In this document: positions 1-54,595 of the stretch, one piece after another
Layout of the letters: every line of letters begins with the position of its first letter
How positions within the stretch are numbered: position 1 is the stretch's first letter
NCBI RefSeq assembly: GCF_023256325.1
Contig: NZ_JAGDXI010000038.1
Span: 1-54,595 of the forward strand
From: Caldisphaera sp.
GTDB lineage: Archaea; Thermoproteota; Thermoprotei_A; Sulfolobales; Acidilobaceae
Reading direction: 5' to 3'
Length of the DNA: 54,595 nt
Notes under the pieces: generated by a model
What the model was told of the DNA's origin: nothing
Database searches by the model: none
The model's input: the letters and a program-made list of their open reading frames with translations, nothing else
Position numbers and translations under genes: made by a program

Positions 1-48
1 GTTTAAAATTTCGTCGAGGCCTTTGATACCCAGCTTTGTTAGAGACAA
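1..48 (-). CDS. KaiC/RecA-like ATPase, N-terminal fragment cut by window edge
   Basis: Only the first 16 codons lie in the window. Reading the minus strand from a TTG at 48-46 gives MSLTKLGIKGLDEILN. The GIKGLDEIL element is typical of the start of KaiC-domain and RadA-like ATPases, which continue into a Gly-rich Walker A loop that would lie beyond base 1. GGTGA, three bases before the TTG, fits the ribosome-binding sites seen elsewhere in the window. A second open frame from an ATG at 73 has no such signature. The family call rests on one short motif, and the function (circadian-like, recombination or signalling ATPase) cannot be decided here. Confidence 0.5.
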   Translation of the reverse strand, partial: MSLTKLGIKGLDEILN

Positions 49-152
49 TATTCACCACTTCAATCCTATCCATTGATGGTATTACATTTTCTGAATATAA
101 ATCTTTTTTCGTTTTTTAAGTACAAAAATTTTTCGTTTTTTAAACTTTTTAA

Positions 153-476
153 CTATTGAATAGAATCTATCATATCTTTAAATGGCTTTTCATCGCCATT
201 CTCTAAAGAATCAACTATACTATCAATTTTTGATGAATCAAAATTTAATGCTCTACATATTATTTTAAATAAAAGCCTTGTAGTGCTACTAGATGAAATT
301 TCTTTTATTAAATTATATGCTTGCAAGGGGTTTTCAATAACTAATAATTTAAAAGACTTCTTATAATAAGTATATGAATTATGATTTAAATTTATGTATA
401 GGCCTAGGGCAACTTTTTTTACAGTTTCATCAATTAATTCTACTATATTGTCAAGCCCCTTGCCCAATAAGTTCAC
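153..476 (-). CDS. Hypothetical protein, about 105 aa
   Basis: A small soluble protein I do not recognise. It is mostly predicted helix with an acidic, Ser-rich middle and no Cys cluster, membrane segment or known motif. The longest frame opens with GTG at 476, but that GTG lies inside a GGTGA ribosome-binding site, so the TTG at 467 (protein starting MGKGLDNIVE) may be the true start. It stands alone between a KaiC-like gene and a small Cys-containing protein. Codon use matches the AT-rich neighbours. The function is unknown. Confidence 0.55.
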   Translation of the reverse strand: MNLLGKGLDNIVELIDETVKKVALGLYINLNHNSYTYYKKSFKLLVIENPLQAYNLIKEISSSSTTRLLFKIICRALNFDSSKIDSIVDSLENGDEKPFKDMIDSIQ

Positions 477-597
477 CAGCTAATTACTATTTATTTCCGT
501 CCGTTTTTATTTTTTGCCTTTAGATAATTAAATTCTATAAAACCAGAATATATAATATTTTATATTCATAATTATGAATTAATAAAATCATATTTAC

Positions 598-888
598 TTA
601 AATTAGTGTGTTAACTATATCCTGAAAATTGTTAGGCATAACTTTTTTATTTTTATAAAGATTTTCATAAACCTTATCCAAATACTCTAGAAACAAAGGA
701 CAAGTGTCAAACCTACCATCTCTATCACATTTAGAATTTTTGTTTTTCATGGTAAGCATCAGAAAGCATTGTACTGTTTTTTTGTCAAAATAAGGGCATA
801 ATTTATATTGTGCTTTAGCGCTTTTTAGCATTTTTAAAATCCATTTTTTCTTTACATCTTGGTCATTTGTCTGCTTTGGTTCACTCAC
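598..888 (-). CDS. Small four-cysteine protein of unknown function
   Basis: About 96 residues, Lys-rich at the N-terminus, with four cysteines in the pattern LCPYF, QCFLML, KCDRDG and TCPLF. The spacing suggests a metal-binding site (zinc or an Fe-S cluster), but no named family is recognised. The frame is open from a GTG at 897. The GTG at 888 is the better start because GGTGA lies five bases upstream of it, giving a protein that begins MSEPKQTNDQ. No operon partner is obvious: the flanking spacers are over 50 bases. Confidence 0.6.
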   Translation of the reverse strand: MSEPKQTNDQDVKKKWILKMLKSAKAQYKLCPYFDKKTVQCFLMLTMKNKNSKCDRDGRFDTCPLFLEYLDKVYENLYKNKKVMPNNFQDIVNTLI

Positions 889-948
889 TTCCCTCACCTA
901 AAAACTTAGTTATTAGCTCGAGAATAATAACCTAATTAGAAAAATACT

Positions 949-1530
949 TTACAAAATAAAAACCAAAACTAAAGATAAAATAAAGAGAAAAACCCATAAA
1001 GCAATGTCCAACCTTAATATTTTTTCTCCATCTAAAGGAGGTATCGGAATCAAATTAAAGAGAGATATATACGCATTTACCCAACCTATCTCTCTAAGAA
1101 AAGCAGAATATAAAGGAAAGCCAAACGATGCTACATACAAAGCTATTGCTATTACTATATTTGTTATGGGACCACCTGCAACAGAGTATAACAAACCTTT
1201 CCTTGATACTGGTCCAAGAGTCCATGTCTTAACATAACCCGGCATCAAAAGCTTAATAGGTAATATTGAAGATACAAGCGTTATTAATACTCCCAATACA
1301 TTAGCAGTATATCTAGAAGCCATATGATATTTTCTTGATAAATACCTATGCATATACTCATGAGAAATAAAACCAACAATAATGCCTATGAATATAGGTG
1401 ACATATAAAAATATAAATTAATTATTTGGCTTCCTCCTAAAGCAATTGCTATAGATAAAACACCTATTATCCATGATAAAGGCTCTCCAATCTCAGCAAA
1501 AATAGCAGCTCTCCACGATTTTTCTTCCAA
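949..1530 (-). CDS. Membrane metalloprotease, M50 (site-2 protease) family
   Basis: Intramembrane zinc protease-like protein of 193 aa with about five membrane segments. The zinc motif HEYMH is at residues 57-61, and the second family motif NLIPIPPLDG at 159-168 supplies the third ligand Asp. Members cleave membrane-anchored substrates within the bilayer; substrate unknown. The compact form without PDZ or CBS domains is common in archaea. It starts at TTG 1530 behind a GGGGG ribosome-binding site. Both catalytic motifs are intact, so it should be active. It is transcribed away from nadM. Confidence 0.85.
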   Translation of the reverse strand: MEEKSWRAAIFAEIGEPLSWIIGVLSIAIALGGSQIINLYFYMSPIFIGIIVGFISHEYMHRYLSRKYHMASRYTANVLGVLITLVSSILPIKLLMPGYVKTWTLGPVSRKGLLYSVAGGPITNIVIAIALYVASFGFPLYSAFLREIGWVNAYISLFNLIPIPPLDGEKILRLDIALWVFLFILSLVLVFIL

Positions 1531-1645
1531 TTTTAACCCCCTCTTATTTTCATGTTAACAGAATAAAAAATAATTAGTAAAGTTCAGATTTAGAAATATT
1601 TATGTTTTTAAGTTTGAGAATATAAAACTTAACTGGGGCATTAAT

Positions 1646-2170
1646 TTGGTAGAGAGGGCATTAATATATGGAAGATTCCAACCGTTTCATCTAGGCCATC
1701 TGAGCTTAGTTAAGTGGTCCTTTGAGCAAGGATTTGATGAAGTAGCCATATTAGTTGGAATGGCCTCTGAAAACTATACTCCTAGAAACCCATTTACTGC
1801 AGGAGAAAGAATAGAGATGGCAAGATTATCAGCAAAAGACAGCGGCATTCCATTAGATAAGATCATAACAGCCACAATACCTACTCTAGAAATCAGCATT
1901 GGATGTGCATATTATGTTTTATCTTATATACCAAAAGTTAAAGCAATTTTAACAAGAAACCCTGTTATAAGTAAGGCATTTGCCGATGCCGGTATTGAAG
2001 TATTAACACCACCACTTTTTAATAGAAACGAATGGAGAGGAGAAGTGATAAGGGAACTTATGGCAAAAAATGATAAAAAATGGAAGAATTATGTTACTCC
2101 TTCTGTTGTAAATTATATAGAAGATATAAATGGGATTGATAGAGTTAGAAAAATAAATTCAGAAGACTAA
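1646..2170 (+). CDS. nadM: Nicotinamide-nucleotide adenylyltransferase, archaeal type
   Basis: Transfers AMP from ATP to nicotinamide mononucleotide, giving NAD+ and pyrophosphate, the late step of NAD synthesis. It is 174 aa, the usual length for archaeal NadM. The nucleotidyltransferase signature GRFQPFHLGH is at residues 9-18. The start is TTG at 1646 with GGGG upstream. It ends convergently with aRF1, the two stop regions overlapping by four bases. NAD synthetase (nadE) is encoded in the same window near 46.4 kb, but not in one operon. Confidence 0.92.
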   Translation: MVERALIYGRFQPFHLGHLSLVKWSFEQGFDEVAILVGMASENYTPRNPFTAGERIEMARLSAKDSGIPLDKIITATIPTLEISIGCAYYVLSYIPKVKAILTRNPVISKAFADAGIEVLTPPLFNRNEWRGEVIRELMAKNDKKWKNYVTPSVVNYIEDINGIDRVRKINSED

Positions 2171-3273
2171 GATATTTTGTATCTTAATATACCCGCTATT
2201 CCCCCAAAAGTTTTGTAAAACCAATCGGATTCAGGCAAGCTATTGGGTATTATAATAACCTTTGCACCTGATTTTTCTGCTTCTTCTTTCCATCTCTCTA
2301 TATTCACATCCTCATGCAAAAGTAAGATTGAGACCATACCCATTTCTAATGATCTCTTAACATCATCTTCTCCATAAACAACTAGCCCGGTATTCCTTGC
2401 TAAATGTCCTTTAAAAGTCTCTAATGCTTCATTAGCCTCTCTGTAAATTGCGAATTGAACAACATTTTGTGCCTTCATTATAACTTCTCTTAAACCTTGT
2501 TCCCCTTGATAGGCAACGTCTATAAGCTCTTTATTGACTAATTGCTGCAACCTATAATCTAAATAACCTCCCTTAACAAAATCTTCCTTAGCATATCCTG
2601 GACCAGCTATTATGATTGCTTTTAGTTTCCCCATTTCTAAATATGGTAAAAAGTAGTTTGTTACTCTTTCCCCTAACCTTTTTAAAAATTCATCAACCAT
2701 TTGTTCTATAATTCTATCAATTCTTCGCTGACTTTGCCCACCCATCATATGCTTTCCAGGTATATAATCTTCCACCTCATCTAAGACTTCAAGCCTACTT
2801 CCCTTTAATATACCTATAGTTGCTTGATCCCTTTCAACTATTACAATACCCACAACATCTTCACTTTGAACCATTTCCTCTAATATTTCTAAGACAAACT
2901 TCTTATCCGTTCTATAATAAAAAACTGGCACCTTTTCTGGAGGACTAAACATATCGCATATGAATTCTCCTGTCTCCATATTTTCTCCGCAAAACGCTAC
3001 CAAACCGTTTGCAGGGATTTTTTGAAGCATTGAAACTCTATCCATAGCTGCTGAAACTGCTCTTTTTACAGCTTGCCTTGTTCTTTTTAGCTTAATGTTA
3101 TCGCTTATTGATAATTCATCCCTTAATAATTGCAATACGTCTCCTATAGGCCTTCCTGGAGGAACATAAAGACTTAGTAAAACAGTTGCTGGTGCATTCC
3201 ATTCTTTTAGTTCCTTTAATACCTGAGCTAATTGTTTTTTATCTATCAACAGCTTTTCTTCTAAGCTTGACAT
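2167..3273 (-). CDS. prf1: Peptide chain release factor aRF1
   Basis: Recognises all three stop codons in the ribosomal A site and triggers peptide release. It is 368 aa, full length for the archaeal/eukaryotic eRF1 family. The peptidyl-hydrolysis loop GGQ is seen in MMGGQSQRRIDR near residue 178, and the PGYAKEDF element of domain 3 is present. The stop-codon decoding loop reads NIKLKRTR near residue 57, where the eukaryotic motif is NIKS; Leu at the fourth place is, as I recall, also found in crenarchaea. It starts at an ATG and overlaps the nadM stop by four bases. Confidence 0.95.
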   Translation of the reverse strand: MSSLEEKLLIDKKQLAQVLKELKEWNAPATVLLSLYVPPGRPIGDVLQLLRDELSISDNIKLKRTRQAVKRAVSAAMDRVSMLQKIPANGLVAFCGENMETGEFICDMFSPPEKVPVFYYRTDKKFVLEILEEMVQSEDVVGIVIVERDQATIGILKGSRLEVLDEVEDYIPGKHMMGGQSQRRIDRIIEQMVDEFLKRLGERVTNYFLPYLEMGKLKAIIIAGPGYAKEDFVKGGYLDYRLQQLVNKELIDVAYQGEQGLREVIMKAQNVVQFAIYREANEALETFKGHLARNTGLVVYGEDDVKRSLEMGMVSILLLHEDVNIERWKEEAEKSGAKVIIIPNSLPESDWFYKTFGGIAGILRYKIS

Positions 3274-3413
3274 CTTTGTTCCCTCTTGGCTATCACACTT
3301 TATTACTATTTAATGAATTCATTTTTATAGTGTATCTAGAGTTAAAAACCTTTTACTTAGTTAAAATTTCCCTTTAAAGTAGGTATATAAAGCTTAATAT
3401 TAAAGTATAATTT

Positions 3414-3785
3414 TTATGAAGCTACTTTTTTATATTGCCTTTCACACATAACAGAAGATATAGCGGATATAGCAGATATTAATGGTCTTACATTGGTATA
3501 AATGGGATCTCTTGGACTAGAGTTCCTCATAACTGCATTTGCCTTATCAGATAAGATGCAGGCCTCAACTTCCTTTACTAAGCTATGCCCATTTTTATTA
3601 TCATAAATTATTTTCTGTATCTCCATCACAAACCCTTGCAATATTGCTTTCCATTGTCTAACTAAAATTAAACTATCGTTAACAGAATTTTTAGATACTT
3701 CAAGCAATCTTTTTTCAGATTTATCTAGGCCCTCTATGTACTTCATTAGCTCCATTTCGATGCCTGCAAGTTCATCAAGTGACAA
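3414..3785 (-). CDS. Hypothetical protein, 123 aa
   Basis: An unrecognised small protein. The first 80 residues look like a helical hairpin or coiled coil (KYIEGLDKSEKRLLEVS), followed by a short Ser/Ala-rich helix (LISAISAISSVMC) that is too weak to call a membrane span. It starts at TTG 3785, eight bases after GGGGAGG, a strong ribosome-binding site that supports real translation. It lies head to tail with the acidic gene at 3863-4222. Function unknown. Confidence 0.6.
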   Translation of the reverse strand: MSLDELAGIEMELMKYIEGLDKSEKRLLEVSKNSVNDSLILVRQWKAILQGFVMEIQKIIYDNKNGHSLVKEVEACILSDKANAVMRNSSPRDPIYTNVRPLISAISAISSVMCERQYKKVAS

Positions 3786-3862
3786 GGCCCTCCCCTTTTT
3801 TATTATATGTAAATAAGATATATAAGGTGTGAATCTAAGAAAATTTGTTTAAAAATTTCTAT

Positions 3863-4222
3863 TTAAAAACCTTCTCCATCTGATTGATTTTCTATAAGCT
3901 CTCCTACTTCTTCAGGCGAGTATCCTCCGCTATTTAGAAGCTCCATGGAATAGAAATAGCCTTGACGGTCAATAATTACAGCCTCATCTTTAAGAAGTTC
4001 GTTTAAAGCGTATCTAATCTTATCTTCGCTAGCTAAACCAGATAAATACCTATGAAAGTCCTTAATACTCATCTTACCATTTTTCCTTAATAAATCCAAT
4101 AAAATGTCCTTCAACTCTTCTTCATTCGGGGCTGTATAAACAACTAAATCTGTGTCCTCATATATTACCGAAAGGTTATCCGATATTACTTTTTCTTCCT
4201 CAACTTCTTTTCCATCAGACAC
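3863..4222 (-). CDS. Small acidic protein with a winged-helix-like core
   Basis: 119 aa. After an acidic tail of about 35 residues, positions 35-95 fit a winged helix: LKDILLDLLRKNGKMSIKDF, a second helix pair around EDKIRYALNELLKDEAVI, and a beta-wing IDRQGYFYSM. The C-terminus is again acidic. It may be a DNA- or protein-binding regulator, but no family is recognised. The start is a GTG with GGTGAT upstream. It is divergent from the regulator cluster beginning at 4390, so the 170-bp spacer carries promoters for both. Confidence 0.6.
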   Translation of the reverse strand: MSDGKEVEEEKVISDNLSVIYEDTDLVVYTAPNEEELKDILLDLLRKNGKMSIKDFHRYLSGLASEDKIRYALNELLKDEAVIIDRQGYFYSMELLNSGGYSPEEVGELIENQSDGEGF

Positions 4223-4316
4223 TTATATCACCAGCTTTTCTTTAGTTTCAGGCAAAACCTATAAATATCTCTGTTTTTCTATATTATATTAACAAAATTC
4301 TGAAAAATTATAAATA

Positions 4317-4338
4317 TTAACATGTAAAAATATGTTAA
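4317..4338. promoter_or_regulatory. Inverted repeat, possible operator of the 4.4-6 kb cluster
   Basis: TTAACAT at 4317-4323 is mirrored by ATGTTAA at 4332-4338 across an eight-base AT spacer. It lies 52 bases before the ATG at 4390, where a promoter or operator would be expected. Autoregulation by one of the winged-helix proteins downstream is a guess from position alone. Confidence 0.35.
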
Positions 4339-4389
4339 CAATTAATGGACATTTATAAATTTTTATTTTATCAAAAAATTGGGGATAAA

Positions 4390-4692
4390 ATGACAACAAT
4401 TAAAGGAAAGCTCTATGAGAAATCAGTAAAAGAAGCATTACTAAGCCAGATGAAGAACAAAATTGACATTAATGAAGCTGTTGAATGGCTATATGAAGAT
4501 TTTGGAATAAAAATAAATGGTTCTTGGGAAAATTTAAGGAGGGCAGTACTAAATAATAGTGAGATAACTCCAAATGATGTTGCAGTTTTCATGATAGAAC
4601 AAGGGGTTGAAGTAGATGAAGGTGCGTGGAGTGTATTGCCAGCAACAGGATTGCGAGGCAATAGACCAAATAATAAACATAACAAAACCTGA
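4390..4692 (+). CDS. Hypothetical protein, 100 aa, first gene of a regulator-like cluster
   Basis: Not assigned to a family. It is helical and charged, with a stretch INEAVEWLYEDFGIKING and a later EITPNDVAVFMIEQGVEV that could each be a small helix-turn-helix. The frame is open from 4345, but ATG 4390 is preceded by GGGGATAA and gives the sensible start MTTIKGKLYE. Its last 77 bases overlap the start of the next gene in another frame, so the two are probably translationally coupled. The C-terminal tail, which lies in the overlap, is low in complexity (NNKHNK). Confidence 0.6.
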   Translation: MTTIKGKLYEKSVKEALLSQMKNKIDINEAVEWLYEDFGIKINGSWENLRRAVLNNSEITPNDVAVFMIEQGVEVDEGAWSVLPATGLRGNRPNNKHNKT

Positions 4693-5275
4693 AAAAGGTG
4701 GAATACCAGGATATAATATTTATCATGTTATAGAAACATTGAGAATTTTTAAAAACAAAGACGTTGGCAGGCCATTTCTTTCCTCATATTTTAATTTGGG
4801 AGAAGCCTCTATAAAAACCATGCTTAGGAGGCTTAAAGAAAACAAACTAATTATACAAATGGGAAAGCGCAATAAATTAACCGATAAAGGAGAAAAAATA
4901 TTAAAAATATTTGAATCTAAATTAAAAATATTTGAATCTAAATTAAAAATAGAAGGGTTAGAAGAATGCGAAATTTTAATAATGGAAATGGAAGCCCCTC
5001 CAAAAGATTTAACTTCTATACATGAAATAAGGGATGAAATAATATCAAATAACTGCAGGATGGCAGTTATTGGTTTTATAGAAAACAACAGTATTGGTTT
5101 TCCAGGTTTACCAGATTACTTACAAAGTGAATTAATAAGATGCTCAGAAGAGTTCTCTAATATTGTTAACCGGGGGGTTATCATTATAACTCCTAAATCA
5201 TGCCTTCAAAGCCTCTATTCTTTTTATGTTGAGATCATAAAACAATGTTGTTTAACTACTAACATTCAGAATTAA
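4616..5275 (+). CDS. Winged-helix protein resembling the archaeal DUF4443 family
   Basis: 219 aa. Residues 35-85 form a winged helix: YHVIETLRIFKNKDVGRP, then a recognition-helix stretch GEASIKTMLRRLKENKLI and a wing ending LTDKGEKIL. This arrangement resembles archaeal DUF4443 regulators, followed by a C-terminal alpha/beta sensor-like domain. An exact 21-bp tandem duplication at 4900-4941 repeats LKIFESK in the linker. The ATG at 4616 lies inside the upstream gene, ten bases after GGGG. The first of the 22-bp dyad motifs lies inside this gene at 5163-5184. The role is probably transcriptional regulation; the effector is unknown. Confidence 0.65.
   Translation: MKVRGVYCQQQDCEAIDQIINITKPEKGGIPGYNIYHVIETLRIFKNKDVGRPFLSSYFNLGEASIKTMLRRLKENKLIIQMGKRNKLTDKGEKILKIFESKLKIFESKLKIEGLEECEILIMEMEAPPKDLTSIHEIRDEIISNNCRMAVIGFIENNSIGFPGLPDYLQSELIRCSEEFSNIVNRGVIIITPKSCLQSLYSFYVEIIKQCCLTTNIQN
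4900..4951 (+). repeat. 21-bp tandem duplication within a coding region
   Basis: Two exact copies of a 21-base unit (4900-4920 and 4921-4941) and a partial third copy run in frame and repeat the peptide LKIFESK in the linker of the DUF4443-like protein. Being 21 bases, the duplication keeps the reading frame; it probably arose by slippage. Confidence 0.85.
5163..5184. repeat. 22-bp dyad motif, copy A
   Basis: Arm TTGTTAACC, spacer GGGG and a right arm GGTTATCAT that departs from the perfect mirror GGTTAACAA at two positions. It lies in the coding sequence of the DUF4443-like gene. Related copies are at 7734-7755 and 13169-13190. Confidence 0.7.
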
Positions 5276-5281
5276 TGAAAA

Positions 5282-5296
5282 CTTAGTAATACTAAG
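5282..5296. terminator. Small hairpin between two cluster genes
   Basis: CTTAG and CTAAG pair across a five-base loop seven bases after the stop of the DUF4443-like gene. The stem is short and no clear T-run follows, so termination is only a possibility. Confidence 0.25.
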
Positions 5297-5343
5297 AAGT
5301 ACCCAGCAAATCTTTTACAATAAAATACAATAAGGGGGGAATA

Positions 5344-6066
5344 ATGAATAATGACAGAATAGATGATCTAATAAATCAAATAAAAAATAATGAAAAGGGG
5401 GGTCCTAGAAGTAGATTAGTTGATGCAATACTTATTTTATTAATATCAAGGCCTATGAGATCTAATGAAATAGCTCAATATTTAAATAAAGAAACAAAAT
5501 ATATTTCTAGCTATTTATCATATTGGAAAGAAAGAGGTTTTGTTGAATATGATATGGGCCTTTGGTATTTAACTCCTAAAGGAGAAGATTTTGCAAGAGA
5601 AATAATATCAAAAACTTCTGATGAAAAATTCAATGAGTTTGTTGCTTTGGCACAAAAGGTAGCGGGTGAATTAGTTAAGAAGACAATAAACGACAAAAGT
5701 AATATCAGCGAGAAAGGTAAAACTAAGGAATCTTTGTCATTTATTGCGAGTAAAACCAATCTAGCAGACAATAAACGACAAAACAGGGTTTCCCAAGTTG
5801 CATGCGTGCTACAACAATTAAAGGATAGCATAGATGAAGAAGAAATGGAAATAACATCGTTTCTCCTTACACACTATGCAAAATATGGAGTAACATATGT
5901 TTATCTGGATCAGATAACGGAAAGACTTAATGCAGACTATAATTGGTTATTAAAAAGGTTAAGAAATTTACAAAGTAAAGGAATTCTTTATATATATACA
6001 GATCCAAGACTTGGTATTAGAGTTGGGTTAACTAGAAATCTTAAGGACATGTTAAAAAATTGTTAG
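5344..6066 (+). CDS. Two-winged-helix protein, WhiP-like replication initiator candidate
   Basis: 240 aa with a winged helix at each end. The N-terminal one spans about residues 20-85 (ILLISRPMRSNEIAQYL, recognition helix around ETKYISSYLSYWKERGFV, wing MGLWYLTPKGE). The C-terminal one spans 160-235 (YLDQITERLNADYNWLLKRL, wing YIYTDPRLGIRVGLTRN). A Lys/Asn-rich linker joins them. This bipartite layout and length match WhiP, the crenarchaeal Cdt1-related initiator that binds origins in Sulfolobus. It starts at ATG 5344 after AAGGGGGGA. A 463-bp AT-rich spacer follows. It could also be an ordinary regulator. Confidence 0.5.
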   Translation: MNNDRIDDLINQIKNNEKGGPRSRLVDAILILLISRPMRSNEIAQYLNKETKYISSYLSYWKERGFVEYDMGLWYLTPKGEDFAREIISKTSDEKFNEFVALAQKVAGELVKKTINDKSNISEKGKTKESLSFIASKTNLADNKRQNRVSQVACVLQQLKDSIDEEEMEITSFLLTHYAKYGVTYVYLDQITERLNADYNWLLKRLRNLQSKGILYIYTDPRLGIRVGLTRNLKDMLKNC

Positions 6067-6529
6067 CATTATAACTAATACTACTTCTTCTGAAATATTA
6101 TAGTATTAAAACTAAGGGGATGAAACCGTAAGAATTCATTATTAATATTACTGTTTGTATAATGATGACTGTATTATTGTTTTAATTAATATAAGAAAAA
6201 TAGATTTGAGTTAGAGGAGATTTTTAGAATGTGTAGTAGTATATATAATATAGCAAACACCATAAAAGAATGATAAAAATAGTGTTTAGCATTATTTTAT
6301 TAAGATAATTTTATTATAAAAGGAAATTTTATAATAGATATACTTAATAGCTTAGATAATTTAATTCAGAAAAGGGAAAAATTACCTATGATGAGTGGTG
6401 ACGTTACTGAAATTGATGATACAGGACACTCTGAGGTTAATATTAATAAAGGAATTTTAACTTTCCCTCAACACTTAGCTTACCAGGTTAAAAACTAATG
6501 AATGCTATTATTAATCAGGTGAAATTGAA
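6067..6529. other. AT-rich intergenic stretch, possible origin region
   Basis: The stretch of 463 bases is extremely AT-rich, with one GC-richer patch at 6115-6129 (AAGGGGATGAAACCG) in which a G-run abuts GAAAC, loosely recalling archaeal origin recognition boxes. A frame open from 6304 to 6498, with an ATG at 6388 giving a 36-residue peptide (MMSGDVTEIDDTGHS...), is unrecognised and may be a small gene or a decayed fragment. Position next to a WhiP-like gene is the main reason to suspect an origin. Confidence 0.35.
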
Positions 6530-7696
6530 TTGTCAATAAGCGATTCAAACAAGAAGGCCAGTCAAGATGATGAAGATGAAGACATTTCTTATTTAAAAGA
6601 AAGAATAAGATATTTAACACAAATGAAAATTTCACTAGAAAGAGATCTTGAGTATTATCGTCAAGAGATGACTAAACTTTTAGAACCACCATATATAGAA
6701 GCCATGCTTTTAGAAGTATTAAACGATGGGAGAGCAATAGTTAAAAGTTCAACAGGACCTAATCTTGTTGTTAAGATAGGAAACAGTATTGATACTTCAA
6801 AACTACGGCCTGGGATATCTGTTGCGTTAAATAATAAGGGCTCTACTATAGTGGAAGTTCTTCCAAACATTTACGATCCATTTGTAGAAGCAATGGAAAT
6901 AGAAGAAACGCCAGGTTTTACATTTAAAGATGTTGGGGGCCTTCAAAACCAAATAAGGGAGATTTATGAAGTAGTTGGCCTACCAATAACGAGGCAGGAC
7001 CTCTTTAAGTCTTTAGGTATAGATCCACCAAAGGGTGTTTTATTATACGGTCCACCAGGAACTGGTAAGACACTACTTGCGAGGTCTCTTGCTGGTGAAG
7101 TAAAAGCTACGTTCATAAGAGTAGTTGCTAGTCAATTTGTTAACAAGTTTATTGGTGAAGGGGCTAGAATCGTAAGAGAAGTTTTTAAACTGGCAAGGGA
7201 AAAGAAACCTACAATAATTTTCATAGATGAAATGGATGCTATAGGATCTAGAAGAATTGAGATGGGGACAAGTGGAGATAGAGAAGTTCAAAGAACTTTA
7301 TTGCAGCTATTAGCTGAGATCGATGGTTTTGATCCTTTAGATAGCGTTAAAGTAATAGCTGCAACCAACAGAGTCGATCTATTGGACCCAGCTCTTCTAA
7401 GGCCAGGAAGGTTTGATAGAATTATAGAAGTGCCATTACCAGATAAAAATGGAAGGTTAGAAATATTGAAAATCCATACAAAGAATATGAAACTTAAAGA
7501 CGTTGACCTAGAATTTATAGCGCAAATTACTGAGGGATTTTCCGGGGCAGAAATAAAGGCCATAACTACGGAAGCAGGCTTTTTCGCTATTAGAGAAAAG
7601 CTCAATTATGTAAATCAAGATCATTTCATTAAGGCTGTTGACAAGGTTAAGAAAAGATTAGAAGAGAAAAAGCAAATACTAGGAATTCATATCTAA
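6530..7696 (+). CDS. pan: Proteasome-activating nucleotidase (AAA ATPase)
   Basis: Hexameric ATPase that unfolds proteins and feeds them to the 20S proteasome. 388 aa: N-terminal coiled coil (about 21-52), OB domain (about 55-115), AAA module with Walker A GPPGTGKT at 174-181, Walker B IIFIDE near 230 and the second-region element LLRPGRFDR. The C-terminus ends ILGIHI, lacking the HbYX tail (hydrophobic-Tyr-any residue) that PAN uses to open the 20S gate. It starts at TTG 6530 after AGGTGA. It could instead be a Cdc48-independent PAN-like unfoldase with another partner, but the domain order is PAN's. Confidence 0.88.
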   Translation: MSISDSNKKASQDDEDEDISYLKERIRYLTQMKISLERDLEYYRQEMTKLLEPPYIEAMLLEVLNDGRAIVKSSTGPNLVVKIGNSIDTSKLRPGISVALNNKGSTIVEVLPNIYDPFVEAMEIEETPGFTFKDVGGLQNQIREIYEVVGLPITRQDLFKSLGIDPPKGVLLYGPPGTGKTLLARSLAGEVKATFIRVVASQFVNKFIGEGARIVREVFKLAREKKPTIIFIDEMDAIGSRRIEMGTSGDREVQRTLLQLLAEIDGFDPLDSVKVIAATNRVDLLDPALLRPGRFDRIIEVPLPDKNGRLEILKIHTKNMKLKDVDLEFIAQITEGFSGAEIKAITTEAGFFAIREKLNYVNQDHFIKAVDKVKKRLEEKKQILGIHI

Positions 7697-7717
7697 TTTA
7701 ATTCTTAACAATTGGTT

Positions 7718-8725
7718 TTACATCAATTTTTGATTGTTAACCCCCCGGTTAACAATGTTTTCTTTTAAATAATTCATTACATATAAGGCAATTTCTTTTG
7801 ATAAGGGAGGCGGAACCGCTTCGCCGATCATATTGTATTGGGAATCTCTTCCTCCTAGGAAAACATGATAGTCTGGAAAACCCATTAAACGGGCTTGTTC
7901 TCTAACTGTTAATAACCTATCCTCAAATGGATGTATAAATCGTGAAGATCCCATAACTGTTGGAGCAGGTCTATATGGATTTAACCTTATAAAATTTCTG
8001 AATCTTTTATTTTCAGCTCCTTCGAATTCTATCATAGCCCTTCCCCATCTAGCATTAGAAACTCTTTTCCTCAGCCTTTTAGTTAATGGTTGAGGCTCTT
8101 CATGATTAGGAGGCCAATATGATCCTGGGTTTGGCAAATCTTTTAATGCTTCTTCAACGCTTATCATTCTTTGTTTTTTTAGTTCTAGTTTTAAATTGGA
8201 AACAAAAACCCTAGTTCTCATGCTAGGCACTCCATGATGTTCTGCGTACAACACATTAAAATAGATCTCATCATAGCCTGATCTTTTTAATTCTTTAAAT
8301 ATAGATTCTTTTATATCGTCTTGCAAAATACCGGCAACGTTTTCTATTACAAAAAATTTCGGTCTAACTTCATTTATTATTCTAATTGCATGTAAATAAA
8401 GCTGTCCTATGGGATCGCAATAAAGTCTATCTATAGGATCAGTTTTCCTATTTTTGTTTGTAGGAGTAAAGGGCTCGCAAGGAGGGGAGGCTATTATTAC
8501 ATCAAAGTCTCCTCTTTGATATCCTAAAGATTTTAGGACATTATAATCTATTTCTTTAACATCATCTGCTATTTGCTCTGTTTCGGGGAAATTAGCTTTA
8601 TATGTTTTTGAAACTGGTGGATCATTTTCTATGGAAACCAAAATATCAAATCCTGCTTCCTTAAATCCTCTTGAAAATCCACCTGCCCCAGAAAATATAT
8701 CAAGCACTGAAAACTTTGCTCTCAT
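7718..8725 (-). CDS. Cytosine-5 methyltransferase, orphan
   Basis: Transfers a methyl group from S-adenosylmethionine to C5 of cytosine. 335 aa with motif I FSGAGGFSRGF (11-21), catalytic motif IV SPPCEPFT with Cys83, motif VI ENV (128-130), motif VIII around NARWGRA, and the C-terminal motifs IX-X (RLMGFPD, IGEAVPPPL). The motif IV form PPCxPFT recalls Dnmt2/TRDMT1, so an RNA target is possible. No restriction enzyme gene is adjacent. Its first 26 bases overlap the end of tfe, implying co-transcription with tfe and trm56. The last codons contain a perfect 22-bp dyad. Confidence 0.9.
   Translation of the reverse strand: MRAKFSVLDIFSGAGGFSRGFKEAGFDILVSIENDPPVSKTYKANFPETEQIADDVKEIDYNVLKSLGYQRGDFDVIIASPPCEPFTPTNKNRKTDPIDRLYCDPIGQLYLHAIRIINEVRPKFFVIENVAGILQDDIKESIFKELKRSGYDEIYFNVLYAEHHGVPSMRTRVFVSNLKLELKKQRMISVEEALKDLPNPGSYWPPNHEEPQPLTKRLRKRVSNARWGRAMIEFEGAENKRFRNFIRLNPYRPAPTVMGSSRFIHPFEDRLLTVREQARLMGFPDYHVFLGGRDSQYNMIGEAVPPPLSKEIALYVMNYLKENIVNRGVNNQKLM
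7734..7755. repeat. 22-bp dyad motif, copy B (perfect)
   Basis: Perfect inverted arms of nine bases, TTGTTAACC and GGTTAACAA, around CCCC. It overlaps the final codons of the cytosine methyltransferase gene (residues NIVNRGVNNQ). The reverse complement matches copies A and C at 20 of 22 positions. Confidence 0.85.
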
Positions 8726-9305
8726 CCTGTTTTATTTCCTCCTCTAATAAAGAAATTCTTTTCTTTAATATATCTATGTATTGCTTATTATCATCTAGCT
8801 CTAGCATGCTACCACATTTGGGGCAAATAAAATCGTATTCAAATGCCACATCAAATGTATATCTTGTGTTATCCTTTGGGCATTTATAAAATTCATTATT
8901 ACTTTCATATGCTACTCTTGATTTAAGCTTTTCCAAAACAGCTTTTTTCCTCCTTATTATAGCTAAGCTGACACCTCTCATATCTATATACCAATAATAC
9001 CTGGTTGCTCCAGTTTCTGGATGTTTGCCTCTTCTATAGGTTGAAAGCCTAGCATCATATAATAATCTTAAGACCTTTCTAACATCACTTTGTCTATAAG
9101 ACGTCATGCTTTCTATCTCTTCATCGCTAATTCCTCTTTCAGGATCCGTTTTTAATAATATATCAAGTATCTCTGATGCCATCTTATCATCGGTTTCTGC
9201 CTTTAATGCTAAAAGCCTAACAAATTCTCTTAGCTGATTTATATAATTTAGTTGAACTTCTTCCTTACTATCCCCTTCATCATCTTTCAAGTTATCTTCT
9301 TTCAA
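8700..9305 (-). CDS. tfe: Transcription factor E, alpha subunit (TFE)
   Basis: Archaeal homologue of the TFIIE alpha N-terminal half; helps RNA polymerase open promoters after TBP and TFB bind. 201 aa: extended winged helix (about 25-115, with [20 protein letters not shown]) followed by a zinc ribbon (140-165). The ribbon shows KCPKD at 141-145 and CPKCG at 161-165, so only three of the usual four Cys ligands are seen. The start TTG at 9305 lies in the end of trm56 (14-bp overlap), and the methyltransferase gene overlaps its end, forming a tight operon. Confidence 0.92.
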
Positions 9306-9852
9306 CCTTTTTCCCTCTTTTAGATGGTATTATTCTATATTGTGCGTCCCTGTAGTTATATAATAGTTCTCTGCCTTTAAATAATCTATCTAAAAAAATT
9401 GCTAAAGCAGCAACTTCACTATGAGGTTGCCATCCTACTGCTACATTGTAATCGGAGTTATCATAATAAAACCTTTCAACTTTTTCTGCCCCAACTATTA
9501 TGAGCTTTTTCTTAGGGACAGAAGATATCTTATCTATAACATCTTCGACTCCTAGACCATACATCGTTAAATTAATTACTTCTCCTCCTTCTTCTTTCCA
9601 TTTTTTGACGAATTCTTTTCCATTAACATTGCACAAATAATCGATCTTTCCTCCCCAACTTTTAGATGCCTTTATTAATGATTCCTCAACCTTATTATCA
9701 CAAATACCTTCTAAGATAAATCCATTTGCTCCAAAGGCTCTTGAAACCAATGCAACATGAGTTGTTATTCTTTTATCCCTTTCTGGTCTATGGCCAAGTC
9801 TTAATACATAAACCTTTTCATATATCTTCGAAAGGTTTTCTAGACTATCCAT
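9292..9852 (-). CDS. trm56: tRNA (cytidine-2'-O-)-methyltransferase, aTrm56
   Basis: SPOUT-class enzyme that methylates the 2'-O of C56 in the T-loop of archaeal tRNAs. 186 aa, typical length. The signature [20 protein letters not shown] near residues 15-34 and the knot region LTMYGLG and VGAEKV are present. It is the first gene of the trm56-tfe-methyltransferase operon; the stop overlaps tfe. Most crenarchaea with this protein methylate C56 directly, whereas Pyrobaculum uses a C/D guide RNA instead. Confidence 0.92.
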
Positions 9853-9898
9853 TTTTATACCTAATTTGCTAAGAAAAACATGGTTTATTAACTATATA

Positions 9899-10993
9899 TT
9901 AAATGTAAACCTTAATTTTTCTGCTTATACCTATAATTTCTTTTAGCAATTCATCAATTCCTATGTTTTTCTTTGCTGAAATTGGTATGATTTTATTTAT
10001 AAAGGGAAATGATTTTTTTATAGACTCTGTTTTGTTAGAAATTTCATCACTTTTTATTTCGTCTATTTTATTTAAAACGAAAACTATAGGTTTATTTATA
10101 GCATTTAGTTTCTTTAGTATGTCAGTTCCAGCTAATATTTTTTCTTTTATATCTTTTTCACTCTCAGTTATATCGATAACAAAAACTATAATATCTGAAA
10201 TTGTAACTTCTTCTAACGTTGAATAAAAGGCCTCTATTACTTCAGGAGGCACATCTCTTATGAATCCAACTGTATCTGCGAATGCCAGCTTTAAACCATC
10301 ATATTTTATCATTTTATGCTTTGGAAAAAGAGTAGTAAAATATTCTGGACCAACAGGTTTAGACTCACCTGTTATTAAATTAAAAAGGGAAGTTTTACCT
10401 GCTGAAGCATAACCAACAATTGGGATGCTTATCATTCCTAGTTCTTTTCTTCTCATTAACCTTTCTTGCTCAGTTTTTCTTAACTGCTCAAGTTCCCCCT
10501 TTATTTTTGCAAGCCTTGATGTTAACTGTTTTTTATAAGTATCAATTCCATATTTACCTGGGCCTAAGAAACCAGCAAGTTCTCCCAATTTAGTTCTCCT
10601 TATATATTCTCTAATTATAGGTAGGTCGTGTTTAATCCTTGCCATTTCTATTTGGAGTAACGCTTCTTTACTTCCCGCATGCTGAGCAAAAATTTCTAAT
10701 ATAAGCTGAACTCTGTCCAGCACTCTTATTTTAGTCTCCTTTTCTAATTTAAATACTGATGAAGGTTCAATATCACCATAATAGATCACTGTATCGAATT
10801 CTAAATCTTTCTTGTTATTTTTAATAATTTCTATAAGGTTATCAGTTATTCTTCTACCTCCCCTAAATTTCTTAAATCCAACAATCTCATATCCTGCAGT
10901 TTCAGCTAGAATAATTGCTTCATCGAAATGTTCATAGAATTTGCTAGATAAAATCAAAAAAGCTTTTTTCTTATTGTTTCCATCGAAGTCCAA
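9899..10993 (-). CDS. hflX: Ribosome-associated GTPase HflX
   Basis: GTPase of the Obg-HflX class that binds the large ribosomal subunit and can split stalled ribosomes. 364 aa: an N-terminal HflX domain (about 10-130), a coiled linker, then the G domain with P-loop GYASAGKTS (194-202), the G3 region DTVGFIRDVP, NKID (G4) and SAKK (G5). It starts at TTG 10993, which overlaps the mbf1 stop region, so the two genes are coupled. The hflX-mbf1 pairing is, to my knowledge, recurrent in crenarchaea. Confidence 0.93.
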   Translation of the reverse strand: MDFDGNNKKKAFLILSSKFYEHFDEAIILAETAGYEIVGFKKFRGGRRITDNLIEIIKNNKKDLEFDTVIYYGDIEPSSVFKLEKETKIRVLDRVQLILEIFAQHAGSKEALLQIEMARIKHDLPIIREYIRRTKLGELAGFLGPGKYGIDTYKKQLTSRLAKIKGELEQLRKTEQERLMRRKELGMISIPIVGYASAGKTSLFNLITGESKPVGPEYFTTLFPKHKMIKYDGLKLAFADTVGFIRDVPPEVIEAFYSTLEEVTISDIIVFVIDITESEKDIKEKILAGTDILKKLNAINKPIVFVLNKIDEIKSDEISNKTESIKKSFPFINKIIPISAKKNIGIDELLKEIIGISRKIKVYI

Positions 10994-11503
10994 TTAATCT
11001 TCATCCCTTCTTACAACTACAACATCTCCAAAAGTTACCTTATCTGGAGATAAACTATTTTCTTCTCCTTCATCAAATTCAACAGGCTGAAGGACTTTAA
11101 CCTTAAGTATTTGCTCTATCTTCTTTGCAAGATCTATAGATGGTTTAACTTTTTCACTTTCAATTTTTTTGAGTAATGCTTCACTTATTTTAAGCTTTTG
11201 GGCAAGAACCGCTTGGGTCCAACCTTTTGATTCTCTTCCTTTCCTTATTTCTTCTCCATATCCTTCAACGATTTCAAATTGGTCCATTGACTTGAATGCT
11301 TTCTTTGGTTTTTCTACCTTTTTTTGCTCTATCTTTCTCTCGGGCGCAGGCAATGCTCTTCCACTCTTCATAAGCTTATTATAACAATTTGCACACAATA
11401 TCATTTCAGTTCCATCGACAAGCGCTTTAAAAGGCTTCCCTTTTATCAGGGAGCCACACATTTCGCAGTAAATTTCTTCCTCTCCCAATCTAGCTCGCCA
11501 CAA
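10994..11503 (-). CDS. mbf1: Multiprotein bridging factor 1 (MBF1)
   Basis: Archaeal MBF1: an N-terminal zinc ribbon (C13, C16, C37, C40) followed by a basic linker and a Cro/XRE-type helix-turn-helix (about 85-145, ESKGWTQAVLAQKLKISEAL). Eukaryotic MBF1 bridges TBP and activators; the archaeal protein associates with the small ribosomal subunit and is implicated in translation. 169 aa, normal length. It is followed with no gap by hflX, which suggests a ribosome-linked operon. Confidence 0.92.
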   Translation of the reverse strand: MWRARLGEEEIYCEMCGSLIKGKPFKALVDGTEMILCANCYNKLMKSGRALPAPERKIEQKKVEKPKKAFKSMDQFEIVEGYGEEIRKGRESKGWTQAVLAQKLKISEALLKKIESEKVKPSIDLAKKIEQILKVKVLQPVEFDEGEENSLSPDKVTFGDVVVVRRDED

Positions 11504-11571
11504 TTATAAATGTAGAAAAGAGCTTTTTTGGTTATGCTTATTTTTTTATGTTATAAAAATAAGGTGTTTTA

Positions 11572-12330
11572 TCATCTATTCTTTATAACTAGCCCTGTCA
11601 TAGATTTTGCTTCTTTTTCAAACTCATTCTTTTCCCATGGAAAAACTACCCATTTGTCTACTTCTTCAGCATAGAAATCTGGTACAAGTCTAGTCCAAGG
11701 CTTCATATATAATGTTGTGGTCTTTATTTCAGATGGCATGTAAAGAGAAATAGCTTGTATTGCAAATTCCAATGTTAGGCCTGAATCGCTTACATCGTCT
11801 ACCAATAAAACTTTTTTATCTTTTATAGGTAAAGTAACTGGTTGTCTCATATATGGTCTTTCTCCTTTCTGACCTGCAGCTATGTATAATTTTATTTCCA
11901 TTGAACCGATGTCATCAATACCTAACCTATCTGCTAGCAACCTTCCCGGGATTACTCCACCCCTTAAAATAGATATTATAACATCAGGCCTATATCCTGA
12001 TTTTAGTATCTTTTCTCCTATTACATTAATATCATTTTCTATATCTTCCCATGATAATAGCAGAACTTCTATTCCTCCATGGTTAACTGGCAAGATGTAG
12101 ATTTCTTTAGCTTCTTCTTCATCTTCTTTTATCCTATAATCAACCCCATCTACAAATACAACAAAACCTGATTTAGGGTTTCCATCAGGATCTATGGCTA
12201 TTGATAAATCTGGATATTTATTTATTAATTTTTTTAAAGCCTCTTTCCAAGAATTTGCATCTACTTCAATTGTTTCATTGCCATTGGCCTTATATTTTAA
12301 AGCAGCTAGAAGTTTAATTTTTATGCTCAA
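11572..12330 (-). CDS. Urm1/MoaD-like domain fused to a phosphoribosyltransferase
   Basis: 252 aa with two joined domains. Residues 1-86 are a ubiquitin-like beta-grasp of the MoaD/ThiS/Urm1 class (MSIKIKLLAALKYKANGNE ... YILPVNHGG) ending in an intact Gly85-Gly86. Residues 87-252 are a type I purine phosphoribosyltransferase with the PRPP loop LLVDDVSDSGLT and an N-terminal LRGGVIPGRLLAD. The transferase probably salvages a purine base. A Gly-Gly in mid-chain recalls ubiquitin-ribosomal protein fusions that a JAMM protease must cut. No start codon is visible at the junction, although GGAGG is. eS17 lies just upstream. Confidence 0.85.
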   Translation of the reverse strand: MSIKIKLLAALKYKANGNETIEVDANSWKEALKKLINKYPDLSIAIDPDGNPKSGFVVFVDGVDYRIKEDEEEAKEIYILPVNHGGIEVLLLSWEDIENDINVIGEKILKSGYRPDVIISILRGGVIPGRLLADRLGIDDIGSMEIKLYIAAGQKGERPYMRQPVTLPIKDKKVLLVDDVSDSGLTLEFAIQAISLYMPSEIKTTTLYMKPWTRLVPDFYAEEVDKWVVFPWEKNEFEKEAKSMTGLVIKNR

Positions 12331-12345
12331 AGTTAATCTCCCAGC

Positions 12346-12579
12346 TCATTGCTGGGCAGTGCCTGTATTTTCTTCTATAATCTTTTGTTTCTTTTTGCTT
12401 AACTTTACTAAACTAGTTATATAACCTGCTACCTGATTTCTTAATCTCTTCGATTTATAAGAAGTAATTTTTCCCACAACTTGTTTATTCATATTAAAGT
12501 CTTCTGTAAACAGATCTGGATGATCTCTTAACAGTTCTCTTGCGAGACGTTTTATCATTAAAGTCCTTACTTTGCCCAA
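12346..12579 (-). CDS. rps17e: Small ribosomal subunit protein eS17
   Basis: Archaeal/eukaryotic-specific 30S protein. The sequence GKVRTLMIKRLARELLRDHP and DFNMNKQVV match the family. The frame opens with ATG at 12588, but family members begin MGKVRT, so the TTG at 12579, which has GGTGG upstream, is the likely start, giving about 77 aa. The C-terminus is a basic Lys tail followed by EENTGTAQQ. The stop is 15 bases upstream of the Urm1-transferase fusion gene, so the two probably share a transcript. Confidence 0.93.
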   Translation of the reverse strand: MGKVRTLMIKRLARELLRDHPDLFTEDFNMNKQVVGKITSYKSKRLRNQVAGYITSLVKLSKKKQKIIEENTGTAQQ

Positions 12580-12658
12580 GCATTCCACCTGAATTATTCG
12601 TTAACGCTAGAGAATTTAAAGCTGATTTTAAAGTTTATTGCATCTTTTAGATTTAAGG

Positions 12659-13030
12659 TTAGGCATGCTCTATACCTAATAATTGCGCTATATCATAAAT
12701 TACCTTAGGTTTCCAATAGACCTTTTGCAAAGATTTTAATATTCCTAGAATCCATACTATAAATAATCCAAGACCAATAAGAATTGATATAAAGAGGTCA
12801 AGGATAGGCATAATTCTTAATAAAATAGTGATAACATCAGCTATAATAATTATTATGAAAAATGATATCGATAAATAAGACCAATATTTAGCAAATTTGT
12901 AACTAGGTTTAAGTACTAATGCAAGGATTCCGCCTATTAAAGGAATAAGCCAGGCTATGAAGGCCCACAATTTTTCATCGTCACTAATAACATAATTTTC
13001 ATTAGATGAACTTGAACTAGGTGAACTCAA
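12659..13030 (-). CDS. Small membrane protein, DUF4870-like
   Basis: 123 aa with a Ser-rich start, then three or four membrane segments (WAFIAWLIPLIGGILALVL, SYLSISFFIIIIIADVITIL, LFISILIGLGLFIVWILG). The pattern of an opening hairpin, a KPSYKFAKYWSYLS loop and a closing pair resembles the DUF4870/Tic20-like family found across prokaryotes. Function unknown. It stands alone after eS17, with an AT-rich spacer upstream. Confidence 0.7.
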   Translation of the reverse strand: MSSPSSSSSNENYVISDDEKLWAFIAWLIPLIGGILALVLKPSYKFAKYWSYLSISFFIIIIIADVITILLRIMPILDLFISILIGLGLFIVWILGILKSLQKVYWKPKVIYDIAQLLGIEHA

Positions 13031-13168
13031 CGTTTTTCACCAAATAATTATTATATAAAGGGGGTATATAAATACGCTAGTTAATATTTAAATTAATATT
13101 TTTATGACATTATATTTTAATATTATTGATAATATTAATCATTATCTAAAAAGCTTAAGTAGTGATCA

Positions 13169-13190
13169 TTGTTAACCGGGGAGTTTACAA
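13169..13190. repeat. 22-bp dyad motif, copy C
   Basis: Left arm TTGTTAACC, spacer GGGG, right arm AGTTTACAA with two departures from the perfect mirror. Unlike copies A and B it is intergenic. It directly abuts a GC-rich patch that looks like the end of an insertion sequence. Confidence 0.75.
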
Positions 13191-13362
13191 TAAAAAGAAA
13201 GCCTTGCCCCTTCCAAAGGCGGGGAGGAAGTCAGAATAAAAACTATAGTAAGCTTTTTACTACTATTTTTCATAATATTAAATGCCCAATGAAGAATGGT
13301 ATTACCACTGACTTTGATGATAAGGCTGAACTGAGGGCACAATTAAAAACAAGTTATTAAAA
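13191..13362 (+). mobile_element. Remnant resembling an IS200/IS605 right end
   Basis: In a 428-bp gene-free AT-rich spacer, bases 13199-13236 are suddenly GC-rich. CCCC and GGGG pair around an inner CC-AAA-GG hairpin, followed by GGAGGAAGTCAG. GCGGGGAGGAAGTCA-type strings close the TnpB-associated right ends of many crenarchaeal IS605 elements, where the guide-RNA scaffold lies. A 63-codon frame (13169-13360) crosses it (KRKPCPFQRRGGSQN) and reads like a tnpB tail. No intact transposase is present. The identification rests on sequence feel and a hairpin. Confidence 0.4.
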
Positions 13363-13458
13363 TTAAATATATAATTTTAAATATTTTTATAATTTAGTAT
13401 AAATACTTAGATTTTTCTTTTTAAACTTTATACGTTAAATTAAAGTTGGGGAATTAAT

Positions 13459-14826
13459 TTGACAAAGAGCTATAAATTCGATGTAGTGATAGTGGGCTTA
13501 GGTCCAGCAGGGTCTACATTGGCTTATTTTTTAAGAAACAGCGGTTTGAATATTGCAGGAATTGACATGGTTGACGAAGATGGTCTTTGGGGAAAGCCTT
13601 GCGGAGATGCTATAGGGAAACATCATTTCGAAGAAACAGGACTCCCTTATCCTGAAGGAAAGGAATTAAGCCAAAAGGTTGACGGCATAGATATAATAAG
13701 CCCTAAAAAAGATATTGTCTTAAGGGTTAATGGAGAAGGTTTTGTAATAAATAGAAATCAATATGGAAGAAAACTTGTGAAGGAAGCCGAAAAATCAGGT
13801 ATTTCAATATTTTTAAAGACAAGAGTTACTAATCCAAAAATTCAAGAAAACAAGTTAGTTGGAGTTAACGCTATAATGCCAAATGGAGAAAACGCTATTT
13901 TTGAAGGAAATATAATTGTTGACGCAACAGGTAATGGGGGACTTTTGAGAAGGCTTCTACCAAAAGAATGGCCACCAAATGAACCATTAAATCCTTTAGA
14001 CACTAACATAGCATATAGAGAAATAAGGGAATTAAATTATGAAGTAGAAGAACCTAGCTATTTGAGAATTTATTTAGACCAAGAAATTTCACCAGGAGGT
14101 TATTGGTGGTACTTCCCTGAAGGTAAGGATAAAGCAAACATCGGCCTGGGAGTTCAAGGAGGTATGAATTATCCTGCTCCCAATACTATATTTAAAACAA
14201 GACTTGAACAAATCGATTTAGTTAAAAACTATACAAGCGTTATTAACGCTTCTGGCTCAAAAGTTCCAACAAGAAGACCTGCAAACACCTTAGTATGGAA
14301 TAATTTTATAGGTATAGGAGATAATGGATATACTGTAAACCCAGTTCATGGAGGAGGTATGGGATACGCCTTTGCTTCTTCATATTATGCTTCCCAAACT
14401 ATTGTTGAGGCATTTCAAAACAAAGATTTTTCAGCAAAAAGCCTCTGGGGAGCAAATCTTAAATATATGAAAGCCATAGGGAAAAGGCAGGCTGGTCTAG
14501 ACATATTTAGAATATTTTTGCAAAGGTTATCGAATGATGATATACAATATGGATTAAAACATGGAATAATGAAAGCACAGGATGCCTATGAGACAAGCGT
14601 AACAGGCGAATTAAGTGCTAATATGGGAGTTTTAGAGAAAGCTACATTAGCCTTAAAAATGCTTGGTAGACCATCGCTTTTATCAAAATTAGTTATAGTT
14701 GCAGATTATATGAAGAAGGCCCAGAAGGCTTATGATATTTATCCACAAAGTCCTCTAGAACTAAATGATTGGGTTTCATATATAACATCTTTATATAAAG
14801 ATTATAAAGCAAAACTAGGAATCTAA
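13459..14826 (+). CDS. Geranylgeranyl reductase family FAD enzyme
   Basis: Saturates the isoprenoid chains of archaeal membrane lipids, using FAD and a ferredoxin-type donor. 455 aa: N-terminal dinucleotide fold VIVGLGPAGS (9-18), the conserved GKPCGDAI near residue 47 and the second FAD element IGIGDNGYTVNP followed by HGGGMGYAFAS. The start is TTG 13459 behind TTGGGGAA. It is tail to tail with a UbiA prenyltransferase (four-base overlap), and the pairing points to lipid or quinone chain chemistry. The exact substrate (digeranylgeranyl lipid or geranylgeranyl-PP) is not decided. Confidence 0.88.
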   Translation: MTKSYKFDVVIVGLGPAGSTLAYFLRNSGLNIAGIDMVDEDGLWGKPCGDAIGKHHFEETGLPYPEGKELSQKVDGIDIISPKKDIVLRVNGEGFVINRNQYGRKLVKEAEKSGISIFLKTRVTNPKIQENKLVGVNAIMPNGENAIFEGNIIVDATGNGGLLRRLLPKEWPPNEPLNPLDTNIAYREIRELNYEVEEPSYLRIYLDQEISPGGYWWYFPEGKDKANIGLGVQGGMNYPAPNTIFKTRLEQIDLVKNYTSVINASGSKVPTRRPANTLVWNNFIGIGDNGYTVNPVHGGGMGYAFASSYYASQTIVEAFQNKDFSAKSLWGANLKYMKAIGKRQAGLDIFRIFLQRLSNDDIQYGLKHGIMKAQDAYETSVTGELSANMGVLEKATLALKMLGRPSLLSKLVIVADYMKKAQKAYDIYPQSPLELNDWVSYITSLYKDYKAKLGI

Positions 14827-15737
14827 ATTTCTATTATATATGAAACTATTAATGAAATAATTAGTAAAATTCCAAAGTTTAATACCAATTTAGCAGTCAT
14901 TACATCAAGAAAATCAAATCTGTCTTTAAGTGATGTTAATATTATTTTAGTTGATTGAGGTAATGTTAGCAACTCTATAAGAGAATAAATAGGTAGTATT
15001 TTAAACAAAATAAGAAGTCCTAAAATTATATAAGCTAAAATAATTAAATATACGTAAAGATATTTTGATTTATTATAGCCTAATAATATGGGAAGTGTCT
15101 TTATGCTAGAAATGTTATCTCTTTTTATATCTCTTATATTATTTGCCATTAATACATCATCTATTAAAATTGCTATTGGAAGTCCAATTAAAAACCCTAT
15201 AATAGAAATCCTACCTGTATATAAATAAAATCCTGCTAAGGAGAGAAGTAGCATTGATATTATGACGGAAAAATCTCCCAAAGCCTTATATTTTAAATAT
15301 AAAGGAGGAGCGCTGTACTCTATACCTATCAGAAAACCTATAAGACCTAAGATTAGTGCTAAAGGTCTACCAAGAATAGCTATTATTATTCCTATAAAAA
15401 TAGCTATACTACCAAGAATTAATGCTATGTTTTTTACTTCTTCTGGTTTTAATTCTGTATGTAGGGCAAGGTGGAACCTTTTTTCTTGTATGTTATTTAA
15501 CTTATCTATTTTTTTAATATAATCATAATAATCATTTATAATGTTTGTCATCATGTGAAGGAATAATTCGCCGATAGCACCTAATATTATGAGCATGACC
15601 ATATAAACATTAATGCCTTTAAAATATGTCATTCCTAAAATGATACCTATCAAATATGTTGCAATAAACATTGGAAGGGACCAAGGTCTAGAGCCTGCAA
15701 ATATATCCTTAATTCTTACTCTAACCATTTTAACCAC
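14823..15737 (-). CDS. UbiA-family prenyltransferase (MenA-like)
   Basis: Membrane enzyme that attaches a polyprenyl chain to an aromatic or other acceptor. 304 aa with about eight or nine membrane segments. The first Asp-rich motif is NDYYDYIKKID at 68-78; the second is ANNIRDIKRDN near 198-208 followed by KTLPILLG. ANNIRD is the form seen in MenA, so a quinone precursor is the likelier acceptor than geranylgeranylglyceryl phosphate. Convergent with, and overlapping by four bases, the geranylgeranyl reductase gene. Confidence 0.85.
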   Translation of the reverse strand: MVKMVRVRIKDIFAGSRPWSLPMFIATYLIGIILGMTYFKGINVYMVMLIILGAIGELFLHMMTNIINDYYDYIKKIDKLNNIQEKRFHLALHTELKPEEVKNIALILGSIAIFIGIIIAILGRPLALILGLIGFLIGIEYSAPPLYLKYKALGDFSVIISMLLLSLAGFYLYTGRISIIGFLIGLPIAILIDDVLMANNIRDIKRDNISSIKTLPILLGYNKSKYLYVYLIILAYIILGLLILFKILPIYSLIELLTLPQSTKIILTSLKDRFDFLDVMTAKLVLNFGILLIISLIVSYIIEI

Positions 15738-15838
15738 TTGCTAGTGATCAATTTCTTTATTGTATGAAGACTTTATAAATTTAATTTTGCAAACCTTTAT
15801 TTTCTTCAAAAGCATAAAGAAACTGGTGGTAAATAATT

Positions 15839-17260
15839 GTGTTGCGTATACAAAACACTTACGGGAAAAAAATTGAGATATTCAACCCATGGAACGAATC
15901 GTTAGTAAATATGTATGTATGTGGTCCAACTGTTTATGATTACACTCATATAGGTCATGCAAGGACCTTTGTAGTTTTTGATGCTATAAGGAGATATTTA
16001 TCGTTAAAAGGATATAATGTAGCTTACGTGCAAAACATTACAGACATAGATGATAAAATCATCAATAAAGCCAAAGAGACGAACTCAAATTGGGAAGACA
16101 TAGCTAATATTTATTCAAAAGATTACTTAGATAACTTAAATAAGCTTAACATAAAAATAGATTTACATCCCAGAGTGACCCATCATATATCAGAAATAAT
16201 AGACTTTATACAGGGATTAATAGATAAAGGTTACGCATATGTAGCTCAAAGTGGTAGTGTTTACTTTAGTGTAGATAAGTACCCAAATTATGGTAGGTTG
16301 AGCAACAATTTTAATAAAGCATATTGGAATCAAGGAGAAGGAATAGTTTCTGAAAAGAAAAATCCTTATGATTTTGCTTTATGGAAATCATATAAAGAAG
16401 GAGAACCATATTGGGAAAGTCCTTGGGGTAAAGGAAGACCAGGATGGCATATAGAATGTAGCGTAATGAGTTCTAGGTATTTAGGTAGTAAAATAGACAT
16501 ACATGGAGGGGGATCCGATTTAATTTTTCCCCATCATGAAAATGAAATAGCGCAAAGCGAATCTTATTTTGGTTCATCTCCATGGGTTAAATATTGGCTT
16601 CATACAAGCATGTTAACAATAAAAGGGGAGAAGATGAGCAAAAGCCTTGGTAATATAATATCATTAAATGATGCTATATCAACATGGGGGAGCAATATAT
16701 TAAGGCTTTGGCTTTTGAGTTCTCATTATAGGGCAATAATAGAATATTCTGAACAAAGCTTAAATCAAGCAAAAAGACTTTATGAAAGATTAAATGCAAT
16801 TTCTCAAGAGGTTGTTAAGAGACTTAAAAAAGAGGACTATACAATATATATGGGAAATGAAGATATTGAAAGCTTTAGTAATTTAAGGAACTTACTTTCA
16901 AAATGGTATGAATCTATGGATAATGATTTTAATATGAGCGAGGCAATTAGATATGTTTGGGATTTGACCGATCTTTACTATAAAAGGATTCAAGGCTCAG
17001 AATCATATGCTTTAGTATCATTTACTTATAAAGTTCTACAAGAAATGAATAAAGTATATGGAGTTTTAGATGATGTTTTATCAAAAGAGCTTCATGTAGA
17101 GAAGAATTTAACTCCGGAACTTATTGACCTTATATTAGAGGTAAGAAAGCAGCTTAGAGAAAATAAAATGTATGATTTAGCAGATCATATTAGGCTTAAG
17201 CTCTCATCTATGGGAATAAAAGTTATAGATAAAGGAAACAAATCAGATTATCTACTTTAA
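15839..17260 (+). CDS. cysS: Cysteinyl-tRNA synthetase
   Basis: Class I synthetase charging tRNA-Cys. 473 aa, full length. HIGH-type motif THIGHAR near residue 36, KMSKS-type motif EKMSKSLGN near residue 262, and zinc ligands in MYVCGPT, WHIECSV and FPHHENE. The start is GTG at 15839 or TTG at 15842, with GGTGG upstream. So this organism charges Cys directly and does not need the SepRS/SepCysS route of methanogens. The C-terminal anticodon domain is complete. Confidence 0.95.
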   Translation: MLRIQNTYGKKIEIFNPWNESLVNMYVCGPTVYDYTHIGHARTFVVFDAIRRYLSLKGYNVAYVQNITDIDDKIINKAKETNSNWEDIANIYSKDYLDNLNKLNIKIDLHPRVTHHISEIIDFIQGLIDKGYAYVAQSGSVYFSVDKYPNYGRLSNNFNKAYWNQGEGIVSEKKNPYDFALWKSYKEGEPYWESPWGKGRPGWHIECSVMSSRYLGSKIDIHGGGSDLIFPHHENEIAQSESYFGSSPWVKYWLHTSMLTIKGEKMSKSLGNIISLNDAISTWGSNILRLWLLSSHYRAIIEYSEQSLNQAKRLYERLNAISQEVVKRLKKEDYTIYMGNEDIESFSNLRNLLSKWYESMDNDFNMSEAIRYVWDLTDLYYKRIQGSESYALVSFTYKVLQEMNKVYGVLDDVLSKELHVEKNLTPELIDLILEVRKQLRENKMYDLADHIRLKLSSMGIKVIDKGNKSDYLL

Positions 17261-17291
17261 TTGTAAAAGATTTATAAACAAATTTTAAGAT

Positions 17292-17630
17292 TTATTCCAA
17301 ATTCTTTGCGGTTTCTCTTAAGTTCTTTGCAACCTCTTCTTTAATCACTTTTATATTATTATAAAGACATTCTTTAACACATTTCTTTTTTTCAATTACA
17401 TCCTGGATAGTTGAGCACCCATCATAAAGGCATTTATTTTCTATAGAAGATTCGTCAATAAAAAGTGCTATTATGTTATCCATATCAATTCTTTTTATGA
17501 ATTTTTCGAGTCCTGACATATTTAATAGCTTGTTTAAATAAGTTATATTTATAAGCCTTTTATCTATAACAAATCCATTAAGTTCGGAATTTAAAGAATT
17601 TATTATGCTTTCTGCAATTTCTTTATACAA
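17292..17630 (-). CDS. Hypothetical protein with four cysteines
   Basis: 112 aa, unrecognised. The N-terminal half is helical and Leu/Asn-rich. The C-terminal half has four cysteines (NKCLYDGC, KKKCVKEC) spaced as two CxxxC or CxxxxC pairs, which could bind a metal or form disulfides. It is 13 bases downstream of hsp20 on the same strand, so the two may be co-transcribed and heat-responsive. Confidence 0.6.
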   Translation of the reverse strand: MYKEIAESIINSLNSELNGFVIDKRLINITYLNKLLNMSGLEKFIKRIDMDNIIALFIDESSIENKCLYDGCSTIQDVIEKKKCVKECLYNNIKVIKEEVAKNLRETAKNLE

Positions 17631-17643
17631 AAGTTTTTCCCCA

Positions 17644-18165
17644 TTACTCTATTTTTATTTCTTTTCCTTTAGGTTCTTCTTTTTTCTTTTTAACCTTTAT
17701 TTCTAACACACCATTTTTATATGTTGCTTTTACGCTATCAGGATCTATCTTAGAAGGTAATTCTACTTCTTTAGAGTATTTCCTCATATCGCCTGTAGCT
17801 TTTATATATATTTTGTCTTCAGTAGCATTTACCTTTATGTTTTCTTTCGCAACGCCTGGTAGGTCTGCAACTATCCATATTTCATCGTTATGATCTATTA
17901 CATCAACCATAGGTTCTATTTCGTCACTAACAATAGGTTTTCCAAACTTGCCTTTCTTTATATTGCCAAACTCTTCAACTTTAGGTATACCATCTGGCCC
18001 AACAAAAATTCTTACCCCATAATAATATGGATTTTCTCCCTTAGTACCTTGCTTTGTTAAATTCTCAAAACTTTCTTCAAATTCTCTCATTTCTTCTTCC
18101 ATTTCTCTCATTATATCATCAAAAACATCGAATATAGATTTCTTTTTCTTTGGATTATTACTCAT
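17644..18165 (-). CDS. hsp20: Small heat shock protein, Hsp20/alpha-crystallin family
   Basis: ATP-independent chaperone that holds unfolding proteins. 173 aa: an acidic coiled N-terminal region (IMREMEEEMREFEESFEN), a middle linker, then the alpha-crystallin domain (about 90-160) with WIVADLPGVAKENIKV and the closing motif NGVLEIKV. The C-terminal tail is KGKEIKIE, so the usual I-x-I anchor is present as IKI. It starts at ATG 18165 with AGGTGAG upstream. A TATA-like box at 18198-18206 (minus strand) fits a promoter. Confidence 0.92.
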   Translation of the reverse strand: MSNNPKKKKSIFDVFDDIMREMEEEMREFEESFENLTKQGTKGENPYYYGVRIFVGPDGIPKVEEFGNIKKGKFGKPIVSDEIEPMVDVIDHNDEIWIVADLPGVAKENIKVNATEDKIYIKATGDMRKYSKEVELPSKIDPDSVKATYKNGVLEIKVKKKKEEPKGKEIKIE

Positions 18166-18197
18166 TTTCTCACCTATTTAATTAAGAATCGCAGAAG

Positions 18198-18206
18198 CTT
18201 TTAAAT
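18198..18206 (-). promoter_or_regulatory. TATA-like box of hsp20
   Basis: On the minus strand TTTAAAAG lies about 35 bases before the hsp20 ATG. The expected start point about 25 bases on leaves a leader of roughly ten bases that holds AGGTGAG. Confidence 0.4.
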
Positions 18207-18314
18207 TAATTTTTTTGAGATTTAAAATTTAGATATAATATTTATAAAATTATTAATGAATTTAAATACATTTGTTTATAATCCTGGCATAATAAATTAT
18301 TAATGGGAGAAAAA

Positions 18315-18557
18315 ATGAGTAAGCAAGAAAATTCATTAAATGTGATAGAAATAGAAGGGCTTGCAATGGATGGTCTCATAAAGAGTTTTACAGTGATTCA
18401 ATGCGATAAACCAAAGGAGTATAAAAAAATTCGTGCAGTGACATTTGATGGTAGGGAAATAGAGACCGCATGTATTGAACCTGACGCTGCTAATAGGTTA
18501 ACCATGGTTATGAACCTATATTTAAGAAATTGGTCTAAATATATAAACTGGGGATGA
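18315..18557 (+). CDS. Hypothetical protein, about 80 aa
   Basis: A small protein I do not recognise, with alternating beta-strand pattern (NVIEIEGLAMDGLIKSFTVI, KIRAVTFDGREIETACIEP) and a C-terminal helix ending WSKYINWG. It could be a compact beta-rich nucleic-acid or ligand-binding protein, but no motif supports this. The frame is open from ATG 18303, yet GGGAG lies six bases before ATG 18315, which is the better start. It is followed by the structured RNA island. Confidence 0.6.
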   Translation: MSKQENSLNVIEIEGLAMDGLIKSFTVIQCDKPKEYKKIRAVTFDGREIETACIEPDAANRLTMVMNLYLRNWSKYINWG

Positions 18558-18582
18558 ATCCTTTTTCATGTTAGTGAAGATC

Positions 18583-18591
18583 TTTTTATAT
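18583..18591 (+). promoter_or_regulatory. TATA-like box before the structured RNA
   Basis: TTTTTATAT precedes a GC-rich non-coding region by about 25 bases, as expected for archaeal BRE/TATA promoters. It would start transcription near 18612. Confidence 0.4.
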
Positions 18592-18611
18592 CCATTCACG
18601 TTTATTATTTT

Positions 18612-18830
18612 ATTTGGAGATTTCCTCTAGTGCTATTATGTATCAAACGTTAAACTTACGAGTCCACCTCTTATATTAGCTTACTGGTAACCCCGGGTTT
18701 CCGAGAGCTGCTCTTGCAGGGTGGCGAAGGGCTTAGGGAGACCGCAATGAAGTCAAGGGAGGCAGTCAATGACTATTAAAGATAATCAATGCCCGCTCTT
18801 GGCTGAGTGGTAGCGAAGAAAAGAAAGCAT
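18612..18830 (+). ncRNA. Unassigned GC-rich structured RNA candidate
   Basis: About 220 bases without a convincing reading frame that are far richer in G+C than the surroundings, the usual mark of a structured RNA in an AT-rich thermophile. Visible helices include CTGC-TCTT-GCAG (near 18708-18719), a near-palindrome GGTAACCC/GGGTTTCC just before it, and CTT-G-GCT/AGC-G-AAG closing a seven-base loop near 18799-18819. I do not find the SRP GGAAGGGAGCAGC loop or the RNase P GAGGAAAGUC element, so neither is claimed. A decayed insertion-sequence guide RNA is an alternative. Strand is set by the upstream TATA-like box. Confidence 0.45.
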
Positions 18831-18848
18831 AATATTAAAAGCTAATTA

Positions 18849-18858
18849 CTTTTTAAAG
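18849..18858 (+). promoter_or_regulatory. TATA-like box of the H/ACA-like RNA
   Basis: CTTTTTAAAG lies about 20-24 bases before the GG that opens the closing stem of the RNA at 18873, which matches archaeal promoter spacing. Confidence 0.45.
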
Positions 18859-18872
18859 TTATATAGTTAAAT

Positions 18873-18951
18873 GGCCCCGCTGTCTCACGTTGCCTGAGAC
18901 CCCATATTGGGGTATGAAGATGACGGGCAAACGGTAATGCGGGGTACAATA
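18873..18951 (+). ncRNA. Candidate H/ACA pseudouridylation guide RNA
   Basis: A compact RNA of about 76 bases. The lower stem pairs GCCCCGC (18874-18880) with GCGGGGT (18939-18945), and ACA follows at once at 18946-18948. Inside, CGTTGCC pairs with GGCAAACG around a bulged A, leaving an internal loop TGTCTCA/GTAAT that would serve as the pseudouridylation pocket. The apical stem ACCCC/GGGGT is preceded by CTGA opposite GATGA, as in a K-turn for L7Ae. Depending on the exact stem base, the pocket is 12-15 bases from ACA, close to the usual 14-16. A competing fold pairs GTCTCA with TGAGAC. The target is not known. Confidence 0.5.
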
Positions 18952-19021
18952 AATAACTTTAAATTAATTTTCATAAAGATATTACAAAACTAATCAATAC
19001 TTTTATAGATAAAATTTAAGA

Positions 19022-19306
19022 TTAAATCTTTTCCTTGCACTTTCCAAACATTTTTTCTGAATCTGATTTATATTGATCGATTATTTTTTTCCATTCTCCA
19101 TCTATTTCTTGGTTTTCTATAAGCATATTATAAAGAGCATATTGTATGGCTAACCTTATAAAAGAACTTCTAGATATACCGCATTTTTCTGTTATTTTAT
19201 TTATTAAGTTTAATTCATAAGACGATATTTTAGAACTTATCGTTATATCATTAGTAGGTTTAACATCGATTACTATGACATTTTCTTCATAAGTCAAATC
19301 AAACAC
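19022..19306 (-). CDS. Ribbon-helix-helix protein (CopG-like)
   Basis: 94 aa. Residues 20-65 fit a ribbon-helix-helix fold: strand ITISSKIS, helix YELNLINKITEKCG and helix RSSFIRLAIQYALYNM. The C-terminal third is charged and helical. Such proteins bind DNA as dimers through the ribbon and are often autoregulatory or antitoxin-like; no toxin gene is adjacent, so a general regulator is more likely. It is isolated, with about 70 bases to the RNA island and 180 bases upstream. Confidence 0.7.
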   Translation of the reverse strand: MFDLTYEENVIVIDVKPTNDITISSKISSYELNLINKITEKCGISRSSFIRLAIQYALYNMLIENQEIDGEWKKIIDQYKSDSEKMFGKCKEKI

Positions 19307-19483
19307 CTATTAATTATATTTTGCCGTATTATATATAATTTAACCAGATTTTTAAATATGTTTAGCTCGGAGTAAATAATAAAAGGTTTAAATTTTCTAA
19401 TGATTGTATACACTATATAAGCTTTTATCAAAACTAAAGTTATGCATTATCTAAGCAAGATATTATTAAATTCAAAATAAAAA

Positions 19484-20050
19484 TCATAGCATGTTTAATG
19501 CATTTTCAATTCCTACTTTATCTACTTTATCTATTATAATGCTCTTTCCTGAACAGAGGATTATTTGATCATTATCTATTAATCTAAATTTTCCGTGAAA
19601 TATTTTGAAGCCTTCTTTTTTATCTATTATACCTTCTTCAAACCTTGTACAATAAAAATCGTTTGTATCTTCTACCTTCTTTATATAGCTGTCTATTATA
19701 TTTAGATAAACTCTATTGTAATCTAATGTAGTGCAAATCCTTAAATTACCGTTTTTGCAAATTAAAACATTTTTCTTTTTATTATAAAACATTTCTCCTT
19801 TACAAAATTTTCTTATTATACTAAATTTTTTCTTAAAATTAATATAGTCATAATATAAGACAGAAATTAAAAGAGTCGTTGATGCAACTAATATTATATA
19901 TATGATATTTTTTATTAAGTTTGATGTAATCAAAACCATTGAAAGAAAGTATAGGCCAAAATCCAAAATTAAGTCAAATATTATAAAGCTCAAGGATCTA
20001 TTAAAATATTCTTTAATTAAATCTACTTTTTGATCTTCCATAAGCTTCAT
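19484..20050 (-). CDS. Membrane protein with two N-terminal spans
   Basis: 188 aa. After a short cytoplasmic start, residues 18-65 form two hydrophobic spans ([20 protein letters not shown] and [20 protein letters not shown]). The rest is a beta-rich soluble domain ([33 protein letters not shown]). No family recognised. The start ATG overlaps the stop region of rpl11 by four bases, so it is the second gene of an rpl11 operon. Confidence 0.65.
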
Positions 20051-20556
20051 CTATTCAGATATTCTTTTTCATATTTTTCTATTAGTTCCTTATGTTTCCC
20101 CTCTTCAATTTCTCTAATTACGTCTTTGGGATTTTTTCCTTCTACGGTCAAACCTATACTTTTGGCAGAACCTAAAATTGACTTTACAGCGGCTTCTAAA
20201 TTCTTAGATAGAAGCTTTGGACTTGATCTAACAGCAATCTCAACTACTTTTTCTAACTTTAAATCTCCTACCTTCTTATGCTCAGGATCTCCGCTAGGCT
20301 CGGAAGCACCAGCCTCCTTTAATAGAATTGTTGTAATAGTTGGTATTCCAACTTCTATTTTATATTCTTTTGTAGAGGTGTTTACTGTTATCTTAACAGG
20401 TATTGTCATACCGCTAAAGTCTTTAGTTTTTTCATTTATCTCATTAATTACTTCTTTAACATTTAACCCTAACGAAGATAGAGTAGGTCCTAAAGGTGGA
20501 CCTGGTTTTGCAGCTCCACCTTCAATTTGTATTGTTATGACTTTTTCTTGAGGCAT
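20047..20556 (-). CDS. rpl11: Large ribosomal subunit protein uL11
   Basis: Base of the GTPase stalk; binds 23S rRNA helices 43-44 and touches elongation factors. About 170 aa. The family signature [20 protein letters not shown] is near the N-terminus, and the C-terminal rRNA-binding domain contains [12 protein letters not shown]. The frame extends to a TTG at 20565, but the ATG at 20556 (MPQEKVITI) is the usual family start. In many archaea rpl11 leads the uL1-uL10-P1 operon; here it is 7 kb away from uL1 and on the other strand. Confidence 0.95.
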
Positions 20557-20639
20557 CTTAATCAACCTTCTAGCTCCTTCTCTATAGCTGTAGGTTAAGT
20601 TTTTAAGGATTAAATTAAAAAATTTGGTTTATAAAAACA

Positions 20640-21050
20640 TTAAGGCCATGCTCCAGAAGCTAAGACTAAACTAAGTACATCTTTTATATTAGCTACACCT
20701 AATATATTTCCTTGGTCATTAACTATAGGTATGTGCCTTATATTACTTTCAACCATCTTATAGGCTACAGCTATTATAGGTTCATCAACCTTTGCTGTTA
20801 TCAACTTGGTGCTCATATAATTGCTTATGGGTGTATTTAACGAAGCGTTATCTACAATAGCTCTTACGAGATCTTTTTCTGTAAATATGCCCACTATTTT
20901 ATCATCCTTTACAACTAAAACGCTATCTACTCCTTTATCTTTCATAATTTTTGCAGCATCGCTTAATGGAGTATTATAACTTACTGTAATAGCCTTTTCT
21001 TTAGATATTATGTCCTTCAAGGATACCAACCTCCACTCCCCATATTTCAC
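20640..21050 (-). CDS. CBS-domain-pair protein
   Basis: 136 aa made of two CBS motifs (about 15-70 and 75-133), with TYPICAL elements KGVDSVLVVKDDKIVGIFTE and NIRHIPIVNDQGNILGVANI. Such stand-alone pairs bind AMP, ATP, SAM or NADH and act as energy sensors on unknown partners. A paralogue is at 26449-26850. The frame begins MKYGEWRLVSLKDI. Divergent from the AOR gene, with which it could share a regulatory spacer of about 70 bases. Confidence 0.85.
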   Translation of the reverse strand: MKYGEWRLVSLKDIISKEKAITVSYNTPLSDAAKIMKDKGVDSVLVVKDDKIVGIFTEKDLVRAIVDNASLNTPISNYMSTKLITAKVDEPIIAVAYKMVESNIRHIPIVNDQGNILGVANIKDVLSLVLASGAWP

Positions 21051-21118
21051 TTATTTAATATAACATTTATATATTTAACTCTAGTTTTTTGCTTATTTAT
21101 TGATATAAAAATAGCGAA

Positions 21119-23083
21119 GTGACAGAAATGAAATTCAAATCTCTGTACATAGATGTGTCCAAAGAATCTTATAATTTTAATGATGAAGAAGATCCAGATA
21201 TTTTAGGTATAATTGATTATGGATTAAAGATTCATATGAAATATAAGAGCTATTTATTAGATCCGCTAGATCCGAACAACCCTACAGTATTTGGTATAGG
21301 CCCATTTGCAGGAGGTATAGTTATAGGTAGTCATAGAATAGTGTTTATCTTTAAAAGCCCAGTATCTACAGGAATTCATGTAAGTGAACTAGGAGGAGCT
21401 GGTTTTGCTTTCTTTAGGACAGGATTAGATGGAGTAGTTGTTAATGGAAAATCTAGAGAGCCAAGCATTATAACTATTTATTCTAGCGATAAAGGTCTTA
21501 ATGTAAAGATAGATTATATAAAAGAAGATGAGCTATGGAATGTATATAATGGTTACGAGGGATATAAAGGTACAAGAGGACTTACCCAATATATAATATC
21601 AAAAGATAAAGATAGTATAATAAAAAACAAATCAAGAGTTATAGTAGTGGGTCCAGCTGCTTTTAAAACGAATTTTGCCGGAATTTTCAGTTATGTATTA
21701 GATGAACATACTGCAAATATCACATCTGTTTCTGATTCAGCCTCAAGAGGAGGAGGAGGTAGCGTATTAGCTAAAGCTCATAATGTTGTAGGAATAGTTG
21801 TAGGAGGCACTTTGAAGAGGGATAATCCTAATATAGGTAATATAAAGTTAATGAACCAAATATCGCAAAACGTTTATAAAAAGCAATACATGCCAACCTT
21901 GCTTGATAAAACAGTAAAATATCGTTTTGACCCTCAAACAAAAACTGGAGGTACATTTGGCGTTAACTATATACATTATAAGGAGCTTGTTCCATACTTA
22001 GGTTATAACAATGTTTATTATAGTAGAGGAGTTAGGCTAATTTTACATGACAAGGTTATAGAAAATTATTGGAAGCCTTTTGAAGATAATGTATTTGATG
22101 GAGGAAAGCTTACTGATGCATCAAAAAATTGTGGAGAACCTTGCTCAGTATCTTGTAAAAAGATATATAAAGGGACTAAAATTGATTACGAACCAGCTCA
22201 TGGCGTGGGTCCTATAAGTGGTATAATAACTATGGATGAATCAGCTAGCTTAGTCAATTTGCTTGATGATTTAGGGTTAGATGCAATAGAAGCTGGTCAT
22301 TTAATATCATGGATATTTGATTTAATAGATAAAGGTCTATTAAATCCAGAAGACGTTGGGCTAAATGATTATCCTGTTTTCGATCCTGAGAGGATTGATA
22401 AAGAATCGAGCATTAAGAATTCTATTTTAGCAAGAAAACTTATCGAATTAATTGGGTTTGATGAAAATAATAAAGTATTAAAAATTATTTCAGAAAGAGG
22501 ATTAAGATCTGCTGCTAAGGAACTTGATAACATTTATCACGATAGAGTTAGTAAAATTGGTTTAAGATACGAGGATTTATTAGTATATGCAGCTTTTGGT
22601 AAAGAAGGATATATGACTCCTAATTATTACTGGAGTCCTGGCGTCTTGGCTCCATTATATGTTTTGGGGAAATATTGGACAGATTATTCACCTTCTTTCA
22701 AAGAGCCAGAAGATTATGAAACGGTAAGCTTGAAGAGAGCTGTACTTGAATATATAGTTGCTAACGCTGGATTTTGTAGGTTCCATAGAGGGTGGGCTGA
22801 AGAGATGATGTCAGAAATGTACAAACAGCTGATTGGTTTAAACGTTGATCTTTATTCTCATGGATTAAAGATGTATAAAACAATTGCTGATTACCAACTA
22901 AAATCTGGTGCAGAGCCAGAATTTTGGGAATCTAAGAAAGTAATGGATATAGTCGCATCTCTAGCTGCTGAAACTAGTGCAACAGGTTGGGAGGATTCTA
23001 TGTATCATAAAGAAAAACTTAAAAATTGGTGGGAAAGGTTTTATAATAAATTAAATCAAGATTTAAATAAGGTTAGTTTATAA
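21119..23083 (+). CDS. Aldehyde:ferredoxin oxidoreductase family (tungsten)
   Basis: AOR-family tungstopterin and [4Fe-4S] enzyme, about 650 aa; oxidises aldehydes to acids and passes electrons to ferredoxin. The pterin-binding region ASRGGGGSVLAKAHNVVG lies near 200, the cluster Cys in CGEPCSVSC near 340-350 and the fourth Cys in GFCRFHRGW near 560. The CxxxCxxxC spacing is slightly different from the usual CxxCxxxC. The start is GTG 21119 or ATG 21128. Its last six bases overlap the end of alaS. Substrate (formaldehyde, glyceraldehyde-3-phosphate or broad) is not decided. Confidence 0.85.
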   Translation: MTEMKFKSLYIDVSKESYNFNDEEDPDILGIIDYGLKIHMKYKSYLLDPLDPNNPTVFGIGPFAGGIVIGSHRIVFIFKSPVSTGIHVSELGGAGFAFFRTGLDGVVVNGKSREPSIITIYSSDKGLNVKIDYIKEDELWNVYNGYEGYKGTRGLTQYIISKDKDSIIKNKSRVIVVGPAAFKTNFAGIFSYVLDEHTANITSVSDSASRGGGGSVLAKAHNVVGIVVGGTLKRDNPNIGNIKLMNQISQNVYKKQYMPTLLDKTVKYRFDPQTKTGGTFGVNYIHYKELVPYLGYNNVYYSRGVRLILHDKVIENYWKPFEDNVFDGGKLTDASKNCGEPCSVSCKKIYKGTKIDYEPAHGVGPISGIITMDESASLVNLLDDLGLDAIEAGHLISWIFDLIDKGLLNPEDVGLNDYPVFDPERIDKESSIKNSILARKLIELIGFDENNKVLKIISERGLRSAAKELDNIYHDRVSKIGLRYEDLLVYAAFGKEGYMTPNYYWSPGVLAPLYVLGKYWTDYSPSFKEPEDYETVSLKRAVLEYIVANAGFCRFHRGWAEEMMSEMYKQLIGLNVDLYSHGLKMYKTIADYQLKSGAEPEFWESKKVMDIVASLAAETSATGWEDSMYHKEKLKNWWERFYNKLNQDLNKVSL

Positions 23084-25798
23084 GACTTCTTTTATTATGT
23101 TTAGCATATCTTCGCTATTTACGTTCTTATTGATAACTAAACTCGCGTAAGATCCTTTACCCCCTCCTGACCCATTTAATTTGCTTGATATTTTTTTAGA
23201 TATTTCTCCAAGATCTATTTTAACCTTTTCACCAGCTGCCATTTCTATAAACGTTTTGTTATCGTTTTTTATTAATAAGCCTAATAAGAGTTCTTCATCT
23301 TTATTGGTGAACTTCTTTAAAAATTCTCTTGCATAGCTTATATCGTTTTCAGGAAACTCTATGAAAGCTACTTTAACATTATTTATAATGGGAGCTGTAT
23401 TTATTATATTTCCAATCTGCTCTTCCCAAAGCCTTCTATAAGCCTTAATTCTATTATTTAGTTCATTATTTTCATCTTTTAATGCTTTTACTCTTATTAT
23501 TTCTTCTCCTTGTTTTGAACCTAAGATTTTTCCGATCTCTTCCATTTTATCTTCTTGCTTTTCCATTTCTTCAGGAATTCTAGTTCCTGCTACGTACTCA
23601 AATCTAACTATGCCATCTTGAATTTTCTCGACCTTAGTTATTTTTAATCCTCCTATTTCTCCTGTATTTGTTAAATGCGTCCCAAAGCATGCTTGTGTAT
23701 CCCAGTTTTCAATATCTATAACTCTTATTTTAGGGGTCATAGGTACACCTCCTTGATATAGCCTAAATCCATACTTGTCTTCAGCTTCAGTTCTGCTCAT
23801 ATATAAATGATTTATAGGTCTTCTCTCATCTATTACCTTATTGGCTAATCTTTCTATTTCCTTCAGTTCTTCCTTACTGGGCATTTTATAATGTGTTATA
23901 TCTAGCCTTCCCTTTTCAGGTGTTTTCTCAGCTCCAGCTTGCCAGACATGATCTCCTAGAACTTTTCTTAAAGCCCCCATGAGTAAATGAGTTCCTGTGT
24001 GATGTCTCATAAGTCTATATCTCCTAATCCAGTCAATTTCTCCATATACATCTTCGCAATTTGTATCTATTTCTTTATCGGCAACGTGAACAACCACATC
24101 ATTGACTTTTTCTACATCTACTATTCTATATTCTTTATCACATATATTCACTTTGCCTAGATCATTAATTTGTCCACCACCTGTTGGATAGAATAATGTT
24201 GAATCTAATATAAAGTACTTACCCTTATTTCCTAACAATTTTGCTATGAAGCTTTTTGCATAGGGATTTTGATGGAATAAAAGATTTGTTGATTTAAACT
24301 CTTTTGCCCAAGATATTATATCTTCTGGAAGCTTATTTTTTTCTTCTATTTTTCTAACTGATGTTGGAGCTTTATGTCTTGATGCAATAATTGAATAGAA
24401 ATTTATTGGTATATCTATATTTACTCCCCTCTTTTTAGCTTCATCTGCAATTATTTCAGGTGGAATTCCATAACTATCATAAAATTTTATAAGATCTTCT
24501 AAGCTAATATTTCCAGACTTAAGTGTCTTTAAAGTTAATTTTATCCCTCTATTTAATGTGTCCTTAAACTTTTTTTCTTCATCTATTATGACATCTATTA
24601 TATAATTTTGATTATCTACTAATTGATTGAAATCATTTCCCCATAATTTAATTTGGAGTTCAACTAGATCTGAAAGACTTACATCATCTCTTATAAATCT
24701 AAGTTGTTTTAGTGCCCTTCTTATTACTAGTCTAGCTAAATACCCCTCTCCAGTATTGCTAGGTACAATACCATCTCCAAGCATAAGGGAAATAGTTCTA
24801 GAGTGATCTAATAAGCTGTACAAACGAGCATCTAATTCCATGTATGATTTAATTTCATCATAACTAAATCCAGTATTTTTTGATATTCTTTCATAGAACT
24901 CTTTAACACTCTTAGGATCTTCTGGCTCAAGTCTTCCAGCTGCTTTAAAGGCTTCCCATAATACTTTCTCGGGAGGCTCTTTTACGCCTAAGATTTTTCT
25001 GTATTTATCTAAAGTATCTCCAAATATAGCTTTAAATGCTGTTGGAGTTTTTTGGGTAAACCAAGCCATCCTTTCTACTCCATAGCCTGTATCTACAATT
25101 TTTAATGGCAATTCTACATATTTTCCGTTCTCTACTTTATACATCATGAATACTAAAGTTGCTAATTCTAAACCTCCTACTGTTACTTCAAAGCAAGGAC
25201 CTGCATTACCTCCTCCTTCCCACCAAGATTCTTTAAATACTAATAAATCCCCTGGAATTTTCAATTCCTTTGTAAAGAACTCATATGCATATCTTACTGT
25301 TTCATCTTTCCAATAGATTTTTTTATCAGGATAATTAAATGCATGATGAGCTGCCATTTCAAATGTAGTTAAATGTCTTCCAATAGTTAGACCGACATTA
25401 TCTATATCTTCTAGCCTAATGCTAGGTTGGCTGATAACCAATGGATTAGCTGGAGGTGGAACTAATCCACTTGTAACATGAGGCTGAAAATCAACAATGC
25501 TAGCTATTGTTAAGTATAAGTCCTCTCTCCATCTAGCAACAACAGGTCTTGGTTTTATAGGTGTGTGTCCATTTTTTTCAAAAAATTTTATAAATTTTTC
25601 TCTTGCCTCTCTAACACTTAAACCATTAATAGAACTTATTTTATCAAACCAATACTCAGTATCAGGAGCATCTTGGCATGTATCGAATTCTTGATTTAAT
25701 GTCCAAAAATCTTCTTTACCTATTTTGCATTTTTTTCTTATAAATCCGTTCTCTTTAAAGAAGTCAAGCTTGTAATCTTCTGGATTTAGCCTCATCAC
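23078..25798 (-). CDS. alaS: Alanyl-tRNA synthetase, archaeal type
   Basis: Class II synthetase that charges tRNA-Ala and hydrolyses mischarged Ser/Gly. 906 aa, the long archaeal form with an N-terminal extension. Class II catalytic region (about 60-330), editing-site HHTGTHLL and CFGTHL (zinc ligands), and C-terminal DHHA1 domain with GSGGGKGSYA. The start is ATG in MMRLNPEDYKL. Its substrate, tRNA-Ala(UGC) with the G3:U70 identity pair, is encoded at 42039-42112. It converges on the AOR gene with a six-base overlap. Confidence 0.96.
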   Translation of the reverse strand: MMRLNPEDYKLDFFKENGFIRKKCKIGKEDFWTLNQEFDTCQDAPDTEYWFDKISSINGLSVREAREKFIKFFEKNGHTPIKPRPVVARWREDLYLTIASIVDFQPHVTSGLVPPPANPLVISQPSIRLEDIDNVGLTIGRHLTTFEMAAHHAFNYPDKKIYWKDETVRYAYEFFTKELKIPGDLLVFKESWWEGGGNAGPCFEVTVGGLELATLVFMMYKVENGKYVELPLKIVDTGYGVERMAWFTQKTPTAFKAIFGDTLDKYRKILGVKEPPEKVLWEAFKAAGRLEPEDPKSVKEFYERISKNTGFSYDEIKSYMELDARLYSLLDHSRTISLMLGDGIVPSNTGEGYLARLVIRRALKQLRFIRDDVSLSDLVELQIKLWGNDFNQLVDNQNYIIDVIIDEEKKFKDTLNRGIKLTLKTLKSGNISLEDLIKFYDSYGIPPEIIADEAKKRGVNIDIPINFYSIIASRHKAPTSVRKIEEKNKLPEDIISWAKEFKSTNLLFHQNPYAKSFIAKLLGNKGKYFILDSTLFYPTGGGQINDLGKVNICDKEYRIVDVEKVNDVVVHVADKEIDTNCEDVYGEIDWIRRYRLMRHHTGTHLLMGALRKVLGDHVWQAGAEKTPEKGRLDITHYKMPSKEELKEIERLANKVIDERRPINHLYMSRTEAEDKYGFRLYQGGVPMTPKIRVIDIENWDTQACFGTHLTNTGEIGGLKITKVEKIQDGIVRFEYVAGTRIPEEMEKQEDKMEEIGKILGSKQGEEIIRVKALKDENNELNNRIKAYRRLWEEQIGNIINTAPIINNVKVAFIEFPENDISYAREFLKKFTNKDEELLLGLLIKNDNKTFIEMAAGEKVKIDLGEISKKISSKLNGSGGGKGSYASLVINKNVNSEDMLNIIKEVL

Positions 25799-25858
25799 TT
25801 ATTAACACCATTAAATGAAAATAGTTTGAGAAATAATAAAGTTTTTTAAAAATTTATC

Positions 25859-25940
25859 GTTTACATTCCAAATAATCCGCTTAGGCCTTCGCTTACATCT
25901 ACTTCTTTGTTTTCTTCCTCTTTCTTCTCCTCTTTCTTCT
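25859..25940. repeat. 82-bp perfect inverted repeat, left copy (P1 tail)
   Basis: Covers the stop codon, two bases beyond it, and the 3' end of the P1 gene. Its reverse complement is identical base for base to 28874-28955, the 3' end of rpl10. Identity includes synonymous positions. Confidence 0.95.
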
Positions 25941-26193
25941 CCTCTTTCTTCTCAGCTTCTGCCGGTGCTGAAACAGGTGCTGAAACAGGTGCTGAAACAG
26001 CAACCGCGGCGTTCTTTAAGACTTCATCTAATTTTAATTCTGATATGCTTGCTACTAGCATTTTGACCTTTGCATCATCTGCTTGAAGGCCTAAAGATTC
26101 GACTACCTTTTTAAGATTATCCTCACTTAGTTGGGCACCTGCATAATATAAAGCAAGTGCTGCATGCACATATGCTTTTCCTTCTTGGGGCAT
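25861..26193 (-). CDS. rpl12: Ribosomal stalk protein P1 (aL12)
   Basis: Dimers of this protein hang on uL10 and recruit translational GTPases. 110 aa: helical dimerisation domain (1-60, beginning MPQEGKAYVHAALALYYAGA), an Ala/Val hinge with a VSAP triplet repeat, a Glu/Lys-rich stretch, and the factor-binding tail SEGLSGLFGM. It starts at ATG behind a GGTTG region. Unusually it is on the opposite strand to uL1-uL10 rather than following rpl10, and its last 79 coding bases are identical to those of rpl10. Confidence 0.96.
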   Translation of the reverse strand: MPQEGKAYVHAALALYYAGAQLSEDNLKKVVESLGLQADDAKVKMLVASISELKLDEVLKNAAVAVSAPVSAPVSAPAEAEKKEEKKEEKKEEENKEVDVSEGLSGLFGM

Positions 26194-26448
26194 TTTTTAT
26201 CAACCTCTAGCTTGCAGTTTTAAGTGTGTAAGCGCAGACTATAAAAGCGTTGCTTAGGGGAGAAAAAATTAAATTAAAGAACAACAATAAACAATTTATC
26301 ATTAAAAAAGTTTGTTATCTTTTAAAAGAATCAAATTTACTAATTTAAAAAAGTTTACTTTTTAGATACAAAGGAAATATTTATTTGTATAACCCACTAG
26401 AAACCCATTTATATTTCTGCAGAGATTACAGAAAAGAGGTGTAAGAAA

Positions 26449-26850
26449 ATGTCAGCAGTTTTGGGTTTGAGGGTATCAGATGTAATGAAAAAGCCTGTTA
26501 CCGTTTCTCCAAATTCATCAATAATTGAAGTAGCAAAAATTATGTATAATAATAAAATAGGTAGTGTAGTAGTTGTATCACCTGACGACAAAGTTATAGG
26601 AATTTTTACAGAGAGAGATTTAACAAGGGTAGTTGCTGAAAATAGTCCATTGAACAAAAATGTTGGAGATGTTATGACAAGGAATCCTATTTTAATAAAA
26701 TACACAGAGGGATTAAGTAAAGCGATTTCTTTAATGTATGAAAAAAATGTTAGGCACTTACCTGTTGTTGATGAAGAGGGAAGAATTAAAGGAATAATTT
26801 CTACAAGAGATTTAACTGGTGTATTAAATAAGCTAACATCTTTAGAGTAA
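26449..26850 (+). CDS. CBS-domain-pair protein
   Basis: 133 aa, two CBS motifs (about 8-62 and 70-130) with KIGSVVVVSPDDKVIGIFTE and NVRHLPVVDEEGRIKGIIST. Paralogue of the protein at 20640-21050, with which it shares the general layout and the GIFTERDL/GIFTEKDL element. Predicted adenylate-binding sensor without an attached effector domain. Starts at ATG with GAGGTG upstream. Sits between P1 and tRNA-Arg as a single gene. Confidence 0.88.
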   Translation: MSAVLGLRVSDVMKKPVTVSPNSSIIEVAKIMYNNKIGSVVVVSPDDKVIGIFTERDLTRVVAENSPLNKNVGDVMTRNPILIKYTEGLSKAISLMYEKNVRHLPVVDEEGRIKGIISTRDLTGVLNKLTSLE

Positions 26851-26953
26851 AAATAATTTTAATAACAATTAAATTTATAAAATATAATTAATTTATTTAA
26901 CAATTTATTGCTAAAATGATAAATAGCATGAGAGGGACTTTGTATTTTAAATG

Positions 26954-27031
26954 TGGCGGACCCGGGGGGATTTGAACCCCCGACATTCGGCTTAGAGGGC
27001 CGACGCTCTATCCTGGCTGAGCCACGGGTCC
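26954..27031 (-). tRNA. tRNA-Arg (UCU), CCA encoded, with C33
   Basis: Cloverleaf of 75 bases from 27031 to 26957, then CCA at 26956-26954. Acceptor GGACCCG/CGGGTCC is perfect, D stem GCTC/GAGC, T arm GGGGG-TTCAAAT-CCCCC, discriminator G73. The anticodon stem TCGGC/GCCGA closes the loop CCTCTAA, which gives anticodon UCU at 34-36 with C at position 33, where nearly all elongator tRNAs have U. The minus-strand leader has a hairpin GCCTA-GAAA-TAGGC and a TTTTAAAAAG box near 27084-27093. No intron. Confidence 0.93.
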
Positions 27032-27274
27032 TCATGGCCCGCCTATTTCTAGGCTCAAGGCGTTTTGGACCCTTCGCCTCTCTTTTTAAAACTTGAACAA
27101 ATTTGGTTATATGCTTTTCTTTCCTTAGTTTTAGCCTTTTCTCTTAATAATCTTTCTTAAAATATTTATTAAACAATATTCTATTAAAATAGTTTAACTT
27201 TAAAAGTGAACGAAAGGGCTTAAAAATGCAGAAATATGTTAGAGATGTAGAAACGAGAAAAAATAACAGGGTGC

Positions 27275-27925
27275 TTGGAATTGCCTTTAGATAATGAAAT
27301 AATAAAAGGTGCAGTGGATAAGGCTAAGACGCTTGGTAAGCAGAGAAAATTCAAACAAAGTATCGAGCTTATAATAGCTTTAAAAGACATAAATATGAAA
27401 AGCAATGAGGCCAAATTCAGAGAAGTTGTTTATCTGCCTCATTCTCCAACTAAAGAGCCAAATATATGCGTTGTTGCTTCAGGAGATCTTTTACTTGAGG
27501 CAAAGAAATTAGGCCTAAGAACTATTTCCAGAGAAGAACTAAACGCAATGAAAGGTAATAAAAAGGCTACAAGAGCAGTTGGTAATAGCTGTGATTGGAT
27601 TTTAGTTTCATCAGACTTAATGGGTTTGGTTGGTAGTATTTTAGGTCCTGCACTAGGTCCAAGAGGTAAAGTCCCTATTGCCATTTCTCCAAAGTCAAAC
27701 ATAACTGATATAGTTAACAATTACAAAAGGGCTGTATGGGCAAGGTTAAGAAATGAGCCACAAGTTCAATGTAGAGTTGGAACCGAAGATATGAAAAATG
27801 AAGATTTAATTGAAAATATAAACGCAGTATTTAATACCGTTGAATCGAAAATAGGAGCAGCTAAAATAGCAAAAGTATATGTGAAGAAAACTATGGGAGT
27901 CCCTGTTGAAATAGCTTTAAGGTGA
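27275..27925 (+). CDS. rpl1: Large ribosomal subunit protein uL1
   Basis: Forms the mobile L1 stalk near the E site. 216 aa, normal archaeal length. Family features include LGKQRKFKQSIELIIALKDI, the LMGLVGSILGPALGPRGKVP element and the closing KVYVKKTMGVPVEI. The start is TTG at 27275 (or the TTG two codons on), with AGGGTG upstream. The stop is five bases before rpl10, so uL1 and uL10 form an operon. Archaeal uL1 commonly autoregulates its own mRNA; no site is obvious by eye. Confidence 0.95.
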   Translation: MELPLDNEIIKGAVDKAKTLGKQRKFKQSIELIIALKDINMKSNEAKFREVVYLPHSPTKEPNICVVASGDLLLEAKKLGLRTISREELNAMKGNKKATRAVGNSCDWILVSSDLMGLVGSILGPALGPRGKVPIAISPKSNITDIVNNYKRAVWARLRNEPQVQCRVGTEDMKNEDLIENINAVFNTVESKIGAAKIAKVYVKKTMGVPVEIALR

Positions 27926-27930
27926 TATAG

Positions 27931-28953
27931 ATGTCTATGTTGGTTCAGAAAAAAGGAAGGAAGGAGCCGCCAGAAAGCAAGAAAAAGGAGTTGGAAGAAT
28001 TAATTAATTTAATAAAAAGCAAAAAATATGTAATATTTGCTGATTTAGAATCTATGCCTACAAAGCAATTGCAATTAATTAAGAAGGAGTTAAGAAACGA
28101 TTCTATATTTAAGGTTTCAAAGAAAAGATTAATATTAATGGCTTTAGAGAAAGTTGGATTAGAAAAGGAAAAAGTTGAACCTTATCTAAAAAACGGAGTT
28201 TTAATAATTTTGACTGATACAAATCCGTTTAAGATATCTATGAAAATAGATAAGTTAAGAATTCCTGCCCCAGCTAAGGCAGGTCTTCCAGCGCCAAAGG
28301 AAATAGTAGTACCAGAGGGAGATACGGGTATTAGACCTGGTCCTATGGTAAGCGTTTTCGGTAAACTTAAGATACCATACGAAGTTAGAAAGGGAACGAT
28401 TTATATAAAGAGTGACACTGTTGTTGCTAAAAAAGGTGATGTAATATCGCAAGAATTAGCAAGTCTTTTACAGCAACTTGGAATACAACCATTCGAAATA
28501 GTGCTTAATTTGATATTAGCATGGGATGGGAAGACTATAATACCGAAAGATGTATTGCACGTAGATTTGGAATCATTCAAGTCAGATCTAATAACTGCAG
28601 AAAAAGAAGCCATAGGATTAGCAATAGAAGCCACATATCTAGATGTACCAGAGGCTTTGAATTCAATATTAATAACTGCAGAAAAAGAAGCCATAGGATT
28701 AATACAAGAAGCAGGCCTTGCATTAGATAAAGATACCGCAGAACTTACATTACAGAGGGCATATGCGGAAGAAGAGGCAGTATCTTCTTCATTAGGAGAT
28801 AAAGCTAAAGAATTAGGCATAGAAGTTGCAAAGCCTATAGCTCCTCAGAAAACCCAAGAAGTGAAGGAAGAAAAGAAGAAAGAGGAGAAGAAAGAGGAAG
28901 AAAACAAAGAAGTAGATGTAAGCGAAGGCCTAAGCGGATTATTTGGAATGTAA
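27931..28953 (+). CDS. rpl10: Large ribosomal subunit protein uL10 (P0)
   Basis: Anchors the P1 dimers to 23S rRNA. 340 aa: rRNA-binding domain (1-105), the insertion domain typical of archaea/eukaryotes, then helical P1-binding spine and the Lys/Glu tail ending SEGLSGLFGM. In the spine 32 bases (28589-28620) recur exactly 81 bases on (28670-28701), duplicating ITAEKEAIGL. The last 80 coding bases are identical to those of the P1 gene in inverted orientation. Starts at ATG 27931, five bases after rpl1, and is followed after two bases by an unknown gene. Confidence 0.95.
   Translation: MSMLVQKKGRKEPPESKKKELEELINLIKSKKYVIFADLESMPTKQLQLIKKELRNDSIFKVSKKRLILMALEKVGLEKEKVEPYLKNGVLIILTDTNPFKISMKIDKLRIPAPAKAGLPAPKEIVVPEGDTGIRPGPMVSVFGKLKIPYEVRKGTIYIKSDTVVAKKGDVISQELASLLQQLGIQPFEIVLNLILAWDGKTIIPKDVLHVDLESFKSDLITAEKEAIGLAIEATYLDVPEALNSILITAEKEAIGLIQEAGLALDKDTAELTLQRAYAEEEAVSSSLGDKAKELGIEVAKPIAPQKTQEVKEEKKKEEKKEEENKEVDVSEGLSGLFGM
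28589..28701 (+). repeat. Direct repeat inside rpl10 (32 bp, 81-bp period)
   Basis: Bases 28589-28620 are repeated exactly at 28670-28701. The 81-base offset is 27 codons, so the frame is kept and the P1-binding helix is duplicated. Spine helices of uL10 are naturally repetitive, but exact DNA identity suggests a recent copy or conversion. Confidence 0.85.
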
Positions 28954-28955
28954 AC
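28874..28955. repeat. 82-bp perfect inverted repeat, right copy (uL10 tail)
   Basis: The 3' end of rpl10 with its stop codon and two further bases. Identical to the reverse complement of 25859-25940. The two copies bracket P1, a CBS gene, tRNA-Arg and uL1-uL10. Confidence 0.95.
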
Positions 28956-29360
28956 ATGGGAATCAAAGAACAATACTATAATTTTATATGGGATTGTGTA
29001 AGGAATGGATTAAATAATGATGGGATAATTTCTTTGAAAAGATACGATCAGGTATTAAATAATTTTTTAAAAGCATATAAGAGCTTTTCAGAGATACCTG
29101 TATACGCTAGATTTTATTTAATTGTTCAATCCTTTATTTTTACAACAATAGATCAAATAATTGATATTTTAATAAACGAATATGGTATTAAGGATATGGA
29201 AGGTTATTTTCAAGAATTATTGGATTTATTTAGTGACCTAAGAAGAGACATTGTACAAGAGGCAAAAGAATATAATGTGTACGACGATAACTATAAAAAG
29301 ACTTTGATTTTAATAGATATTATAAGAACTCTTATTGAGAGGTTAATTAAAAATATCTAA
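28956..29360 (+). CDS. Hypothetical helical protein, 134 aa
   Basis: No family recognised. It appears all-helical and rich in Tyr, Ile and Asp (YNFIWDCVRNGLNNDGIISL, LIDIIRTLIERLIKNI), with no membrane span or motif. The ATG follows the rpl10 stop by two bases, so translation is probably coupled to the ribosomal operon. The 82-bp repeat ends one base before the gene, so its start is in unique sequence. Could be a ribosome- or stalk-related accessory, by position only. Confidence 0.65.
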   Translation: MGIKEQYYNFIWDCVRNGLNNDGIISLKRYDQVLNNFLKAYKSFSEIPVYARFYLIVQSFIFTTIDQIIDILINEYGIKDMEGYFQELLDLFSDLRRDIVQEAKEYNVYDDNYKKTLILIDIIRTLIERLIKNI

Positions 29361-29439
29361 AAAGTAATATTTTATATATTTAATAAACTAAAGAGAATAA
29401 ATATAAGTCTTAAACTGTATACAGAACAGGGGAGCAAAG

Positions 29440-30108
29440 ATGTCAGAAACAGAATCAGATAAGCAATCTAAGTACTCTGATATAGTATATGAATTATTAA
29501 AAAAGGATATTTTGAATAGAAGATTTGAACCTAAGGATAAGCTCAGTGAAACAGCTTTGGCAAAGCTTTATAATGTTAGTAGAACCCCTATAAGAGAAGC
29601 CTTACATAAACTTGAAAAAGAAGGTTTGGTAGTTAAATTATCAGATGGTTATCACGTAAACTTTTTAACTAAAGAGCAGATATTGAAACTCTTCGAAGTT
29701 AGATCTATATTAGAAGGGCTAGCAGCTGAAAAAGCAGCATTAAATAGAGATCCTGAACTTTTAAAGAAGTTAAGAGAAGCTGCTGAAGAATTTAGAAAAA
29801 TAAGCAAAAATGATCCATTAGCGGCAGCAATTGCAAATAGTGCTTTTCATGATATAGTTGCTGATCTCAGTGGTAATGAATATCTTAGAGATATTTTAAA
29901 GGATATAAGAAATAAATTAGCCATAGTTAGAGTAGATTTGTTTGCATCAGCAAATAGGGTTGAGCAAGAAATTGAAGAGCATTGGAAAATTTATCAAGCA
30001 ATAGAGAAAGGAGATCCTCAAGAAGCTAAAAAAGCTGCACTAGAGCATCAAAACAATTTAATTGAATTTATAAAATCAAAGAAAATGGTGGGCGGGCTAT
30101 TAATATAA
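29440..30108 (+). CDS. GntR-family transcriptional regulator, FadR/FCD type
   Basis: 222 aa. N-terminal winged helix (about 12-75) with LSETALAKLYNVSRTPIREA, the standard GntR recognition region, followed by an all-helical FCD ligand-binding domain (about 85-215; LFEVRSILEGLAAEKAA, HDIVADLSGN, EHWKIYQAIEKGDP). FCD regulators sense small carboxylates or acyl-CoA. Starts at ATG after AGGGGAG. It precedes trxB in the same direction but with a 58-base gap, so the regulated gene is not certain. GntR regulators are uncommon in archaea, suggesting acquisition from bacteria. Confidence 0.88.
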   Translation: MSETESDKQSKYSDIVYELLKKDILNRRFEPKDKLSETALAKLYNVSRTPIREALHKLEKEGLVVKLSDGYHVNFLTKEQILKLFEVRSILEGLAAEKAALNRDPELLKKLREAAEEFRKISKNDPLAAAIANSAFHDIVADLSGNEYLRDILKDIRNKLAIVRVDLFASANRVEQEIEEHWKIYQAIEKGDPQEAKKAALEHQNNLIEFIKSKKMVGGLLI

Positions 30109-30166
30109 TTTTTTAATACTATAGCTTAAAAGCACTTAATTAATATTATATTTTGGTGAAAGCATT

Positions 30167-31147
30167 ATGTCATTAAGACTTGGAACTAAAATATCAAGAC
30201 CTCCAAAAGGGGAACATTACGATACATTAATAGTTGGAGGAGGACCGGCGGGCTTTTCTGCAGCTATTTATGCCTCAAGGTTTTTGCTGAAATCTGTAGT
30301 AGTTTCTGAAGATATTGGAGGGCAATTAAATTTAACTGATGTCGTAGATGATTATCCAGCAACACTATCAATTAAGGCTTCAGAACTTGTATCGAGATTT
30401 AGAGATCATGCTGAAAAACTGTTTAAAGTGCCAGTATATGAATTTATTTCAGTAAAAAAATTTGATAAAATTGAAGACGAATTTCACGTAGTAGGAAGCA
30501 ATGGTTTAGATGTTTATTCTAAAACAATAATATTGGCAGTTGGATCAAAGAGGAGAAAGCTAAACGTACCCGGCGAAGATACTTTTACTGGAAAGGGAGT
30601 GAGTTATTGTAGCATATGCGATGCTCCATTATATAAAGGGAAAGACAGCGTTATTGTAGTCGGAGGAGGAGATGCGGCTTTAGAAGGAGCGCTTTTATTA
30701 AGTGGCTATGTTAAAAAAGTCTATTTAGTTCACAGAAGAGACCAATTTAGAGCTAAACCTTTTTATGTAAACCAAGTATTGAATAGGAAAAACATAGAGA
30801 TACTATATAACAGCTTTGTAACTCAAATAAAAGGAGATAATTTTGTTAAAAGTGCTGTAGTATTAAATAAGGATGGAAAAGAAAAGGAAATTGATATAGA
30901 TGGCATTTTTATTGAAATTGGTTTTGAACCTCCTAAAGATTGGTATCAATCTTTAGGGCTTGAGACAGATGAAGCAGGTTATATAAAAGTAGATGACTGG
31001 ATGAGAACCAATATACCAGGGGTTTTTGCTGCAGGGGATGCAACTAGCAAATGGAAGGGTTTTAGACAAATAGTAACAGCGGCAGCATCTGGATCTATAG
31101 CCGCTTATAGTGCTTATACTTACTTGACTGAGAAATCTTCAAGGTAG
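30167..31147 (+). CDS. trxB: Thioredoxin reductase
   Basis: FAD/NAD(P)H disulfide reductase. 326 aa: FAD fold VGGGPAGFSAAIYASRF near 25-41, redox-active CSICD near residue 146, NAD(P)H fold VVGGGDAALEGAL near 165, and the C-terminal FAD motif GVFAAGDATS. The active-site spacing CxxC is intact. Starts at ATG with GGTGA upstream. Followed after eight bases by taw1, so the two are co-transcribed. No thioredoxin gene is in the window. Confidence 0.93.
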   Translation: MSLRLGTKISRPPKGEHYDTLIVGGGPAGFSAAIYASRFLLKSVVVSEDIGGQLNLTDVVDDYPATLSIKASELVSRFRDHAEKLFKVPVYEFISVKKFDKIEDEFHVVGSNGLDVYSKTIILAVGSKRRKLNVPGEDTFTGKGVSYCSICDAPLYKGKDSVIVVGGGDAALEGALLLSGYVKKVYLVHRRDQFRAKPFYVNQVLNRKNIEILYNSFVTQIKGDNFVKSAVVLNKDGKEKEIDIDGIFIEIGFEPPKDWYQSLGLETDEAGYIKVDDWMRTNIPGVFAAGDATSKWKGFRQIVTAAASGSIAAYSAYTYLTEKSSR

Positions 31148-31155
31148 GTGAAAAA

Positions 31156-32199
31156 ATGGCAGAGCTCAAAACTGAAGACATTTATCAGGCGCTAAATGAA
31201 AGACTTGAAAGACAGGGATATCACTTAATCGGAAACCATAGTTCTGTAAAAAAATGCTATTGGAATCATGCAGCAATAGCAGAACATAGGTTTTGCTATA
31301 AATCAAAGTTTTATGGAATTGAAAGTCATAGATGCATTCAGTTAAGTGTTTCTAATCATTGGTGTTGGAATGCATGTACACATTGTTGGAGATTAAGGCC
31401 TCAAGATGTTGGCTTAGAATGGAATGAAACTAAAATGCCATATAACGATGATCCCAAATTTATTGTTGAAAATGCTATAAAAGAATATAGAAGAATTATG
31501 AGTGGTTATAAGGGCAGGCAAGGAACTGATATGAAAATGTATCAAGAAGCTATGAACCCTAAACATGTGGCAATAAGTCTAACTGGAGAAGCAACTTTAT
31601 ATCCAAGGTTAGGGGAATTAATAAAAGAATTTCATAATAGAGGTATATCTACTTTTCTAGTTACAAGAGGTATTAGACCGGATATCCTGGCTAATCTAGA
31701 AGAGGAGCCCTCTCAATTATATATTAGCCTTGAAGCCTGGGATAAAGAATCATACAATTTATTTAACAAGCCGTTAGTTCCAAGGGGATGGGAACTTACT
31801 TTAGAGACATTGGGAATGTTGCCAAGCTTTTCGTCAACGACAGTTTACAGGATTACTGTAGTTAAAGGCTTTAATGATAGCGATGAAGCGATTAAAGGTT
31901 TTGCCAAGCTAATTAAGTTAGGGCTTCCGAATTACGTTGAGGTAAAGGCTTATATGTATGTCGGAGCAAGCAAAGGGAGACTTACTAGAGAAAATATGCC
32001 AAACTACGATGAAGTAAAAGAAGTTGCTAAAAAGATAAGTAATGAGAGCGATTATCCTATAGTTAGTGAAAGTGTCCCTAGTAGGGTTGTGCTATTAAGC
32101 AACATGGAAAAGCCAATAAGATATGGAAATGGTATGCCAATGGGATGGAGCAGCGTAGAAGAGGAAGAAAGCCCTGGAGAATACGATGATGAACCATAA
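31156..32199 (+). CDS. taw1: 4-demethylwyosine synthase Taw1 (TYW1)
   Basis: Radical SAM enzyme that condenses pyruvate with N1-methylguanosine at position 37 of tRNA-Phe to give 4-demethylwyosine, the first tricyclic step of wyosine. 347 aa. The radical SAM cluster motif is CWNACTHC near residues 72-79 (Cx3Cx2C), and upstream Cys residues (KKCYWNHAAIAEHRFC) supply the second [4Fe-4S] cluster. TGEATLYPRL is also typical. Starts at ATG behind AGGTGAA, eight bases after trxB. Confidence 0.94.
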   Translation: MAELKTEDIYQALNERLERQGYHLIGNHSSVKKCYWNHAAIAEHRFCYKSKFYGIESHRCIQLSVSNHWCWNACTHCWRLRPQDVGLEWNETKMPYNDDPKFIVENAIKEYRRIMSGYKGRQGTDMKMYQEAMNPKHVAISLTGEATLYPRLGELIKEFHNRGISTFLVTRGIRPDILANLEEEPSQLYISLEAWDKESYNLFNKPLVPRGWELTLETLGMLPSFSSTTVYRITVVKGFNDSDEAIKGFAKLIKLGLPNYVEVKAYMYVGASKGRLTRENMPNYDEVKEVAKKISNESDYPIVSESVPSRVVLLSNMEKPIRYGNGMPMGWSSVEEEESPGEYDDEP

Positions 32200-32202
32200 A
32201 AA

Positions 32203-32267
32203 AGCTCCCTGTGATTGAAAGATTCCAATTGATGTGATGATTTATGGGTGCAAGCTCTGAGGGAGCT
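32203..32267 (+). ncRNA. Box C/D guide sRNA, predicted target U34 of tRNA-Ala(UGC)
   Basis: Terminal stem AGCTCCC (32203-32209)/GGGAGCT (32261-32267). Box C is a slight variant, GTGATTGA (32211-32218); D' is TTGA (32229-32232); C' is a perfect GTGATGA (32234-32240); D is CTGA (32257-32260). The guide before D, GGGTGCAAGC (32246-32255), is exactly complementary to GCTTGCACCC of tRNA-Ala, with G-U pairs at both flanks. The fifth base before D (A at 32252) pairs with U34, so 2'-O-methylation of the wobble base is predicted. The D' guide is AAGATTCCAA; its target is unknown. The RNA contains the start codon of the next gene. Confidence 0.8.
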
Positions 32268-32570
32268 AAAGCTAACAAAGAAATAAAAAATATATTAATA
32301 AAGCTTCTTGAAAATTATGAAGAATTTTTTAGTAGGGATGAGAGATTAAACAGTGATGGAATTAGATTATATAAAAGAGTATCATATTTTTTGCATTTAA
32401 TGGATAATAAAACTTTAGTAAATTTATATAAAAAATCCTTTAGGAACCCTACAATAGAAAACATAATAGAGTTTGCAAAATATTTTATAGATGCGGAAAA
32501 TATTAAAATAAGTACGTTAAATAATATTTATTATGAAGAAATGTTTGAGTTTAATGATGTTAATGTATAA
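32244..32570 (+). CDS. Hypothetical protein, 108 aa, start inside the C/D sRNA
   Basis: Unrecognised helical protein (IKNILIKLLENYEEFFSRDE, IRLYKRVSYFLHLMDNKTL). ATG 32244 is the only usual start in the frame, and it lies within the C/D RNA between box C' and box D, so DNA here codes for both guide and protein. The C' box GTGATGA, three bases before the ATG, is the only ribosome-binding-like sequence. The 3' end overlaps the convergent secreted-protein gene by 40 bases. Length and lack of stops support a gene; the function is unknown. Confidence 0.55.
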   Translation: MGASSEGAKANKEIKNILIKLLENYEEFFSRDERLNSDGIRLYKRVSYFLHLMDNKTLVNLYKKSFRNPTIENIIEFAKYFIDAENIKISTLNNIYYEEMFEFNDVNV

Positions 32571-33307
32571 GATAAATAATTAGCGGAACTTACTCCTATA
32601 GTCATTTGCGATGCAATTGAGACCCCATCAATATAGACTACAGTTGCTGTGAAGGTTACAGGATAATTTGCTGGCATTACAGCAGTTGATGCTGGAGATA
32701 TTGATATTTCAAAACCTGGATACTTTTTATTGAAGACCGGTATATCAGTAAATCCCATATTTATTGTTGCATAAGAATTTGGTGGTTGTGCTTGACCTAA
32801 AGAGATTGCTTGCCAATCAACTTTATATATTTGACCAATATAATAAATTGCGTAAAGAGGGCCTATACCAGGGAATGGTTCTAAATAAGAAGTTCCTGTA
32901 TAAGGATTAGTAAAGTAATATGAACTAGTATAGAATGTATAATAGTTTGATGCATTTATTGGGATTGTTACATTACCTATTACGACGCCTAAAAAAGTTA
33001 ATCCTGTTTCATTGTATTTGTAGACTATTTTTTCAACAACACTATTTGTAGTAACATTGTATAATAATGCGGTACCGTTTTGATATGTTGCATTGTTAAA
33101 AAGTTTAACATAGGAATTTCCAAATATAGGAGAATAAATTTGATATTGCATATAAGATATTTTATTTAAAATTTTACTTAATGGAGGTTGCGGATATATA
33201 TGTGCAAGTGGTTTAGAATATCCGCTATAAGTATAGAGCCCAATTCCAGCTGATATTAAAGTAGCAGCAAACAATATTAACATTATAGTTGTTGCTTTTG
33301 AAACCAT
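32531..33307 (-). CDS. Secreted or membrane-anchored protein, heavily glycosylatable
   Basis: 258 aa beginning with a hydrophobic segment (residues 7-28, TIMLILFAATLISAGIGLYT) that is a signal anchor. The remainder is extracellular in composition: Tyr-, Thr- and Pro-rich with many N-glycosylation sequons (NAT, NGT, NVT, NET, NAS). No enzyme motif or known domain is seen. It could be a cell-surface or binding protein and a substrate of the AglB encoded at 52067-54463. Single gene, convergent with the preceding one. Confidence 0.7.
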   Translation of the reverse strand: MVSKATTIMLILFAATLISAGIGLYTYSGYSKPLAHIYPQPPLSKILNKISYMQYQIYSPIFGNSYVKLFNNATYQNGTALLYNVTTNSVVEKIVYKYNETGLTFLGVVIGNVTIPINASNYYTFYTSSYYFTNPYTGTSYLEPFPGIGPLYAIYYIGQIYKVDWQAISLGQAQPPNSYATINMGFTDIPVFNKKYPGFEISISPASTAVMPANYPVTFTATVVYIDGVSIASQMTIGVSSANYLSYTLTSLNSNISS

Positions 33308-33439
33308 ATTTCTTTCCCCTTCTTATGCTATACAGAATTAGGAATTATAAACCTACTTTTTAAATCCATATAAGCAAATTGAAAATATTAGGAAAACATT
33401 TAAAGCCGAATTGCTAAAAAATCATAAAGGTGCAGAAAA

Positions 33440-33700
33440 GTGACAATAGGATTAGCGAAAGGAGCAAATGCAATGGGTCATGTAGGTTGGATAACAGTAA
33501 GGTGCCGTATTTGTGGAAGGTACTTAGATTTATCAGGCCAAAAACCAAATGCAAGGCATGAAGAGGTAGTTTATGTATGTCCTAAATGTGGAAAAACTGT
33601 AGATGCTTATTTTTGTGCAGCTGATGCAAAGAGACTAAGATACCACTGTCCTTATTGTGGTTCTCAATTAACAATAGCTTCTCCTTTAATTAAAGAATAA
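33440..33700 (+). CDS. Small zinc-ribbon protein
   Basis: About 75-86 aa with three CxxC pairs: CRICG, CPKCG and CPYCG, plus a lone Cys/His (YFCAADAKRLRYHC). It looks like two zinc ribbons end to end. Two starts are possible: GTG 33440 with AAGGTG, or ATG 33473 (MGHVGWITV) with AAAGGAG eight bases before. The protein begins its conserved part at GWITVRC, so the second is plausible. May bind RNA or a protein partner; family unnamed. Confidence 0.75.
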   Translation: MTIGLAKGANAMGHVGWITVRCRICGRYLDLSGQKPNARHEEVVYVCPKCGKTVDAYFCAADAKRLRYHCPYCGSQLTIASPLIKE

Positions 33701-33708
33701 ATTTTTAG

Positions 33709-34059
33709 GTGCATGTTTTGATTGAAGAGTTTGTTTTGAGCAATAAACAAAAAGGAGTTAAAATTATAACAGATAAAGAAATTATTTATTCTATGGATTA
33801 TTATGAAGAAATAAATATCAAACCAGATTGTATAAACAGAATTTCTATAAAAGATGTAGAGCTTTGTTATTTTAATATAAGTGAAAATTGTAAAGGTTTA
33901 ATTGCAATAACACCAAATACAATTGAAATAATATCTTTGAGATATTTTATGGATAAAAAAGAGAGCGAGATTAAAATAAATGAGAACACAATTTATAATA
34001 ATTGCATTGAATTGTTAAATAATTTTAAACTTAATTATAAAAAAGAGCAAAATCCTTAA
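33709..34059 (+). CDS. Hypothetical protein, 116 aa
   Basis: Not recognised. Alternating strands and helices with several Cys and a high Asn/Ile/Lys content (IIYSMDYYEEINIKPDCI, VELCYFNISENCKGLIAITP). The start is GTG 33709, eight bases after the zinc-ribbon gene stop and preceded by only a weak ribosome-binding site. The spacing indicates co-transcription with the zinc-ribbon gene. Ends 32 bases before tRNA-Tyr. Confidence 0.55.
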   Translation: MHVLIEEFVLSNKQKGVKIITDKEIIYSMDYYEEINIKPDCINRISIKDVELCYFNISENCKGLIAITPNTIEIISLRYFMDKKESEIKINENTIYNNCIELLNNFKLNYKKEQNP

Positions 34060-34091
34060 ATCCCTAGTCACCTATCTATAAATGAAGCCGG

Positions 34092-34200
34092 CCCGCCGTA
34101 GCTCAGCGGCAGAGCGCCCGGCTGTAGTGGGACAGGGCTGTATCGGCCTTTCTTTGCCGATACCGGGTGGTCCGGGGTTCAATTCCCCGCGGCGGGACCA
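34092..34200 (+). tRNA. tRNA-Tyr (GUA) with 34-base intron, CCA encoded
   Basis: Exons give CCCGCCG/CGGCGGG acceptor with the C1-G72 pair and A73 that mark archaeal tRNA-Tyr. D stem GCTC/GAGC; anticodon stem CCCGG/CCGGG with loop CTGTAG-A, anticodon GUA at 34124-34126. An intron occupies 34128-34161, after G37, the canonical archaeal place; it contains a strong hairpin (TATCGGC/GCCGATA). T arm CGGGG-TTCAATT-CCCCG. CCA at 34198-34200. Splicing by the archaeal endonuclease at a bulge-helix-bulge is expected. Confidence 0.95.
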
Positions 34201-34556
34201 TCCCCTCTAACAAAGGAGCCATTAATCAATTTCTTTGGGTTCATTATATCCTTTGAGGTGATGTTTTAGATTTTAGAATTTTTATTATATTAAATTAATT
34301 TCTAATAAAATAAAAACATATTTTATATTCTAAGACATGAAAATTTTTTTAAATTCTGAAAAATATCGTGCTTTGAATAAACATTCAGATTTCTTATAGT
34401 TGATTCATTAATGGAGAGAAGGTAGCAATAAAATATAATGCTTACAATAATGATTTGTTAACTTTTGCACTTAGGTTTAAAATACCTAGGGATAGTTACA
34501 AAATTAATGAATACCCTGCTGAAAGCGAGGGTCAGTTAATTTAGAGGGAATGTGTT
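34201..34556. other. Gene-free stretch with possible decayed reading frame
   Basis: AT-rich. The one item of note is an open frame at 34404-34544 on the plus strand that reads NGEKVAIKYNAYNND and further, ends in PAESEGQLI and stops 12 bases before the phosphorylase start. It has no usual start codon, and another short frame from ATG 34338 ends at 34401. Together they look like a broken small gene. No RNA signal seen. Confidence 0.3.
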
Positions 34557-35396
34557 ATGGATGAAAAAATCATAAGTGCTAAAAAACCCGAAACAAAAGA
34601 AGGTAAGCAATATCATATATCTCTTTCATCAGGAGAAGTCTCCAAATACGTTCTTCTTCCAGGAGATCCGGATAGAGTGGATATAATAACTTCCTACATG
34701 GATTCGTATAAAATAATATCTTCTCATAGAGAGTATAGGACAGCAAATGGGAAATATAAAGGTGTTGATATATCTGTGACAAGCACTGGTATAGGTGGTC
34801 CTTCGATATCTATAGCATTAGAGGAGTTACTTAGAATTGGTTCAAATACTTTTATAAGGGTTGGGACGTCGGGAGCTTTGCAATCATATATAGATATCGG
34901 CGATTTGATAATTGGAACTGGCTCTTATAGGCTCGATGGAGCTAGTAGTGATTATGTTGAAAAGGCATATCCTGCAGTAGCAAGCTTTGAAATCGTTAAT
35001 GCTTTGATTCAAGCTGCTGAGAGCTTAAATATAAGATATCATGTTGGTTTGGTTGCTAGTACAGATACTTTTTATGTAGGTCAGGGAAGACCAGGATTTA
35101 ATGGTTATTTACCAAAAAATAAAGAAAATATAGTTGAGGAATTAATGAAGTTAAATGTAATGGCATTTGAGATGGAAGCTGCAACACTATTTACTCTTTC
35201 GCAAATTTTCAATGCAAGAGCAGGTTGTGTTTGTGCAGCTATTGCGAACAGAATAAAAGATGAATTTATTCCGAATGTTGGGATTAATAATGCATCTAAA
35301 GTTGCGTTGGAGGCTATTAAGTTGTTGTCTGAGTGGGATGAACTTAAAGAAAAATATAATAAAAAATGGTTTTATCCAGGTTTGTTAAAGATATAA
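34557..35396 (+). CDS. Nucleoside phosphorylase, NP-I family (uridine/purine)
   Basis: Cleaves nucleosides with phosphate to free base and ribose 1-phosphate. 279 aa: phosphate-binding LLPGDPDRVD near 31-40, the GGPS motif in TSTGIGGPSISIALEEL, the phosphate/ribose region RVGTSGALQ, and the MEMEAAT-type ribose-binding motif as AFEMEAATLF near 201. The layout is closest to uridine phosphorylase (Udp), although archaeal homologues often accept purines as well. Starts at ATG 34557. Not linked to other nucleoside genes here. Confidence 0.9.
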   Translation: MDEKIISAKKPETKEGKQYHISLSSGEVSKYVLLPGDPDRVDIITSYMDSYKIISSHREYRTANGKYKGVDISVTSTGIGGPSISIALEELLRIGSNTFIRVGTSGALQSYIDIGDLIIGTGSYRLDGASSDYVEKAYPAVASFEIVNALIQAAESLNIRYHVGLVASTDTFYVGQGRPGFNGYLPKNKENIVEELMKLNVMAFEMEAATLFTLSQIFNARAGCVCAAIANRIKDEFIPNVGINNASKVALEAIKLLSEWDELKEKYNKKWFYPGLLKI

Positions 35397-35443
35397 AATT
35401 AGAGATATAAAACTCAGCTTAATAATAATAAAAGTGAACTAAA

Positions 35444-36418
35444 ATGGATGCCAAAATTGATAAGAATGGAGCAATATTGTTAGGTAACAATTTTACAGTA
35501 GATGGTTATAGCAATAGGCCTATAAGAGTTGTTACCCATGCTCACGAGGATCATATGAAAGGTTTGAGAAAAAGCATAAAGGAAAGCATTTTTATTGTTG
35601 CAACTCCAATAACGCATGAGTTCTTGAACATACTGGGTTATCATATACCAGAAGAAAAGGCCATGAAGCTAGATTATGACAAAACCATAGAAATAATGGA
35701 TGAAAAGATAACATTAAAAAAATCAAGGCATATAGCTGGAAGTGCTCAAGTTATGGTCGAAACAAAGAATGGAACAATGGGATATACTGGAGATTTTAAA
35801 TTACCTGGAACGGAACCATTAAAAGACTTAGATACATTAGTAGTTGATGCAACGTATGGAAATCTAAAGTATCAAAGAGGTTGGGCTGATTGGGATGCAT
35901 TAGGGGCTTTAATGAACTTAATAGAAGAATATACAAAAAGAGGTCCAATATGGATTTATGGATATAATGGAAAATTGCAGGAAATTATGATATTGTTAAG
36001 AGAACGGGGTATAAAGAATAAATTTTTAGCAGATGAAAAAACCTTAAGGATGGCTCAAATAGCATCCAATTATTATGGAGTTAACTTAGGAGATACAACG
36101 ATATTTAATAAAGAATTGGTAGAAGGTGATTCGATTATTTTTGTTCACACATTTAGGCATCAGGATTTTAGTAGGCTTGAAGGTACTCATATTATGTTAA
36201 CCGGTTGGGAACTTAGGGGAATTGCAGTTAAGGTAAGCGAAAATCAGTTTAATGTGTCTTTTAGCGATCATGCAACATTTAAAGAAATTATAGAATATAT
36301 AAAGGAATCCAACCCTAGAAAAGTTATAATAGATGGTACAAGAAGTCAAGATTCTTGGTATATAGCCAAATATCTTTCTAAGATTTTAAATATAAGAACT
36401 GAAGTAGAGCCAAAATAG
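35444..36418 (+). CDS. Metallo-beta-lactamase-fold nuclease, RNA/DNA processing type
   Basis: 324 aa. The metal motif HxHxDH appears as THAHEDHMKG near 37-46, a further His in RHIAGSAQ near 104, an Asp in TGDFKLPG near 124, and the closing SFSDHATFKE. The fold and these residues fit the beta-CASP and SNM1-like group (CPSF73, RNase J, Artemis-like), but at 324 aa it is shorter than archaeal CPSF and RNase J proteins and lacks KH domains. Likely a nuclease acting on RNA or DNA ends; substrate undecided. Starts at ATG. Confidence 0.8.
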   Translation: MDAKIDKNGAILLGNNFTVDGYSNRPIRVVTHAHEDHMKGLRKSIKESIFIVATPITHEFLNILGYHIPEEKAMKLDYDKTIEIMDEKITLKKSRHIAGSAQVMVETKNGTMGYTGDFKLPGTEPLKDLDTLVVDATYGNLKYQRGWADWDALGALMNLIEEYTKRGPIWIYGYNGKLQEIMILLRERGIKNKFLADEKTLRMAQIASNYYGVNLGDTTIFNKELVEGDSIIFVHTFRHQDFSRLEGTHIMLTGWELRGIAVKVSENQFNVSFSDHATFKEIIEYIKESNPRKVIIDGTRSQDSWYIAKYLSKILNIRTEVEPK

Positions 36419-36547
36419 TTAGATTCCTTGTTTTATGAGGTCATACATTTTATTTCCAGAAAATCAGTATGAAAGTTATAAAACTACCTATTTTTTACAA
36501 ATAGATGGTGAAATGTCACGGAAAATGTTCAAGAAGCAAATAAGAAA

Positions 36548-37060
36548 TTGGAGTTACTTAGCTCTTCCCTTAAGTACTTCAGATCATATGAAATTATCGT
36601 GCCCCCAATTTTGATGAGTTCTGGAATTATAGTAGGTATATTATCCAATTTATTAAAATCTTATCAAACATTATCATTATCTTTAGTAGTTTTCGCAATT
36701 ACATTAGCTTTCGCTGGATCTGCTATGGAAATTACTTATTTACTGATATTAAAAAGAATAGAAAAAGTATTGCTTAATAAAAATGAAAGCTTAGCTCTTA
36801 ATATTGTATTAATAGCAATTTTAATGATGCTATATTTTGTAATAATAGGGATGCCGTTGGTTCAATACTATCAAAGTAATACATTAAAAAAATTATCTCA
36901 ACTGTCACAAAACTACAAAAATTGTATATTCGATAACCCTTTATTATCTTTAATAACATTTGGATATGGTTTGTCTATATATCAAGCATGTAGTGGGCTA
37001 AATATTGTTAACATTATAAACAACACAATAAACAGCTTTGATTTATCTATTAAAAAATAA
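36548..37060 (+). CDS. Membrane protein, 170 aa, unknown
   Basis: Three or four hydrophobic spans (IIVPPILMSSGIIVGILSNL, LSLSLVVFAITLAFAGSAME, LALNIVLIAILMMLYFVIIG, and a weaker one near 150). No family recognised. The start is uncertain: TTG 36548 has no clear ribosome-binding site, while AGATGGTGA lies 40 bases upstream in a frame that continues without a usual start codon. Convergent with the FdhE-like gene. Confidence 0.6.
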   Translation: MELLSSSLKYFRSYEIIVPPILMSSGIIVGILSNLLKSYQTLSLSLVVFAITLAFAGSAMEITYLLILKRIEKVLLNKNESLALNIVLIAILMMLYFVIIGMPLVQYYQSNTLKKLSQLSQNYKNCIFDNPLLSLITFGYGLSIYQACSGLNIVNIINNTINSFDLSIKK

Positions 37061-37068
37061 ACAAATTA

Positions 37069-37785
37069 TTAATCAGAAATTGGTAATGCCCCTTTAAACT
37101 TCTCTCCTCCTAAAGCAATTAATGGAAGTACTATGGATGGCGCTTTAATTGATTCATCAAGAATTATTCTCCAGCTTGTTTTACAATTCTGGCAATATAC
37201 TAAACCTACTCTACCTTCTTTATCGCTGAAAACTCCTAGGCTGAATTCCTCATTATTTCCGCAATAAGGGCAAACAATTTTCTTTTCTGAAACTTTCCAT
37301 ATATACCCGCAAAAGTGACAAACCATTTTATATTCATTATTGGCTTTTACCATTGTCTTGCTTTCAGAACCACATATAGGACAATACGGGGTTAAATTTA
37401 AGATTTCCCCATTTTTTTCTTTATATTTTTCGGCATAAAGTCTAGATACGGCTTGGAGAGCTATTAAAGATGCCTTTGCTCCTTTAAAATTCATATTACC
37501 TTCCAAAGCCTCTTTAAATGCCTCATCGGCATTATTAATATCTATTTCTTCTCCTAAAGCTTTAGACACTTCTTTTATTAACGTTTGCATTGTTCCGTTT
37601 TGTGAAAGTTCTGAAATTAGCTTGTTGAGATCATCTAAATTTAAATTAGTTAATTTATTGTTTACATCGTTTATTATGTTGAGTTGTATTTCTTCAATTT
37701 TTCTTGCTGTTTCTATATCTAGCTTAAATCCAGTTAGATGACCATATTTTCTTAAAGAAGAAATAAATTCCTCTAAGTTGTTCAA
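37069..37785 (-). CDS. FdhE-like zinc-ribbon protein
   Basis: 238 aa: N-terminal helical half, then two or three zinc ribbons with CPICGS, CHFCG, CPYCGN and CQNCK. The order and spacing match the C-terminal part of FdhE, a rubredoxin-fold factor needed for formate dehydrogenase maturation. No formate dehydrogenase is in the window. It is five bases downstream of etfA on the same strand, so here it may assist the FixABCX complex instead. The role is inferred from context. Confidence 0.75.
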   Translation of the reverse strand: MNNLEEFISSLRKYGHLTGFKLDIETARKIEEIQLNIINDVNNKLTNLNLDDLNKLISELSQNGTMQTLIKEVSKALGEEIDINNADEAFKEALEGNMNFKGAKASLIALQAVSRLYAEKYKEKNGEILNLTPYCPICGSESKTMVKANNEYKMVCHFCGYIWKVSEKKIVCPYCGNNEEFSLGVFSDKEGRVGLVYCQNCKTSWRIILDESIKAPSIVLPLIALGGEKFKGALPISD

Positions 37786-37790
37786 AAAAA

Positions 37791-38855
37791 TCAGTCTCCT
37801 TTTAATTGTTTTTTAAGAGATTCTATCTCTTTTATTAGAGCTGGGATTATTTGTTTATAGTCACCAACTATTCCATAATCTGCTTGCGAAAATATTGGCG
37901 CGCTAGGATCGTTATTAATAGCTACAACAACTTCTGCTTCTCTTATTCCAAACATATGTTGCGCAGCACCGCTTATTCCTATAGCCAAATATAATATAGG
38001 TTTAACAGATTTACCTGTTTGCCCAACTTGTTTTTCATGTGGTATCCATCCCATATCAACAGCTTTTCTGCTACCTGCAACAGCAGCATTCATTTTAGAT
38101 GCTAATTCTTCTAATAATTTGAACCCCTCTATATTTCCAAGCCCTTTTCCTCCGCTAACTATTAATTCAGCTTTTTCTATTGGGACTTCATTCACTGCAA
38201 GAGTTTTTCTTGAAACTAATCTAGCTTTTGGCTGAGGTATATAATCAATACTCTCTTCAATAATTTCTCCTTTTCTATTCGGATCCCTGGGTGGTAACTT
38301 GAAAACATTAGGTCTTGCTGTACCTATTTGAGGTCTTCTAGTAGGAGTTTTTATATAAGCAAGCAATACAGCACCAAATGGAGGTCTTATTAATAATACA
38401 TCTTTTGTTTTTTCATCTACATCGAAATCTGTACAATCAGCCGTTATACCTGCTCTCAGAGTATTAGCGACGTATGGCCCTAATTCTCTACCTTTCATAG
38501 TAGCTGAAATGAAAATTACAGCAGGTTTGTACTTTTTGGCTAACTCGGCTATAGTTCTGGCATATATATGAGGGGAGTACATTGATAGCCTCTCATCATC
38601 CAAGACAATAACTTCGTCTGCGCCATATTCAATAAATTCTTTAGCATATTTTTTAACATTATGGCCAACTAATAATCCTACGATTTTTGTGTTTAATTTT
38701 GTTGCTATTTTATTTGCAGGCGTTAGCATCTGTAGGCTTGGCTCAGATAAGCCATTCTCATCAACTTCTCCTACTACCCAGACGTTTTTAAAATCATTTA
38801 AGTTCTGACAATCCCATTCAGGACATACATTGCAATCGCTTTTAGCAGAGCTCAT
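37791..38855 (-). CDS. etfA: Electron transfer flavoprotein alpha subunit (FixB type)
   Basis: Large ETF subunit that binds FAD in its C-terminal domain. 354 aa. The FAD signature SGGKGLGN ... AGSRKAVDMGWIP ... QVGQTGKSVKP is seen at about 235-285, and the tail VGDYKQIIPALIKEI is typical. The N-terminal part has Cys residues (CNVCPEWDCQN, residues 8-18) that could bind a metal, which is not general in ETFs. Its start ATG overlaps the stop of etfB by one base. Part of a four-gene fix cluster. Confidence 0.93.
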   Translation of the reverse strand: MSSAKSDCNVCPEWDCQNLNDFKNVWVVGEVDENGLSEPSLQMLTPANKIATKLNTKIVGLLVGHNVKKYAKEFIEYGADEVIVLDDERLSMYSPHIYARTIAELAKKYKPAVIFISATMKGRELGPYVANTLRAGITADCTDFDVDEKTKDVLLIRPPFGAVLLAYIKTPTRRPQIGTARPNVFKLPPRDPNRKGEIIEESIDYIPQPKARLVSRKTLAVNEVPIEKAELIVSGGKGLGNIEGFKLLEELASKMNAAVAGSRKAVDMGWIPHEKQVGQTGKSVKPILYLAIGISGAAQHMFGIREAEVVVAINNDPSAPIFSQADYGIVGDYKQIIPALIKEIESLKKQLKGD

Positions 38856-39703
38856 TACTTTCCACCCCCTTCCTTTAGAGCTTTAATCAAAGCTTTAGAC
38901 GCCTTTTCATCCTCCATTAAAGTCTTTATAAGCCATTTTGCAGCATCTTCTCCATCTTTAGGAGTATAAATAACTTTCTTTCTTGGCACTTCAGGTACAT
39001 CGACAGTTTTAGCAACTATTGTAGGTGATCCTTTTAGGCCTGTACATCTAGGGTCAAGCTTTAATTCATTATTTGTCCAAGTGGTGAGAGGCTTCTCAAC
39101 TTTGTATCTTATTTTATTTAATAGCCTAACAGGCCTTGGTTTTAGTGCTTTCATATGGGTAGCTATAACAGCAGGTAAATCTACCTCCCAATCTTCTATG
39201 GCATTTTCTAATACTCTTTCAACTAGGATTTTGTTATTATCTATCAATTTAGCGCTATGAGCATAATAAATATAAGGCCAATCTAGCCAGCTAGCAGTTT
39301 GCGCTCCTATATGTGCAGTACTAGAATCTATAGTTTCTTGACCAAAAACTACTAAATCAACTTTACCTATTTCTTTATCTATTTTCTCAATGGCTTTTGC
39401 TAATACATAACTTGTTGCTAGTGTGTCTGCTCCAGCATAAACTCTATCCGAAACTAATATAGCTCTATCAACTCCCATTCCTATTAAATACTCTAATCCT
39501 CTTATCGCCGGTGGAGGAGACATAGTTAACGCTATTACTTCTCCTCCATAAGCATCTTTTAGCTGTAAAGCTAATTCTATAGCAGGCATATCATGTGGGT
39601 TTACAATACTCGGTACACCTTCTCTAATCAAAGTACCTGTTTTAGGATCAATCCTTACAGACGTTGTACCCGGAACCCATTTCATACCAACAATAATTCT
39701 CAT
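38855..39703 (-). CDS. etfB: Electron transfer flavoprotein beta subunit (FixA type)
   Basis: Small ETF subunit holding the second nucleotide. 282 aa. Family signature VIATHMKALKPRPVRLLNKI near 178 and the nucleotide region VFGQETIDSSTAHIGAQTA near 123. In bifurcating ETFs this subunit binds an extra FAD rather than AMP; linkage to fixC and fixX here favours that type. Starts at ATG behind GGTGG, 11 bases after fixX. Confidence 0.93.
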   Translation of the reverse strand: MRIIVGMKWVPGTTSVRIDPKTGTLIREGVPSIVNPHDMPAIELALQLKDAYGGEVIALTMSPPPAIRGLEYLIGMGVDRAILVSDRVYAGADTLATSYVLAKAIEKIDKEIGKVDLVVFGQETIDSSTAHIGAQTASWLDWPYIYYAHSAKLIDNNKILVERVLENAIEDWEVDLPAVIATHMKALKPRPVRLLNKIRYKVEKPLTTWTNNELKLDPRCTGLKGSPTIVAKTVDVPEVPRKKVIYTPKDGEDAAKWLIKTLMEDEKASKALIKALKEGGGK

Positions 39704-39714
39704 TTATACCACCC

Positions 39715-40032
39715 TCATGTAAACCTATAGAAAATACCTTTTCCACTTTTTGGATAATTCCATGTAATTGCTTCTAATGGGCATATAACTCTGCATGTTC
39801 CGCATTCAACGCAACCTTCATAACTGAAAACAATTCCATTATCAGACAAAACATAACAACCAGCTGGGCAGAGATAAACGCATGGTTTTGTCTTACAGTT
39901 ACCGCATTTGTTATAATCAACGATTATATGAGGATCTTCGTCTACATTCCATATGTCGCTCTGTAATATATCTTCCAATTTCATTGGTTTTTCTTCCTTT
40001 TTCTTCTCACTACTTTGCGTGCTTGTGCTCAT
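39715..40032 (-). CDS. fixX: Ferredoxin-like protein FixX
   Basis: 105 aa. After a Ser/Lys-rich N-terminus of about 30 residues, the Fe-S part has CGNCKTKPCVYLCP and CVECGTCRVICP, enough Cys for at least one [4Fe-4S] cluster; the first group is arranged as in FixX proteins. It forms the electron link between FixC and quinone. Its start overlaps the fixC stop by four bases. Order is fixC-fixX-fixA-fixB-fdhE-like on the minus strand. Confidence 0.92.
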   Translation of the reverse strand: MSTSTQSSEKKKEEKPMKLEDILQSDIWNVDEDPHIIVDYNKCGNCKTKPCVYLCPAGCYVLSDNGIVFSYEGCVECGTCRVICPLEAITWNYPKSGKGIFYRFT

Positions 40033-41342
40033 ATGCTTTTCACCAACCCAAAAGCCTGAGAAATTAAATCAAAAGGTCCAACCTTTTCTTCTTTTAATGC
40101 TTGCATTAATGCATCGTAAACTGTTTCTTGTTTATATTCTCCTTCGAACATTTTCTCCATAACCTTAATTAATATTGAGGGATATTTAGACATTAATATT
40201 GGGTCATTCATTAGTTGTTCAGCTCCCCTATGTTTAAACAGCTCGTTATACATAAAGCTGCTTCTAACATTTTTATCATATATTTGTAGGTTCTCATACG
40301 TAAAACCTCCATTGTTTCTAGCAAATTCAACAGCTTCGGCAGCAAGCTTTCCGCTGTATACTGCATAATCTACCCCTCTAAAGGTATATCCTGTAGATAA
40401 TAGTAATCCTGCCGCATCGCCTACGATTAATAATCCGGGATACGCAAACTTTTGTGGCATGAAGTGTGTTGCCCCTTCTATTGTCAAATGAGCTCCGTAT
40501 TCTGAAATTATCGCATCTTTCCAATAAGGCTTAAAATATGGGTGAAACCTAAATTCTTCAATAAGCTTTGATACGTGCTCATCAAATTTTCCGTTTTGAA
40601 TAAAATCTATCGAGTGCTTAAGATGTAGAACTAAACCCATGCTAATGCTATCCTTATTTGTATATATGAAGCCTCCTCCTGGTAATCCTTTAGTTATATC
40701 ACCCATAATAACCCATGCTACACCTTCATCTGGATTAAGATTAAATGATGATTCTATGTTGTTTGCACCTACCTTAAGTATTTCTTTAACTCCAAGGGCT
40801 ATGTTATCAGGCTTTAATCTTTCAACAATACCTAGTCTTTCTAGTAAAAGCCTATTAACTCCTTCAGCGTCGACAACTACATCAGCTTCAATGAAATCTG
40901 GACCACTTCTTACTCCTACAGCTTTTCCATCTTTCATTACTATTTCATCTATGGTTACTTCCGTTACAAATAATGCACCAGCATCTTCAGCTTTTTTAGA
41001 CATCCATTGTGTTAGCTGCGTTAAATATGAGACAAAGCTAATCTTTTTCTCAGCCTTATATTCAAATGTTATGGCTTTATCTCCTTGGACCATACTTATT
41101 CTTTCTTTAGTGACCCATCTTTGTATAGGTGCTTCTTTATCTAGTTGGGGCCAAACTTCTCTTATTGGTGGTGCATAAACTCTTCCTCCATAGAGGTTTT
41201 TATCCCCTAATCCTCTCCCTCTTTCTATAAGAAGTACTTTAAACCCCTTTTTTGCTAGTAAATATGCTGCGGAAGACCCTGAAGGTCCTGCTCCGACAAT
41301 AATGACATCAAATTTAGTTGGTAAATCAGGCAATCCATTCAC
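40029..41342 (-). CDS. fixC: FixC, ETF:quinone oxidoreductase-like flavoprotein
   Basis: FAD enzyme that passes ETF electrons to membrane quinone. 437 aa: FAD fold VGAGPSGSSAAYLLAKKGF at about 16-34, the geranylgeranyl-reductase-like core (VVDAEGVNRLL), and the second FAD contact GLLIVGDAAGLLLSTGYTFRG near 325-345. It is the first gene of the fixCXAB cluster, with ATG 41342. The upstream 140 bases to aIF2-beta are AT-rich and hold the likely promoter. Confidence 0.93.
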   Translation of the reverse strand: MNGLPDLPTKFDVIIVGAGPSGSSAAYLLAKKGFKVLLIERGRGLGDKNLYGGRVYAPPIREVWPQLDKEAPIQRWVTKERISMVQGDKAITFEYKAEKKISFVSYLTQLTQWMSKKAEDAGALFVTEVTIDEIVMKDGKAVGVRSGPDFIEADVVVDAEGVNRLLLERLGIVERLKPDNIALGVKEILKVGANNIESSFNLNPDEGVAWVIMGDITKGLPGGGFIYTNKDSISMGLVLHLKHSIDFIQNGKFDEHVSKLIEEFRFHPYFKPYWKDAIISEYGAHLTIEGATHFMPQKFAYPGLLIVGDAAGLLLSTGYTFRGVDYAVYSGKLAAEAVEFARNNGGFTYENLQIYDKNVRSSFMYNELFKHRGAEQLMNDPILMSKYPSILIKVMEKMFEGEYKQETVYDALMQALKEEKVGPFDLISQAFGLVKSI

Positions 41343-41484
41343 CCAAGTCTATAGTTTCCGATTAAAAAATTATAATAAGTGGTTAAAAACTAATTTAAAA
41401 TACAAATAATAAACGATTTAATATATAAGTATTTATTATTCTATTTAAATTTTATTTTTATATTTTAAAATAAATAAATATTAA

Positions 41485-41922
41485 TTAAAATGCTTTAACT
41501 GGTTGTTCGGCCCCACAGGCTTCGCATACTAGTACCCATATCTTGCCACGGTGTTCTATTTTTGTATCTATACTACCGCATGTTGGGCATTTTACATAAG
41601 ATTTTACAAAAATATCTAATAATTGCTCAATAACCTTTCTAGATACCTTTACATTTAATATTAGTTGGCCCGAATAATCTTCATAAGAACCGGCTGATGC
41701 TAATTCTTTAAGTAAATATCTTGAAACAAGCTGAGGATCTCTTTTTAATTTTTGTGATATATCTCTAAAATTCTTAATTATAGTTTGTGTTCCTACTCTT
41801 ATGAGTTGTGCCTCTGGAAGTTGTAGATCAGATGTACCGCTTTTTGGAGGTATTTTTTGGTAAACTCTTTCTAAAAGCTTATCATAGTTTTTTAGCAAGT
41901 CTTCTTCTGGCATATCAGTCAC
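41485..41922 (-). CDS. eif2b: Translation initiation factor aIF2 beta
   Basis: Beta subunit of the archaeal initiator-tRNA carrier aIF2. 145 aa: N-terminal helix that binds gamma, alpha/beta core (RVGTQTIIKNFRDISQKLKR) and a C-terminal zinc ribbon CPTCGS ... CEACGAEQPVKAF. Full length. Starts at ATG (or at the ATG one step on, MPEEDLL), with AGGTGA upstream. Single gene, divergent from tRNA-Ala. Confidence 0.94.
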   Translation of the reverse strand: MTDMPEEDLLKNYDKLLERVYQKIPPKSGTSDLQLPEAQLIRVGTQTIIKNFRDISQKLKRDPQLVSRYLLKELASAGSYEDYSGQLILNVKVSRKVIEQLLDIFVKSYVKCPTCGSIDTKIEHRGKIWVLVCEACGAEQPVKAF

Positions 41923-42002
41923 CTTTCCCTCGTAAATGTGAATTTAGAGGTTATTAATTTATTAGTATGCGTATAACAAGTAAATAAGATATTTTTATTA
42001 TT

Positions 42003-42011
42003 ATTTTTAAA
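42003..42011 (+). promoter_or_regulatory. TATA-like box of tRNA-Ala
   Basis: ATTTTTAAA lies about 30 bases before the mature 5' end of tRNA-Ala, giving a start point within a few bases of the tRNA. This nearly leaderless arrangement fits the short spacers seen before crenarchaeal tRNAs. Confidence 0.45.
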
Positions 42012-42038
42012 TCCTAGGAGAAACGATAATTATCGCGT

Positions 42039-42112
42039 GGGCCGGTAGCTCAGACTGGAAGAGCGCTCGGCTTGCACCCGAGAGGCCCCGGGTTCAAATC
42101 CCGGCCGGTCCA
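42039..42112 (+). tRNA. tRNA-Ala (UGC)
   Basis: 74 bases: acceptor GGGCCGG/CCGGTCC with the G3:U70 alanine identity pair, D stem GCTC/GAGC, anticodon stem CTCGG/CCGAG with loop CTTGCAC (anticodon UGC), T arm CCGGG-TTCAAAT-CCCGG, A73. CCA is not encoded; CATTTTTATT follows, so CCA must be added. Its anticodon arm GCTTGCACCC is exactly complementary to the D guide of the C/D RNA at 32203-32267. Confidence 0.96.
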
Positions 42113-42141
42113 TTTTTATTTAGATAATTAAGTGAGAGATA

Positions 42142-43203
42142 ATGCTGTGGCTAATAATAACAACAGGCGAATGCAATTTAAAATGCGACTATTGTGGAGG
42201 CTCTTTTCCAAAAGAAATAGTGCCATGGAAAGTAAGCTATAATATTGAAAATTTAAAAAAATTAGTTGAAAAAGATAAATCACCAACTATAATATTTTAT
42301 GGCGGTGAGCCATTATTAAATTATAAATTTATCGAAAAGGTTATAGATAATTTAGAAAAAGCGAGATTTGGAATACAAACTAACGGTTTATTAGTAAAAG
42401 TATTACCTAAGGATTATTGGAAAAAAATTAATGTAGCATTATTATCGATAGATGGTAGGCAAGAGATAAATGATAAACATAGAGGAAAGGGAACTTATAA
42501 AAAAGTTATAGAAGCTGCAAAATACATAAAAAATGTAAATCCTAATATAGAAACAATAGCAAGAATGACTGTAACAAATGATTCAAATATATATGAAGAG
42601 GTCATTCATTTAATAGAATTAAACTTATTTGACAAAATACATTGGCAATTGGATGTTGTTTGGTCTAATAAATGGGATTTTGTTTCATGGGCAAGAAATA
42701 ACTATGTACCAGGCTTAAGAAAACTGCTCAAATTTTTTGTAGAAAACTTAAAAAAAGGAAAGATTATTAAAATAATTCCATTTGTTGGAATATTAAGTGC
42801 TCATTACCATCAAGGGTACATTGGTTCTCCATGTGGAGCAGGCTATAGATCTGTTACTGTTTTATCAAATGGAAAAATCTTATCTTGCCCAATAGCAGTT
42901 AGAGAAAAATGGGCAAATCTTGGAGATATATATAATGGATATAAATTATTAGAAGAACCAATGCCAGATTATTGCAAAAAATGTGAATTTAGGAAGTATT
43001 GCGGTGGTAGGTGTCTCTACGCTCACATGGAACCATACTGGGGAAAAGAAGGCTTTATAGAAATAGACGAAGTTAACAAAGAATATATAAAAATGGTTTT
43101 ATCTATTATACCTGAGGTAGATCAATTAATTAAAGAAGGCATAATAAAGGTAACAGATCTATATTATGATCCAACAGCTGATTCAACAGAAGTAATTCCA
43201 TGA
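42142..43203 (+). CDS. SPASM-domain radical SAM protein, peptide-modifying type
   Basis: 353 aa. Radical SAM motif CNLKCDYC (residues 12-19) in a TIM-barrel core, with YGGEPLL near 54 and a C-terminal auxiliary cluster region [16 protein letters not shown] near 280-295. SPASM enzymes modify ribosomal peptides or protein side chains. The overall look recalls the archaeal AF1770-type family predicted to modify peptides. No precursor peptide gene is obvious nearby. It follows tRNA-Ala by 29 bases and converges on an epimerase. Substrate unknown. Confidence 0.82.
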
Positions 43204-43209
43204 ATAATC

Positions 43210-44175
43210 TTACGGATTAAATCCATTATTTTCAGCCCAATTAATAAAATCTTTAAATGCTATATCAAAATCAGTAAAATTAAATTGGTCAAGATATTTA
43301 CTTTTATAGATATAAGAGGATTTTATTGATCTATAAATCATCTTTATTGGTGAAGAAGGTAAAGAAATATAATTTCCAATTTTAATTAAACCTTTTAAGG
43401 GAATTGTCAAACATCTTCTTTTTTTAAAATAATTGCAAAGGTAAGAAGATACCTTTTCAATGTCAACTTTTTGAGGCCAATTAACATATATCCATTTTCC
43501 ATCAAAATTCCCTTCCGTTGATAACTTGACAATCCTTGCTAAATCTTTCGAGTATACTAAATTTTCCCCTCCTATCTTTATCTTTATGTTCCTTTTTGAT
43601 AAGCTATAGACAGCTTTCCATTGGGGTTCATATGCATACGGTCCAAAAACTGTTGATGGTCTAAGTATAACATATTTATTATTTAATTCCTTTTTATTCT
43701 TTAATATTAATCTCTCACCTTCTGCCTTTGAGATTTCATAAGGAGTTTTTTGTGAAAATAAATTACTGTCCAAATGATTTTCTTCCTCATAAATGATAGA
43801 ACCTTTTTCAAACTTAGCTTCACCTATTGAAGCTATGCTGCTTATATATATTATTCTAGACGAAGTTTCTTTTGAGATTTTAATTACGTCGTTTAAAATA
43901 TAAACATGCGCATCCATCATGGTTTTTAAATCTCCAGAAAGCTTTCCTATAGTATATATAAAATTATCTGCATCAATTCCCTTTAAACTTTGATAATCTA
44001 TTTTATCTACAATAACAAGCTCTGATCCTATTTCTCTTAACTTTTTTGTTATATTTGGTCTTTTCTTTATAGAAGATCCTCTAGATATAACAATAACTTT
44101 GCTTTGTTTTGCCAGTTCTGTAGCTATATTAATGCCAACAAAACCAACGCCACCAATTATTGCATTTTTTATCAA
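43210..44175 (-). CDS. NAD-dependent epimerase/dehydratase family protein
   Basis: 321 aa extended short-chain dehydrogenase. NAD fold IIGGVGFVGINIATELA near 7-23, catalytic YEISKAEGE as YxxxK near 146, and the RPSTVFGPYA element near 176. Family members act on nucleotide sugars or resemble the NDUFA9 chaperone of complex I. Sequence alone does not decide. The Cys-poor C-terminal part is basic. Tail-to-tail with the radical SAM gene, so probably unrelated to it. Confidence 0.85.
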   Translation of the reverse strand: MIKNAIIGGVGFVGINIATELAKQSKVIVISRGSSIKKRPNITKKLREIGSELVIVDKIDYQSLKGIDADNFIYTIGKLSGDLKTMMDAHVYILNDVIKISKETSSRIIYISSIASIGEAKFEKGSIIYEEENHLDSNLFSQKTPYEISKAEGERLILKNKKELNNKYVILRPSTVFGPYAYEPQWKAVYSLSKRNIKIKIGGENLVYSKDLARIVKLSTEGNFDGKWIYVNWPQKVDIEKVSSYLCNYFKKRRCLTIPLKGLIKIGNYISLPSSPIKMIYRSIKSSYIYKSKYLDQFNFTDFDIAFKDFINWAENNGFNP

Positions 44176-44474
44176 TTTGATCCCAATTATTCTATAATCT
44201 AAAAATTAATATTTTTAAATATACGTTTATAATACTAATTTATGTAGATTTTTATTTTTTGCTAAAAACAAACCTCTATGTAAAAGCTTTATTTTTGAAG
44301 GTTCTAAAATATAATAATATTAAAATCTCAGGCAAACATAAGATATAAATAAAATAGAGTTTTTCATAATAGGAAATTTCTTAAATCATTTAAGAGTGTC
44401 TTGCTTAATAATAAATAATAAATATATGGTTTTATATTTCTTCTTTTTTTATTTTAAACTAGAAAGGTGGAAAA
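44176..44474. other. AT-rich spacer without recognisable feature
   Basis: 299 bases between two divergently transcribed genes. I see only AT-rich sequence with several TATA-like stretches (e.g. TTTTTAAATATA near 44211) that would serve as promoters. No RNA gene, repeat or reading frame stands out. Confidence 0.6.
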
Positions 44475-45035
44475 TTGAGCCAAGAGATTAATTTCATTAT
44501 AAGAAACGCAGATGAAAACGATATACCTGAAGTAATGGAAGTAAATTTAAGGACATTACCAGAAAATTATTGGTATGGATTTTACAAATTTGTATTAGAA
44601 AGATGGGGAGACATTTTCCTGGTTGCTGAAATGGATAAGAAAATTATTGGGTACATAATGAATAGAGTCGAAGATGCAAGGGATCCGGTGTTATATGGTA
44701 AAGAAAATGAACTTATTAAAGAAAAGAAAAGAAGCATAGAAGATATAATGAGTTCCTTTAAGAATATGTTTTCTGAGTCACATAAGGTTGGTCATGTTAT
44801 ATCGATAGCCGTCCTTCCAGAATATAGAAAAAAAGGAATTGGAACGGCTTTGTTAAATGAGGCAATTAATAGGATGAAAAACAACTATGGAACAGAAGCG
44901 GTTTATTTAGAAGTAAGAGTTTCAAATAAAGAGGCTATAAGCTTATATAAAAAAATGGGTTTTGAAGAAGTTAGAATTATTAAGGAATATTATAGAAATG
45001 GAGAAGACGCGTATGTCATGGTTAAGAAGTTATAA
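44475..45035 (+). CDS. GNAT N-acetyltransferase, RimI/Ard1-like
   Basis: 186 aa. Acetyl-CoA-binding motif A as VLPEYRKKGIGTALL near 114-128, followed by LEVRVSNKEAISLYKKMGF, the C-terminal RimI/Naa10 signature. Archaeal members acetylate protein N-termini with broad specificity. An insert with acidic/basic residues (about 75-100) lies between strands. Starts at TTG 44475, seven bases after AAAGGTGG. Single gene upstream of coaBC with a 132-base gap. Confidence 0.9.
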   Translation: MSQEINFIIRNADENDIPEVMEVNLRTLPENYWYGFYKFVLERWGDIFLVAEMDKKIIGYIMNRVEDARDPVLYGKENELIKEKKRSIEDIMSSFKNMFSESHKVGHVISIAVLPEYRKKGIGTALLNEAINRMKNNYGTEAVYLEVRVSNKEAISLYKKMGFEEVRIIKEYYRNGEDAYVMVKKL

Positions 45036-45167
45036 GTCATCGAGGTTTGTCTTCCTTTTTGTCTTAAGAGTGTAGTCTCTATTTTATTGTTAAATATTAA
45101 TAGCTGTTTATTGTTAAGCTTAGGTTTTAAATCTTTAACTAATATAAGCTATAATAGGTGTTAGATA

Positions 45168-46409
45168 TTGGAAACAGAAGAATCTAAGTTTCATCCATCA
45201 TCAACAATAATAAAAAGTTTTAGCGACACTCTTAAAGATAAGTGTGTTATACTAGCAGTAACAGCTAGTATTTCTCTTTATAGATCACTAGATACAGCAA
45301 GGTGGTTAATGAGAAGAGGAGCAAAAGTTAAAGTTATAATGAGTGAAGAGGCCTCCAATCTAATAAGTCCTGATATGTTTTATTGGGCTACTGGAATAAA
45401 ACCTGTTGTAAAGCTTACAGGAGCAACAGAGCACATATCTTTAACAAGAGAGTGTGATGCAATGTTAATCGCCCCAGCTACATTCTCATCAATGTCTAAA
45501 ATAGCTTATGGCATAACAGATAACCCAGTATCTTTAACTGCAATAACTTTTATGGGATACAACAAACCCATAATATTAGTACCTGCAATGCATGAAAAAA
45601 TGGAAAATACAAAGCAATATGAAGAAATAGAAAAAAGGCTAATTCAAAGCTACGTTTTTATAATAAGTCCTTATGTTGCAGAAGAAGTAGCTAAATATCC
45701 AGACCCTCAGTTTGTTGCAAGAGTAACAGGATCCCATATGTTAAGACGTTATGATATGAAGGGCTTAAAATTGCTCATTACTGCAGGAGCAACAAGAGCT
45801 TGGATCGATGATGTTAGATTCATAACAAATCCGAGCTCTGGAAGAATGGGTATAGAATTATCTATAGAGGCTTATTCAAGAGGAGCTGAGGTAGATTTAG
45901 TTCATGGCCATACTGAAGTCCAAATACCTCATACTGTAAATTCTTATCATGTTGATACAACAGAAGAAATGGCAAATAAAATTGCTGAACTTACTTCTAA
46001 AAATAACTATGATATAATAATAGGGGCTGCAGCTCCATTAGATTTTGACGTTGAAAAGTTTGAAGGCAAAATGAGAAGTGAATTAAGTTATAACATAAGT
46101 CTTATTCCTGCTAAAAAAACATTGAAGTCAATATATAAAAGGCCTAAGGTCTTAATATCATTTGCAGCAGAATCCATAAAAAGTGATGAAGAGCTTATAG
46201 AAAAAGCAAAAGAAAAAATAGTTAAATACAATTCAGACATAGTTGTTGCAAATCCAGCTAATTTGTCAGGAATTGGTTTTTCAAGTCTTTATGATAAAGC
46301 AGTGTTAATATTTAAAAACGGAAAAATAATAAGTGTAGAGAAAACTTTAAAAGAAAACCTTGCTAGAGTAATACTTGATAGTGCTTTAAACCTAATAAGA
46401 GGTGGGTAA
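45168..46409 (+). CDS. coaBC: Phosphopantothenoylcysteine decarboxylase/synthetase
   Basis: Bifunctional coenzyme A enzyme: CoaB ligates cysteine to 4'-phosphopantothenate, CoaC (FMN) decarboxylates the product. 413 aa: CoaC domain (25-195) with VTASISLYRSLDTARWL, LIAPATFSSMSKIAYG and PAMHEKM; CoaB domain (200-410) with TAGATRAWIDDVRFITNPSSGRMG and the FAAES element. Starts at TTG 45168. Overlaps nadE by eight bases, so CoA and NAD synthesis are co-transcribed. Confidence 0.94.
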   Translation: METEESKFHPSSTIIKSFSDTLKDKCVILAVTASISLYRSLDTARWLMRRGAKVKVIMSEEASNLISPDMFYWATGIKPVVKLTGATEHISLTRECDAMLIAPATFSSMSKIAYGITDNPVSLTAITFMGYNKPIILVPAMHEKMENTKQYEEIEKRLIQSYVFIISPYVAEEVAKYPDPQFVARVTGSHMLRRYDMKGLKLLITAGATRAWIDDVRFITNPSSGRMGIELSIEAYSRGAEVDLVHGHTEVQIPHTVNSYHVDTTEEMANKIAELTSKNNYDIIIGAAAPLDFDVEKFEGKMRSELSYNISLIPAKKTLKSIYKRPKVLISFAAESIKSDEELIEKAKEKIVKYNSDIVVANPANLSGIGFSSLYDKAVLIFKNGKIISVEKTLKENLARVILDSALNLIRGG

Positions 46410-47235
46410 ATTGGGGATTACAATAAATGATGTCATAAACATTGATTATGAATTTGCAAGAAAAAACATTGAAAAATTTATAAAGAATGAAATAGAAAAT
46501 TCTGGGAAAAAAGGATATGTAGTAGGATTAAGTGGTGGAGTTGACTCTGCTACCGCGTATTATTTAGCAGCTGAAGCTATAGGTATAGAAAATGTTATCG
46601 CCCTAATAATGCCAGATGTAAATGTTACTCCTAAAGAAGATATAAATGATGCAAAAGATTTAGTTAAAAGGTTAGGAGGTCAAATGCATATAATAGATAT
46701 TTCTCCGATTGTAGAAGTATATAGATCAACATTACCTATATATCAAGAGAGTGATGAAGTTCCTTTAGGAAATGTTAGAGCTAGAATTAGAATGACAATT
46801 CTGTATTATTATGCTAATAAGATGTCAAGACTAGTTTTAGGAACTGGAGATAGAAGTGAAAGCTTTATTGGGTATTTCACAAAATATGGCGATGGAGGGG
46901 TTGATATATTACCGATAGGTTCTTTGCTTAAATCTCAAGTTAGAAGGTTAGCGCAAAAATTAGGGGTACCAGATAATGTGGCATTAAAACCAAGCAGCCC
47001 TAGACTATGGAGTGGGCAAATGGCCGAAAAAGAACTGGGAATTTCTTATGACCAGATAGATTTAATAATATATTCAGTTATTGATAAAGGTTATTCTATA
47101 AAAGAGGCATCAGAATTAACAGGTGTTAGTATTGATGTCTATGAAAAAGTATTTAAAATGAATAGAGATAGCGAACATAAAAGAATATTACCTAAATCTA
47201 TAGAAGTTGATAAGGTAATAAAATATTTAAGTTAA
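46402..47235 (+). CDS. nadE: NAD+ synthetase, ammonia-dependent
   Basis: Converts deamido-NAD to NAD+ with ATP and ammonia. 277 aa, no glutaminase domain. PP-loop SGGVDSATAYY near 41-51, the GTGDRSE region near 153, and GDGGVDILPIGSLLKSQVR near 166, all intact. Begins inside coaBC with an eight-base overlap. It converges on the following minus-strand gene (nine-base overlap). Confidence 0.95.
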   Translation: MGKLGITINDVINIDYEFARKNIEKFIKNEIENSGKKGYVVGLSGGVDSATAYYLAAEAIGIENVIALIMPDVNVTPKEDINDAKDLVKRLGGQMHIIDISPIVEVYRSTLPIYQESDEVPLGNVRARIRMTILYYYANKMSRLVLGTGDRSESFIGYFTKYGDGGVDILPIGSLLKSQVRRLAQKLGVPDNVALKPSSPRLWSGQMAEKELGISYDQIDLIIYSVIDKGYSIKEASELTGVSIDVYEKVFKMNRDSEHKRILPKSIEVDKVIKYLS

Positions 47236-47880
47236 TCTATTTTTGCTTATTGTTTCTTCAAATTCAAATTCTTTTATGCTATTTGATTTTTTGTTGAGGC
47301 TTGTTATCAAGCTTTCTGCCATATCAATTATTTTTTCTGCCATATCGATTTCATTTAAAAGCTCATTTTCATATTCAGGTTTAGCTTTTGTCAAAAATTC
47401 AACTATCATGGGTAGATCGTTAAAGGCTATCTTTTTAAGTAAATCTTTTTCCTCTGATGATAGTTTTTTCCTCTTTGATATTTTTTCTAGTATATTATAG
47501 ATATGTTCTGGATCAAGACTATAAAATTGTATTTTAAGTAACTTTAGCTTAGGATCTTGGGTATTACCTGAATTTCCTTCATATCCATATACGGCATCTT
47601 CTAATGCCTTTTTATTAATTATATTCCACCAATGCTGAGAACCTGATTTATAAGTTGTCCTTATTATTTGATATTCTTTTTCTAGTTTAGCCAATAAAGG
47701 AACTGGGTTATAATCTAAACCATATTTTATAAGAAAGTCCTTTAAATCTCTTAAATCAAAATCACCAAGTTTAGCTTTTTTATATGTTTTTGATGCATCG
47801 AGGAGGGATTTTAATACATAATAACCTCTATCACCATATTTGGCTAGGAACTCATTTAATGTTGTCCCCTCCTCTTCCAA
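47227..47880 (-). CDS. Crenarchaeal-type hypothetical protein, winged-helix-like N-terminus
   Basis: 217 aa. Residues 15-95 could form a winged helix (YVLKSLLDASKTYKKAKLGD, DLRDLKDFLIKYGL, PVPLLAKLEKEYQIIRTTYK, HWWNIINK). The C-terminal half is helical and charged (LEKISKRKKLSSEEKDLLKK, AEKIIDMAESLITSLNKK), as in oligomerising regulators. No named family. Overlaps the 3' end of nadE; divergent from the ABC transporter genes across about 70 bases. Confidence 0.65.
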   Translation of the reverse strand: MEEEGTTLNEFLAKYGDRGYYVLKSLLDASKTYKKAKLGDFDLRDLKDFLIKYGLDYNPVPLLAKLEKEYQIIRTTYKSGSQHWWNIINKKALEDAVYGYEGNSGNTQDPKLKLLKIQFYSLDPEHIYNILEKISKRKKLSSEEKDLLKKIAFNDLPMIVEFLTKAKPEYENELLNEIDMAEKIIDMAESLITSLNKKSNSIKEFEFEETISKNRLT

Positions 47881-47950
47881 TATTTATACACCTAGTTTCA
47901 TTAATGCTATTAATTTTCAGGTTTCTCAGAGTATATTAGTGAATAACATA

Positions 47951-48730
47951 ATGCTTCCAGGAGTTGAGGTTCCTGTAGACAATAATACGCATTATTCAAT
48001 AATAGCTGAAAAAATATATAAGAAAATAGGTAAAAAAGAAATACTGAAAGGTGTTGACTTAAAAATTAGGTATGGAGAAATACATGTAATAGCAGGTCAT
48101 AATGGTGCAGGAAAGACAACTCTTTTTAGGATATTGGCTGGATTGCTTAAGTATGATTCTGGAAAATTATCAGTTTTGGGTTTTGATCCTAATAAAAATC
48201 AACATGAAATAAGTAAATATTTAGGATATGTACCGGAGGACTCTTCTCCATATGAAAGGCTTACAGGTTTTGAAAATTTAAGAGTTTTTGCATTAATTTA
48301 TAGCAATGGCGATGAGAAAATAGCTGAAAAATTCATAAAGAGAGGAGCTGAAATATCTGAGCTAACTCATGAAGATCTCTCAAGAAAAGCGGGAGAGTAT
48401 AGTAATGGAATGAAGAAGAGATTGCTTATAGCCAGAGCAATAATGCATAATCCAAAGCTTGTGTTGCTAGATGAGCCAACAAATGGCTTAGATGTTTTTT
48501 CTGCCTATAAAATAAGAAAGCTAATTAAAACAATGTCTTCTAGTGGAACCACATTTGTTATAGCGACGCATAACATGTCTGAAGCAGAAATGCTTGCTGA
48601 TAGGATAACATTCATTGCATATGGTACAATACTTTATTCTGGTTCAGTTAAATCAGCGATAGAAGATTTTAACTCAGTCAACCTAGAAGAAGCTTTTATC
48701 AAAGCCGTTGGTGAAAAATATGAAGTCTAA
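47951..48730 (+). CDS. ABC exporter ATP-binding protein
   Basis: About 259 aa. Walker A AGHNGAGKTTL, signature YSNGMKKRL (a departure from LSGGQ), Walker B VLLDEPTNGLD, and switch-His in IATHNM. The frame extends to 47840, but that part overlaps the divergent gene; ATG 47951 (MLPGVEVPVD) gives the normal domain. Forms a NatA/CcmA-like pair with the following permease, whose start overlaps its stop by 11 bases. Substrate (ion, drug or lipid) unknown. Confidence 0.9.
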   Translation: MLPGVEVPVDNNTHYSIIAEKIYKKIGKKEILKGVDLKIRYGEIHVIAGHNGAGKTTLFRILAGLLKYDSGKLSVLGFDPNKNQHEISKYLGYVPEDSSPYERLTGFENLRVFALIYSNGDEKIAEKFIKRGAEISELTHEDLSRKAGEYSNGMKKRLLIARAIMHNPKLVLLDEPTNGLDVFSAYKIRKLIKTMSSSGTTFVIATHNMSEAEMLADRITFIAYGTILYSGSVKSAIEDFNSVNLEEAFIKAVGEKYEV

Positions 48731-49925
48731 AGCTATTATATGGAAAGAGTTATTGGATTTGAGCAGAGATAAAAGAACTTTAGCTGCTATGATATTAATA
48801 CCATTTATAGGATTACCTGCAATTGCTTTGCTTGCAAGCGGCTTGACTTATGCGCAAACAACAACAGTTTACATAGAAGTTCTAGATAAAAATTCAACCG
48901 ATATAGCTAGATTCATATCTTCTCAGCTCATTAGCTACGCGAAAGGCAATGGATTAAAGGTAAACGTTACTATATCTAATACATCTCCAACAAATGTTTA
49001 CAATATATTGCTCATAATTCCTAAAGGTTTTTATGGCAATATTTCTAATATAAATGGCGTTGGAATAGTTTATTTAAAAAGCCTAGTTGGAAGCATACAA
49101 AGTAATGAGATAGAATCATTAATAGAATCCGTATTAGGGCAAGTAGAAAACAATATAGTTGTAAATAGAGTTCAAAAGCTATCTAATATTTCGGGCATAA
49201 AAGTAAATACAACTAACTTTTTAAATCCAATTAATATATTTACTGGCTACTATCTTCCATCTGGGAAACCTGCAACAACTTCTCAAGTTGAGCTAAGCTT
49301 TTCTGCAAGATTATTAGAATTTTCGTTATTTTTTGTTGCAAATCCGGCAATTGTTTTTATGGGAGACAGCATACTCGGTGAGAAAGAAAGAAAAACTTTA
49401 GAAACATTAATATCAACACCTGCTCCTAAGACAACAATAATTGTAGGGAAGATGTTTGCTTCAATAGTTATTGGTTTAATAACAGCTATAGCTGATAGTT
49501 TAGGCGTTATAATTTATTTATCGATGATAGCACAAGGAGGTTTAAGGCTAACTGCAGGCCTAATTCTTGTAACATTTTCTGTAAGTGCTATGCTAGTTAT
49601 AATGACAGCAGCAATAATAACACCAATAGTTTTAAGGAGTTCATCTCTTAGATCTGCACAAGCCATGTCTTATCTTGTTATGATGATAGCTCTTGCTATT
49701 TATTTTAGCACGTTATTTGTAGATATTCAAAGACTTCCACGTTTTATAGAAGCTATACTGTTGATTATACCATTTACTCATGCAGCATTAGCTATATCAA
49801 ATTATGTATTAGGTCAATATCTTTATATGATTATTAACTTTATTGTTATGATAGCATTTACATTAATTGGTGTTTATATTTCTATAAAAGCCTTTGATAG
49901 TGAAAGGTTAATAGTATCTAAATGA
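48720..49925 (+). CDS. ABC-2 type permease
   Basis: About 401 aa. One N-terminal span (LAAMILIPFIGLPAIALLAS), a long extracytoplasmic domain of about 150 residues with sequons (NTS, NIS, NTT), then five or six spans, including GEKERKTLETLISTPAPKTTI, the coupling region typical of NatB/ABC-2 exporters. ATG 48720 (MKSKAIIWKEL) is preferred to the upstream TTG because it follows GGTGA. Functions with the ATPase encoded just upstream. Confidence 0.9.
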   Translation: MKSKAIIWKELLDLSRDKRTLAAMILIPFIGLPAIALLASGLTYAQTTTVYIEVLDKNSTDIARFISSQLISYAKGNGLKVNVTISNTSPTNVYNILLIIPKGFYGNISNINGVGIVYLKSLVGSIQSNEIESLIESVLGQVENNIVVNRVQKLSNISGIKVNTTNFLNPINIFTGYYLPSGKPATTSQVELSFSARLLEFSLFFVANPAIVFMGDSILGEKERKTLETLISTPAPKTTIIVGKMFASIVIGLITAIADSLGVIIYLSMIAQGGLRLTAGLILVTFSVSAMLVIMTAAIITPIVLRSSSLRSAQAMSYLVMMIALAIYFSTLFVDIQRLPRFIEAILLIIPFTHAALAISNYVLGQYLYMIINFIVMIAFTLIGVYISIKAFDSERLIVSK

Positions 49926-49945
49926 TGTATTTGTAATAAAAATCT

Positions 49946-50065
49946 TTAAGAGCCTACAGCAAATGTTGAAATAATATAATATTCAAGTTCCTTTTCATCC
50001 TTTTTTGTAACTTTGAACTCTATCTTTTTCTCCTTAAATTCTCTAGAATATATTTCTTGGCTCAC
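49946..50065 (-). CDS. Possible 39-residue protein
   Basis: Minus-strand frame from GTG 50065 to a TAA at 49946, giving MSQEIYSREFKEKKIEFKV and on to a hydrophobic end YYIISTFAVGS. GGTGA lies five bases before the GTG, matching other starts in the window, and the composition (Lys/Glu-rich, few rare residues) is protein-like. It is 88 bases downstream of serS on the same strand. Not recognised; could be a real small protein. Confidence 0.45.
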   Translation of the reverse strand: MSQEIYSREFKEKKIEFKVTKKDEKELEYYIISTFAVGS

Positions 50066-50152
50066 TACTTTCACCTATTTAATATATTGGTGACGGAACC
50101 TTATAAGGGATAGTCCTAGTAAAAATAGACTTTTGTCTATAGTCTATAAAAT

Positions 50153-51526
50153 TTATGGTCTTTTGCTTTTAGGCGTTATAAAATCTTTGGGTGCTTTTTC
50201 AAACATTTCTAGATATTTTTTAAGAGGCTTAGGTATTATAACTGTTCCATCCGATTGTTGGTAATTTTCTAATATAGCTGTTATTGCCCTAGTTGATGCA
50301 ATACCAGTGCTATTTAATGTATGTACATAGTCCCTAATCATACCTTTTCTTCTTACTAGCCTTATGTTGAGTCTATAGGCTTGCCAATCTGTACAATTGC
50401 TTCCGCTAACCATCTCTCTATACTTGCCTTGACCCGGCATCCATACCTCTAAATCATATTTCTTAACTGCGCATGCTCCCAAATCTCCAGAAGCAATGTT
50501 TACTACTCTGTATGGCAATCCTAATCCTTGAAAAATTTCTTCTGAATTTGAAATAAGCTCTTCATGATACTTTTTGCTATCTTCTGGTAAGGAATATATA
50601 AACTGCTCAACTTTATGGAATTGATGAACCCTAAAAATACCTTTTAAATCTCTATTACCAGCTCCTGCTTCTTTTCTAAATGCAGGGCTAAATCCAACAT
50701 ATTTCTTAGGTAATTCATCGTCATATAACTCTTCGTTATAATATAGGGCAGCAATAGGGTGTTCTGCCGTCGCTATCATATATAGGTCTTCGTTTTCTAT
50801 TTTATATATAGCATCCTGAAAAGTAGCTAAGTCTATAACTGAATTTATTATATCATACCTTAGCATATAAGGTGGCAAAATTAAACTGTATCCTTTAGAT
50901 GTTAGTTTATCAATAGCATAAAATAAAAGAGCGAAATCAAGCCAGACTATATCTTCAAACAAATAATAAAATCTTGATCCTGAGACTTCAGCTGCCTTTA
51001 ATGTGTCTCCTAGTTTTAAAACGTTTTCAAGCATATCTGCATGACCTATTGGTTTATAATCAATTATTTCATAATCAGCTTTTAGTCCATATTTTTCTGT
51101 TTGTTCTTTAAATTGTTCTATATATTCTTTGTATACCTTTGCCTTTCCCCAAAATCTTATAGGTACTGTGGCTTCTTCACCTCCTACTGGTACATCATCT
51201 AGAACAATGTTGGGTAAATTTCTTAGAGCATAGTCTCTTTTATTCTCTATCTCTTTGAGCTCTTTTTCAGCATTTTCAAGCTTAGCCCTTAATTCTTTAG
51301 CTTCTTCAAGCAATTTCTTTTTTTCTTCATCTTTAGCTTTAGCTATGGCGTTACTTACTATGTTGTGTCTGTGCCTTAGTTCATTTATTTCTGTTAAAAC
51401 TTTTCTCCATTTATTATCCAAACTAATTACTTCGTCAATTATATTTACATCCATTTGTCTTTTTTTAATGCTTTCTTTGAGTTTTTCTGGGTTGTTTCTT
51501 AATAACTCTAATATTGACCAGGGCAT
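50153..51526 (-). CDS. serS: Seryl-tRNA synthetase
   Basis: Class II synthetase charging tRNA-Ser (and tRNA-Sec where present). About 457 aa: N-terminal tRNA-binding coiled coil (30-110, [20 protein letters not shown]), then motif 2 region [21 protein letters not shown] and motif 3 [17 protein letters not shown]. This is the common form, not the methanogen-specific one. The frame opens upstream with MVSK, but ATG 51526 (MPWSILELL) has GGTGAG just before it and matches the family. Confidence 0.95.
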
Positions 51527-51664
51527 TTTACTCACCAAAGAATTGTAAAAAATAGGACTATTTTTATTTATCTAAAAGCCATTGGCAACAGTTCAATAAA
51601 CCGTGAAGCTTATATATCTTAAATACAACATTTATCATACTAAGAGATTCTAAGACATAAGGAG

Positions 51665-51930
51665 GTAGGCCTACGTTTTACATCTAAGTCCCATCTAGAC
51701 GGGTTTACCGAAAAGTAGGTTAAGGAATTTTAGGTGTGAGAAATATGGATTCACTCTAGATAAATAGTTGAGAACATCATTAAAAATTTGCCTCAAGATA
51801 TGCAGGTTTTCCCATATACGTGGAATTCCACGTATATGAGTTAGGGTTATCCCGCTAAAGAGGAAGAGAAGGATGAAAAAAGAAATTATGCACTGTGACC
51901 TTGGAGAAGCCCAAGGTATAAGAATTGAAT
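51665..51930 (+). pseudogene. Decayed tnpB (IS200/IS605 orfB) 3' fragment
   Basis: In the 528-bp gap after serS, broken plus-strand frames read like the zinc-finger end of TnpB. First RFTSKSHLDGFTEK (stop at 51716), then after a frameshift FRCEKYGFTLDK-stop, LRTSLKICLKICRFSHIRGIPRI-stop-VRVIPLKRKRRMKKEIM and CDLGEAQGI. These parallel the usual CEKCGFTLDR, NASLNI and HIRGIPRVW portions. A zinc Cys is now Tyr, and three stops interrupt the frame. Upstream parts of the transposase are missing. A hairpin ACCTTGG-AGAAGC-CCAAGGT near 51898-51917 may be the old right end. Confidence 0.65.
51813..51838. repeat. 26-bp perfect palindrome
   Basis: CATATACGTGGAA followed by its exact reverse complement TTCCACGTATATG. 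It falls in the decayed tnpB where the protein would read HIRGIPRIW, so part of the symmetry is coding-derived. In intact elements this region also belongs to the guide RNA. Confidence 0.9.
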
Positions 51931-52066
51931 ATAAATTCATAAAAATTCTATTAAGCTTAAATCCTAAATTGGTTTTACAATATAAAATTTTTTGAATTTT
52001 AAATTATTTTTTTAGTTTTCTACTTCATATTTCTTTAAAGATAAATTTTGGTGTGTTTTATAAAAT

Positions 52067-54463
52067 TTATCCGACCCACTTATACAGAAACACTATAACG
52101 CTATAGAAATAAACTGAATTTCCATTGTTCACGTTTATTGGGTTTGAAACAAATATTGCAACAGGAACAAATTGATGTAATGGAGTTGGTGTAACGGGCT
52201 CTGGAACGAAACCTGATGATGTTGCATAAGCTATGGCTGTTGGTGTAAAGTTTGTAGCGTTTTTGAGGAATTCAGCTCCTTGACCAAATACTCCATATTG
52301 CTTTAGACTTGCAATACCATTTAGCATCATACTATAAAGTAAAGTGTTTAGTACATTTGTGACATTTTGTGATGGAGATCCAACAAATCCTGGGAACTGT
52401 ACAAATGTTGCGCCTTGATATGTTGTTTCAGACGTATAGTTTGTAAATAATGGAGAAGATAAAAATGGATTTACCTTATATGCAATTCTAAGCATTTGAT
52501 ATGATTTTGCTATATCTCCCATACCATAGGTTATTGCATAAAATTGGGCATTTGGACTCAAAGTTATTATATTTGGATATGGAAACATTATAACTTGTCC
52601 TGTTGAATTTTGATATTCTCCAACAAAAACATCATATGATAATAGATAAGTATTATTTGGTTTAGCATGTAAATAGTTTAACAAAGCAGATGCCTCATCT
52701 TCATTTCCTGTTAAAATGCTAGCTAAAACTTGAATCTGAGTACCATTTAAAGTAGCTCCATCAGCTACTGTTGTTCTGTTAGAATTAACTGTAATCCAAT
52801 ATCCATAATCCCACCAACTTATTACAAGGGCATTGCTGCTTGTGTTTTCTTTAAGATAGTTTAACGCATTGGTCCAAGCATTGTTTAATGGTACAACAAC
52901 TTTTGCTCCTGTAGGTGTTTGTAAAGTTAGAGGCTGCATCCAACCAGTACTTAATGCAGGTGCCATGTATTGCATTGTTGCATAATCTTGATATCCGTAA
53001 TATATTCCGAAACCTACAATAATTATACCTAATAGTATTGTAACTATTATTGCTGTCTGATCTATTTCAGTATTCTTGCTTACTTGCTTTCCTTTCTTAT
53101 AAGTCACTTCTTTTTTAAACATCAAAAATATTCCAATAGTTATTCCGGCTGTAATATCGAAGAAATAGTTTGCAGAAGCTAAGAAATACGATTCGTTAAT
53201 ATTCCCATACAAAAATAAAAACGCTGCTACAAAAAATGCTAGCATTAATGTTTCAGTTGGTACACCTATTCTTTTTTTGGCTAAATAATAAATTAATCCT
53301 ATTAGCCCTATTGAAGAGACGAATATAACAGGTCCGTATGATTGAAATATTGATGCCAAATTGGTTCCTGAATATTCTGCTACAGTAAGGGCTATAACTG
53401 ATGATGTTGGTGTAACACCAAGTGCTAATAAAACTCTTGATGGGAAAGATAATATATCTGAATAAATAGCTGCTCCTATTATAGCTATTCCAGCAATAAT
53501 GACCCAAATATGAACTTTATAGCTAAAACTTTTTGTTATGCCAATTTTGTTTAAAGGTATTTTATCAAGATACGATTCTATTAAATAAACTACTAATAAT
53601 ATAGGTATTGCGAGTCCTAAACTTTTAGTGAAGTAGTGTAAACCTGCAGCTGGTGATAATATTACAGGTATCGCAAACCCAATTGAAAGGAATAAATGCT
53701 TAATCCAATTATTAAAGTTAGGCTTTGATATAAAGGGATCTAATATTAAAATTAACGATATTAAAAGCGTTATATAATCATATCCTCCCCACATCCATGA
53801 GACCGCTCCAGCAATTAATCCTCCAACAAATAAATAGATAAGAGATCTGATTCTTTTAAATGACTTATATCCTAGTGCAAAGAAAAGGAACGCAAGAGAA
53901 AAGAATGCAAGTCCCGCATTAGTTTTACCAGGATAATCTGCAAAAGCCTTAAATAAGAAAGCCCCAGGATAAAATGCAAATGCAAATGAAGATATGAGAC
54001 CTGCAAGTCTTGAATTGGTTAGTTTCCATATAGCAAAGAAAAGTGATATTGTGCTTAATCCTGCCATAAATACAGGTTGCAAAGCAAGCGTTTGTATAAC
54101 ATCAAGGCCAAACTTACTTGTTACATATTTTGTAATAAATGCTATGAGCATGGCTCCCCCTATATATTCGGTCTTTAAGAAATTTCTGCCCCATGGGTAC
54201 CAAAACAGTTTAACATCTGTTAAGCCAGCTAAATTAAAACCATTATGATAAAAATAGTTAGATAACCAATATAAGATCCATGGATCATTACCATTTAATA
54301 CGCTTATACCATAAAGTTTAGCAGGTATTAGCCTAATATATACTGTTATAGCAGTGATCAAAATCGCAAAGACTATCGATAATATTGTACCCAACTTTTT
54401 ATCTAATAATTCCATAAAACTTTTAGGCATAGATTTTTGCTCTTTTTTACTAGCTTTACTCAA
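52067..54463 (-). CDS. aglB: Oligosaccharyltransferase AglB (STT3)
   Basis: Transfers lipid-linked glycans to Asn in N-x-S/T sequons outside the cell. 798 aa: about 13 membrane segments in the first 480 residues, the first-loop catalytic Asp in GNDPWILYWLS near 60, a second acidic site near WYPWGRNFLKTEYIG, and the catalytic motif WWDYGYW near 549. The C-terminal soluble part carries many sequons (NTS, NRT, NGT, NYT, NVT, NAT, NFT). Starts at ATG 54463. Lone gene, as is usual in crenarchaea. Confidence 0.95.
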   Translation of the reverse strand: MSKASKKEQKSMPKSFMELLDKKLGTILSIVFAILITAITVYIRLIPAKLYGISVLNGNDPWILYWLSNYFYHNGFNLAGLTDVKLFWYPWGRNFLKTEYIGGAMLIAFITKYVTSKFGLDVIQTLALQPVFMAGLSTISLFFAIWKLTNSRLAGLISSFAFAFYPGAFLFKAFADYPGKTNAGLAFFSLAFLFFALGYKSFKRIRSLIYLFVGGLIAGAVSWMWGGYDYITLLISLILILDPFISKPNFNNWIKHLFLSIGFAIPVILSPAAGLHYFTKSLGLAIPILLVVYLIESYLDKIPLNKIGITKSFSYKVHIWVIIAGIAIIGAAIYSDILSFPSRVLLALGVTPTSSVIALTVAEYSGTNLASIFQSYGPVIFVSSIGLIGLIYYLAKKRIGVPTETLMLAFFVAAFLFLYGNINESYFLASANYFFDITAGITIGIFLMFKKEVTYKKGKQVSKNTEIDQTAIIVTILLGIIIVGFGIYYGYQDYATMQYMAPALSTGWMQPLTLQTPTGAKVVVPLNNAWTNALNYLKENTSSNALVISWWDYGYWITVNSNRTTVADGATLNGTQIQVLASILTGNEDEASALLNYLHAKPNNTYLLSYDVFVGEYQNSTGQVIMFPYPNIITLSPNAQFYAITYGMGDIAKSYQMLRIAYKVNPFLSSPLFTNYTSETTYQGATFVQFPGFVGSPSQNVTNVLNTLLYSMMLNGIASLKQYGVFGQGAEFLKNATNFTPTAIAYATSSGFVPEPVTPTPLHQFVPVAIFVSNPINVNNGNSVYFYSVIVFLYKWVG

Positions 54464-54595
54464 CTCCTTCTCACTCTCTAACCAGTTAATATTAATTTAA
54501 ATTGACTGGACTATATATAATTTATTTTTTATTTCCTATTTGGGCCAATATTAAAATTTAATAAAATATTATAATTTTAATCTAATATATTAATT

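What the first reader, a model, noticed from the sequence alone, without database searches (positions are those of the whole stretch)
11572..12330. Ubiquitin-like (Urm1/MoaD) domain with internal Gly-Gly fused to a phosphoribosyltransferase
Seen: one frame encodes a beta-grasp domain ending PVNHGG at residue 86, directly followed by IEVLLLSWED of a purine phosphoribosyltransferase. Known: MoaD/Urm1/SAMP proteins act through a free C-terminal Gly-Gly, and ubiquitin-ribosomal protein fusions are cut after Gly-Gly. The fusion may therefore be a precursor releasing a sulfur carrier or modifier, or the domain may tether the enzyme. I know of no described system of this kind.
Basis: partly seen in the sequence, partly recalled or inferred. 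Interest (0 to 1): 0.78.

Follow-up and report, generated by a model that had tools for sequence, protein, structure and literature searches.

The report
Urm1 modifier fused to purine enzyme
In one family of heat-loving archaea the ubiquitin-like modifier Urm1 is made as the front half of a purine-recycling enzyme, with its Gly-Gly end preserved at the junction, which suggests that both are cut out of one precursor, much as eukaryotes make ubiquitin.

Summary
The 252-aa minus-strand ORF at 11572-12330 is a Urm1-type beta-grasp domain (1-86, ending PVNHGG) followed by a purine phosphoribosyltransferase (PRT) close to Sulfolobus HGXPRT/GpT-2. It lies 15 nt after the S17e gene. Thirty-six full-length relatives, all in one family (Acidilobaceae), keep HGG unchanged (36 of 36, 12 different Gly-Gly codon pairs) although the following linker varies freely. 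In other families and in distant outgroups the genes are separate (S17e-urm1-prt-cgi121-like), and in 55 of 139 genomes of the order the stand-alone Urm1 stops exactly at HGG. Five genomes fuse the same Urm1 to the KEOPS subunit Cgi121 instead. The JAMM protease, which elsewhere cuts Ubl-MoaE fusions after Gly-Gly, is found in 30 of 31 genomes with a Urm1 domain fusion, in 7 of 7 where Urm1 is the only extended Ubl detected, and in 5 of 49 where neither Urm1 nor MoaD is extended. Best reading: a linear precursor cut after Gly86 into Urm1 and PRT. Cleavage itself is inferred, not shown. JAMM-cleaved Ubl fusions and Ubl-Cgi121 fusions are known; the PRT partner and the JAMM pattern appear new. 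A new variant of a known kind.

The parts
11572..12330 (-). Urm1-PRT fusion ORF, 252 aa, TTG start, stop included
   Evidence: 36 full-length relatives
12073..12330 (-). Urm1-type beta-grasp domain, residues 1-86
   Evidence: NF053661 Urm1_like 5-86; profile hits PDB 4wwm at 7.7e-11; model matches Urm1/SAMP1
12073..12081 (-). His-Gly-Gly (residues 84-86), proposed end of mature Urm1 and cleavage site after Gly86
   Evidence: invariant in alignments A1 (41 rows) and A2 (32 rows); 36 of 36 Urm1-PRT fusions, 12 Gly-Gly codon pairs
12052..12072 (-). variable linker, residues 87-93 (6-15 aa from Gly-Gly to the PRT Trp among relatives)
   Evidence: mean top-residue fraction 0.39, against 0.57 Urm1 domain, 1.0 HGG, 0.68 PRT; pLDDT dip to 68 at 81-90
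11575..12051 (-). purine phosphoribosyltransferase domain, residues 94-252, HGXPRT/GpT-2 type
   Evidence: PF00156; PDB 4z1o at 7.3e-54; Foldseek 5bqo at 9.4e-20
12338..12342 (-). GGGAG, possible ribosome-binding site of the fusion gene
   Evidence: sequence printed
12346..12588 (-). ribosomal protein S17e gene, 15 nt upstream in the same direction; the conserved neighbour of urm1
   Evidence: PF00833 58.4 bits; same order in L160, in many of L191-L208 and in L323

Best explanation
The ORF is a linear precursor of two proteins. The first 86 residues are the family's Urm1, orthologous to the S. acidocaldarius modifier that ends H82-G83-G84. The rest is a hypoxanthine/guanine/xanthine phosphoribosyltransferase. 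A JAMM/MPN+ metalloprotease encoded elsewhere in the genome (contig C36:17076-17456, about 128 aa, with E, HxH and S..D residues) is proposed to cut after Gly86. That would free Urm1 for activation by the E1-like enzyme (contig C2:95990-96691) and for use as a protein modifier or sulfur carrier, and would release the enzyme with a short N-terminus. Shown: the fusion, retained HGG, ancestral split operon, changing partners, JAMM association and presence of the E1. Inferred: the cleavage, JAMM as the agent, equal amounts of the two products, and Urm1 acting as a modifier.
For: 1) HGG is kept in 36 of 36 Urm1-PRT fusions with 12 different Gly-Gly codon pairs, beside a poorly conserved linker. 2) Unfused relatives stop exactly at HGG in 55 of 139 order genomes; 12 have 2-14 extra residues. 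3) The same Urm1 is fused to Cgi121 in 5 genomes, again as HGG followed by the partner. 4) JAMM: 30 of 31 genomes with a Urm1 domain fusion; 7 of 7 where Urm1 is the only extended Ubl; 5 of 49 with neither Urm1 nor MoaD extended. Agreement 124 of 139 against a within-family shuffle mean of 109.6 and a maximum of 120 in 20,000. 5) The split operon is in outgroups, so the fusion is derived. 6) An E1-like match is present in 59 of 60 relatives, over Pfam's cut-off in 57 of 60. [quoted passage not shown]
Against: No protein data. Most family members also carry a MoaD-MoaE fusion, so JAMM may be kept for that; only G032 and G061 isolate Urm1-PRT. G002 has both fusions and no detected JAMM (92% complete draft). 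Nine genomes with MoaD-MoaE fusions (families f6, f7) lack a detected JAMM, so a Ubl fusion can persist without it. G109, G110, G115 and G084 have JAMM with no extension seen; G005 has JAMM but its Urm1 locus was not found. HGG could be kept for the fold: His is also invariant. A passage in PMC8832034 says the SAMP1 diglycine is not required for HvJAMM1 cleavage of linear fusions, whereas PMC4443979 did not detect cleavage in vivo without it.
Confidence: 0.72

Rival explanations
1. The domain is a permanent tether or regulatory domain of the enzyme. The fusion is never cut, and HGG is kept for fold or contact reasons.
For: The fusion is fixed in most of one family (32 of 36 genomes read as full-length). 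His84 is also invariant. Nine genomes of f6/f7 keep MoaD-MoaE fusions with no JAMM found.
Against: The partner changes to Cgi121 in other families. Two genomes of the same family (G027, G063) have split the fusion again, leaving HGG plus four residues. The linker is free in sequence and length. In f6 the stand-alone domain survives as HRG, so Gly-Gly is not needed for the domain to persist.
Confidence: 0.15
2. The uncut fusion is a built-in degradation signal: Urm1 leads the enzyme to the proteasome, and JAMM cleavage, where it happens, spares the enzyme.
For: In S. acidocaldarius, N-terminal Urm1-GFP and Urm1-FBP fusions are targeted to the 20S proteasome (PMC4569737 passages).
Against: GFP and FBP parts accumulated as intermediates there. 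It does not explain stand-alone Urm1 stopping exactly at HGG, and it is compatible with the main reading rather than exclusive of it.
Confidence: 0.07
3. Free Urm1 or free PRT arises in translation, by a +1 frameshift onto a stop after Gly-Gly or by internal initiation.
For: In the window the +1 frame reads TAG right after GGA GGA. Gly-Gly codons can resemble a ribosome-binding site.
Against: A +1 stop directly after Gly-Gly occurs in 8 of 36 loci and an in-frame start codon before the PRT Trp in 17 of 36, the window not being among the latter. The TAG is better read as the trace of a former stop codon.
Confidence: 0.04
4. HGG is kept only because the fusion is recent or slow-evolving and has no present use.
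For: All Urm1-PRT fusions found lie in one family (no fusion-sized frame with PRT outside it among the rows listed).
Against: Fusions are down to 43% identical to the window protein, and Gly-Gly codons vary in 12 combinations while the amino acids do not.
Confidence: 0.02

Closest known systems
Urm1 of Sulfolobus acidocaldarius/solfataricus (Saci0669; PDB 4wwm)
   Same: Same family and gene neighbourhood (S17e). The candidate in G142 is 84 aa ending HGG, matching the H82-G83-G84 of Anjum et al. 2015.
   Different: There the gene ends at Gly-Gly and the protein is free; here an enzyme follows in frame.
Ubl-MoaE (MoaD-MoaE, SAMP1-MoaE) linear fusions cut by JAMM (HvJAMM1, DRJAMM)
   Same: N-terminal Ubl with internal Gly-Gly, enzyme partner, JAMM in the genome. 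The window genome has its own MoaD-MoaE fusion (L353).
   Different: Partner is a purine PRT, the Ubl is Urm1 rather than MoaD, and no role for Urm1 in PRT catalysis is known.
Ubl-Cgi121 fusion of Thaumarchaeota (Makarova and Koonin 2010)
   Same: Ubl domain joined to a KEOPS subunit whose gene lies near S17. Urm1-Cgi121 found here in G039 and G104-G107.
   Different: Different partner. Processing was not proposed in the passages seen.
Ubiquitin-ribosomal protein precursors of eukaryotes (recalled)
   Same: Modifier at the N-terminus, Gly-Gly junction, unrelated housekeeping partner.
   Different: Different proteases; here the ribosomal gene S17e is adjacent, not fused.
S. solfataricus HGXPRT GpT-2 (PDB 4z1o, 5bqo)
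   Same: Closest solved relative of the PRT domain.
   Different: The solved GpT-2 chain is 179 aa and carries no Urm1 domain.

Membership tests
Urm1 (archaeal Urm1, arCOG00540-like) | beta-grasp fold and Urm1-type sequence | tested here: met
   NF053661 5-86 at 37.4 bits but under its cut-off of 70; PDB 4wwm 7.7e-11; Foldseek SAMP1/Urm1
Urm1 (archaeal Urm1, arCOG00540-like) | Gly-Gly at the end of the domain | tested here: met
   HGG in 36 of 36 fusions
Urm1 (archaeal Urm1, arCOG00540-like) | gene product itself ends at Gly-Gly | tested here: not met
   ORF runs on for 166 residues; hence the claim is 'Urm1 precursor', not free Urm1
Urm1 (archaeal Urm1, arCOG00540-like) | E1-like enzyme in the genome | tested here: met
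   G000 C2:95990-96691, 212 bits
Urm1 (archaeal Urm1, arCOG00540-like) | conjugation to lysines or thiocarboxylate formation | not testable with these tools
   needs biochemistry
JAMM-processed linear Ubl precursor | N-terminal Ubl, internal Gly-Gly, C-terminal partner | tested here: met
JAMM-processed linear Ubl precursor | JAMM with E/HxH/S..D residues in the genome | tested here: met
   G000 JAMM 166 bits; E22 H80 H82 S90 D93 invariant in 26 rows
JAMM-processed linear Ubl precursor | cleavage after Gly-Gly | not testable with these tools
   only correlation available
HGXPRT/GpT-2-type purine PRT | PRPP-loop region and fold | tested here: met
   V177, D178, D179, S181, D182, G184 invariant in A2; 5bqo 9.4e-20
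HGXPRT/GpT-2-type purine PRT | 6-oxopurine activity | not testable with these tools
   needs assay
MoaD-MoaE | MoaE domain after the Ubl | tested here: not met
   partner is PF00156; the genome's MoaD-MoaE is a separate gene

The most novel reading that the evidence does not exclude
Crenarchaeal Urm1 is handled like eukaryotic ubiquitin. Lineages have repeatedly joined it in frame to whatever operon neighbour follows (PRT or Cgi121) or left it with a short tail, and they keep a JAMM maturase while anything follows the Gly-Gly. Processing then links supply of a protein modifier to purine salvage or to tRNA t6A modification.
Probability: 0.45. Interest if true: 0.82.

Novelty: new variant of a known kind. 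Interest (0 to 1): 0.66.

Why it matters
It gives a natural, testable case of precursor processing for an archaeal protein modifier outside molybdopterin synthesis, and would extend the ubiquitin-precursor logic to Urm1. It also gives archaeal JAMM proteases a predicted second substrate, and the genomes in which Urm1 is the only extended Ubl are clean test systems. It ties Urm1, a purine salvage enzyme, a KEOPS subunit and S17e into one old gene cluster.

Tried and rejected

PF02597 (ThiS) and PF14464 (Prok-JAB) alone were too weak: PF02597 misses the fused Urm1 in several genomes, and PF14464 misses most Sulfolobaceae JAMMs. Own profiles A1 and A3 replaced them.

'Aeropyrum has no free Ubl, so the fusion must be cut' was considered and dropped. 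A sensitive profile found, besides the two fusions, a weak 83-aa frame in G016 (16.3 bits), and G032 has a short free Ubl beside a thiolation-type enzyme (L148).

'JAMM if and only if a Ubl is extended' is too strong: 10 of 90 extended genomes lack it and 5 of 49 others have it. The Fisher values there ignore kinship; the within-family shuffle corrects only in part.

Internal initiation and +1 frameshift were tested and not conserved. Foldseek with the full fusion showed only phosphoribosyltransferase-type hits in the rows listed, so the Urm1 domain was modelled alone.

The Sulfolobaceae small ORFs alone found no Cgi121 structure; the pooled alignment did.

Counting choices: MoaE open frames of 215 aa or more were taken as MoaD-MoaE fusions; sequences were read only for G000, G002, G003, G016, G022, G037, G040, G049, G051 and G059. 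G122's weak A3 hit was counted as no JAMM; hits cut by contig ends in G063 and G084 were counted as JAMM. G026 (fusion cut by a contig end) and G005/G021 (locus not found) were left out of the 36. A1 hits in f7, f9 and G150 that end in MoaD-like PPxxGG were counted as 'no clear Urm1'.

Full report
OBSERVATION. The ORF at 11572-12330 is on the minus strand, starts with TTG and encodes 252 aa. Residues 81-86 are PVNHGG and IEVLLLSWED follows directly. Pfam finds Pribosyltran at 94-233. NCBIfam finds Urm1_like at 5-86 with 37.4 bits, below its curated cut-off, so the assignment rests on more than that hit. A profile of the domain finds S. solfataricus Urm1 (4wwm) in the PDB at 7.7e-11 (the chain is named Urm1). 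A model of residues 1-86 (pLDDT 95.2) matches SAMP1, Urm1, MoaD and CysO structures. The PRT half is closest to the Sulfolobus HGXPRT GpT-2. The S17e gene ends 15 nt upstream.

DISTRIBUTION. Among 60 relatives, 36 belong to the window's family. By record titles this is Acidilobaceae. Of the 36, 32 were read as full-length fusions, G026 is cut by a contig end, G027 is split by a frame change, and G005 and G021 gave no full-length match. Four more fusions (G061, G062, G064, G065) came from the order-wide search. HGG is present in 36 of 36, with 12 different Gly-Gly codon pairs; the distance from Gly-Gly to the conserved PRT Trp varies from 6 to 15 residues. In alignment A2 the mean top-residue fraction is 0.57 for residues 1-83, 1.0 for HGG, 0.39 for the linker and 0.68 for the PRT. 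In the AlphaFold model of the fusion the junction is among the least certain stretches (mean pLDDT 68 at 81-90; pTM 0.67, so the relative placement of the domains is open).

SPLIT RELATIVES. In other families of the order the same genes are separate and adjacent, and the stand-alone Urm1 ends exactly at HGG in six tandem loci read first: G042, G044, G048, G052, G054, G058. Over 139 genomes of the order at least 85% complete I classed the Urm1 gene as: fused to PRT 26, fused to Cgi121 5, tail of 2-14 residues 12, exact HGG stop 55, HRG stop 3, no clear Urm1 38. The order S17e-urm1-prt-cgi121-like is also found split in a Marsarchaeota G1 genome (L323), and urm1-prt followed by a similar ORF in another Thermoprotei MAG (L327), both with HGG stops. 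The fusion is therefore derived. In the window the +1 frame has TAG right after the two Gly codons, which looks like the trace of the lost stop codon.

CHANGING PARTNER. In G039 (f5) and G104-G107 (f2) the same Urm1 is fused in frame to a Cgi121-like domain. For G039 Pfam CGI-121 is over its cut-off (33.7 bits), for G107 it is below (15 bits), for G104 there is no hit. The pooled Cgi121-like alignment matches solved Cgi121 structures at about 4e-11. The two families also hold unfused members, so by parsimony there were at least three in-frame fusions (f1 with PRT; f5 and f2 with Cgi121). Two members of the window's own family, G027 and G063, have separated the genes again, leaving HGG plus four residues and a PRT in another frame. 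A fixed tether explains these facts poorly; a cleaved precursor explains them well.

PROTEASE. The JAMM profile A3 (26 rows; E22, H80, H82, S90, D93 invariant) was searched over the same 139 genomes, and MoaE open frames were used to recognise MoaD-MoaE fusions. JAMM is present in 80 of 90 genomes with any extended Ubl (Urm1 fusion or tail, or MoaD-MoaE fusion) and in 5 of 49 without. For Urm1 domain fusions it is 30 of 31; the miss is G002, a 92% complete draft. Where Urm1 is the only extended Ubl found (MoaE separate or absent: G032, G061, G039, G060, G096, G097, G099) it is 7 of 7. Shuffling JAMM within families gives a mean agreement of 109.6 and a maximum of 120 in 20,000 against 124 observed. 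Against the reading: nine MoaD-MoaE genomes in f6 and f7 lack a detected JAMM; G109, G110, G115 and G084 have one with no extension seen; G005 has one but its Urm1 locus was not found; and most of the window's family also has MoaD-MoaE, which could by itself explain JAMM there. Genomes are related, so the counts overstate independence.

PATHWAY. An E1-like match (PF00899) is found in 59 of 60 relatives, over the family cut-off in 57. The window's genome also has a MoaD-MoaE fusion (L353), two MoaD-like ORFs beside an oxidoreductase-like gene (L141) and a short Ubl ending GGG (L142). Cofactor and tRNA sulfur transfer thus have other candidates, and I infer that Urm1 is more likely a protein modifier, as in S. 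acidocaldarius. In that species Urm1 is attached to lysines through G83-G84 after H82, and N-terminal Urm1 fusions are targeted to the 20S proteasome (PMC4569737; abstract and passages). The 84-aa protein read from G142 ends at exactly that H82-G83-G84. G142 has the contig length I recall for S. acidocaldarius.

LITERATURE. PMC2948915 (passages) describes the Sulfolobales URM1-like family near S17 and a thermosome gene and a Ubl-Cgi121 fusion in all Thaumarchaeota then available; the word phosphoribosyltransferase does not occur in it. PMC4443979 (abstract and passages) shows HvJAMM1 cutting SAMP1-MoaE precisely after the C-terminal residue and in vivo, and says that archaeal Ubl-MoaE fusions appeared limited to Crenarchaeota. 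PMC8832034 (passages) reports cleavage of the natural Deinococcus MoaD-MoaE by its JAMM. PMC1779556 (passages) has no phosphoribosyltransferase either. Searches for a Urm1/MoaD-phosphoribosyltransferase fusion (listings only) gave no such report; the library lacks most subscription papers, so this is weak evidence of novelty.

VERDICT. The most likely reading is a Urm1 precursor cut after Gly86, probably by the genome's JAMM (0.72 for the whole statement). Cleavage, agent and purpose are inferred. It is a new variant of a known kind: Ubl fusions cut by JAMM are known, but not, in what I could search, with this Ubl and this enzyme, nor with this pattern of changing partners and JAMM retention.

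Noticed in passing
L203-L205, L160, L034-L038, L323, L327 (ORF after urm1 or prt): A Cgi121-like ORF follows urm1/prt across Thermoproteota. The pooled alignment matches Cgi121 structures although a 2010 paper states Cgi121 is absent from Sulfolobales/Desulfurococcales; the Sulfolobaceae ORFs alone did not match.
   Followed up: partly
L209, L263, L264 (G040, G095, G050; family f6): Stand-alone Urm1 ends HRG instead of HGG in all three genomes of this family, and the two tested show only weak E1 matches (82-88 bits): perhaps a lost pathway.
   Followed up: no
L033 and L206 (G027, G063): Secondary split of the fusion: Urm1 continues HGG + [V/M][F/L]GG and stops, and the PRT overlaps in the +1 frame.
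   Followed up: partly
L149, L156, L351, L353, L355; also L153, L195: A small Cys-containing ORF (IVCGKKF...FHSSKC type) lies beside MoaD-MoaE in the window's family; a similar small ORF lies beside Urm1(-Cgi121) in f5.
   Followed up: no
L141:1443-2043 (-): Two adjacent MoaD-like ORFs in the window's genome: one carries residues after GGG (GGGIFIQ), the other has no Gly-Gly at all.
   Followed up: no
L208, L201, L202, L211, L213, L215, L216 (family f3): Urm1 with tails of 2 to 14 residues after HGG; the three f3 genomes with a tail but no MoaD-MoaE fusion still have JAMM.
   Followed up: yes

Follow-up and report, generated by a model that had tools for sequence, protein, structure and literature searches.

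Positions 32203-32267 of the window, by which we mean the whole stretch of 54,595 nucleotides analyzed here, hold a predicted box C/D sRNA gene. It begins three bases past the stop codon of taw1 and runs into the 5' end of a conserved 108-aa open reading frame (ORF), whose ATG falls within the sRNA, a point that the initial annotation had missed. The 1.52-Mb genome is that of a hot-spring archaeon and has Candidatus Hestiella and other Acidilobaceae as its nearest named relatives. Genes for the C/D sRNP proteins fibrillarin, Nop5 and L7Ae were all found in it, those for fibrillarin and Nop5 lying side by side on another contig and two L7Ae-family proteins being encoded. The features of the locus, together with the tRNA gene that is the predicted target of the sRNA, are given in Table 1.

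Table 1. Coordinates of the features discussed, numbered along the window
Feature	Position	Strand	Basis or remark
taw1 (4-demethylwyosine synthase TYW1, TIGR03972)	31156-32199	+	Synteny in 9 genomes, two genera
Predicted box C/D sRNA gene (whole RNA)	32203-32267	+	Layout, box scan, sub-threshold Rfam C/D matches
Terminal stem, 5' arm AGCTCCC	32203-32209	+	Pairs with 32261-32267; covaries
Box C GTGATTG	32211-32217	+	5/7 to RUGAUGA; ATGATGG/ATGATGA in relatives
D' guide AAAGATTCCAA	32218-32228	+	Target search of the tRNA/rRNA set: none
Box D' TTGA	32229-32232	+	3/4 match
Box C' GTGATGA	32234-32240	+	7/7 match
Conserved 108-aa ORF	32244-32570	+	ATG inside the sRNA
D guide GGGTGCAAGCT	32246-32256	+	A32252, fifth base before box D, pairs with U34
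Box D CTGA	32257-32260	+	4/4 match
Terminal stem, 3' arm GGGAGCT	32261-32267	+	Stem covariation
tRNA-Ala(UGC), target, intronless; predicted 2'-O-methyl site U34 = 42073	42039-42112	+	ARAGORN, Rfam

Anatomy of the sRNA and of the overlapping reading frame

Written out with its elements separated, the sRNA reads AGCTCCC-T-GTGATTG-AAAGATTCCAA-TTGA-T-GTGATGA-TTTATGGGTGCAAGCT-CTGA-GGGAGCT. The terminal stem of 7 bp described in the initial annotation is present, and the boxes C, D', C' and D occur in the order given there, at the positions of Table 1, but not all of them are of consensus form, as box C deviates from RUGAUGA in its final two bases and box D' is UUGA. The usual guide-box spacing of archaeal C/D sRNAs is about 12 nt. 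In the window the distance from C to D' is 11 nt and that from C' to D is 16 nt, with a gap of 1 nt between D' and C', versus spacings of 12/12 in the Hestiella relatives G001 and G002, where the boxes are near-canonical. The C'-D spacing is 15-16 nt throughout the subclade of the window (G000, G003 and G004).

A scan of the window for the C/D layout, in which a terminal stem of at least 5 bp was required, returned three places on the forward strand and none on the reverse strand, where shuffled sequence gave 0.1 on average, and the sRNA at 32203-32267 has the longest stem of the three. Another of the places, at 13282-13339, reads TGCCC-AATGAAGA-ATGGTATTACCA-CTGA-CTTT-GATGATAA-...-CTGA-GGGCA with a 5-bp stem and lies upstream of an ORF resembling FAD-dependent oxidoreductases (13459-14826); the third layout, at 18742-18811, is weaker and is located in a stretch without any ORF of at least 60 aa. 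No Rfam family reached its gathering threshold at the sRNA, where matches to C/D families scored 9-19 bits against thresholds of 38-55. Several of these sub-threshold matches are to C/D snoRNA models, and three cover 32203/32204-32267. The folding energy is unexceptional (z -1.2), which is no surprise, as a C/D RNA is expected to fold in this way.

The start codon of the 108-aa ORF is situated between box C' and box D, and this overlap persists across two genera. Searches with the ORF product gave no match to a Pfam or NCBIfam family. The product carries an invariant motif, NSDG..RL, and is conserved after taw1 in both genera.

The predicted target of the D guide and the D' guide

ARAGORN and Rfam place the ends of the tRNA-Ala(UGC) gene at 42038/42039 and 42112/42113. 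The 10-mer GGGTGCAAGC of the D guide (32246-32255), which T32256 separates from box D, is exactly complementary to G31-C40 of this tRNA and is flanked by U-G pairs at 30 and 41, just as had been proposed. The duplex has 10 Watson-Crick and 2 G-U pairs and covers the N+5 position, where at least 9-10 nt of complementarity is expected of an archaeal C/D guide. In archaeal C/D guides the methylated base is given by the N+5 rule, and A32252, the fifth base of the guide when counted from box D, faces U34 (42073 in the window; T at position 1535 of L082). The assignment of the wobble base in the initial annotation is therefore upheld.

The same annotation had judged a chance match of ten bases at the wobble position improbable, and the numbers bear this out. 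The 10-mer is found twice in the 1.52-Mb genome, once in the guide and once as the antisense of tRNA-Ala(UGC), where base composition predicts 0.3 occurrences. For a single guide, the expectation of an exact match to one of the 42 tRNAs in the wobble register is about 4e-5, and for an assumed set of 200 guides it is 0.8%. Three Ala isoacceptors (UGC, GGC and CGC) are present in the tRNA set of the genome. Only tRNA-Ala(UGC) fits at the methylation position, since tRNA-Ala(GGC) and tRNA-Ala(CGC) would put G34 and C34, respectively, opposite the guide A. Among the rRNAs and other tRNAs searched, none equals this match in register. On inspection tRNA-Thr(UGU), considered as a second target, has mismatches at 31 and 38 and was rejected.

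No target for the D' guide AAAGATTCCAA was found among the tRNAs and rRNAs searched, where the 16S rRNA gene is interrupted on its contig and perhaps incomplete, and an rRNA target of this guide may sit in any 16S sequence that is missing. That gene (L165, G000:C27, 600-1790) is broken up by several A+T-rich insertions that look like rRNA introns of archaea, and Infernal recovers it in reduced form. A different D' guide, CCTCGCATC, is common to Hestiella and the second genus (L033, L034, L044, L045, L167 and L168) and has been replaced in the subclade of the window. Its best matches, in a search of the tRNAs of the window's own genome, were to the D-arm or position-26 regions of tRNAs (L131, L092/L124), with several G-U pairs. 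The resemblance of its complement to such sequences suggests that the ancestral sRNA may have been a double tRNA guide.

Conservation of the guide in the genus, a second genus and the order

All five same-genus genomes carry GGGTGCAAGCTCTGA directly after taw1. Pairwise column identity among these five was 100% for the D guide and box D, 52% for the D' guide, 40% for the spacer before the D guide, 73% for the end of taw1 and 72% for the downstream ORF, and the 18 nt at 32246-32263 were the only place in the alignment where at least nine consecutive bases did not vary. Loss of the guide in relatives that keep the flanking sequence had been named as the outcome to speak against the sRNA; in the five genomes the reverse is seen.

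A second genus keeps the order taw1-sRNA-ORF as well, in four genomes. When the nine loci are taken together, 90.5% of the cells of the terminal stem are paired and double changes are seen at four of its seven pairs; each of 500 shuffles, and every slid version, fell short of the observed covariation score. The guide is conserved along with its tRNA target across species, with one exception: in the second-genus genomes G013 and G063 it reads GGGCGCAAGC, which places a C opposite A37, and in G013 the tRNA-Ala target is nevertheless unaltered.

A conserved guide with the same 10-mer was found well beyond these genera. The pattern GGGTGCAAGCNCTGA gave 31 matches in 30 of the 214 genomes of the order and none when reversed as a control. 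A C or C' box of at least 5/7 was present at the expected upstream distance in 22 of the 31, compared with 9% at random positions. At least four families of the order have the guide with a D-type box at loci other than this one. It precedes D in the family of the window; in several other families box C' follows the guide, which therefore precedes D' there. Two of the matches, L069 and L070, look like coding coincidences, and family f11 of the order had no match to the pattern. Outside the class, two matches in about 325 genomes were taken as chance.

The count for GGGTGCAAGCNCTGA is a lower bound, because further C/D RNAs with the guide have a D box of CCGA or ATGA. These copies (in G010, G018, G007 and G019, and two in G028) came from fetching further sites of the 10-mer in the family of the window. 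The one in G010 has a 9-bp stem, GGATCGGTC/GACCGATCC, while the two Ala-U34 guide sRNA copies of G028 (L187 and L189) both have the D box CCGA and the stem CCGCC/GGCGG. A looser pattern, ATGAN{4,10}GTGCAAGNNCTGA, added only coding-looking matches outside the GGG form (L110, L111 and L113-L115). The tRNA arm CTTGCAC-CC is common to most of the guide-bearing genomes examined, and in G143 and G145 the arm has U32, giving a G-U pair.

Interpretation and comparison with known guide RNAs

The recurrence of the same guide in so many related archaea argues that the sRNA guide is real. The reading that we hold to be highly probable is that 32203-32267 encodes a C/D sRNP guide that methylates U34 of tRNA-Ala(UGC) and is probably cut from a taw1-sRNA-ORF transcript. 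The wobble base of this tRNA very probably receives its methyl group under the direction of a small guide RNA, and a standard C/D sRNP acting in this way is the simplest account. The upstream part of the transcript is probably taw1, and processing from it fits the view in the literature that most archaeal C/D sRNAs have no promoter of their own (PMC7994747). Once released, the sRNA would be bound by L7Ae, Nop5 and fibrillarin and would base-pair through its D guide (5'-GGGUGCAAGC-3') with tRNA-Ala(UGC) at nucleotides 31-40, where the 2'-OH of U34 would be methylated by fibrillarin. Both the transcription and processing of the sRNA and the methylation of U34 in vivo are steps that we infer from the genomic data. 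A U34 stiffened in this way would be expected to favor GCA over GCG, an effect made plausible by the existence of a separate tRNA-Ala(CGC).

It is conceivable that there is no sRNA, that a protein gene (MGASSEG...) simply starts in this segment, and that both the tRNA match and the conservation are due to the protein. The guide indeed lies in frame and is translated as GAS[STP]EG in the nine genomes of the two genera, the ORF is conserved, and the GGT to GGC change in G013 and G063 is synonymous. The codon pattern in the overlap nevertheless argues for an RNA constraint rather than a protein constraint. Within the genus the five guide codons GGT GCA AGC TCT GAG have no synonymous difference in any pair of genomes, and the GASSEG segment has 6 of 60, all in the next codon, GGA/GGG, which lies inside the stem; the remainder of the ORF has 267 of 626. 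Between genera, the free base of the guide next to box D varies most, and its changes alter the amino acid (S, P or T). In addition, the 5' arm of the stem and box C are upstream of the ORF, the former covarying with the 3' arm, and the guide occurs at unrelated loci with in-frame stops (L053, L056 and L059). An origin of the conservation in the protein alone consequently appears the most improbable of the explanations considered. It is scarcely more probable that the element serves mainly as a leader whose k-turn binds L7Ae and so regulates translation of the ORF, the guide being secondary. The position of the start codon between C' and D, the synteny in two genera and the known repression of mRNAs by L7Ae through leader k-turns (PMC5539422) would suit such a leader, but it would need no 10-nt guide complementary to a tRNA, and the guide is still found in lineages that do not have the ORF.

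The sRNA might also be real and its D guide weak, or aimed at another main target in this species, as could be supposed from the compressed C'/D' half, the long C'-D spacing and the orphan D' guide. The guide is strictly kept in exactly the subclade that has the 15-16-nt spacing, and the search of rRNAs and other tRNAs yielded no rival in register, so that we regard a weak or redirected guide as very unlikely. Somewhat less unlikely, though still doubtful, is a dual use of one transcript segment, either as a wobble-guide sRNP or as the start-codon region of the conserved small protein. Through L7Ae or assembly of the sRNP, wobble methylation of the tRNA would then be linked to how far this protein, encoded next to the anticodon-loop enzyme Taw1, is expressed.

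If the segment is read as a wobble guide, tRNA-Ala(UGC) is added, with good support, to the predicted targets of wobble methylation by guide RNAs, here in an order of heat-loving archaea, and Um34 in this tRNA is a direct prediction that can be tested. That the guide is strictly retained even as its locus and its placement before D or D' change is a clear sign that selection acts on the target and not on the RNA gene.

Guide-directed methylation of position 34, Um34 included, has already been described in archaea (PMC7668247, PMC7994747). For tRNA-Gln(UUG) of Sulfolobus acidocaldarius, an sRNA predicts Um34, a modification that mass spectrometry has also revealed (Ziesche 2004 and snoRNAdb, as cited in Wolff 2020, PMC7668247). 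The present RNA is likewise a C/D sRNA predicted to direct Um34 in a tRNA, but its target is tRNA-Ala(UGC), its guide is different and it resides at another locus. Where Wolff et al. discuss these modifications, Um34/s2Um34 are named for Gln and Leu of S. acidocaldarius, not for Ala (PMC7668247). The Pyrococcus C/D sRNAs aimed at position 34 of tRNA-Leu(CAA), Leu(UAA), Met and Trp (PMC7994747) share with it a guide to the first anticodon base; they serve other tRNAs, and one of them, sR50, resides in the tRNA-Trp intron (PMC7994747), whereas here the RNA is intergenic and overlaps the start of an ORF. The tRNA-targeting C/D sRNA families of Pyrobaculum are similar in that one guide is aimed at a single tRNA around the wobble base and the other is an orphan (Lui 2018, as summarized in PMC7994747), as is the case here. 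An Ala(UGC) wobble guide was not reported in the literature searched, the Pyrobaculum list of Lui 2018 itself lying outside that search. Overlap with the 5' end of an ORF has been described for 7% of archaeal C/D sRNA genes (Tripp 2017, as cited in PMC7994747), and such overlaps are stated in the same review to lower expression of the downstream gene. The locus resembles them in having the downstream start codon inside the guide region and differs in that its overlap persists across two genera. What lies at 32203-32267 is, on this comparison, a real and well-supported sRNA, with a new predicted target for a type of guide RNA that is already known, since guide-directed Um34 has been established for Sulfolobus tRNA-Gln.
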